Source: Myxococcales bacterium | GTDB taxonomy: Bacteria > Myxococcota_A > Polyangia > Polyangiales > Polyangiaceae | DNA: 33,001 nucleotides | Assembly (NCBI GenBank): GCA_947473045.1 | Contig: CANJCO010000053.1 | Location: 1 to 33,001, forward strand | Direction of reading: 5' to 3' | Shown: in pieces, positions 1 to 33,001 of the stretch | Position numbering within the stretch: the first letter of the stretch is position 1 | Layout of the letters: every line of letters begins with the position of its first letter | Position numbers and translations under genes: made by a program | The notes under the pieces: generated by a model | The model's database searches: none | What the model saw: the letters and a program-made list of their open reading frames with translations, nothing else | What the model was told of the DNA's origin: nothing

Positions 1-984
1 ACTGGCGGCCTCATCGTGCGCACGCTCGCCGAGGGCCTCACCAAAAAGCAGCTCAAGGCCGACGTCGGCTACCTCGTGCGTCTGTGGGGCGAGATCGCCA
101 AAAACCGCGAAGGGGCACGCCCGCCGCACGCGCTGATGACCGAGCTCGACATCGTGCTCAAGACGGCGCGCGACATGTTCACCGACGAGGTCGACAAGAT
201 CATCATCGACGACAAGACGCAGCACGAGCGCGTCTGCCGATTCGTCGAGATGTTCGCGCCCGAGCGCGTGAAGGACATCGAGTTTTACACGGAGGACGAG
301 CCCATTTTCGACGCCTACGGCATCGAGGACGAGATCGCCCGCGCCCTGTCGCGCAAGGTTCCGCTGCCGAGCGGCGGCCATCTCATCATCGATCAGGCCG
401 AGGCCCTCACCGCGATCGACGTGAACACCGGCCGCTTCGTGGGCAAGGGAAGCAAGGACATGGAGGAGACGATCCTCAAGACGAACCTCGAGGCCGTCAA
501 CGAGATCGCCTACCAGCTGCGCTTCCGAAACATCGGCGGCCTGATCATCCTCGATCTCATCGACATGGAAAAGTCGGCGAACCGCGAGAAGGTGCGGCGC
601 ACGCTCGAAGATCTGCTGCAAAAAGACAAAGCCAAGACCACGCTCAACCGCATCAGCGAGCTGGGCCTCATCGAGATGACCCGCAAGCGCACCCGCGAGT
701 CGCTTGGGCGCACGCTCAACGAACCTTGCTTCTATTGCGACGGCACCGGCCAGCTTCAGAGCAAAGAGACTGTGGCCTACGAGATTCTCCGCGAGCTGCG
801 TCGCCGGCACTCGGATTTGCCGGGCTACACCGTGGTTGTGCACGCGCACCCGGCGGTCGCCGATGTGCTCATGGGCGACGAAAAAGACGCGGTCGCTGCG
901 GCAGAAAACAAGTTCATGCGCAAAATCACGGTGATTCCGCGCACCGAGTACCACCTCGAGCAGTTCGATCTCGCGGGCAAGTAG
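1..984 (+). CDS. rng: Ribonuclease E/G family protein (RNase G-like), 5' end cut off by the window
   Basis: This is the C-terminal 327 residues of an RNase E/G endoribonuclease, which processes rRNA precursors and starts mRNA decay in the cytoplasm. The reading frame is open from base 1, so the gene begins upstream of the window; the GTG at 16 is internal. Near the start the sequence has the IVRTLAEG block typical of the family. The two Mg-binding aspartates of the DNase I-like catalytic domain are seen in TAIDVNTG and in LDLIDMEK. The zinc-link cysteines appear as CFYCDGTG near the end. The protein stops soon after the zinc link and has no long disordered RNase E tail, which points to the RNase G type. 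Family assignment is very secure; choosing RNase G over a short RNase E is an inference from the tail. Confidence 0.95.
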   Translation, partial: TGGLIVRTLAEGLTKKQLKADVGYLVRLWGEIAKNREGARPPHALMTELDIVLKTARDMFTDEVDKIIIDDKTQHERVCRFVEMFAPERVKDIEFYTEDEPIFDAYGIEDEIARALSRKVPLPSGGHLIIDQAEALTAIDVNTGRFVGKGSKDMEETILKTNLEAVNEIAYQLRFRNIGGLIILDLIDMEKSANREKVRRTLEDLLQKDKAKTTLNRISELGLIEMTRKRTRESLGRTLNEPCFYCDGTGQLQSKETVAYEILRELRRRHSDLPGYTVVVHAHPAVADVLMGDEKDAVAAAENKFMRKITVIPRTEYHLEQFDLAGK

Positions 985-1011
985 CCGGGCGATCGCGCGT
1001 ACAATCGAGGT

Positions 1012-1446
1012 ATGCGCAGTCACCGGTTTCGCGGGGCCTTCGCCGCCGTAGCGCTGCTCTTCGCGTGCTACGGCGTGCGCATGGACGAGACGCAGATCCG
1101 TCCGGTAGCCGCGCGCGACCTCGACTGCGATGAGTCGCTCGTGAGGCTGGAGAGCTCGACCTCAGACCGCAAAAACGTCGCGCGCTACGTGGCGAGAGGC
1201 TGCGAGCGATCGCGCGTCTACGCGTGCACGACCGATGCGGAAGGCGTTGTGCGCTGTGACAACGAGCGCGCCGCGAGGCCATCGGATACGCCCGGCGATG
1301 ACCACGAAGTCGCTGCCGGCACGGCGATCGCGGCCGCCGGGTGCGCTTGCGCGAGCCTGCTTGGGCACCGTTCGAGCGATCCGGCGAGCTCTGGCGGCGA
1401 GACCCCGCCGAATCCGAACGCGACCACCCCCCAGCGCAGCAAGTGA
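1012..1446 (+). CDS. Small cysteine-rich putative lipoprotein, unknown function
   Basis: This 144-residue protein begins with a basic N-terminus and a hydrophobic stretch ending in LLFAC, a plausible lipobox with Cys19 as the lipidated residue. The mature part has cysteines at about 39, 64, 72 and 82 in a pattern like DLDC...ARGCERSRVYAC, which recalls short Cys-rich lipoproteins common in myxobacteria; I have not verified this by search. The C-terminal third is Ala/Gly/Pro-rich and probably disordered. It lies 27 bp after the RNase gene on the same strand and may be co-transcribed with it. No enzymatic motif is visible, so the function is unknown. Confidence 0.65.
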   Translation: MRSHRFRGAFAAVALLFACYGVRMDETQIRPVAARDLDCDESLVRLESSTSDRKNVARYVARGCERSRVYACTTDAEGVVRCDNERAARPSDTPGDDHEVAAGTAIAAAGCACASLLGHRSSDPASSGGETPPNPNATTPQRSK

Positions 1447-1487
1447 GTGTGCGGGAGCGCATGGGCGGATTCTGTTAGGGTGGCGCG

Positions 1488-1793
1488 ATGAACGACGAGG
1501 CGAAGCGCTCCGAAGAGCGGGTCACGATCAACAAAGAGTTCGAGTCGTTCGACGCGTTCATTCAGGAATACGTGACGAACATCTCGCGCTCGGGTGTGTT
1601 CATCCGGTCGCAAACGCCGCTCGAAATCGGCACGCGCGTCAACTTGCGGTTCACCGTCATCATGGATGACATCGAGACGATCGAAGGCGTGGGCGAGGTC
1701 GTGCGCGTCGAAAAAGACGGCATGGGCGTGGTGTTTCGCGAGCTCGAAGGCCACTCCCGATCGCTCGTCGACAAGCTGCTCACGCGGCCATAA
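1488..1793 (+). CDS. PilZ-domain protein (single domain)
   Basis: A 101-residue protein made almost entirely of one PilZ domain. A candidate RxxxR motif (RSEER, about residues 7-11) and the downstream N-x-S-x-x-G block (NISRSGVFI, about 31-39) match the two c-di-GMP-contacting elements of the family, followed by a beta-rich stretch ending in GMGVVFREL. Single-domain PilZ proteins are known as c-di-GMP receptors or motility/polysaccharide adaptors; many myxobacterial paralogs bind the ligand weakly or not at all, so binding here is not assured. It is 41 bp after the lipoprotein gene and is followed by a strong hairpin terminator. Confidence 0.88.
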   Translation: MNDEAKRSEERVTINKEFESFDAFIQEYVTNISRSGVFIRSQTPLEIGTRVNLRFTVIMDDIETIEGVGEVVRVEKDGMGVVFRELEGHSRSLVDKLLTRP

Positions 1794-1815
1794 CGCGCGG
1801 CCACAAAAGGCGAAA

Positions 1816-1846
1816 GGGCCTGCGCAGCTCGCGCAGACCCTTTTTT
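1816..1846 (+). terminator. Intrinsic terminator after the PilZ gene
   Basis: A stem GGGcCTGCGC / GCGCAGaCCC with one C-A mismatch encloses the 5-base loop AGCTC and is followed directly by six T residues on the + strand. It lies 22 bp past the PilZ stop and 16 bp before the 3' end of the convergent superoxide dismutase gene. The A-rich left flank could give some termination on the - strand too. Confidence 0.85.
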
Positions 1847-1862
1847 GTCGCCTCTGCGACGG

Positions 1863-2474
1863 TCAGTGCGTGTGCGTCGCGCCCGAGAAGCGTCGGGCGA
1901 CGTCGGCCCAGTTGACCACGCTCCACCAGGCAGCGACGTAGTCGGCGCGCTTGTTCTGGTACTTCAAGTAGTAGGCGTGCTCCCAGGCGTCGCAAATGAG
2001 CAGCGGCACCGCGCCCACGAACGACGCGTTCTGGTGGTTGAGCAGCGACATCGTGATGAGGCGCTTGCCGAGGGGCTCCCACGCGAGCAGACCCCAGCCT
2101 GAGGCTTCGACGCTGACGGTCGCAGCGGTAAGCTCCTTCTTGAAGGCCTCGAACGAGCCGAAGTCTTTGGCGATCTGATCGGCCAGCGCGCCGCTGGGAT
2201 CGCCGCCTCCGCCCTTGCCCGCGGGGGCCATGTTTTCCCAGTATTGAACGTGGTTGGCGTGGCCCGCGCCATGGAAGGCCACGAGGCGCTCGTAGTGCTG
2301 AAGGAGCGCGAAGTCGCCGCTCTTGCGGGCCTCATCGAGCTTCGCGAGGGCGCCGTTGAGGCCGTCGACGTAACCTTTGTGGTGCTTGTCGTGGTGGAAC
2401 TCGAGCGTCGCCTTGTCGATGTGCGGCTCGAGGGAGTCGTACGGGTAGGGCAACTGGGGCAGTTCGTAGGCCAT
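1863..2474 (-). CDS. Fe/Mn-family superoxide dismutase
   Basis: A 203-residue superoxide dismutase that converts superoxide to hydrogen peroxide and oxygen. The four metal ligands are seen as His27 (LEFHHDKHH), His75 (HANHVQYW), and Asp162/His166 (CDAWEHAYY). An open frame continues upstream, but ATG 2474 gives the canonical MAYELPQLPYPYDSL start and has GAGG upstream. Metal preference is unclear. The Gly/Ala-rich segment around residues 69-75 is Mn-like, but the second-shell Gln position reads NHQ, with His147 where E. coli SodA has Gln, as in some actinobacterial Fe and cambialistic enzymes. No signal peptide is present, so it is cytoplasmic. The gene follows the Nudix gene by 73 bp on the same strand. 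Confidence 0.96.
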   Translation of the reverse strand: MAYELPQLPYPYDSLEPHIDKATLEFHHDKHHKGYVDGLNGALAKLDEARKSGDFALLQHYERLVAFHGAGHANHVQYWENMAPAGKGGGGDPSGALADQIAKDFGSFEAFKKELTAATVSVEASGWGLLAWEPLGKRLITMSLLNHQNASFVGAVPLLICDAWEHAYYLKYQNKRADYVAAWWSVVNWADVARRFSGATHTH

Positions 2475-2547
2475 GCGTGGGAAACCTCGGTGAGAGTGGG
2501 ATGCGCAGCTTAGAGCGCCTCGCTCCGCCGTCAATGGGGCTGCGCGA

Positions 2548-3417
2548 TCAGGTCTTCGCGCGCGCGCGCTGCGCCCTCGCCGCGCTGATTGAGCGCGGGC
2601 GGGCCGCGGCGGGTTTTTTAGCGCCCGCCCTTTTTGCAGGCGCCTTCGCACCTGCTTTTCGGGACTTCGCCGGCGCGGGCTTGTTCGGGGCCGGTTCGGG
2701 CTTCGGAGCAGGCTCGGGCCTCGGCGCGGGCTCGGCCCACCGGTAGAGCTGAGCGGGGCGGTGACGGCCGGTGCGCTGCTCGGTCTCGATCGCCACGACC
2801 GTCTTGTCGGCGATGAGCTTCGCGCGGAAATTGCGTTTGTCGACCGCGTGTCCGATCACCGCCTCGTACACGTGCTGCAGCTCGCTGAGCGCGAAGCGCG
2901 GCGGCACGAAGTCGACCGCGCGTCGCACGCCGAGCTGCGAGGCTTCATGGCGGAGCACCTCGAGCGATCGCGCCAGAACGGCGGCGTGATCGAAGGCGAG
3001 GCGCACGCGTCGTCGCCCAGCGGCGGCACGCTCCAGCGCCGCGACCGAGTGCCACTCCGCGGCCGAAGCGTCGTCGCCGGCGCGCACGCTGCCGTGCGCC
3101 GGGCGCCCTGCCGAGACGGCGAACGCGAGGAACGCAACGCTCACCGTGTGCCCCCGCGGATCGCGTCCAGGATCGCCGAACGCGCCGATTTGCACGAGGC
3201 GCACGCCCGTGAGGCTCGTCTCTTCCTGCAGCTCGCGAAGAGCAGCGTGCTCGAGGCTCTCGCTCTCATCGACGAAGCCTCCGGGGAGCGCCCACGACCC
3301 TTTGAACGGAGCGTGCGCGCGCTTGATGAGCAGCACAGTGAGCTCGCTGTTGCGAATGGTGAAGATCGCGACGTCTACCGTGACGGCAGGGCGGGCATAC
3401 TCGTAGGTGAAGGGCAC
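2548..3417 (-). CDS. Nudix hydrolase with C-terminal winged-helix domain and Lys/Ala/Pro-rich tail (NrtR-like)
   Basis: The 289-residue protein has a Nudix box at residues 47-69 fitting G-x5-E-x7-REL-x-EE-x-[G]-L, with Ser68 replacing the usual second Gly. Residues about 160-228 resemble the winged-helix region of NrtR-type regulators, ending in the typical RHRPAQLYRW block. Such proteins are either ADP-ribose pyrophosphatases or ADP-ribose-sensing regulators of NAD metabolism. Residues 229-289 form an unusual low-complexity tail, first PAPKPEP repeats and then a KAGAKAPAKRAGAKK stretch like histone H1 or AlgP, suggesting nucleic-acid binding. The start is GTG at 3417. It lies 56 bp after the ArsA-like gene and 73 bp before the dismutase gene, so the three may be one operon. 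Whether it still hydrolyses substrate is unknown. Confidence 0.87.
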   Translation of the reverse strand: MPFTYEYARPAVTVDVAIFTIRNSELTVLLIKRAHAPFKGSWALPGGFVDESESLEHAALRELQEETSLTGVRLVQIGAFGDPGRDPRGHTVSVAFLAFAVSAGRPAHGSVRAGDDASAAEWHSVAALERAAAGRRRVRLAFDHAAVLARSLEVLRHEASQLGVRRAVDFVPPRFALSELQHVYEAVIGHAVDKRNFRAKLIADKTVVAIETEQRTGRHRPAQLYRWAEPAPRPEPAPKPEPAPNKPAPAKSRKAGAKAPAKRAGAKKPAAARPRSISAARAQRARAKT

Positions 3418-3473
3418 GGCGCGGGAGGATCGGTCGCGCCGGTGCGCGTGTCAACGCGCGGCCGGGAGCCCTG

Positions 3474-4391
3474 CTAAATGCGCTTGGCGAGCTCCCGGAT
3501 CGCGCTCGGCGTCGCGGCGTCTTCGAGCAACAGCGGGAGAAACGCCGGGGCGATCGGCAGCTCCGTTGCGAGCCGCGAGAGGCTCTCGGCCTGCACCCGC
3601 TCGCGGACCGATCGCATGGCTGCCGCGACGAGCGCGGCGTCGCCCCGGGTGACCACCGGCTGCAGCGCCGCCGCCTCCAGGGTGGCGCGCTCCTGGATGG
3701 AAAAGAGGGGAGGAAGCACGCAATTGACGACGACCTGCGCGATCGGAAGATCGAGCTCGCCCGTGAGCGCGCGCGCGAGCTCGAGTGTCTCGGTCGTGGG
3801 CATCTCTTCAGGGAGCGTCACAAGCACCACGCCGGTCGCGTCGGGATCGCGAAACATGTTCCAGGCGCGCTCGGCGTCGCGGCGAAGCAGTCCCGGCGGA
3901 ACGATATCGACGATGACTTTCGGCACACGAAGCATGTCGAGCCCGTGGCCGGTGGCCGGCGCGTCGAGGATGACGACGTCGTATTTTCGCGAGCCGTCGG
4001 CCAGCGTCTCGGTGGTGTGCCACCACGCCTTGCCGAGCAGCGCCCACTCCTGCAGCCCTGGCACCGCCCGGAAGAACGTGCGGACGTATTTGTTATCGAA
4101 GAGCACCGAGTAGAGCATCTTCGAGTTGAGGGCGAGCGCGCCGTATTCTTCGAGCGCCTGCTCGGGTGCCATGTTGACGGCCCAAATGCCCGGAGCTGCG
4201 CGCATGACGTCGGCGCCGATGAGGTCGCAGCCGAGCATCGCCGACAGCCGCTCTTTGGCGTTGCACATGGCCACGAGCACGCGCTTGCCGCTCTGCGCGA
4301 GCGCGACCGCGTGCGCGGCTGCGACGGTGGTCTTTCCGACGCCGCCCTTGCCGGTGACGATCAAAAAGCGCCGATCTTTGAGCGCTGCCAT
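3474..4391 (-). CDS. ArsA/GET3-family anion-transporting-like ATPase
   Basis: A 305-residue single-domain P-loop ATPase of the SIMIBI class. It has a deviant Walker A GKGGVGKT at residues 14-21 and the family switch-like motif DAPATGH at about 143-149. The length fits one ArsA half. There is no arsR, arsB, arsC or arsD nearby and no obvious arsenite-binding Cys cluster, so an arsenite-pump role is unlikely; bacterial members of this family are often found in pairs and are poorly characterised. Here only one copy is visible. It is the first gene of a - strand run with the Nudix and superoxide dismutase genes, divergent from RNase J across 90 bp. AGAGG lies just upstream of ATG 4391. Confidence 0.88.
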   Translation of the reverse strand: MAALKDRRFLIVTGKGGVGKTTVAAAHAVALAQSGKRVLVAMCNAKERLSAMLGCDLIGADVMRAAPGIWAVNMAPEQALEEYGALALNSKMLYSVLFDNKYVRTFFRAVPGLQEWALLGKAWWHTTETLADGSRKYDVVILDAPATGHGLDMLRVPKVIVDIVPPGLLRRDAERAWNMFRDPDATGVVLVTLPEEMPTTETLELARALTGELDLPIAQVVVNCVLPPLFSIQERATLEAAALQPVVTRGDAALVAAAMRSVRERVQAESLSRLATELPIAPAFLPLLLEDAATPSAIRELAKRI

Positions 4392-4481
4392 GACCTCTGG
4401 CCCTTAGCACGTTTGTGCCCGCCGCATTTGGCAGCGCACGCGGCTTTGCGCCGCACGTCAGGTACTCTACTAGTCGAGACG

Positions 4482-6110
4482 ATGTCGGTCAGGTTGTTCG
4501 CGCTCGGGGGTCTCGGCGAGGTTGGCATGAACTGCCTCGCCCTCGAGCAGGACGGTCAGCTCATGCTCATCGACTGCGGCGTGACCTTCGGGCTCCGCGA
4601 GTTCGGCGTCGATGTGATGCACCCCGATTTCAGCGCGCTCGAAGCCTACCGTGACCGGATCGCAGGGCTGGTGATTACCCACGGTCACGAAGATCACATC
4701 GGCGCGGTGCCCTATTTTTTGCGTCGGTTCGACGTTCCTGTCTGGGCGCCGCCCTATGCGCTCGAGCTCATTCGAGGGCGCGCGGCCGAGCACGAGATCT
4801 TGTCGCATGCGCGGTTCGAGACCACTGCGCCGCGGCACAAGTTTCGTGTGGGCCCGTTCGAAGTCGAGCCCATTCGCGTGACGCATTCGATCGCCGACGC
4901 CACGTCTCTGGCCGTCAAGACGAGCGCGGGAACGGTCATTCACACGGGTGACTTCAAGTTCGATCCGACCCCGCCCGATGGCGAGCTGTTCGACGAGGAG
5001 CGCTTCGTTGAGCTCGGCCTCGAAGGCGTGTCGCTGCTGATGTCGGATTCGACCAACATCGATGCTGCCGGAACCACCGCCAGCGAGCGCGACATCGGCG
5101 AGGCGCTTTTTAGTCGAATTTCGGCGGCGCCGGGCGCCGTGGTGGTCGCGCTGTTTGCGTCGAACGTGCACCGGCTGCGGCTGCTCGGCGACATCGCGCG
5201 GCGCACGCAGCGGCGCCTCGTGCCGATGGGGCGCAGCGTGCTGCGGCACCTGGAGGTCGCCCGCGACACGGGCTATCTGTCGTGGCCGAGCGATTTGATC
5301 TGGCCTGCCAACCGCGTAGGCGAGCTGCCACGCAATCGCGTGCTCGCGGTGGCGACCGGAACGCAGGGAGAACCTCGTGGAGCGCTGAGCCGCATCGCTC
5401 GCGGAGAGCACGCCATGAAGCTCGACCCGAGCGACACGGTGATCCTGTCGAGCCGGGCGATCCCGGGCAGCGAGCACGAGGTGCAGGCTGTGATGGCCGA
5501 CCTGTACCGCGCGGGGGTAAACGTTGTTTCGTGGGGCTCGGACCGCTCGATCCACACCAGCGGCCACGCTCACCGCGAGGAGCAACGCAGAATGCTCGAG
5601 CTGGTGCGGCCGCGCTCGTTCGTGCCGCTGCATGGCACGCTGCATCACCTGCATCGCCACGCGTCGCTCGCGCGCGAAACCGGCGTCGCCGACACGCTGG
5701 TGCTCGAAAACGGTGACGTCGCCGAGCTCGGCGCCGGCGGCGTGCGCAAGGTCGGCCGCGTGCACTCGGGGCGCGCGTTTTGCGCGGGAGGCAAGTCGCT
5801 CGGCGCGGGCGTGCTGCGCGACCGGCGCGCGATCGCCGCGGAAGGCGTCGCGGTGGTGGTCATCGTGGCTGCGCGCGGAAAGGCGGCAAGAGCCGTAGTG
5901 ACGACGCGCGGCGTGCTCGACGAGAGCGCCGATCGGCGGACGGTCGCGCAGGCTGAGCGCGAAGCGGCAGACGCATGGGACGCGAGCGCCTCGCGCGACG
6001 GTGAGTCGCGTCGCGAGTCGGTGCGGGCCGCCGTTCGTCGCGTGCTTTTTCGGGCGTATGGCGTGAAGCCGACGACGGTCGTGACCGTCGCGGGAGATGG
6101 AGGCACATGA
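4482..6110 (+). CDS. rnj: Ribonuclease J (metallo-beta-lactamase/beta-CASP exo/endoribonuclease)
   Basis: A 542-residue beta-CASP ribonuclease acting in 5' end-dependent RNA decay and maturation. It begins with the RNase J hallmark ALGGLGEVGMN and has the zinc motif HGHEDH at residues 67-72, further ligand motifs VTHSIAD and HTGDFKFD, beta-CASP segments such as ATGTQGEPRGAL and SSRAIPGSE, and the late SGHAHREEQ and VPLHGTLHH motifs. The C-terminal part is shorter and more divergent than in Bacillus. The open frame extends far upstream of the homology; ATG 4482 is chosen because the family signature starts there. Its stop overlaps the start of the CHAD gene (ATGA), so the two are probably translationally coupled. 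Confidence 0.95.
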   Translation: MSVRLFALGGLGEVGMNCLALEQDGQLMLIDCGVTFGLREFGVDVMHPDFSALEAYRDRIAGLVITHGHEDHIGAVPYFLRRFDVPVWAPPYALELIRGRAAEHEILSHARFETTAPRHKFRVGPFEVEPIRVTHSIADATSLAVKTSAGTVIHTGDFKFDPTPPDGELFDEERFVELGLEGVSLLMSDSTNIDAAGTTASERDIGEALFSRISAAPGAVVVALFASNVHRLRLLGDIARRTQRRLVPMGRSVLRHLEVARDTGYLSWPSDLIWPANRVGELPRNRVLAVATGTQGEPRGALSRIARGEHAMKLDPSDTVILSSRAIPGSEHEVQAVMADLYRAGVNVVSWGSDRSIHTSGHAHREEQRRMLELVRPRSFVPLHGTLHHLHRHASLARETGVADTLVLENGDVAELGAGGVRKVGRVHSGRAFCAGGKSLGAGVLRDRRAIAAEGVAVVVIVAARGKAARAVVTTRGVLDESADRRTVAQAEREAADAWDASASRDGESRRESVRAAVRRVLFRAYGVKPTTVVTVAGDGGT

Positions 6111-6943
6111 CAATCGTGAGACGATCGGGGCCGTTTGTTGTGCGGGCGTTGCGCGCCACAGACCGCGAAATCACGCGCGCGCTCCCGCGCGTTTTGCGGT
6201 CGAGCGACGATGAGGCGGTGCACGACCTGCGGGTCGGCATTCGCCGGATGCGCGTGCTCCTCAAGCTCGCGCGGCCCGTCTTCGGCCGCTTTCACGCCGA
6301 CGCAGTGCGTGCAGGATACACGGTTATTCACCGGTCGACCGGGGCGCTTCGGGATGCCGAGGTCCTCGACGACACGGTGACCGAGCTCGGTCTGTCGGAC
6401 GCTCAGTTTGCCACCTGGATCGGCCGTCGGCGGGCGCTTGAAGCGCGGCTGCGTCGCGGCGTGGTCGCGGGCCTCGAAGCGGGAGATCTCGACCGTGCCC
6501 GGGCCCGCCTGCACGCGCTGCTCCTGCTTCCGATTGAGCCGTCGAAGGACATCGAGCTCACCCGGTTTTCGAAAAAGAGCGTGGCGCGGGCGTTCGCGCG
6601 CGTGGCGAAGCTGGCCGGCACGCCGCCTGCGGACGTGGTTGGTTTGCATGCGCTTCGCATCGCTTACAAGGGGCTTCGATACGCCGCCGAGATCCTCGCC
6701 GTGGCCGTGGCGCCCGAGCTGGCGGCGCTGGGCGCTCCGGCCGCGAAGTTTCAAAAACGCCTTGGTGAGATTCACGATCTCGACGTGGCGCGTGAGGTCG
6801 TGTCACGGGCGCGCAGCCTGCCGGTCGCCGATCGCGCTCACGCGCTCGCGTTACTTTCAGCCGCGCGCGAGGCGGCGGTCGCGAAATACCTCGCCGAGCC
6901 GCCGCTCCGGATCCTGCGCCCCGAGGCGCCGAAACGCGTCTGA
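6107..6943 (+). CDS. CHAD-domain protein
   Basis: A 278-residue, Arg/Ala-rich all-helical protein with the two halves of a CHAD domain. The first conserved block is VHDLRVGIRRMR (residues 38-49), with LRDAEVLDD following; the second is LHALRIAYKGLRYAAE (about 181-196), followed by FQKRLGEIHDLDVAR. CHAD domains carry basic surfaces that bind inorganic polyphosphate and are often fused or adjacent to CYTH triphosphatase domains; no CYTH domain is present here. The start overlaps the RNase J stop by four bases, with GGAGG just upstream inside the RNase J frame. That context links it to RNA decay rather than to the usual polyphosphate genes. Confidence 0.92.
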   Translation: MTIVRRSGPFVVRALRATDREITRALPRVLRSSDDEAVHDLRVGIRRMRVLLKLARPVFGRFHADAVRAGYTVIHRSTGALRDAEVLDDTVTELGLSDAQFATWIGRRRALEARLRRGVVAGLEAGDLDRARARLHALLLLPIEPSKDIELTRFSKKSVARAFARVAKLAGTPPADVVGLHALRIAYKGLRYAAEILAVAVAPELAALGAPAAKFQKRLGEIHDLDVAREVVSRARSLPVADRAHALALLSAAREAAVAKYLAEPPLRILRPEAPKRV

Positions 6944-6955
6944 GCCTGTCCCGCC

Positions 6956-6977
6956 CACGGCGAATTTGGCCGCCGTG
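6956..6977. repeat. Small inverted repeat between the CHAD and deacetylase genes
   Basis: A 7-bp perfect stem CACGGCG / CGCCGTG encloses an 8-base AT-richer loop in the 64-bp gap after the CHAD stop. There is no T-tract, so it is not a typical intrinsic terminator; it could be an attenuating hairpin or chance. Confidence 0.3.
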
Positions 6978-7007
6978 CGCCGGGCTTCGTACGATCGCGC
7001 CGATCTC

Positions 7008-8015
7008 ATGTCCCCGTGGCTCGCGCGCACCCTGATGATCGCTGTCGCCCTCGCGGCGATCGGCGGACTCGGCGTGCGCCTGCGGGCCGCGCGACCGCTC
7101 GCGACGAGCCTCGCGGGCGACCCTGTCTCTACTCCGGCGAACGTCGATCCCCCGCCGCCCGTCGACGCCGCGCTGCTGCCGGATCCTGCGCCTCCCGCGA
7201 GCGACAATCCCGAGTGCAAACTTCAGCGGGCCTGGCTCCTCGCGGAAGGTCCGGCGCCGTCGCCCGGCAACGGCAGGCGCCCGGTCGCGCTCACGTTCGA
7301 CGACGGACCGCGGCGCGAGAGCACCCCGGAAATCCTCGCATTACTGAAAAAGCATGGCGTTCACGCGACCTTCTTCTTCGTCGGGCAGGCGCTCGAGGGC
7401 AGCTCGGAACGCGTGACCGAGGCGCGAGCGATCGCGCGCACCGCCGCGGAGCAGGGCCACACGGTGGGAAGTCACACGCTCCATCACCGCGCGCTCACCG
7501 ATCTCCCGAACGCGAAGGCCGAGGCCGAGATCGATGGCGGCATCGACGCGGTTTTTCGGGCGACCGGCAAAGCGCCGACGCTGTTTCGGCCGCCGTACGG
7601 GGAGCTCAATCCGTTCGCCGAGGCGCACCTTCGGGCGCGCGGTCAACAGCTCGTGATGTGGAGCATCGCGGCCGGCAGCGAGCAGGGTTTGGGCGATGGT
7701 GCTTCGCTCGCGGGCATTGAGGAACAGCTCGAATTTGCCGGGGGCGGCATCGTCCTGCTCCACGACATGCGTCGCTCGACCGTCACCCTTGTGCGTCGCC
7801 TGCTCGAATGGCTCGACCAAAACAAGTTCGATCCGTCGCGCCCCTCGCGCCCGGGTTTCGACGTGGTCGACATGACGGCCTACCTGCGCGAGACCTCCGA
7901 CCGTCCGCAGCCGTACGCCGATCGTCGCGCTCTCGAAGACGCGCGCGCCGACTCGTTCCGCAAGCGTCACGCCGCGCAGCGCAGTCCGCTTGCGCGCACG
8001 CACGCCAAACCTTAG
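7008..8015 (+). CDS. Polysaccharide deacetylase (NodB/CE4 family), membrane-anchored or secreted
   Basis: A 335-residue CE4 esterase, which removes N- or O-acetyl groups from envelope glycans such as peptidoglycan or exopolysaccharide. The N-terminus has a hydrophobic segment (about residues 8-22) that could be an anchor or signal peptide, followed by a Pro-rich linker. The NodB domain shows motif 1 TFDDGP (96-101), the metal-binding His pair in SHTLHH (155-160), motif 3 RPPYG (194-198), and LLHD (about 250-253). The C-terminal 80 residues extend past the domain and are charged. ATG 7008 is chosen because it precedes the hydrophobic segment; an open frame continues upstream inside the CHAD gene. 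Its last four bases overlap the 3' end of the convergent thioredoxin gene. Confidence 0.93.
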   Translation: MSPWLARTLMIAVALAAIGGLGVRLRAARPLATSLAGDPVSTPANVDPPPPVDAALLPDPAPPASDNPECKLQRAWLLAEGPAPSPGNGRRPVALTFDDGPRRESTPEILALLKKHGVHATFFFVGQALEGSSERVTEARAIARTAAEQGHTVGSHTLHHRALTDLPNAKAEAEIDGGIDAVFRATGKAPTLFRPPYGELNPFAEAHLRARGQQLVMWSIAAGSEQGLGDGASLAGIEEQLEFAGGGIVLLHDMRRSTVTLVRRLLEWLDQNKFDPSRPSRPGFDVVDMTAYLRETSDRPQPYADRRALEDARADSFRKRHAAQRSPLARTHAKP

Positions 8016-8692
8016 CTGCCGCCGTTGATCTCTTCGCACAGGCGCGCGCCGCGCCCTGTCGTATGGCTGTCTTTTACGTCCACAGGGCAGTAGCCGCCGG
8101 AGCGAAGATCATCGACCAGCTCGACGACCGCCGCGTTCGACCACGCGCGCGCACCGTCGACGCGCGCGCGAATGATGCCCTTTTGATCGATGATCCAGGT
8201 CTCGGGAAACAAGTGCGTACCGAACTTGTCGCCGATGACCTTGAGGTCCGGATCGAAGAGCACCGGAAACGGCGTCTCCTTGCCGCGCAGCACCGCGGCG
8301 AGCGTGTCGCGTACGTCGTCGGGCCCCGAATCGGCGGAAATCGTGACCACCGCGACGTCGCCGCGATCGCGCAGCACGCGCGTGAGGTCGGCGAGCTCGG
8401 GCATCTCCTGCATGCAGGGGCCGCAGGTCTTCGTCCAGAAGTTCAGCACGACGACCTTGCCGCGGTAGGCGTCGAGCGACGCGGGCTTGCCGTTCATGTC
8501 GGGCAGCGTGAAGCTCGGCGCTTTGCGATCGGTTCCAGCGTAGGCGGGCCGCACGAGGCACATCGCCGAGCAGTTGCGGCGCAGCTCTCCGTCTTTCGCG
8601 ATGCTCACGAAGCTGTAGACGGCGATCGCGGCGCCTGCCACGAACGCGAGGTAGGCCGCCGCGGCGATGGGGCTGCTCTTGGCGTCGGCCAT
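8012..8692 (-). CDS. Membrane-anchored TlpA/ResA-like thioredoxin-fold protein
   Basis: A 226-residue redoxin with an N-terminal membrane segment (about residues 8-30), placing the catalytic domain outside the cytoplasm. The AhpC/TSA-type fold starts at APSFTLPDMNGKP, the active-site motif is CGPC at 90-93 within FWTKTCGPC, and the cis-proline region is LFPETW. Such proteins reduce or isomerise disulfides, often for cytochrome c maturation. Two further cysteine pairs are present, Cys41/Cys45 just after the membrane segment and Cys202/Cys219 near the C-terminus, which may form structural or relay disulfides. It lies 42 bp downstream of the radical SAM gene on the same strand and overlaps the deacetylase gene end by four bases. 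Confidence 0.9.
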   Translation of the reverse strand: MADAKSSPIAAAAYLAFVAGAAIAVYSFVSIAKDGELRRNCSAMCLVRPAYAGTDRKAPSFTLPDMNGKPASLDAYRGKVVVLNFWTKTCGPCMQEMPELADLTRVLRDRGDVAVVTISADSGPDDVRDTLAAVLRGKETPFPVLFDPDLKVIGDKFGTHLFPETWIIDQKGIIRARVDGARAWSNAAVVELVDDLRSGGYCPVDVKDSHTTGRGARLCEEINGGS

Positions 8693-8734
8693 GCCGCGAT
8701 CAATAGGGGCAAACGCGCCCGAGCGCCACCGCCC

Positions 8735-10231
8735 TCACACGCGCGCGATGGCGAGGCTACGGCGGCGGGGCTTGTCGTCGCGCGCTTGGAGCTGGCGGAA
8801 GGCTCGCTTGTATTCTGCAAATGTTCCGCCGGCGCGCACGGCGTCGACGAGCGCGAGGCCCTCGGCTTCGCTCCCTTGCGCGAGCACGTACTCGACCCAC
8901 GCCCATTTTGCCGAGGTCGAGCGAACATCGGCCCGGCCCTTGAGGCCGCGCTTGAGGCGATCGAGCCGCGCGGTCACCAGCTCGACTCCCGCGAACGGCT
9001 CCCCGTCGAGCGGCGTGTTGCGCTTGGCGCAAAACGGGGCGATCCCCAGCGACACCGGAATGATCTTCGACAGCTCGGTGGTGAACCGGGCGCACTCGTC
9101 GATGTCTTCGTCGGTCTCGGTTGGCAGGCCGATCATCAAGTAGAGCTTGAGGCGATCCATGCCGTGTTTTTTCGCGTGTTCGGCTACGCGCTCGAGGTGT
9201 TTTTCTTTCGCCTTGCGCTCGAGCGTGACGCGGAGGCGCTCCGAGGGACCGTCCATCGCCGTGGTGAGCGTGCGGGTGCCGGCGCGCTTGAGCGCCGCCA
9301 CGAAGGGATCGCTCAGGCGATCGGGCCGCAGCGAGGACAACCCGACCTCGATGTCGCGATCGGCGAGGGCGTTGACGATGTCGACGATGCGCGGGTGATC
9401 GCTCACCGCGGCGCCGACGAGCCCCACGCGCGTTGCGCCCTCGGGCACGAGGCCGAGGATGGTCTCCATGGGCGCGAGGCGCATGCCGCCGTTGGTCGAC
9501 CGGCGCATGACGCAGTAGGTGCACATGCGCGAGCAGCCGCGCTCGGTCTCGATGAGAAACATGTTCGACAGCACCGCGTGCGGCGTTCGAATCGGGGCCC
9601 ACGCGGGGATCATCGCGTCGGGTACTTTGGCGACCTCGGGCAGCACGTCGCCGTGAAGCTCGGGCACGAACACGTGCGGCAGTTTTGCGAGCGCGGCGAG
9701 CCGATCGGCCTTGTTTGCCGTGCCTTCGAGGATGCGCAGCGCGTCGATGACGAGCTCTTCGGCCTCACCGATGATGATCGCATCGACGAGGCCCGCCAGC
9801 GGCAGCGGGTTCGAGAAGGTGAGGGGGCCGCCGGCCAGCACGAACGGGTGCCGCTCGTCGCGATCGCGGCGAAAAACAGGGATCTTCGCGGCGTCGAGCA
9901 TCGCCACGAGCCCGGCGATTTCGAGCTCGTAGGCCACGCTCACGGCGATGACCGGAAACTCCGACAGCTCGCGCAGCGACTCGTAGCTGACCGGCGCGGC
10001 CTGCGCGGTGATGTCGCGCTCGGCCTCGTCGTCGAGCACGACGCGCTCGCACGAAAGGCCCGGCGCCTCCATGATCGCGCGGTAGATTCGCTGGTAGCCG
10101 AGCGAGCTCATCGCGGCGCCGTACGCCGACGGATAGGTCAGCGCTACGCAGAAGGGCGCGTGCTTGGTGAGCCTGCCGGTCTCGTCGGCGAGGCGCTGGC
10201 GGATGACGGCTTCAGTTGCGCGGGATACCAA
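8735..10231 (-). CDS. Radical SAM protein with N-terminal cobalamin-binding-like domain
   Basis: A protein of about 498 residues with the radical SAM cysteine motif CSRMCTYC (about residues 233-240 from the chosen start). The N-terminal 200 residues look like a B12-binding-type Rossmann domain (blocks YPSAYGAAMSSLGYQ and FVLAGGPLTFSNP), as in the B12-binding radical SAM group whose substrates are mostly unknown. Downstream blocks MIGLPTETDEDI and RNTPL are typical of the TIM-barrel part. I chose the TTG at 10231 as start because AGAGG sits 9 bases upstream; there is no in-frame ATG nearby that keeps the N-terminal homology, and the only ATG further upstream lies across the terminator hairpin. 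It is followed by the thioredoxin-like gene. Confidence 0.87.
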   Translation of the reverse strand: MVSRATEAVIRQRLADETGRLTKHAPFCVALTYPSAYGAAMSSLGYQRIYRAIMEAPGLSCERVVLDDEAERDITAQAAPVSYESLRELSEFPVIAVSVAYELEIAGLVAMLDAAKIPVFRRDRDERHPFVLAGGPLTFSNPLPLAGLVDAIIIGEAEELVIDALRILEGTANKADRLAALAKLPHVFVPELHGDVLPEVAKVPDAMIPAWAPIRTPHAVLSNMFLIETERGCSRMCTYCVMRRSTNGGMRLAPMETILGLVPEGATRVGLVGAAVSDHPRIVDIVNALADRDIEVGLSSLRPDRLSDPFVAALKRAGTRTLTTAMDGPSERLRVTLERKAKEKHLERVAEHAKKHGMDRLKLYLMIGLPTETDEDIDECARFTTELSKIIPVSLGIAPFCAKRNTPLDGEPFAGVELVTARLDRLKRGLKGRADVRSTSAKWAWVEYVLAQGSEAEGLALVDAVRAGGTFAEYKRAFRQLQARDDKPRRRSLAIARV

Positions 10232-10301
10232 GCTGCGACACCTCTTAGCCCGATGCGTGCAAGCCGCAAGGGTCGCCGCGAAAACAGGCCGAATCGAGCA
10301 C

Positions 10302-10341
10302 AAAAAAAGGCGCCCGCCCCACAACTGGGGGCGAGCGCCTT
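10302..10341 (-). terminator. Intrinsic terminator for the 10368-11870 lipoprotein gene
   Basis: Read on the - strand, a strong GC stem (AGGCGCtCGCCCC paired with GGGGCgGGCGCCT, a few mismatches) is followed by a run of seven T. It lies 26 bp past the stop codon of the upstream - strand gene and separates it from the radical SAM operon. Confidence 0.88.
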
Positions 10342-10367
10342 GCGCGCCGGTGATCAGCGCGCGCGGG

Positions 10368-11870
10368 TCAGCGGTTTGCGCCGAGCTGTACCGAGTAGTC
10401 GAACGCGAAGTCGGCCGGCTGTCCGCCGCCCTGGCCCGCTGCGAAGTCGGTCGGGAGCGTCAGGCCCTTGCCGGCGGCCATGCCGAGGATGACGCTCGAA
10501 GCGCCGGTGAGATCGGTGAGCGCGATCTTCGAGGGGAGGTGCGGGACGCTCTTCTTCGTCGCGGTCTTGCCGATGAAGTGGAGCGACCAAATCGTGCGGT
10601 TGTTGCTCGCCGCGTTGCTCTCGCTGATCGACACGCCCACGAAGTCGGCGGCCGAGCCGTCGAACGAGATGAACGAGTCGCTGAGGTCGGAGGGACCGGC
10701 TCCCGCGTCGCTGCCGCCGGGGCCAGCGCCGGCCGAGTCGGTGATGCTCATCGGCGACATGGTCGGGATGGTGATCTGCTTGCCGTCGACGAGATCGGCC
10801 TTCTTGACGTGGATCGACAGGCCGTTGCCGCTGTTCTTCTTGTACATGAACGCCGTGGCGTAGTCGGGCTGGAGGTCGCCGCCGAGGTATTGAACCTTGA
10901 ACTTCGACGCGCCGCTCGCCGGCAACGAAAGCACGCCGATGCCGACGTAGGCCGCGCTCTGGCCGACGCTCTTGGCGACGGTCGAGTTGGTCCAGGGGCC
11001 GAGGCCCGTGGCGCCGGTGAGGTCGCCGACGGCGTCGATCATCGCGCCGGTCAGCTGGCCGCTCGCGGGCAGGTTGAGCGTGATGTTCGCGGTCATCGGC
11101 ATCGCGATCTTGTTCTTGCTGAAGTCGACGTCGGCGACCATCGTGCCCTGCGTGCGCGTCTGGGTGGGCGTCCACACGCCGTCGACCAGGTTGTTCATCG
11201 GGTCGACTTCGAGGGCTGCGACGTTGACCGGAGCCTGGTCGTCCTGAACCCAAACGTGCTTGGTCGAGTAGTTCTTGACCGCCGAGCCGCCGTTTTTGAG
11301 CCACGCGGTCGCGAACCAGGCGCAGTCGAGCTGCACCGAGTTGGTCGCGCCGGCGTTCGAGATGGCGCCCGTGATGTTGTATTCCTTCGTGGCGAGCTGC
11401 TGCGGCAGCCACAGCGACTTGCCTGCCACGTCGGCGGCGGCCTTCACGCCGACGATCGACGCGGCGCCGAGATCGGCTTTTGCCGCCGTAATGTCGAAGG
11501 GACCCTTGGCGAGGTCGACCTTGAACGTGACCTTGCCCGTCGCGTCGGTCACGCCCTCGAGCCAGCCGGAGCCGTCGGCGTTTTCGATGCGCGCATCCGC
11601 GCCGTCGACGCCCGTGCCCTTGTCTGCGCCGGACTTCGGGTAGCCGAACGAACCGGAGACGACCATGACGGAGATCTCGGTCGTGCCCGAGATGTTCACG
11701 TTCGGGGCAGCCGAGTCGGTGCCGGCGTCGGCGCTGGCGTCGGGCTTGACCTTGGGCGCGTCGGTGCCGGCGTCGGCAGCAGGCGTCGCGGTGTTGTCAC
11801 TGCCGCTGCAAGCGAAGAGCGCGAGGGCAGAGACTGCGAAGAGCGAGGAAGCGATGAGGATGTTACGCAT
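10368..11870 (-). CDS. Large secreted lipoprotein, unknown function
   Basis: A 500-residue predicted lipoprotein. The signal peptide ends in LALFAC, a clear lipobox with the cysteine at about 21, followed by an Asp/Ala/Pro/Thr-rich linker of about 35 residues (ATPAADAGTDAP and similar) typical of myxobacterial surface lipoproteins. The rest is rich in small and polar residues with beta-strand-like alternation; one segment (about 70-125) resembles a carboxypeptidase-regulatory or Ig-like beta module (DATGKVTFKVDLAKGPF). No catalytic motif is visible. ATG 11870 is chosen because it starts the signal peptide, though the frame is open further upstream. It is a single-gene unit with its own terminator and a possible promoter immediately upstream. 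Confidence 0.85.
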   Translation of the reverse strand: MRNILIASSLFAVSALALFACSGSDNTATPAADAGTDAPKVKPDASADAGTDSAAPNVNISGTTEISVMVVSGSFGYPKSGADKGTGVDGADARIENADGSGWLEGVTDATGKVTFKVDLAKGPFDITAAKADLGAASIVGVKAAADVAGKSLWLPQQLATKEYNITGAISNAGATNSVQLDCAWFATAWLKNGGSAVKNYSTKHVWVQDDQAPVNVAALEVDPMNNLVDGVWTPTQTRTQGTMVADVDFSKNKIAMPMTANITLNLPASGQLTGAMIDAVGDLTGATGLGPWTNSTVAKSVGQSAAYVGIGVLSLPASGASKFKVQYLGGDLQPDYATAFMYKKNSGNGLSIHVKKADLVDGKQITIPTMSPMSITDSAGAGPGGSDAGAGPSDLSDSFISFDGSAADFVGVSISESNAASNNRTIWSLHFIGKTATKKSVPHLPSKIALTDLTGASSVILGMAAGKGLTLPTDFAAGQGGGQPADFAFDYSVQLGANR

Positions 11871-11876
11871 GAGGCC

Positions 11877-11905
11877 TACATACTTTGCGCCCGGTATATC
11901 GGCAA
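11877..11905 (-). promoter_or_regulatory. Candidate sigma-70-like promoter of the lipoprotein gene, possibly leaderless
   Basis: On the - strand, TTGCCG and TATGTA are separated by exactly 17 bases, and the second hexamer ends six bases before the ATG at 11870. No Shine-Dalgarno is visible, which fits a leaderless transcript. The matches are imperfect (4/6 and 3/6), so this is a suggestion only. Confidence 0.3.
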
Positions 11906-11997
11906 GCCTGTCCGCCGGTGCCCGCGTGACGCGTAACGCGCCACCTGCGAGCGACCATGCCGTGCTAGAAGCGGGCGCGGCTGTGCCGGAGGAATCC

Positions 11998-13146
11998 ATG
12001 GTGAATCGCAGGAATTTCGTTGTTGTGACCCTGGCCACGGCCATGGGCGTCGTCGCTTTTGGCCAAGGCTGCAAATCGCAGTCGAACGAGCTGGTGGTGG
12101 GCGCCTATCTCTCGCTGTCGGGTGCAGACTCCACATTTGGCACCGACACCCGGGATGGCATCGAGCTCGCGATGGACGATCTCAAGGCGAAGGGCGGCAT
12201 CAAGGGAAAGGCCGTCAAGGTGCTCTACGAGGACGACAAGTCGACCACGCAGGAAGCCACCAACAAGGTTCAGCAGCTGATCGACCGCGATCACGCGATC
12301 GCCATTTTGGGCGAGGTCGCGTCGAGCCGGTCGATGGCGGGCGGCCTCGTGTGCAACAAGAAGAAAGTCCCGATGGTGACGCCGTCGTCGACCGCGGTCG
12401 AAGTGACCAAAGACCGCGAATACGTGTTTCGTACCTGCTTTACCGATGCGCAGCAGGGTGACGTCGCCGCCCGCTTCGTGGTCGAGACGCTCAAGAAAAA
12501 GACGGCAGCGCTCTTCTTCGTGGCGCAGGACACCTACTCTTCAGGGCTCGCGTCGACCTTCAAGGCCAGCTTCGAAAAGCAGGGCGGCAAGATCGTGATC
12601 GACAAGGGCTACCAGAAGGGCGAGACCAACTTCACGACGTACCTGCAGGAAATCAAGGGCGCGCAGCCCGACATCATCTTTGCACCTGTATATTACAACG
12701 ACATGGTGCTCATCGCCCGGCAGGCGAAGGGAACGGGCATCCCCGGCTCGATCTTCGTGGGCGGCGACGGCTGGGACTCGGCCGATCTCATCGAGGGCGC
12801 GGGCGATCTGCTCGAGGGCGCCTACTTCACCAACCACTACGCGCCCGACGTCCCGTGGCCGAACTCGCAAAAATTCGTCACGGCGTTCAAGGCGAAATAC
12901 CACCACGATCCGTCGAGCCTCGCGGCGCAGGGCTACGACGCGGCCTCGCTGCTGTTCGACGCGATCGGTCGGGCGACCGAGCCCACGCCCGAAGCTGTGA
13001 AGGTCGCGCTCGCCGCCACCTCAGGCTTCGCGGGCGCGACGGGCTCACTCACGATCGACAAAGAGCACAACGCCAACAAGCCGATCGTCGTCGTGCAGGT
13101 GAGGTCGAAGAAATTCGCTTACGCGAGCCAGCTCCTCGCCAACTGA
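11998..13146 (+). CDS. ABC transporter substrate-binding protein, branched-chain amino acid type (LivK-like)
   Basis: A 382-residue periplasmic-binding protein of the Leu/Ile/Val family. The mature part opens with LVVGAYLSLSGADSTFG and has the characteristic GIELAMDDL and later APVYYNDM and GGDGWDS blocks. The signal peptide carries an RR pair (NRRNFVVV, Arg4-Arg5) and ends at GQGC with Cys25, so it could be a Tat-exported lipoprotein, though the lipobox is weak. GGAGGA lies 4 bases before ATG 11998, a strong start. Ligands of this family range from amino acids to amides, urea and aromatic acids, so substrate is not assignable. It is 20 bp upstream of the permease gene and divergent from the lipoprotein gene. 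Confidence 0.93.
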   Translation: MVNRRNFVVVTLATAMGVVAFGQGCKSQSNELVVGAYLSLSGADSTFGTDTRDGIELAMDDLKAKGGIKGKAVKVLYEDDKSTTQEATNKVQQLIDRDHAIAILGEVASSRSMAGGLVCNKKKVPMVTPSSTAVEVTKDREYVFRTCFTDAQQGDVAARFVVETLKKKTAALFFVAQDTYSSGLASTFKASFEKQGGKIVIDKGYQKGETNFTTYLQEIKGAQPDIIFAPVYYNDMVLIARQAKGTGIPGSIFVGGDGWDSADLIEGAGDLLEGAYFTNHYAPDVPWPNSQKFVTAFKAKYHHDPSSLAAQGYDAASLLFDAIGRATEPTPEAVKVALAATSGFAGATGSLTIDKEHNANKPIVVVQVRSKKFAYASQLLAN

Positions 13147-13166
13147 TCGCGAGGCGAGAAAACGAC

Positions 13167-14078
13167 ATGGACAAGGTCATCGGAGCGCTCGTCACGGGCC
13201 TCGCGCAGGGCGCCATGATCGCGCTGGTCGCGCTGGGCTACTCCATGGTCTACGGCGTGCTCAAGCTGATCAACTTCGCGCACAGTGAAGTGTTCATGAT
13301 GGCCGCCTACTTGGGCCTATTTGTGATCGCAGCGGTGGGAGGCGCAGACCACCCGATCGTCGCCGGGGTGGCGGGGACGATCGTGGCGATGGCGACCGCG
13401 GCGCTGATGGGCGTCATCATCGAGCGCACTGCCTACCGTCCGCTGCGCGGGCGAGGCAGGGGTCCGCTGGTCCGCGTCACTCCGCTCGTTACGGCGCTCG
13501 GGGTCTCTGTGCTCCTGCAGAACCTCGCGCAGCTGCTTTTTACCGCTAAGTTCAGGCCCTATCCGTCGCTCTTCGGCACCGGCGCGCTGCACCTGGGGGG
13601 CGCCGAGATGTCGTACTCGCGCGTGGCGATCCTCGTGGTGTCGCTGTCTGTCATGGCGCTGCTCGAGTTCATCGTGAAGCGCACCTGGTTCGGCAAGGCG
13701 ATGCGCGCGCTCAGCTCGAACGAAGAAGCGGCCCGACTCATGGGCATCGGGACCGGTCGCGTCATCGCGACGACGTTCGGCCTGGGGTCGAGCCTGGCCG
13801 CCGTGGGCGCCGTTCTCTATTGCCTCGACCAGTCACAGGTCTACCCCATGATGGGCGTCGTCATCGGTACGCGCGCCTTCGTGGCCGCGGTGCTCGGAGG
13901 AATCGGGAACATCACGGGCGCGATGCTCGGGGGGCTGCTGCTCGGCGTGCTGGGAGAGATGGTCAAGCTCACCAACTACTCCGGAGGCGTCGACGTGCTC
14001 GTCTTCGTGGTGCTCATTGTCGTGCTGCTCGTGAAGCCCGCCGGCCTCATGGGCTCCGTGCGCGTCGAGAAGGTCTGA
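13167..14078 (+). CDS. livH: Branched-chain amino acid ABC transporter permease, LivH type
   Basis: A 303-residue inner-membrane permease with about eight hydrophobic segments. The N-terminal block GLAQGAMIALVALGYSMVYGVLKLINFAHSE, given here in outline as ALGYSMVYG and INFAH, is the LivH signature, and the later EEAARLMGIG and AAVLGGIGNITGAMLGG blocks form the conserved coupling and pore region. The length is normal, so the gene looks intact. It follows the binding-protein gene by 20 bp. No LivM permease or LivG/LivF ATPase gene follows; the next gene, 5 bp away, is an MFS transporter. A full transporter would need those parts from elsewhere in the genome. Confidence 0.92.
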   Translation: MDKVIGALVTGLAQGAMIALVALGYSMVYGVLKLINFAHSEVFMMAAYLGLFVIAAVGGADHPIVAGVAGTIVAMATAALMGVIIERTAYRPLRGRGRGPLVRVTPLVTALGVSVLLQNLAQLLFTAKFRPYPSLFGTGALHLGGAEMSYSRVAILVVSLSVMALLEFIVKRTWFGKAMRALSSNEEAARLMGIGTGRVIATTFGLGSSLAAVGAVLYCLDQSQVYPMMGVVIGTRAFVAAVLGGIGNITGAMLGGLLLGVLGEMVKLTNYSGGVDVLVFVVLIVVLLVKPAGLMGSVRVEKV

Positions 14079-14083
14079 ACTGC

Positions 14084-15301
14084 GTGCAGAATACACGCTC
14101 AGAGCGCAGCGTTCTGCTGCTTGTGGCAGCGGTTCAGTTCGTCAATATTCTCGACTTCATGATGGTCATGCCGCTGGGGCCTGACTTCGCCCGGGCGCTC
14201 GGCATCCCGACCTCGAGCCTCGGTGTGATCGGCGGCAGTTATACGGCGGCGGCTGCGGTTTCGGGGCTGGTGGGCGCGTTCGTGCTCGACAAGTTCGATC
14301 GCCGCAAGGCGCTCGGTGTCGCGATGCTCGGGCTCGTCATCGGCACCGCGTGCGGCGGGCTCGCCACGGGTCTGCCTTCGCTGATCGCCGCGCGGGTCGT
14401 TGCGGGCGCCTTCGGTGGTCCGGCGACCGCGATCGCCGTTTCAATCGTGAGCGACGTGGTACCGGCCGAGCGCCGGGGCCGGGCGATGGGCATCGTGATG
14501 GGAGCGTTCTCGGTGGCGTCGGTCTTTGGTGTGCCGGCCGGTCTCGAGCTGGCGCGCCTCGGCGGGTGGCGCGCGCCGTTCTTCGCGGTCGCTGCGATCG
14601 GGCTGGTTGTGGCGATGGGAGCCGTCGCGCTGCTTCCGCCGGTGCGCGGACACCTCGATCGCGCCGCGAGCGGTCACGCGCCGCACGCGTCGATTCTAAG
14701 CACCGCGCAGCAGCCCTCGTCGCTGCTGGCGCTGCTCATGGTGGCGACGGCGATGGCCGCGAGCTTCTCGCTCATCCCGAACTTCTCGAGCTACTTTCAG
14801 TTCAACGGCGGATACCCCCGGGACGGCCTCGGGATGCTCTATCTGGTGGCCGGCGCGGTGAGTTTCGTGGCGATGCAGGTCACGGGCCGCATGGTCGATC
14901 GCTTCGGCGCGACCGCCGTTTCCGCGGTAGGCACAGCCGGATTTGTCATTGTCGTGGGAGCCGGGTGCGCGACGGGTACTCCACATCTTCCCGCGCTCGC
15001 CTTTTTTGTGGGCTTCATGCTCTCCCAGGCGCTGCGCAACGTGGCGATGAACACGGTGTCGACGATGGTAGCGCGGCCGCACGAGCGAGCGGCCTACCAA
15101 TCGCTCCAGTCGAGCGCGCAGCACATCGCGTCGGCCGGCGGCGCGATCTTGTCGTCGCGACTGCTCATCGAGCGCGCCGATCATTCCCTCGGCGGAATGG
15201 AGCGGGTGGCCGCGTTTGCGCTGTCGCTTTCTCTGACACTTCCGATTTTGGTGTTCGCGGTGAGCCGGCAACTGCGCGGCCGTGACCGGGCGCCGGCGTG
15301 A
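14084..15301 (+). CDS. MFS transporter (DHA-type drug/sugar efflux family)
   Basis: A 405-residue major facilitator with 12 predicted membrane helices. The first helix has LDFMMVMPLGPDFA, close to the D1 motif of drug:H+ antiporters, and the loop between helices 2 and 3 has DKFDRRKAL, the MFS motif A. The block RRGRAMGIVMGAFSVASVFGVP, here in outline as AMGIVMGAFS and VFGVP, corresponds to the antiporter motif C region. The start is GTG 14084, five bases after the livH stop with GAGAAGG upstream; starting further upstream would overlap livH. The tight spacing suggests co-transcription with livK-livH. Substrate is unknown. Confidence 0.9.
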   Translation: MQNTRSERSVLLLVAAVQFVNILDFMMVMPLGPDFARALGIPTSSLGVIGGSYTAAAAVSGLVGAFVLDKFDRRKALGVAMLGLVIGTACGGLATGLPSLIAARVVAGAFGGPATAIAVSIVSDVVPAERRGRAMGIVMGAFSVASVFGVPAGLELARLGGWRAPFFAVAAIGLVVAMGAVALLPPVRGHLDRAASGHAPHASILSTAQQPSSLLALLMVATAMAASFSLIPNFSSYFQFNGGYPRDGLGMLYLVAGAVSFVAMQVTGRMVDRFGATAVSAVGTAGFVIVVGAGCATGTPHLPALAFFVGFMLSQALRNVAMNTVSTMVARPHERAAYQSLQSSAQHIASAGGAILSSRLLIERADHSLGGMERVAAFALSLSLTLPILVFAVSRQLRGRDRAPA

Positions 15302-15359
15302 TGTTCGCCGCCTGGTTGCGGTGCGGGTCGCCCTGCTGCAATACTGGGAGATCATCGCC

Positions 15360-16385
15360 ATGACCCACCGTGACCGACTGGGAGAGTTGCTCCGTGAGGT
15401 GACCGCGCGGCGTGTGCTGTCGGTCTCCCTGTTTGCCTGCGTGCTCGCGGCGTTCAAGCCGCTGCTGCTGTTGCTCGTGTTTTTTGTGTCGTTCGAGCGC
15501 GCCCTCGGCTGGGCGTCGCAGCACCTTCAGGCCCGCGCGAAGCTCGGCCCGCGCAGCGCGCTCGTTGTTGTGCTGGGCTGCGTTCTCGTGCTCCTCGGCG
15601 GAGCTCTGGCCCTCGGCGCGCAGCGGGCCGCCCACGGCATCATCGCGGCCCGCGACGGCTTTCCGTCGAAGCTCGAAGCGATGCGTTCGAGCGAGCTGTT
15701 TGTGAGCGTGAAATCACACCTCCCCGACGCCGACAAAGTGCTCGAGTCGGCCCAGCACCACGCGCAAGAGGCCCTGCACGTCGCCGCGGCGCTCGGACAC
15801 ACGCTGGCCTATGCCACCATCGGCCTCATCCTCGCGGTCGTCTACCGGCTCGAATACCGCGAGCTGTCGGCCTTTCGCGCGACGCTCGACGAGGGCTCGC
15901 TCATCGGAACGATGGTGCGCTGGTTCGAGCACGTCGCCGACGCGGTGGCCGTCACGGTGCAGCTTCAGCTTATCGTCGCGGCGTTCAACGCCATCACGAC
16001 GATGCCGGTGCTTCTCCTCCTCGGTATTCCGCACGTAGTTCCGCTGATGGTGCTTGTCTTCGTGTCGGCGCTCGTGCCGGTCATCGGCAACCTCGTGGCC
16101 GGCACGGTGATGTGCGTGCTCGCCTACCAAACGAAGGGCTGGATGGGCGTCGGCATTTTTGTGGGGCTCACCTTCCTGCTCCACAAAATCGAGGCCTACT
16201 ATCTCAACCCGCGGCTCACGGCGCGGCATGTGCACCTGCCCGGCTTCGTGCTCATCGTCAGCCTGCTCGCCTTCGAGCACGTGTTCGGCTTCGCGGGGCT
16301 GTTTCTGTCGTTTCCGTTTCTGTTTGTGGCGGGTCGTATCCGCGCCGAGTGGGCGGCGCAGGACAAGGGCGCGCCGGCCGCCTGA
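15360..16385 (+). CDS. AI-2E family transporter (PerM/TqsA-like membrane protein)
   Basis: A 341-residue polytopic membrane protein with the layout of the AI-2E/PerM family: two or three N-terminal helices, a soluble stretch of about 70 residues (roughly 95-150), then five helices. Conserved features include IPHVVPLM, SALVPVIGNL, HKIEAYYLNPRLTARHVHL and a final PFLFVAGRIRAEW. Known members export AI-2 or act as Na+/H+ antiporters, so the substrate cannot be predicted. ATG 15360 is supported by GGGAG 10 bases upstream, although the frame opens at 15282 inside the MFS gene. The gene ends 10 bp from the convergent PhyH-like gene with no visible terminator. Confidence 0.88.
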   Translation: MTHRDRLGELLREVTARRVLSVSLFACVLAAFKPLLLLLVFFVSFERALGWASQHLQARAKLGPRSALVVVLGCVLVLLGGALALGAQRAAHGIIAARDGFPSKLEAMRSSELFVSVKSHLPDADKVLESAQHHAQEALHVAAALGHTLAYATIGLILAVVYRLEYRELSAFRATLDEGSLIGTMVRWFEHVADAVAVTVQLQLIVAAFNAITTMPVLLLLGIPHVVPLMVLVFVSALVPVIGNLVAGTVMCVLAYQTKGWMGVGIFVGLTFLLHKIEAYYLNPRLTARHVHLPGFVLIVSLLAFEHVFGFAGLFLSFPFLFVAGRIRAEWAAQDKGAPAA

Positions 16386-16395
16386 CCGCCGCGCG

Positions 16396-17187
16396 TCACG
16401 ATCGCTGAAACGCGGGCGGAAACACGCGCGGCGCGTGCTTTTTTCGCACGCAGCGAGTGCTCGCGCTCATGAGGCACACCGAAAACGCGCGGCGGGCGAA
16501 CTCGGTTCGGTTCACGTTCGACCGGTGCCACACGTAGTTGTGAATCAGCATCACGTCGCCGGCGCGTGCGGGCATCGCGATCGCCCCAGCCTCCGCATCG
16601 ACGCTCGCGGCCATTTCTTTGGTGACCATGCCCCCCAGCGGTCGCGCGAGACCGTGGTGGTGACTGCCCGGCAAAAACTCCACACATCCCGCTTCGATCG
16701 GAGCGTCGTCGAGGGCTGTCCACAGCTGCAGCTCGGGATCGCGATCGAGCCCCCAGAAGGCGCCGCCGTCCTGATGCCACGGCAGGATGGTGCCGCCCTG
16801 GGCCGCTTTGTTCATCAGGATCGACCGGTAGCTGACGATGTCGCCGCCGATGACCTGCGCCGCGATGTGCTCGAACAGCGGGTTGTCGATCCACGCGCGA
16901 AACAGCGGGTCCCGCTCGAGCTTTTCGATCTTGCGGTAGCTCAGCGACGGGCCCTCGTAGCCGCGCCCGAACGCGAGGGTCTCGTACTCGCCGGTGGCGC
17001 CGTCGAGCTGGAAAAACAGCCCCTCGTGCACCACCTCGCCCAGCATGATTTGCTGCGCGCGCTCGCGCAGCAGGGCCAGCGTCTCATCGCTCGCGACGCC
17101 GGAAATCCGCGCAAACCCGCGCGCGCGGTACTCGGCGATCGCCGCGCTCACGTCGTAGGAATCGACGGGCGCCCGCAGGCCGATCAT
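16396..17187 (-). CDS. Phytanoyl-CoA dioxygenase (PhyH) family protein
   Basis: A 263-residue 2-oxoglutarate/Fe(II) oxygenase of the PhyH family. The iron-binding HxD is in LPWHQDGGAFWGL (His138, Asp140), and the distal His with the 2-oxoglutarate-binding arginine is in WHRSNVNRTEFARR (His221 and Arg231/232). The block FLPGSHHHG is also typical. Members hydroxylate lipids, amino acids or natural-product intermediates, so the substrate is open. The chosen ATG 17187 overlaps the stop of the aldo/keto reductase gene by four bases (ATGA), implying translational coupling. The two enzymes may work on the same small molecule. Confidence 0.9.
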   Translation of the reverse strand: MIGLRAPVDSYDVSAAIAEYRARGFARISGVASDETLALLRERAQQIMLGEVVHEGLFFQLDGATGEYETLAFGRGYEGPSLSYRKIEKLERDPLFRAWIDNPLFEHIAAQVIGGDIVSYRSILMNKAAQGGTILPWHQDGGAFWGLDRDPELQLWTALDDAPIEAGCVEFLPGSHHHGLARPLGGMVTKEMAASVDAEAGAIAMPARAGDVMLIHNYVWHRSNVNRTEFARRAFSVCLMSASTRCVRKKHAPRVFPPAFQRS

Positions 17188-18170
17188 CGCGCGTAGCTCG
17201 CGTCGGTGCCGGTGATCGCCTTTTGAACGGCGTCGACGCGCGAGAGCGTATCTTGAGAAAGGTGTAGGTTGCATGCATCGATCGCGGCGTCGAGGTGCTG
17301 CGCGGTGGCCGGACCCACGAGGATGGAGTCGACTCCCGGGCGGCTGCCCAGCCACGCGTAGGCGAGCTCGAGCAAGCCCATGCCCGCGGAGTCGGCGATG
17401 GCGCGCAGATCGCCGGTCGCGCGAAAGAAGGTCTCGGTCCAGTACCTGCCCAGATAGAGCGTGTTCTTGTCGAATCGTGAACCGCCGCGCGTGGTGCCGT
17501 CTTCTCTGTGGCGCCCGACGAGCAGGCCGCCGGCGAGCGGATTGTAGACGGTTGTGTGAATGGCAAAGCGCGTGGCGAACTTGAAGTACTCGACGTCGAG
17601 CTGGCGTATCAGTGTATTATACATCTGCTGTGAGACGGCCGGCCTCGGCAGGCCGATGCGGTCCGCGATGAGCATCATTTCGAGTATCTGCCACGAAGCG
17701 TAGTTCGACACGCCCCACGCCCGCGCCTTGCCTGAGTCGAGCACCTGCTTCATCGCCGACAGCGTCTCGTCGATGGGGGTGCGCGGATCGGGGACGTGCA
17801 GGTAGTAGACGTCGGCGTAGTCGGTGCCCATGCGCTCGAGGCTCTCGTCGATCGCGGCGAGCACGCGCTCGGGCGCGAGGCCTTCGGGTTTGCCTGCGTT
17901 GCGCCCGAAACCGACCTTGGTGGCGATTGCGCATCGGTTGCGCTCGGCGCCGAGCGCCCGGCCCAGAATGCGCTCGGAGTTGCCGTCGTTGTAGGCGTTG
18001 GCGGTGTCGAAGAAGGTGAGGCCACGATCGAGCGCGCGTCGCACAATGCGCGCCGCCTCCGGCTCGGGCGTGCGCTTGCCGAAGTTCATCGTGCCGACGG
18101 CGAGCGTCACGGGCTGGCCTGTTTTTCGCGGGCGCAACGACTGGTCTTCGCTAAGCATGGTGAGTCTCAT
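17184..18170 (-). CDS. Aldo/keto reductase
   Basis: A 328-residue NADPH-dependent oxidoreductase of the AKR superfamily. The catalytic tetrad is complete: Asp55 and Tyr60 (FFDTANAY), Lys85 (IATKVGF) and His125 (YYLHVPDP). Other family features are GVSNYASWQ, the TTVYNPLAGGLL stretch and RPGVDSILVG near the C-terminal cofactor site. The ATG at 18158 is an alternative start four residues in; neither has a convincing Shine-Dalgarno. The gene is translationally coupled to the PhyH-like gene and diverges from the phosphofructokinase gene with only 17 bp between starts, so the two promoters must overlap each other or the coding sequences. Confidence 0.93.
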   Translation of the reverse strand: MRLTMLSEDQSLRPRKTGQPVTLAVGTMNFGKRTPEPEAARIVRRALDRGLTFFDTANAYNDGNSERILGRALGAERNRCAIATKVGFGRNAGKPEGLAPERVLAAIDESLERMGTDYADVYYLHVPDPRTPIDETLSAMKQVLDSGKARAWGVSNYASWQILEMMLIADRIGLPRPAVSQQMYNTLIRQLDVEYFKFATRFAIHTTVYNPLAGGLLVGRHREDGTTRGGSRFDKNTLYLGRYWTETFFRATGDLRAIADSAGMGLLELAYAWLGSRPGVDSILVGPATAQHLDAAIDACNLHLSQDTLSRVDAVQKAITGTDASYAR

Positions 18171-18187
18171 AGAATGGGGGTCTACAC

Positions 18188-19441
18188 ATGAGCAAGCTCG
18201 GTATTGTCGTCGCGGGAGGGCCCGCGCCCGGCATCAACAGCGTTATCGCCGCCGCGGTCATCCGAGCGCGCCTCTCGGGGGTCGAGGTCGTCGGCATTCG
18301 CGACGGGTTCAAGTGGATCATGACCGGCGACACCACGCGCGTGGTCCCCCTCGAGATCTCCGGCACCACGCGAATTCACTACCGCGGCGGCTCGTTCCTC
18401 GGGATTTCGCGCGCCAATCCGACGAAACATCCTGAGCACATGGCTGGCACCCTCGCGTCGCTCGCGTCGCTCGGCGTAGACAAACTCGTGACCATCGGAG
18501 GCGATGACACCGCCTACAGCGCGCATCGGCTCGCGCTGGCTTCGGCGGGGAAGCTGCGCGTGGTGCATGTTCCAAAGACCATCGACAACGATCTCGACTT
18601 GCCGCCGGAGGTAAACACTTTCGGCTACCTCACGGCGCGGAGCGTGGGCGTTTCCATTGTAGAGAACCTCATGGTCGACGCCAAGACGACTGCGCGCTGG
18701 TATTTCGTGGTGGCGATGGGGCGCAAGGCGGGGCACCTCGCGCTCGGCATCGGCAAGGCGGCGGCGGCGACGATCACTCTGATTCCAGAGGAGTTCGTAG
18801 GAGCGCGCGCGCGCCTGTCGACGATCGTCGACACCCTCGCAGGCGCGATCATCAAGCGCCTCGCGCAGGGCAAGCACGATGGCGTTGCGGTGCTCGCCGA
18901 AGGGCTCGTCGAGATCCTCCCCGAGAGCGACCTCGCCGACCTGTCGCGGGTCGAGCGCGACGCGCACGATCACATTCGGCTGGCCGAGGTGAACTTCGGC
19001 GACATCGTGAAGGCGGCGGTGCGGGCGCGCCTCGAAGGCCTGGGCGTCGATGTCACGATCGTCTCGAAGAACATCGGCTACGAGCTTCGCTGCGCGGACC
19101 CTGTGGCGAGCGACATGGAGTACTGCCGCGACCTGGGCCACTCGGCTGCGCGCTTTATTCTTGAGGGCGGCTCGGGCGCGCTCGTGTCGATGCAGGGAGG
19201 CCGTTTCAAGCCGATTCCGTTTGCAGACATCATGGACCCGGCGACCGGTCGCATGCGGGTACGCATGGTCGATTTGCACAGCGAGCGCTACGCCATCGCG
19301 CGCGCCTTCATGCTCCGGCTCGGCCAAACCGACCTGCTCGACCGCGCCGCGCTCGCGCGCATTGCGGCCGTCGCGAACCTGTCGCCCGAGCAGTTCGAGC
19401 GCGAGTTTTCATCGGCTTTCTGCGACGTTCCGGCGTCGTAG
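18188..19441 (+). CDS. pfp: Phosphofructokinase, predicted pyrophosphate-dependent type
   Basis: A 417-residue group of the PFKA superfamily that phosphorylates fructose 6-phosphate to the 1,6-bisphosphate. The nucleotide/PPi site reads GGDDT (residues 104-108) and the catalytic loop reads PKTIDND (129-135). In the family Asp after GGD together with Lys in PKTIDND marks PPi-dependent enzymes, where ATP enzymes have GGDG and PGTIDND. The substrate block VVAMGRKAGHLA is also present. PPi enzymes are reversible, so it may serve both glycolysis and gluconeogenesis. GGGGG lies upstream of ATG 18188. The extra length over E. coli PfkA (about 320) is spread through the C-terminal half, as in longer PPi-type enzymes. 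Confidence 0.93.
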   Translation: MSKLGIVVAGGPAPGINSVIAAAVIRARLSGVEVVGIRDGFKWIMTGDTTRVVPLEISGTTRIHYRGGSFLGISRANPTKHPEHMAGTLASLASLGVDKLVTIGGDDTAYSAHRLALASAGKLRVVHVPKTIDNDLDLPPEVNTFGYLTARSVGVSIVENLMVDAKTTARWYFVVAMGRKAGHLALGIGKAAAATITLIPEEFVGARARLSTIVDTLAGAIIKRLAQGKHDGVAVLAEGLVEILPESDLADLSRVERDAHDHIRLAEVNFGDIVKAAVRARLEGLGVDVTIVSKNIGYELRCADPVASDMEYCRDLGHSAARFILEGGSGALVSMQGGRFKPIPFADIMDPATGRMRVRMVDLHSERYAIARAFMLRLGQTDLLDRAALARIAAVANLSPEQFEREFSSAFCDVPAS

Positions 19442-19637
19442 CGCCTCGCGCGCCCGGTGACGCGCAAGCGCGCCTTGTGCGACCCGTCGGCGGGCCCGAC
19501 CTGCCCCACGACGGCTGGGCTGCACCCTTGCGCGAGGGCCGGACGCGGCGCAGAGCGGCCTTCGCGCCGAGCGCGTGTTGGGGGCCTCGCGACTGTACCG
19601 ATGACGGCGGGCGGGACCCGTGCGAAGTTGGGGCACC

Positions 19638-20741
19638 ATGTCTGAGCTGAGCATCCCGACCGTTGACCTGAACGATGTCTCTTCGAACGACCCCGCGGCC
19701 CGCGCGCGTGCGAGCGCGGCCCTGCGCGAGGCGTTCGGCACCTATGGTCTCGTCTACGTCGCGGGCCACGGGGTCGATCGCGCTGGTTTGCGCCCATTTT
19801 ACGACGCATTTCGCGCCTTCGTGGCGCGGCCGACCGAGCAGAAGCAGCAGTGCCTGCGGGCGTCGGACTGGCATCAGCGCGGATGGACCCCTCCGAACAC
19901 CGAGACCGCGGTCGCGGCGGGCGGTCAGCCCGATTTCAAAGAGTGCTATTTTGCGGCGCCGCACCCGCGCGACGAGGGCTACGCGGCGCAGTATCCCGAG
20001 CTGTACCCGCACAACGTCTGGCCCGATCCGCCAGTCGCCGGCTTTGAGGACGGATACCTCAAGCTCGGCCACGCGCTGCACGACGCGGGGCTGCAGCTGC
20101 TGATTGCAGCGGCGCGCGCGCTCGATCTCGCCGACGACACCTTCACGCGAACCGTCGAGGGCGGCGCTCACGTGACGCGGGTGCTCGACTACTTGCCGCT
20201 CGACGAAGCGCAGATCGGCTCCGGCATTCTCTGGGGCGAGGAGCACACCGACTTCAACCTGCTCACGCTGCTCCCCGGCGGTCAGTTCTACGATCCGGCC
20301 GGGCAGCCATCGGCGCGTCCGGACGACAAAAGTGGTCTATTTTTGCGCACGCGCGCGACGCCGGAGAATCCGCAGGGCCTGCGGGTGCGGGGCGTGGCGC
20401 CCGAGGGGTGCCTCGTTGCGCAGGTCGGGCAGCAGCTCGAGATCCTGACCGGCGGCCGCTTCCTCGCGACGCCGCATGAGGTCACGCCGTGCGGAGTGGC
20501 GGGCTGGTCGCGCCTGTCGAGCGCGCACTTCGTACACATGGCGCCGAACGAGCTGCTCTTCCCGCTCGCTCCCTTCCGAACGCCGCAGGCGATCGCCGCC
20601 TACGCGCCCCCCGTCCTCGCCGGCACGTACGCCATCAAGACGCTGGTCGACATCGGCCTCGCGCCCCGTCCCGCGCTCGATAAGCTCGGCTATCGGCACT
20701 ACGATCGGCTGAGCAGCATCAAGGCCACCGAGCGCGGCTGA
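19638..20741 (+). CDS. 2-oxoglutarate/Fe(II) oxygenase of the isopenicillin N synthase-like group
   Basis: A 367-residue protein with the two conserved regions of plant-type 2OG oxygenases. The N-terminal block IPTVDLNDVS and FGTYGLVYVAGHGV matches the DIOX_N region. The iron site shows HTD (His203, Asp205) and His280 in LATPHEV, and the 2OG-binding RxS is RLS at 292-294. All three iron ligands and the Arg are intact. ATG 19638 is chosen because the IPTVDL motif follows within 6 residues; a GTG at 19620 is an in-frame alternative. It may hydroxylate or desaturate a metabolite, but the substrate is unknown. It is separated from the phosphofructokinase gene by 196 bp without a recognisable site and converges with the next lipoprotein gene at 9 bp. 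Confidence 0.88.
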   Translation: MSELSIPTVDLNDVSSNDPAARARASAALREAFGTYGLVYVAGHGVDRAGLRPFYDAFRAFVARPTEQKQQCLRASDWHQRGWTPPNTETAVAAGGQPDFKECYFAAPHPRDEGYAAQYPELYPHNVWPDPPVAGFEDGYLKLGHALHDAGLQLLIAAARALDLADDTFTRTVEGGAHVTRVLDYLPLDEAQIGSGILWGEEHTDFNLLTLLPGGQFYDPAGQPSARPDDKSGLFLRTRATPENPQGLRVRGVAPEGCLVAQVGQQLEILTGGRFLATPHEVTPCGVAGWSRLSSAHFVHMAPNELLFPLAPFRTPQAIAAYAPPVLAGTYAIKTLVDIGLAPRPALDKLGYRHYDRLSSIKATERG

Positions 20742-20750
20742 TCTGCGCGG

Positions 20751-22097
20751 CTACTGGCCGACGAGCCCCCACCAGTACGTCTGGCGCCCGGCGCCCGTCG
20801 ACACGAGCCCGAAGGCGCTCACCCCGTAAGGGCTGTCCGCTTTGCGCAGGATGGTGAGCTTGGCCACGTCGCCGTTCTTGACGGTCGACTGACTGAGCTG
20901 GAGGGAAAGATCGGGTTTGCCGCCTCGGAATTTCGCTGCGTCGAAGGCGGTCAGGCCCCACGGCGCGACTGGGCCGTTGGCGAATGCGGGCAGCTCGATC
21001 GTGACCTGCTGCCCGACCTTGACGATCACGCCGCGGGCCGATTGTGGCCCCAATCCGATGTCGAAGCGGAGCATGTCGGTCGGTCGCGGCGCGACGCCGA
21101 AAAATGGGCCAGGCAGCGAGGGCACGCACGGGTCTTCGAGCGCGAACGCGCGGGAGTTCGACCACGAGCGTTGCACGAAGAACGGGTAGCCCGCGGGCTG
21201 GAAGAACGCGTCGCTCTTGAACTCGCACATATCGCCAAGCTCTCCGCCGGCCGCGAGCGCGAAGCCGAGGCCGTCGGGCTCGGGCAGGTTGTAGGCGGGC
21301 TGCGGGTACGGCAGCGGATCGGTGACGGCTTCGACCAGCTCGTGGCTGGTGGTCGACGTGATGGCATCGATGCCGGCGAGCGCGCCGAACGAGCCGCAAT
21401 CGGGGATCACCGCGTAGGCGACGCCCCGGTCCTGCACGTCGATCGAGTTGTGATACCCGCCGAACGAAGCGCAGCTCAGTTCGCCCTGCAGCGAGATGCT
21501 CGTGCTGCTTGGATAAAACAGCACATAAAGCGTGTTGTCATCGGGCTTCGGGAAGCTCGGATCTTTGAGTATTTTCGCGGTGAGCCACGCTTGAATTTGA
21601 TCGTCGGAGATATCGGACGGCGCAGCCTCGCTCAGGTGCACCGCGGGGCCGACCACGCCATCGCCGATGCCGTAATCGCGCGTTACCTGATGCCAGTAGT
21701 CGGTGCACCCGACCGAGCCGAGGAAGTCCTCTTCCTCGCCGCGATGCTCGTCTCCGTCGAAGGTCACCGGCACGAACACGGGCAGGGCGAGCACCGGGCC
21801 GCCGGCGGTGAGCACTTGCGGAGACGGCGGGTGCGCCGCGTCGAAGCTCGCGTCCGGGGCCGTGAATGCCTCGGGGACCCCGCCGTCGCGCACGCACTTC
21901 GCCGTTTGGGGCACGTACGGAGAATCGGGCGGAGGCGGTTTCGAGGCGTCCTTCACGGTCGGTTTCGGTGGGCGCACATCGGCGGCCGCGTCGGCCAGGC
22001 CCGCATCGCTCCCATCGCCGTTCGAGCCGCAAGCGCTGGCCTGCGCGAACACCAGGCACGACCCCGCAACGACCAGTGACCCGAAGCGCAAGCGCAT
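20751..22097 (-). CDS. Secreted lipoprotein with HELVEAVTDP motif, putative metallopeptidase-like
   Basis: A 448-residue exported protein. The signal peptide ends near ASACGS, giving a possible lipidated Cys, and is followed by an Asp/Ala/Pro/Lys-rich linker (DGSDAGLADAAADV and PPPPDSP). In the middle is STTSHELVEAVTDPLP, an HExxE...TDP motif seen in a group of secreted bacterial proteins around which a zinc site has been suspected; a third metal ligand cannot be fixed by eye. The block VLFYPSSTSISL before it and SFGGYHNSI are typical neighbours. The C-terminal 120 residues look like a beta-sandwich module. ATG 22097 is chosen at the signal peptide; the frame is open upstream. Its role is unknown. 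Confidence 0.8.
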   Translation of the reverse strand: MRLRFGSLVVAGSCLVFAQASACGSNGDGSDAGLADAAADVRPPKPTVKDASKPPPPDSPYVPQTAKCVRDGGVPEAFTAPDASFDAAHPPSPQVLTAGGPVLALPVFVPVTFDGDEHRGEEEDFLGSVGCTDYWHQVTRDYGIGDGVVGPAVHLSEAAPSDISDDQIQAWLTAKILKDPSFPKPDDNTLYVLFYPSSTSISLQGELSCASFGGYHNSIDVQDRGVAYAVIPDCGSFGALAGIDAITSTTSHELVEAVTDPLPYPQPAYNLPEPDGLGFALAAGGELGDMCEFKSDAFFQPAGYPFFVQRSWSNSRAFALEDPCVPSLPGPFFGVAPRPTDMLRFDIGLGPQSARGVIVKVGQQVTIELPAFANGPVAPWGLTAFDAAKFRGGKPDLSLQLSQSTVKNGDVAKLTILRKADSPYGVSAFGLVSTGAGRQTYWWGLVGQ

Positions 22098-22176
22098 ACG
22101 CTCAAGTTTCTCACGCAAGTCGCAGGCCCGCAACGATCCGCGCCCCGCCGCGGCGCACGTGTACACTGCGCGCCTC

Positions 22177-25161
22177 GTGCTCTTCGCTCGCAACGTGCGC
22201 AATTTCGCGGTGGTCGTCGCCGCCGCGTGCTTGGTCCCGGTGGCCTCGCCGGCGCGCGCCGCCGGTGATCCGGCTCAGGAGTGGCGCTCGATCGAGACGC
22301 CGCATTTTCGCGTGAGCTATTACGTCGGCGAGCGAGAAATCGCGCAGCGTCTCGCCGATCACGGCGAGGCGATTTACGCGCGCATGGTGCCCGCGATCGG
22401 CTGGCCGCCCAGCGAGCGTGTCGAGCTGTCGGTGGTCGATGAATCGGAGAGCGCGAACGCCTTCGCCACGGCGCTCCCGTTCGACTCGATTCATTTCTAC
22501 GCGACGGCGCCCGACGATCTCTCTCCGCTGGGCGACGTCGATGACTGGTACGAGGCGCTCTTTACCCACGAATTTACGCACGTTCTGCACACCGATCACA
22601 TTCGCGGCGTGCCGGCGATCGTCAACGCGGTGGTCGGCAAGACGCTCGCGCCCAATCAAGTCGAGCCGCGCTGGATGCTCGAAGGTCTCGCCGTTTACGA
22701 GGAGTCGACGCGCACGAGCGGTGGCCGCCTGCGCAGCTCGATCTGGAACATGTACATGCGCGCCGACGTGCTCGAAGACAACGTCGCGCCGCTCGACGTG
22801 TTTTCGAGCAACGTGCGCAGGTGGCCTCAGGGCAACCTCTGGTATCTCTACGGCTCGTTTTTCATGCAGTGGATCGCCGAAACCTACGGCGAAGACGCGA
22901 TCCGCTCGATGATCGACGACTACGCGCATCAGGTGATTCCCTACGCGATCAACCGCTCGGTGCGGCGCGCCACCGGCCGTACGTTCGAGGACCTGTACGC
23001 GGGCTGGATCGCCACGATGCGCCGCGATTTTGGGAAGCAGGCCGACGCGATTCGCGCGCGCGGGCTGCGCGAGGGAACGCGCCTGACGCGGGGCGGGCAA
23101 ACTGCGCAAACGGCTCGCTTCATCCCGAAGGGGGCGTGGAGCGGCGCCGCGGGAGACGTCGTCTATTTCCGCGACGACGGGCACGAGGCGGCCGGTCTCT
23201 ACCGCGTTCCCCTCGCGCGCGGCCCGGCGGGCGAGATCGTGGGCGCGCGGCCCGATCGCCCCGAGCTGCTCGTTCGCACCAGCGGCGCTTCGACGGTGAG
23301 CTTCACGCCCCGGGGCGAAGCCGTCTTCGATTCCGTCGACGTCACGCGCAACCGCTACTCATTTTATGACCTGTTTTCGCTGCCGGCCGGCGCGATCAGC
23401 CCCTCGGGCCTGGGCGGAGAGCGTCGCCGCCTCAGCAACGGCTTCCGCGCCACGTCACCTGACGTCTCACCCGACGGTCGCCGCGTCGTGTTCGTGACCA
23501 ACACGCGGGGGACGACCACGCTGCAGACAGGCGACCTCACGGCCGAGGGGGAGCTGTCCGGCGTGCGCACCCTTGCCGCGTCGCAGCGCTACGATCAGGC
23601 GTACGCGCCGCGGTGGTCGCCCGACAACCGTCACGTGGCCTACGCCTCCTGGACCCACGGCGGCTTTCGCGACGTGCGCATCGTCGACACCGCGGACGGC
23701 TCGATCCGCGAGATTACGCACGACCGCGCGATCGACGGCGGGCCGTGTTTCTCGCCCGACGGCAAGCGCCTGCTGTTTCACTCCGACCGCTCCGGCGTGA
23801 TGAACATTTATGTCTATGAGCTCGCCACGGGGCAGACCTCTCAGCTCACCAACACGCTGACCGGTGCGATGCAGCCCGCCGTGTCGCCTGACGGAAAATC
23901 GGTCGTCTACACCGGCTACACGCACGCCGGCTACGATCTGTTCGCCATTGCGCTCGACGAGCAACGCCTGCTCGCGGCGCTGCCCTACGTCGACACGCGT
24001 CCGCCGCCACAGCCCGAGCCGGTGTTGCACGACTGGCACGACGCGCCGTACAACCCGCTGCACACGCTCGCGCCGCGCAAGTATGCGTTCAACACGCAGC
24101 CCGGCAATTTCGGGCAGGCGTTTTCGATCGCGGTGGCGGGCCACGACATGGCGGCGCACCACGCGCTTTCGGCGACGCTCAACGTGGAGATCGAGCGGCC
24201 GGAGCCGCAGTTCGATGCAAGTTACACCTATTCGCGCCTGCCGTTCGACTGGGGCACCCGCGTCTACCGATCGATCGCGCCGGGGGGCGGCTACGCGATC
24301 GGCGACTACAAACCCGCGTACGTGCAGGAAGCCATCGGCGCGCAAACGGGCCTGTCGTACAGCATCCCGCGCGCGTTCGACGCCCAGGCCTTCAGCGTCG
24401 CGTTCGACGCCTCGCGAACGGGGGCGAATCTGCCGCTCGATGCCGCGCATATCGATCCGTACGCCACGCCCGCGATCCCTGCGCAGCGCTTCGCCACGAT
24501 GCTCCGCGCAGGCTGGTCGTACAGCAACGCAGAGCGGTTCTTGTGGAGCGTCGGGCCCGAAAAAGGGCTGTCGATCAGCGCGAATTTCGATTTGTCGCAT
24601 CCCACGCTGGGCAGTGACTACCGCGGCTTTCGCGCTTCGGCCGATCTGTCGAGTTACTGGCTCATGCCGTGGCTTCGGCATCACTCGCTCGCAGTGCACG
24701 TGACGTCGGGCACCAGCGGCGGATCGTTTCCCGGGTCGGCGTTCTTCGTGGGCGGGTTCGTCGACGTGCCCTTCACCGACACGGTGCGAACCCTGCTCCA
24801 GCAGGGCGTGTTTTTGCAGCAGGGCGGGGTGGTGCTGCGCGGCTATCCGTCGGGCGTCGAGGCCGGGCGCAACGTGGCGCTCTTCAACGCCGAGTACCGA
24901 TTTCCGATCGTGAACGTCGATCGCGGGCCCTCGACCTTGCCGCTGATGTTCAACCGCTTGAGCGGAAACGTGTTCGTCGATTACGGCAGCGCGTTCGACG
25001 ATGCCGCCACTGCGCTGTTCAAGACCGGCGTCGGAGCCGAGCTGTGGGGGGAGATGACCGTCGGCTATTTCGTCCCGTTCACGATGCGCCTCGGATACGC
25101 GCGCGGTCTCGCGAGCCTCGGCACCGACAAAGTCTACGTGCTGGCGGCGGTGCCGTATTGA
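22177..25161 (+). CDS. Exported gluzincin-like peptidase / TolB-type propeller / outer-membrane barrel fusion
   Basis: A 994-residue protein with a signal peptide (cleavage likely after ARA near residue 28). Part one (about 30-290) is a peptidase MA-like domain with HEFTH at 131-135 and a third ligand Glu169 in MLEGLAVYEES. Part two (about 310-620) is a WD40-like/TolB propeller with repeated SPDG or SPDN blades, for example VSPDGRRVVF, WSPDNRHVAY, FSPDGKRLLF and VSPDGKSVVY. Part three (about 640-994) is a beta-rich region with RGYPSG, NAEYRFPI and VFVDYGSAF, as in Omp85/D15-type barrels, ending in an aromatic residue. GTG 22177 gives the best signal peptide; GTG 22159 is an alternative. It probably sits in the outer membrane with a periplasmic or surface peptidase. 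Confidence 0.87.
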   Translation: MLFARNVRNFAVVVAAACLVPVASPARAAGDPAQEWRSIETPHFRVSYYVGEREIAQRLADHGEAIYARMVPAIGWPPSERVELSVVDESESANAFATALPFDSIHFYATAPDDLSPLGDVDDWYEALFTHEFTHVLHTDHIRGVPAIVNAVVGKTLAPNQVEPRWMLEGLAVYEESTRTSGGRLRSSIWNMYMRADVLEDNVAPLDVFSSNVRRWPQGNLWYLYGSFFMQWIAETYGEDAIRSMIDDYAHQVIPYAINRSVRRATGRTFEDLYAGWIATMRRDFGKQADAIRARGLREGTRLTRGGQTAQTARFIPKGAWSGAAGDVVYFRDDGHEAAGLYRVPLARGPAGEIVGARPDRPELLVRTSGASTVSFTPRGEAVFDSVDVTRNRYSFYDLFSLPAGAISPSGLGGERRRLSNGFRATSPDVSPDGRRVVFVTNTRGTTTLQTGDLTAEGELSGVRTLAASQRYDQAYAPRWSPDNRHVAYASWTHGGFRDVRIVDTADGSIREITHDRAIDGGPCFSPDGKRLLFHSDRSGVMNIYVYELATGQTSQLTNTLTGAMQPAVSPDGKSVVYTGYTHAGYDLFAIALDEQRLLAALPYVDTRPPPQPEPVLHDWHDAPYNPLHTLAPRKYAFNTQPGNFGQAFSIAVAGHDMAAHHALSATLNVEIERPEPQFDASYTYSRLPFDWGTRVYRSIAPGGGYAIGDYKPAYVQEAIGAQTGLSYSIPRAFDAQAFSVAFDASRTGANLPLDAAHIDPYATPAIPAQRFATMLRAGWSYSNAERFLWSVGPEKGLSISANFDLSHPTLGSDYRGFRASADLSSYWLMPWLRHHSLAVHVTSGTSGGSFPGSAFFVGGFVDVPFTDTVRTLLQQGVFLQQGGVVLRGYPSGVEAGRNVALFNAEYRFPIVNVDRGPSTLPLMFNRLSGNVFVDYGSAFDDAATALFKTGVGAELWGEMTVGYFVPFTMRLGYARGLASLGTDKVYVLAAVPY

Positions 25162-25208
25162 GCGAAGAAAAGTGGGCAGCGGGGGAGCCGGTGCGTAGAT
25201 TGCGCGCC

Positions 25209-25691
25209 ATGCGCCTTTTTGCCGTCGCGATCGCTTTTGCTTCCACGCTCGCGTGCATCAGTCAGCCGACGAGCGCAGCGCTCGTGCAGCAGACGGCGCA
25301 TGAGTTCAACGTCAACGCCCGCTTTGGTCGACTCGACCTCGCGAGCGAGACGGTCGCCCCCGAGTACCGCGAGGCGTTTCAGCGCGTTCACCGCGCGTGG
25401 GGTGGCGACGTCCGCATCGGCGACACGGAGCTGGCCGGCCTGTCGATGAAGAGCAAAGAGATCGCCGCGGTCGGCGTGAAGGTCTCCTGGTATCGCGTCG
25501 ACAGCGGGGAGCTGAAGGTCACCACGATTCGGCAGGAGTGGCACGACCACAAGGGCACGTGGCTCCTCGAACGCGAAGAGCGCGAGAGCGGCGATTTTGG
25601 CCTGCTTGGCGACCGCGTCGAGCCCGTTTCCCCCGATGGCCCCAAGCCGCGCGCACAGTTTCCGACGGTACGGATCGGCGCAGCAGACTGA
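25209..25691 (+). CDS. Small putative lipoprotein, unknown function
   Basis: A 160-residue exported protein with a signal peptide ending in STLAC, a plausible lipobox. The mature part begins with a helix-like stretch (QQTAHEFNVNARFGRLDLASETVAPEY, outlined here by HEFNVNARF and EYREAF) followed by alternating strands (VGVKVSWYRV, VTTIRQEW, GTWLLERE), an order that resembles small NTF2-like domains. No active-site motif is visible. It lies 47 bp after the large barrel protein gene and is likely co-transcribed, so it may be a partner lipoprotein. The ATG 25209 start is chosen for the signal peptide; GTG or TTG codons just upstream are possible. Confidence 0.72.
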   Translation: MRLFAVAIAFASTLACISQPTSAALVQQTAHEFNVNARFGRLDLASETVAPEYREAFQRVHRAWGGDVRIGDTELAGLSMKSKEIAAVGVKVSWYRVDSGELKVTTIRQEWHDHKGTWLLEREERESGDFGLLGDRVEPVSPDGPKPRAQFPTVRIGAAD

Positions 25692-25718
25692 GCTTCGTGA
25701 GGCTGAGCTTCGCGAGGC
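25689..25718 (+). repeat. Two tandem copies of a 15-bp sequence at a gene end
   Basis: TGAGCTTCGTGAGGC (25689-25703) is followed directly by TGAGCTTCGCGAGGC, differing in one base. The first copy contains the stop codon of the upstream lipoprotein gene. It looks like a recent short duplication; no function is suggested. Confidence 0.6.
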
Positions 25719-25762
25719 AACTCGGGCCGGCGCGCGACATCGCACGCCGACCCGCCGGGCCT

Positions 25763-25915
25763 TCAGACCTTGGCGGCCTTCTTCGTGGTCTTTTTGGTCG
25801 TACCGGTGCGCGCCTTGCCCTTCTCGGCAGCGACGCGCTTGAGGCGCGCCTTTTTGGCGGACTGGGCCTTACGGCGGCGCATCTTCATCGAGTTTCGGCG
25901 GTCGAAATTTCCCAT
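25763..25915 (-). CDS. Very small basic protein (50 residues), unknown function
   Basis: A short open frame encodes a 50-residue protein starting MGNFDRRNSMKMRRRKAQ and ending KKTTKKAAKV. Roughly 20 of 50 residues are Lys or Arg and only two are acidic. GAGAAGAG lies just before ATG 25915, a reasonable ribosome-binding site. The composition resembles ribosomal or nucleoid-associated peptides, and the coherent N-terminal RRN...KMRRRKAQ block followed by a Lys/Ala/Thr tail argues against a random frame. It is downstream of the 82-residue gene on the same strand (104 bp apart). Function is unknown; RNA, DNA or polyphosphate binding are guesses from charge alone. Confidence 0.68.
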   Translation of the reverse strand: MGNFDRRNSMKMRRRKAQSAKKARLKRVAAEKGKARTGTTKKTTKKAAKV

Positions 25916-26019
25916 GGCTCTTCTCGTCGTGATGGCTCACGCGCCTGGCGCGCGAGAGGACCGGCACCATGGCGCTTCATGCTCCCGCACGTCAAGGAAG
26001 TTGCGACGCGCCGCCGCGC

Positions 26020-26268
26020 TCAGCCGGCCGATTCGGCCACGTCGTGCTCGCGGCCCCGCACTTCGAGGCGGTAGCGGCTGTTGGCGGTCTCGATGTAGAA
26101 GACCTCACGGCCGGCGATTCGGAGCACGCGCTTCACCGGTGTGGTCACGTATTCGTGCATGCCGTCGGGGAACTCGATGACCACGACGGAGCCTTTGCGC
26201 GGCGCTCTTACGAGTCTCCCCGCGACCGCCCGCGCGCCTTTTCCGAGCTTGCGCAATACGACGTCCAC
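26020..26268 (-). CDS. Small hypothetical protein (82 residues)
   Basis: An 82-residue protein with a basic N-terminus (LRKLGKGARAVAGRL) and a compact beta-like C-terminal part: VVVIEFPDG, HEYVTTPVKRVLRI, EVFYIETANSRYRLEV. The alternating pattern suggests a small all-beta barrel. The start is GTG 26268 with TTGAG six bases upstream. I do not recognise the family. Evidence that it is real is the coherent strand pattern, third-position GC bias and the absence of a better frame on the other strand. It is 104 bp upstream of the 50-residue basic protein gene and 161 bp from the divergent thymidine kinase gene. Confidence 0.6.
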   Translation of the reverse strand: MDVVLRKLGKGARAVAGRLVRAPRKGSVVVIEFPDGMHEYVTTPVKRVLRIAGREVFYIETANSRYRLEVRGREHDVAESAG

Positions 26269-26382
26269 AGACTCAATCTAGCACTGACGTGTCGTCCGTC
26301 TACTGCGCGCGCGGGGACCGCGTTCAATACTTCGGCGGCGGCCCCGGGATGGTGAGCATTTGATCAGCACCTCGGGTTCGCT

Positions 26383-26408
26383 CGCGGCGCTTTCGATTTG
26401 GCGCCGCG
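26383..26408. repeat. Perfect inverted repeat in the thymidine kinase leader
   Basis: CGCGGCGC and GCGCCGCG form a perfect 8-bp stem around a 10-base AT-richer loop, 21 bp upstream of the kinase ATG at 26430. There is no T-tract. It could be a protein-binding site or a leader hairpin. Confidence 0.4.
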
Positions 26409-26429
26409 TCGGGTAACGCGGACCCACCG

Positions 26430-27104
26430 ATGTCGCGCCCGATTCTCAACGATCACTCGCTCCATCGCGGAACGGCCACGTCGCTCGCTCCCGCGTCACC
26501 CGGCGTTGGGCAGCGCGGACCGGATGCCGCCGGGGAGCACCTCTCCCGGGCACGCACCGGGTGCGTCGAAGTGGTGTGCGGCTCGATGTTCAGCGGCAAG
26601 ACCGAAGAGCTGCTGCGGCGAATCAAGCGCGCGGAGCTGGCGCGCCTGCCGGTCGTGCTGTTCAAGCCGCGCGTCGACAACCGCTACGACGAGGTGAAGG
26701 TCGTGACGCACGAGGGCGCCTGCGCCAACGCGGTGCCCGTGTCGAGCGCGGGCGAGATGCTCGACCTCGCGGGCCCGAACGTGTCCGTCGTGGGCGTTGA
26801 TGAGGCGCAGTTCTTCGACGCGACCATCGTCGACGTCGTCACCACGCTCGCCGACCGCGGCGCGCGCGTCATCTGTGCGGGGCTCGATCAAGACTATCTC
26901 GGGCGGCCGTTCGGCCCGATGCCGGCGCTGATGGCCGTCGCCGAATACGTCACGAAGCTCCATGCGGTCTGCGCCCAATGCGGCGCGGAAGCCTCGCGCT
27001 CGCAGCGTCTGGTGGCGAGCGAGGGCCAGCTGTTCGTCGGCGGAGCGGCGGCCTACGAGGCGCGCTGTCGTAGGTGCTTCGTCGCCTACGTCGCAGCGGG
27101 CTGA
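26430..27104 (+). CDS. tdk: Thymidine kinase (class II, TK1-like)
   Basis: A 224-residue salvage enzyme that phosphorylates thymidine with ATP. The Walker A loop is GSMFSGKT (residues 51-58), the Walker B-like DEAQFF is at 124-129, and GLDQDYLGRPFGPM follows. The structural zinc site has two CxxC pairs, CAQC (181-184) and CRRC (213-216). The lasso-loop tyrosine context GGAAAYEARC is also present. The catalytic domain starts at about residue 45; the preceding Ser/Pro/Arg-rich 44 residues are longer than usual. No start codon lies close to the domain, so ATG 26430 is kept. It ends one base from the stop codon of the convergent transpeptidase gene. Confidence 0.95.
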   Translation: MSRPILNDHSLHRGTATSLAPASPGVGQRGPDAAGEHLSRARTGCVEVVCGSMFSGKTEELLRRIKRAELARLPVVLFKPRVDNRYDEVKVVTHEGACANAVPVSSAGEMLDLAGPNVSVVGVDEAQFFDATIVDVVTTLADRGARVICAGLDQDYLGRPFGPMPALMAVAEYVTKLHAVCAQCGAEASRSQRLVASEGQLFVGGAAAYEARCRRCFVAYVAAG

Positions 27105-27105
27105 G

Positions 27106-28413
27106 TCACTTCGCGCGCGCGGCGACTGCGCCGGTGTTCGACTCGCCTTCTTTTGCCCATGCGCGGAGCATCTCGCGCGCGATGAAGTTGGCTTTCACGT
27201 GCCACTTTGGCTGATTGACGACGAGCACCGCGATCGCGATCTGCGCCTCTCCAGGCGCCGGATGCGCGGGCGCAAAGCCGGTGAACCACGAATACAGGTG
27301 CTGACCATCGGGATCGTTCAGCGTGCCGGTCTTGCCGGCCACAGACTTGCCTGTCAGCAGCGGTTTGCCGTGGCTGTCGTGGAACGATCGGTACGACGTG
27401 CCCTCGCTGATCGTGTGCTCCATCATCGTGGTTACCGCCGCGGCGGTGTCGCGCTTGATGGCGCGACGCATGGGCTCGGGCGGCGGCAAGCCGGCGATCG
27501 CTGCGCCGCTCGCGTCGACGATCTCGCGAACGACGAACGGCCGCATGGGTGCGCCTTCGTGGGCCATCGTCGCCGACAGCGACGCGGCCTCGAGGGGAGA
27601 CAGCGTGCTGTTCCAGAACCCTGCGGCGGTGCGCGCAAACCCGAGTTTGTCGTCGGGAAGCGAGAGGCGGCTCGCCTCGACGGGCACATCGAAAGACGGC
27701 GCTTCGCCATAGCCGAGGGCGTGTGCGGTGGATTCGAGGTCATGGGCGCTGAGGTGCTTGCTCGCGAGCCTCGCGAAGACCGTGTTGGTGCTCTTGCCGA
27801 GCGCAGTGGCGAGGCTTGGGCACCACCGGTCACGCGCGGTGTTGTCTTCGAGATCGCCCAGCGTGAGGCGCTGCTCGCCGCCGCCGGCGTAGCACTGCTT
27901 CGTGTCGGCGGAGAGCCCGGCGCGCTCGACGAGGGCGCTCGCGGTGACCACCTTGAACACGCTCGCGCTCGGCGCCTTTGCCTCGGCGCAGAAGTCGCGT
28001 GCAGGGGCGCCCTCGATGTGACTCGCGTAGACGAGCACTTCGCCGTTCTTCGGGTTCACCATCACGATCGCAGCCTCGGGCAGCTTGTGCTGCTGCATGA
28101 GGTTGGTGGCGGCCCTCTGCAGGCGCGTATCGAGCGTGAGCTTCGCGGTTCGACCTTGCGGCAGCGGAGAGGTCGCGCCGTCGTCTCCGAGGGCGAGATG
28201 GCTTAACTCGAGGCCTCTCAGCAGCTCTTCGCGCGTGCTCGGCGGGCCCGCATCCACTTGCGCAGCGGCGGTTTGGGCGGCGGCCGGCGCGTCGACCGCG
28301 CGCGCGGAGGAGACCGCGTCTGCGACCTGTGAGGCGCCGTGCTTGCAGCGCGACATACCGAACACAGCCCCCAGCACGGCTACGGCACCCAGGAGCGCGA
28401 GTCGCCTCTGCAT
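27106..28413 (-). CDS. Penicillin-binding protein, transpeptidase domain only
   Basis: A 435-residue membrane-anchored D,D-transpeptidase that cross-links peptidoglycan. After an N-terminal hydrophobic segment (about 4-20) and an Ala/Gln-rich linker, the transpeptidase domain begins at TLDTRLQRAA, a wording typical of class A PBPs. All three active-site motifs are intact: SVFK (Ser151, Lys154), STN (208-210) and KTG (361-363). There is no glycosyltransferase domain and no room for the class B dimerisation domain, so it is a short stand-alone transpeptidase. ATG 28413 is chosen because it starts the anchor; the frame is open 14 residues further. It is divergent from the HEAT-repeat gene (71 bp) and nearly abuts tdk. 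Confidence 0.93.
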   Translation of the reverse strand: MQRRLALLGAVAVLGAVFGMSRCKHGASQVADAVSSARAVDAPAAAQTAAAQVDAGPPSTREELLRGLELSHLALGDDGATSPLPQGRTAKLTLDTRLQRAATNLMQQHKLPEAAIVMVNPKNGEVLVYASHIEGAPARDFCAEAKAPSASVFKVVTASALVERAGLSADTKQCYAGGGEQRLTLGDLEDNTARDRWCPSLATALGKSTNTVFARLASKHLSAHDLESTAHALGYGEAPSFDVPVEASRLSLPDDKLGFARTAAGFWNSTLSPLEAASLSATMAHEGAPMRPFVVREIVDASGAAIAGLPPPEPMRRAIKRDTAAAVTTMMEHTISEGTSYRSFHDSHGKPLLTGKSVAGKTGTLNDPDGQHLYSWFTGFAPAHPAPGEAQIAIAVLVVNQPKWHVKANFIAREMLRAWAKEGESNTGAVAARAK

Positions 28414-28484
28414 CGCGCATGGCAATGACACGGCGCTCGCGATGGGGCCAAACAATCGGCGAAGGAGGCGCTATCGTTCGCGGC

Positions 28485-30926
28485 ATGAAACGGACGCATC
28501 TGGCCGCGTACGCGGTCGCCGCAGCCCTCGCGTGGCCCCAGCCGGCGCGCGCAGCCCTCGAGGCGAAGATCGTGGCACGGGCCGGGGGCTCCGCGCTGTC
28601 GGTCGCGGTCGACCTGGCCGCGGGCGTGGTGCGTTACCGCGTGTGTCCTCAGGGGCCGTGTCCCATTGAGCCGGGGAGTCCCACGCTGGCGATCGGCCTT
28701 GCCCCTTCGCGCCTCCCCGCCGCGCCGGACGTGATCGTCGACGTCGTTCCGATCGGCGCGGATCGCAGCGCGATACACTTGAAATTGCCGGAAAAGGGCG
28801 GCGAAATCGCCTTCGAGGCCCTTGTGGTCCCTCGGGCCGACGCGCCCGTGGCCTTCGCTGGGATCACCGGCTTCACGCGCGGCGAGACGGGGAGCCGCGC
28901 GGGCACGAAAGTCGAAGTGCTCGAAGGCGACGACGGCGCCCGGTTCGTCGTCGTGGGGGAGGCGAGCGAGGCGACCCGAATTTGCGGCCAGAATGCAACG
29001 CTTGGCGATACGCGCGTGCTCGATGCGGCGTCGCTTTCGCTGCTCGCCGCGGCTGTGCAGCAATTGCCCCTGGCGCAGCGGCGCGCCGCGATTCGCGTGG
29101 CTGCGATCAGGCTCAATTCGGCGTCCCCGCTGCCCCTTGGGGCGCTTTTGTCGGCGCCGGCGTCGAGCGCTTCGAGCACCGCAGCCGAAGCCCTCATCGA
29201 TCGCGATCCGGCCACGGTGTGGAGCGAGTCGCGATCGGGCATCGGCCGGGGCGAGTTCGCTTCGTTCGCCCTGCCCGCAGACGTCCCGATTTCGCGGCTC
29301 GTGCTCACGATCGCCCCGCCTTCGCCGCTCGCGTCGGGCGCGTCGCCGAGCACGTTCTACGTGGTCGGAGGCGAGCAGACCTACGAGGTCAGTGTTCCGC
29401 AGGACGCCTGGCAAAATCCCGGAGCCGGCTACGAAGTCAGCTTCGCTCAGCCCATGATTTCAGGCTGTTTGTCAGTCGTGCTCGCGGACGCGCACACGGG
29501 CAACTTGAGCAGGCCCGTGGTGTCGATCGCAGAGCTCTCGGCCTATGCGTCGGTCGAGTCCGGCGGCGCGACGCTGGCCTCTGTCGCGCGAGCGCTCGCG
29601 GGCGACGGAGCTTCCGCGGAGGCCGCTGCGAGCGTGCTGAAGCGAGGTGGCGCTGCGTCGGCGTCGGCGGTCATCGAAGCCTACCGCGCGCTCGACGATC
29701 GGGGCCGCGCGCGCGCCATCGATGTGCTGTCGGCGTCGGACTGCGCTGCGATCGCCTCGTTGCTCACGACGGCGCTCGGGGACGCAGACGCCACCGTGGC
29801 GCGCAAGGCGAGGAGCAAGCTCGAACGGTGCGGAAAGGCTGCGGCGCCGGCCCTCGTCGAAGCGCTTCGCGGCTCCGATTTCGAGGCGCGCGGCCGGGTT
29901 GCTTCGCTGCTGGCATTGCTGGCGCCGAGCCTCGCGCTCGACGCCCTCGCCGGCGGACTCGGCGAAGGGCCTGCTGGCGTTCGGGCCGAGGTGCGCAGGG
30001 CGTTCGCGCTCGCTTCGCGCTCGGCCACGGCCGGCAAACTGGGCGCGCTGCTCGACGGGCCGGCGCCGCGCCCGGAGGCGAAGATCGAGCTGCTCCGCGC
30101 GCTCGAGCCGAGGCTCGCGGAGCTGGGCATTCACGCGTCATCGGCGCTGTCGTCGGCGCTGGCCGGGTCACCTGACGACCGCACGCGCTACCTCGCGATC
30201 GGGCCGGCCGCGACCCTGGCCCGCGCGCATGATGCAGCCGCGATCGCGACCCTGCTTGCGCTGCTCACGCGCGACGTTCAGGCGTCCGTACGCGCGCGCG
30301 CCGCGGAGCAGGCTGCGGACATCCCCGAAGCGATCCCTGCGCTCGTGGCGCTGCTCGGCGACCCCGATCCGCGCGTGCGCGCGGCGGCTGCCGGAGGCGC
30401 AGGCGGGCCGCGCGCTTCGGCGCCGCTCGCGAAGCTGCTGGCGGCCGATGCGTGGACGTTCGTGCGTCTCGCGGTGGCCGAGCGCCTCGCCGTGGCCGGC
30501 CCCTCGGCCGACGTGGATGGCGCCCTCGCGACGGCCGCCGCCTCCGATCGCGCGTCGCCGGTGCGGTCGGCCGCGATCGCGTCCCTCGCTGCGCGCGGCG
30601 CGAAAGGCGCGATCGGCACCGTGCGCGCGCGGCTGGCCGACGAAGACGAAGCGCTCGAAACGCGCGTCGCGGCTGCTCGGGCTGTCGGCGTGCTGTGCGA
30701 CCTTGCGAGCGTCGACAAGCTGACCGACCTCGCGGGTGAGGGCGCCGCCGCCACGGCCACGCCCGAAGCGCTGTCGTTGTCCCTGGCGGCTCTTGACGGG
30801 CTGTCGGCGTCGCGCCCCGCCGATCTGGCCAAACGCCTCGCGCCACTGCTCGACTCCAGCGTGAAGGCGCCTGTTCGCGCGGCCGCCGAGCGGGCGCTGG
30901 CGTCACCGGGTCGATGCGCGAAATGA
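28485..30926 (+). CDS. Exported HEAT-repeat protein with a discoidin-like region
   Basis: An 813-residue protein with a cleavable signal peptide ending near ARA (residue 23). Residues of about 235-320 contain DRDPATVWSES followed by beta strands, as in F5/8 type C (discoidin) sugar-binding domains. From about 400 to the end it consists of Ala/Leu-rich helical repeats of HEAT type, e.g. IPALVALLGDPDPRVRAAAAGG and the next repeats; these are scaffolds for protein binding. ATG 28485 is chosen for the signal peptide; an AAGGAGG at 28462-28468 is 16 bases upstream, too far for an ideal site, so the exact start is uncertain. It is followed by the rhodanese gene 22 bp later. Likely a periplasmic or surface scaffold. 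Confidence 0.82.
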   Translation: MKRTHLAAYAVAAALAWPQPARAALEAKIVARAGGSALSVAVDLAAGVVRYRVCPQGPCPIEPGSPTLAIGLAPSRLPAAPDVIVDVVPIGADRSAIHLKLPEKGGEIAFEALVVPRADAPVAFAGITGFTRGETGSRAGTKVEVLEGDDGARFVVVGEASEATRICGQNATLGDTRVLDAASLSLLAAAVQQLPLAQRRAAIRVAAIRLNSASPLPLGALLSAPASSASSTAAEALIDRDPATVWSESRSGIGRGEFASFALPADVPISRLVLTIAPPSPLASGASPSTFYVVGGEQTYEVSVPQDAWQNPGAGYEVSFAQPMISGCLSVVLADAHTGNLSRPVVSIAELSAYASVESGGATLASVARALAGDGASAEAAASVLKRGGAASASAVIEAYRALDDRGRARAIDVLSASDCAAIASLLTTALGDADATVARKARSKLERCGKAAAPALVEALRGSDFEARGRVASLLALLAPSLALDALAGGLGEGPAGVRAEVRRAFALASRSATAGKLGALLDGPAPRPEAKIELLRALEPRLAELGIHASSALSSALAGSPDDRTRYLAIGPAATLARAHDAAAIATLLALLTRDVQASVRARAAEQAADIPEAIPALVALLGDPDPRVRAAAAGGAGGPRASAPLAKLLAADAWTFVRLAVAERLAVAGPSADVDGALATAAASDRASPVRSAAIASLAARGAKGAIGTVRARLADEDEALETRVAAARAVGVLCDLASVDKLTDLAGEGAAATATPEALSLSLAALDGLSASRPADLAKRLAPLLDSSVKAPVRAAAERALASPGRCAK

Positions 30927-30948
30927 GACTGAAAATAGGGAGATCGTG

Positions 30949-31356
30949 ATGCGTTCGATAGCCACCGGCGAGGCCTTTGCGCTCATGAAAAAGGGCGTGG
31001 TCTACCTCGACGTTCGCACCGAGCAGGAGTTCGAGGCCGGGCACCCCGAGGGCGCGTGGAACTTGTCGGTCGCAGACCCTGATTTCGCGGTTGTCGCGTT
31101 CGCGTGCTTCGACGCTGCGGCGCCGATCATCGTCGGCTGCCGTTCTGGCGTTCGCTCGGTGGTCGCCGCGGAGATGCTGGAATCGGAAGGGTTCGCTGAG
31201 GTGTACGAGCTGCGCGCCGGATGGGACGGCGCGCGCGACGCGTTCGGGCGGGTGACCGAGATCGGCTGGCGAAAAACAGGGCTTCCGTGCGGATCGGGGC
31301 CTTCGCCGGATCGCGGTTCCGAGGCGCTCCGGGCGCGCCGTGCGCCCGCGCGCTGA
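30949..31356 (+). CDS. Rhodanese-like domain protein
   Basis: A 135-residue single rhodanese domain (sulfurtransferase). It has the N-terminal VVYLDVRTEQEFEAGHPEGAWN block (shown here by YLDVRTEQEF and GHPEGAWN) and the active-site loop CRSGVRS, where the cysteine would carry the persulfide, followed by the usual GFAEVYELRAGWDG. The last 30 residues are a charged extension. No signal peptide is present. GGGAG is six bases before ATG 30949; a GTG three bases earlier is less well spaced. It is probably co-transcribed with the HEAT-repeat gene, though no functional link is evident. Confidence 0.92.
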   Translation: MRSIATGEAFALMKKGVVYLDVRTEQEFEAGHPEGAWNLSVADPDFAVVAFACFDAAAPIIVGCRSGVRSVVAAEMLESEGFAEVYELRAGWDGARDAFGRVTEIGWRKTGLPCGSGPSPDRGSEALRARRAPAR

Positions 31357-31380
31357 TAGTCGCGCAGCCACCTGAAACCC

Positions 31381-31956
31381 CTATTTTCGAGCCCGATCGT
31401 AGTCATCTGCCGCGGCGTTCACGACCGCAAGGTCCCGCGTTGCCTTCTCGCGATCGGCCACGAGCGCAGCAGTGAACATCGTCATTCCCCAGATGCCGTT
31501 GTCGCGCCTGCGAAACGCGTACCTGGTGCCGCGAGCGGTCACGACGGTCGCGCGGTCCCCTGAAATCTCGAGGCTCCTCGGTCCTGACAAGTCTCTGCGA
31601 AGGCGCGCGAGCCAACCCCTCGTCTCGGCGGTTTTGACGAACGCGTCCTCGCCGTCGAGGGTCTCTGCCATCGGTCGCAGCTCAGCGATGAGCGCCGCGC
31701 GCTCGTCTTGCGGGTAGCTCTTGAGCACGCGGGCGTAGGCCGCCTTGCGTGCGTCGCGAACGCTGATGCTCGCCCACTGCGCTTCGGTCTCGAGGTAGGG
31801 AAAAATCTCGCGCGCGTGCCCCTCCGAGAGCGACTTCGCGATCCGGCCGTAGGCTCCGTCGGGCGTGTCGCCGGGTGCGAACGGCACCCGCATCATGCGC
31901 GTCGCGATGAAAATCAGCGCCAACGCGAGGGCTGCGAGCGCGAGCTTCCACTTCAC
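31381..31956 (-). CDS. Membrane-anchored hypothetical protein
   Basis: A 191-residue protein with a single N-terminal hydrophobic segment (KLALAALALALIFIA, about residues 4-18) and a soluble part rich in Arg and Ala. The order of elements (helical GAYGRIAKSLSEGHAREIFPYL, later strands SLEISGDRATVVTARGTRYAFRR, shown in part) is reminiscent of NTF2-like lipid or ligand-binding domains, but no family is recognised. The start is GTG 31956; the frame is open far upstream without homology, so the GTG just before the hydrophobic segment is preferred. It is divergent from the glycosyltransferase gene across 51 bp and converges with the rhodanese gene at 24 bp. Confidence 0.7.
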   Translation of the reverse strand: MKWKLALAALALALIFIATRMMRVPFAPGDTPDGAYGRIAKSLSEGHAREIFPYLETEAQWASISVRDARKAAYARVLKSYPQDERAALIAELRPMAETLDGEDAFVKTAETRGWLARLRRDLSGPRSLEISGDRATVVTARGTRYAFRRRDNGIWGMTMFTAALVADREKATRDLAVVNAAADDYDRARK

Positions 31957-31970
31957 GATGCCCGATGTCC

Positions 31971-31996
31971 TAGCAAAGCGGGGCGCCCCTTTGCTA
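31971..31996. promoter_or_regulatory. Inverted repeat in the divergent spacer, candidate operator
   Basis: TAGCAAA (31971-31977) and TTTGCTA (31990-31996) are exact inverted arms; inside them GGGGC and GCCCC also pair, with a two-base GC bulge on the left. The 26-bp dyad occupies half of the 51-bp gap between the divergent GTG starts at 31956 and 32008. It could be a shared operator or a hairpin. Confidence 0.45.
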
Positions 31997-32007
31997 CAGG
32001 CGCGTCC

Positions 32008-32724
32008 GTGCTGTTCGGCGTCCGCGTGGTCGTGGTGGTGCCGGCCTACGCCGAGCAGGAGCGCATCGCCGCCGTGGTTGGCGGGCTGCCGCGCTTCGTG
32101 GATCGGGCCTTCGTTGTCGACGACGCGAGCCCCGACGCCACGTCCGAGGCTGCCGAGCGTGTGGGGGATGCGAGAGTCTCGGTGGTTCGCCACCAGCGAA
32201 ATCTCGGCGTCGGAGCCGCGATCGTCACCGGCTACCGGCATGCGCTGCGCGAGGCCGGATCGCAAAACGATGCGTTCGTGGTGATGGCTGGCGACGGACA
32301 GATGGACCCGGACGATCTTCCAGCGCTGGTGGCCCCGATCGCGCGCGGCGAGGCGGGCTACGCCAAGGGCAACCGATTCGCTCATGCCGATGCCGCCGTC
32401 ATGCCGCTCGGGCGTCGCGTCGGCGGGGAGGTGTTCTCGCGCGCGACCAGCCTCGCGATCGGGCAACGCGTGCGCGACAGCCAGTGCGGCTACACGGCGA
32501 TCGCGCGCTGGGCGTGCGATCGGCTCGATTTCGCCGCGCTCTGGCCGGGCTACGGCTACCCGAACGATTGGCTTGGCTCGCTCGCGCGCTCGCGCGTTCC
32601 GATCGCGGAAGTCGTGGTCCGGCCGATCTATGCCGGAGAGGCTAGCGGCCTGCGTCTGCGCCACCTGCCGCGCATTGGCTGGCTCGTGGGCCGCTCGGCC
32701 CTTCGGCGCGCGATGCGGCCCTGA
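32008..32724 (+). CDS. Glycosyltransferase family 2 (dolichyl/polyprenyl-phosphate mannose synthase-like)
   Basis: A 238-residue GT-A glycosyltransferase. It opens with VVVVVPAYAEQERI, then VDDASPD (37-43), NLGVGAAIVTGYRHAL, and the metal-binding region DGQMDPDD (96-103), the order seen in polyprenyl-phosphate sugar transferases. No transmembrane helices follow the catalytic domain, unlike the longer ArnC/GtrB type. It would transfer a sugar from a nucleotide donor to a lipid or glycan acceptor in envelope synthesis; donor and acceptor cannot be told. The start is GTG 32008, just after the inverted repeat; no strong Shine-Dalgarno is seen. The gene ends 12 bp before the terminal repeats. Confidence 0.92.
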   Translation: MLFGVRVVVVVPAYAEQERIAAVVGGLPRFVDRAFVVDDASPDATSEAAERVGDARVSVVRHQRNLGVGAAIVTGYRHALREAGSQNDAFVVMAGDGQMDPDDLPALVAPIARGEAGYAKGNRFAHADAAVMPLGRRVGGEVFSRATSLAIGQRVRDSQCGYTAIARWACDRLDFAALWPGYGYPNDWLGSLARSRVPIAEVVVRPIYAGEASGLRLRHLPRIGWLVGRSALRRAMRP

Positions 32725-32736
32725 TCGCTGGGCTCC

Positions 32737-33001
32737 AGCAGGCCGTTGAACAGCGGCCTGCCAGCCGTTCAGCTCGGGGAGGCACGCACCTCCCCGCAAC
32801 GAAAAAGCGCGGTTTTTCGGGGGCCCCACCCGACGCGATCCGCTTTGCGAACCTCTAGCAGGCCGTTGAAGAACGGCCTGCTAGCCTTTCATCTCGGGGA
32901 GGTATGCACCTCCCCGCCCCGAAAAACGCGGTTTTTCGGGGTCCCCACCCCACGCAATTGGCTTCGCCAATTACTATCAGGGTGTTTTTCAACACCCTGC
33001 T
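32737..33001. repeat. Tandem hairpin-rich repeat element (two ~120-bp units plus an inverted end), continuing past the window
   Basis: Two head-to-tail units start at 32737 and 32857, roughly 80 per cent alike by eye. Each unit holds the same series of hairpins: first AGCAGGCCGTT-loop-AACGGCCTGCT (11-bp stem in unit 2, 8 bp in unit 1), then CGGGGAGG / CCTCCCCG with a 6-base loop, then CGAAAAA / TTTTTCG (extended to CCCCGAAAAA in unit 2), and finally AATTGGC / GCCAATT in unit 2, degraded in unit 1. At 32978-32999 a ninth-base stem CAGGGTGTT / AACACCCTG follows; read in reverse it starts AGCAGGGTGTTGAAA, the same design as the unit start but inverted. No open reading frame is contained. It resembles a non-autonomous mobile element (MITE) or a REP/BIME-type cluster; the right boundary is not certain because the window ends there. 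Confidence 0.85.

Follow-up and report, generated by a model that had tools for sequence, protein, structure and literature searches.

An RNase J gene coupled to a CHAD-domain gene in Polyangiaceae: a possible link between RNA decay and polyphosphate

It is still an open question in which way polyphosphate influences RNA decay in bacteria; most work on it has been done in E. coli, via polyphosphate kinase (PPK), Hfq and RNase E. In the window analysed here (the whole stretch of 33,001 nucleotides from a member of the Polyangiaceae), a gene for RNase J, one of the principal enzymes of RNA decay, overlaps a gene for a protein with a CHAD domain, a type of domain that binds polyphosphate (Lorenzo-Orts et al., PMC6537752). 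Do these genes merely adjoin, or do their products act together, and would polyphosphate then be the ligand that matters? The literature searched, in which few subscription journals were covered, yielded no description of a pair of RNase J (ribonuclease J) and CHAD, the single match being an author's given name. Our preferred reading, to which we assign a probability of roughly 0.55, is that the CHAD protein serves RNase J as a dedicated subunit, placing the enzyme on, or under the control of, polyphosphate.

The gene pair in the window

The features of the locus used in this work are as follows.

4482-6110, + strand: rnj, RNase J, 542 aa, from ATG at 4482 to TGA at 6110, with TIGR00649 and Pfam matches
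4680-4697, + strand: HGHEDH metal-binding motif, RNase J residues 67-72, invariant in 46 of the 46 readable paired RNase J sequences
6099-6103, + strand: GGAGG, a possible ribosome-binding site for CHAD within rnj, not universal among relatives
6107-6110, + strand: ATGA overlap, read from the sequence, comprising the CHAD start and the rnj stop
6107-6943, + strand: CHAD-domain protein, 278 aa, from ATG at 6107 to TGA at 6943, with a PF05235 match of 124.4 bits
6221-6253, + strand: first polyphosphate-contact motif, HDLRVGIRRMR (H39, R42, R46), aligned to H253, R256 and R260 of C. tepidum
6647-6682, + strand: second polyphosphate-contact motif, HALRIAYKGLRY (H181, R184, K188, R191, Y192), in which R191/Y192 correspond by alignment to C. 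tepidum R418/Y419

Both genes appear intact, and genome-wide a single CHAD and a single RNase J were found. The ATGA overlap and the GGAGG inside rnj had been reported in a first-pass annotation of this DNA and are indeed present; the GGAGG lies 3 nt 5' of the CHAD ATG, and a further GGGAG (6092-6096) stands ahead of the CHAD start. Four-nucleotide overlaps are ordinary in bacterial operons, so that a single instance carries little weight and only recurrence exceeds chance. No universal Shine-Dalgarno sequence for CHAD was found among the pair loci, several of which have none, a pattern that is compatible with coupled translation and does not prove it. An enrichment of A before the rnj stop was also considered as proof of coupling and was dropped, since unpaired rnj genes likewise end in ATGA quite often (8 of 28).

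The RNase J of the window scores 425.5 bits against the NCBIfam family TIGR00649 (cut-off 400), carries the Pfam domains Lactamase_B, RNase_J_b_CASP, RMMBL and RNase_J_C, and has true RNase J enzymes as its closest solved relatives. It shares domain order and catalytic residues with the enzymes of H. pylori (7pcr) and B. subtilis (J1, 3zq4), its metal-binding residues aligning with those of H. pylori RNase J, and differs from both in coming with a CHAD protein, to which it is fused in one genus. The active-site residues (HGHEDH, H135, D157, H362 and H384) are invariant in the paired enzymes, and an active enzyme, predicted from these intact residues, is the best explanation. The possibility of an inactive paralogue was rejected, given the intact catalytic residues and the finding of no other RNase J in the genome. 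Described partners of RNase J, such as RNase J2 and the helicase RhpA, are not known to bind polyphosphate.

Occurrence, register and fusion of the pair

We surveyed 108 genomes of the Polyangiaceae, of which 83 have a CHAD gene, 102 have RNase J and 79 have both. In 58 of these 79, CHAD lies directly 3' of rnj on the same strand, and in one further genome (G051) the pair is split by a contig end, which brings the total to 59 species in 27 genera. Among the named genomes with the pair are records of Sorangium cellulosum, Minicystis rosea, Polyangium, Byssovorax and Labilithrix; many uncultured Polyangiaceae and Myxococcales have it as well. The first-pass annotation had taken restriction to a single strain as grounds for abandoning its idea; the pair instead spans the 59 species and is fused in one genus. 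The survey counts (58/79) likewise reject a strain-specific or chance overlap.

The register of the two genes is almost constant. Of 41 named, unfused pair loci with readable genes, 39 have a CHAD start codon exactly at the 4-nt overlap (24 ATG, 13 GTG and 2 TTG), one keeps the -4 frame without a start codon there, its CHAD starting 9 bases further on, and the last has a small gap and a different register. With TGA as the stop, three of the four possible bases at x make xTGA a start codon; it is therefore the constancy of the -4 register (40/41), and not the presence of a start codon, that is informative. The rnj-CHAD pair is a real, conserved unit, and the two genes would form a two-gene, translationally coupled unit.

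Outside the Polyangiaceae, the other sampled families of the order mostly have both genes, but apart, and no linked rnj-CHAD was found wherever we checked. When a profile of the linked CHADs was run against 377 genomes of the phylum, matches with E < 1e-50 came solely from the Polyangiaceae, the best match elsewhere reaching 4e-30. A pair occurring throughout Myxococcota is thereby rejected; the conservation that the first-pass annotation had proposed to look for across that phylum holds within the family, and for the genomes sampled its phylum-wide scope was too broad.

The linked CHAD of a Labilithrix luteola metagenome-assembled genome (5905-6840 of L044, the same gene as that of L004) has an in-frame TAG, attributable to decay or to a sequencing error. 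A second RNase J, which scores higher, is present in Sorangium-like genomes at a great distance from the RNase J-CHAD pair (L111, G020:C6:765620-767242; likewise in G106 and G114-G118).

In one Polyangiaceae metagenome-assembled genome (L079, JADLAB010000020.1, G052), a single frame of 944 aa encodes an entire RNase J with an entire CHAD domain behind it. Another species of this genus has a locus (L144) that is 94% identical to L079 at the DNA level, in which the frame runs on from the end of RNase J into the first helix of CHAD and meets no stop before the contig end; the remaining part of its CHAD is found in L145, the gene being divided over two contigs. The in-frame fusion is seen in these two species of one genus only. 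An assembly frameshift is an unlikely source, as the identical in-frame junction recurs in the second species, where it is the contig end that breaks the gene. Fusion of genes that are adjacent elsewhere is a classical sign of products acting together.

The fusion bears directly on the view that the genes are only co-expressed, for instance because both are needed in starvation, and that RNase J and CHAD never meet. Four-base overlaps are common enough in operons, and translational coupling alone could explain the register; against this stand the in-frame fusion in two species, the persistence of the pair while its neighbours change and the separate clade formed by the linked CHADs, and we regard co-expression alone as quite unlikely. 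The preferred reading of a dedicated subunit implies a protein-protein contact between RNase J and CHAD, which we infer from the pairing and the fusion; on RNase J itself there was no interface signal, only six weak candidate residues.

The CHAD protein, polyphosphate and RNase J

The CHAD protein exceeds the Pfam cut-off for PF05235 (25.6 bits) by a wide margin, and its AlphaFold2 model (pLDDT 95.3) has the two four-helix-bundle fold. It aligns over 272 residues with the crystal structure of a CHAD-polyphosphate complex (6qva, Z 22.3) and matches 6qv5 with Z 23.9, whereas unrelated helical bundles score well below both, at Z of about 11. The same fold is shared with the CHADs of C. tepidum (6qva) and R. 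communis (6qv5) and with Streptomyces PptA (6rn5), all at Z 20.7-23.9, and with the CHAD of E. coli ygiF (5a60, Z 14.8). The latter is fused to a triphosphate tunnel domain, whereas the constant partner of the linked CHADs is a ribonuclease.

Known CHADs and phosins resemble the window protein in their polyphosphate-contact residues. Its H39, R42, R46, R82, R191 and Y192 correspond to C. tepidum H253, R256, R260, R296, R418 and Y419, and mutations at H253, R256, R260, R296 and R418/Y419 reduce or abolish polyphosphate binding (PMC6537752). All six residues are invariant in 40 linked CHADs, as are both contact motifs, and the protein presents a conserved, strongly basic face. From these residues this CHAD would be expected to bind polyphosphate in the cell.

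A basic face may of course serve another purpose. The CHAD protein could be a subunit with a structural or RNA-handling role in RNase J, its basic groove serving RNA or the enzyme and polyphosphate not being the relevant ligand; fusion and exclusive pairing would suit any tight partner, and the C. tepidum CHAD binds heparin too (PMC6537752). Yet the two CHADs tested bound no single-stranded RNA or DNA (PMC6537752), every contact residue with a measured effect on polyphosphate binding is invariant in the linked CHADs, and PPK1 is kept in all near-complete paired genomes, all of which make this alternative unlikely in our view.

Among the family genomes that have RNase J and are at least 90% complete, all 45 paired ones encode PPK1, as do 25 of the 32 unpaired ones (Fisher p 0.0014, with relatedness ignored). 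Without the completeness limit the counts are 58/59 and 35/43 (p 0.004, relatedness again ignored). Four or more of the seven PPK1 losses belong to a single clade in the RNase J tree; given this clustering and the disregard of relatedness, the association is supportive and not a proof. The window genome itself has PPK1 on contig C38 and a double-domain PPK2 on C116, neither of them on the contig of the window.

Taken with the conserved pairing, the fusion and the intact contact residues, the presence of PPK1 and PPK2 speaks for RNase J being functionally linked to a partner that binds polyphosphate, and on this genomic evidence the link is well supported. The suggestion of the first-pass annotation, that the CHAD protein may tether RNase J to polyphosphate granules or adjust RNA decay to phosphate status, is plausible and partly supported, namely as regards the functional link. 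Could the CHAD protein instead be an ordinary granule protein (phosin) that borrows the rnj promoter, organises polyphosphate granules and has no part in RNA decay? Other CHAD proteins are located on polyphosphate granules (PMC6537752, PMC10892726), and no other CHAD was found in the window genome. Such a role leaves unexplained both the fusion to RNase J and an exclusive, long-kept partner, and is very improbable. Stand-alone CHADs have been placed in operons with polyphosphate-metabolising enzymes (PMC6537752), and what CHAD proteins do beyond binding to granules is reported to be unknown (PMC10892726).

If the preferred reading is right, an active RNase J and its dedicated CHAD subunit would work as one complex, in which the CHAD subunit would bind inorganic polyphosphate via its conserved basic pore. 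CHAD would then place RNase J on polyphosphate, or polyphosphate would hold or modulate the enzyme, at times when the polymer accumulates in starvation or stress. The effect might be to recruit RNase J or to store it, to inhibit it or to activate it. In E. coli, RNase E is helped by polyphosphate to associate with Hfq bodies, and the polymer reportedly counteracts RNase E-mediated decay in vitro (PMC13193609); both RNase R and RNase E bind polyphosphate (PMC12345225), and the degradosome contains PPK (Blum et al., 1997, as cited in PMC13193609). On these findings it is no less likely that RNase J is stored or restrained on polyphosphate during starvation than that it is activated. As in E. coli, polyphosphate would meet the main mRNA-decay machinery, and PPK is encoded in the window genome too, but the E. 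coli link involves PPK, Hfq or lysine-rich stretches together with RNase E or RNase R, whereas here a dedicated CHAD is encoded with RNase J. More tentatively, and with rather less than an even chance of being correct, polyphosphate might be a scaffolding or allosteric ligand of an RNase J subunit through which the phosphate and energy store switches or relocates bulk mRNA turnover; this would constitute a new kind of post-transcriptional starvation response.

The pairing suggests a physical connection of RNA decay to a stored phosphate polymer in one family of soil myxobacteria, a family that includes developmentally complex members. The polyphosphate-binding module is joined to RNase J itself, a pairing that 27 genera have kept and one has turned into a fusion, and it offers a clean, genetically defined test system, namely a single small protein whose ligand-contact residues are known and which lends itself to deletion or point mutation. 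Should the link hold, CHAD proteins would gain a specific cellular client.

Descent and neighbourhood of the pair

The RNase J-linked CHADs group together in the CHAD tree, in a clade (99% SH-aLRT) of 46 linked and 5 unlinked rows, and the second CHADs of the same genomes (e.g. G021 and G087) lie outside it. In the RNase J tree, an all-unpaired clade of 13 lies in among the paired enzymes. Both are quick trees that do not fix the number of gains and losses, and the simplest reading would be that the pair arose once, at the base of the family, and was lost several times. Members of the family that keep RNase J without a linked CHAD do exist, so that CHAD is dispensable for RNase J function as such; no CHAD remnants were found behind the unpaired rnj genes.

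In much of the all-unpaired clade, a gene for a lipoprotein-like calcineurin-type phosphoesterase follows rnj in place of CHAD. Such a gene adjoins rnj in family members that lack the linked CHAD (L139, L149, L150, L154-L157 and L160-L162), and none was found at the paired loci whose flanks are complete. A convergent gene for a peptidyl-prolyl isomerase lies near rnj at several loci, both paired and unpaired, which suggests that the two kinds occupy the same chromosomal place.

The flanking genes change while the pair persists, and among 24 loci with full flanks the commonest tested neighbour occurs in 8; as these loci were found via CHAD, what they reveal is the constancy of RNase J as its partner. 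A larger conserved cluster was rejected, as the upstream genes for an ArsA-like ATPase and a Nudix-type protein vary, and so do the downstream genes. In the window, the ArsA/Get3-like ATPase gene (3474-4391, - strand) and the Nudix-type gene (2548-3417, - strand) are divergent from rnj, and each is near rnj in 5 of the 24 pair loci with full flanks. The polysaccharide deacetylase gene downstream in the window was not found next to CHAD in the other loci examined.

The window genome, in which no RNase Y was found, also encodes an RNase E/G. The C-terminal part of this gene occupies positions 1-984 (+ strand) of the window, where it is cut by the contig start, and the remainder is on another contig (G000:C88). 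The RNase E/G and RNase J genes are thus about 3.5 kb apart in the window, and the neighbourhood of L053 is alike.
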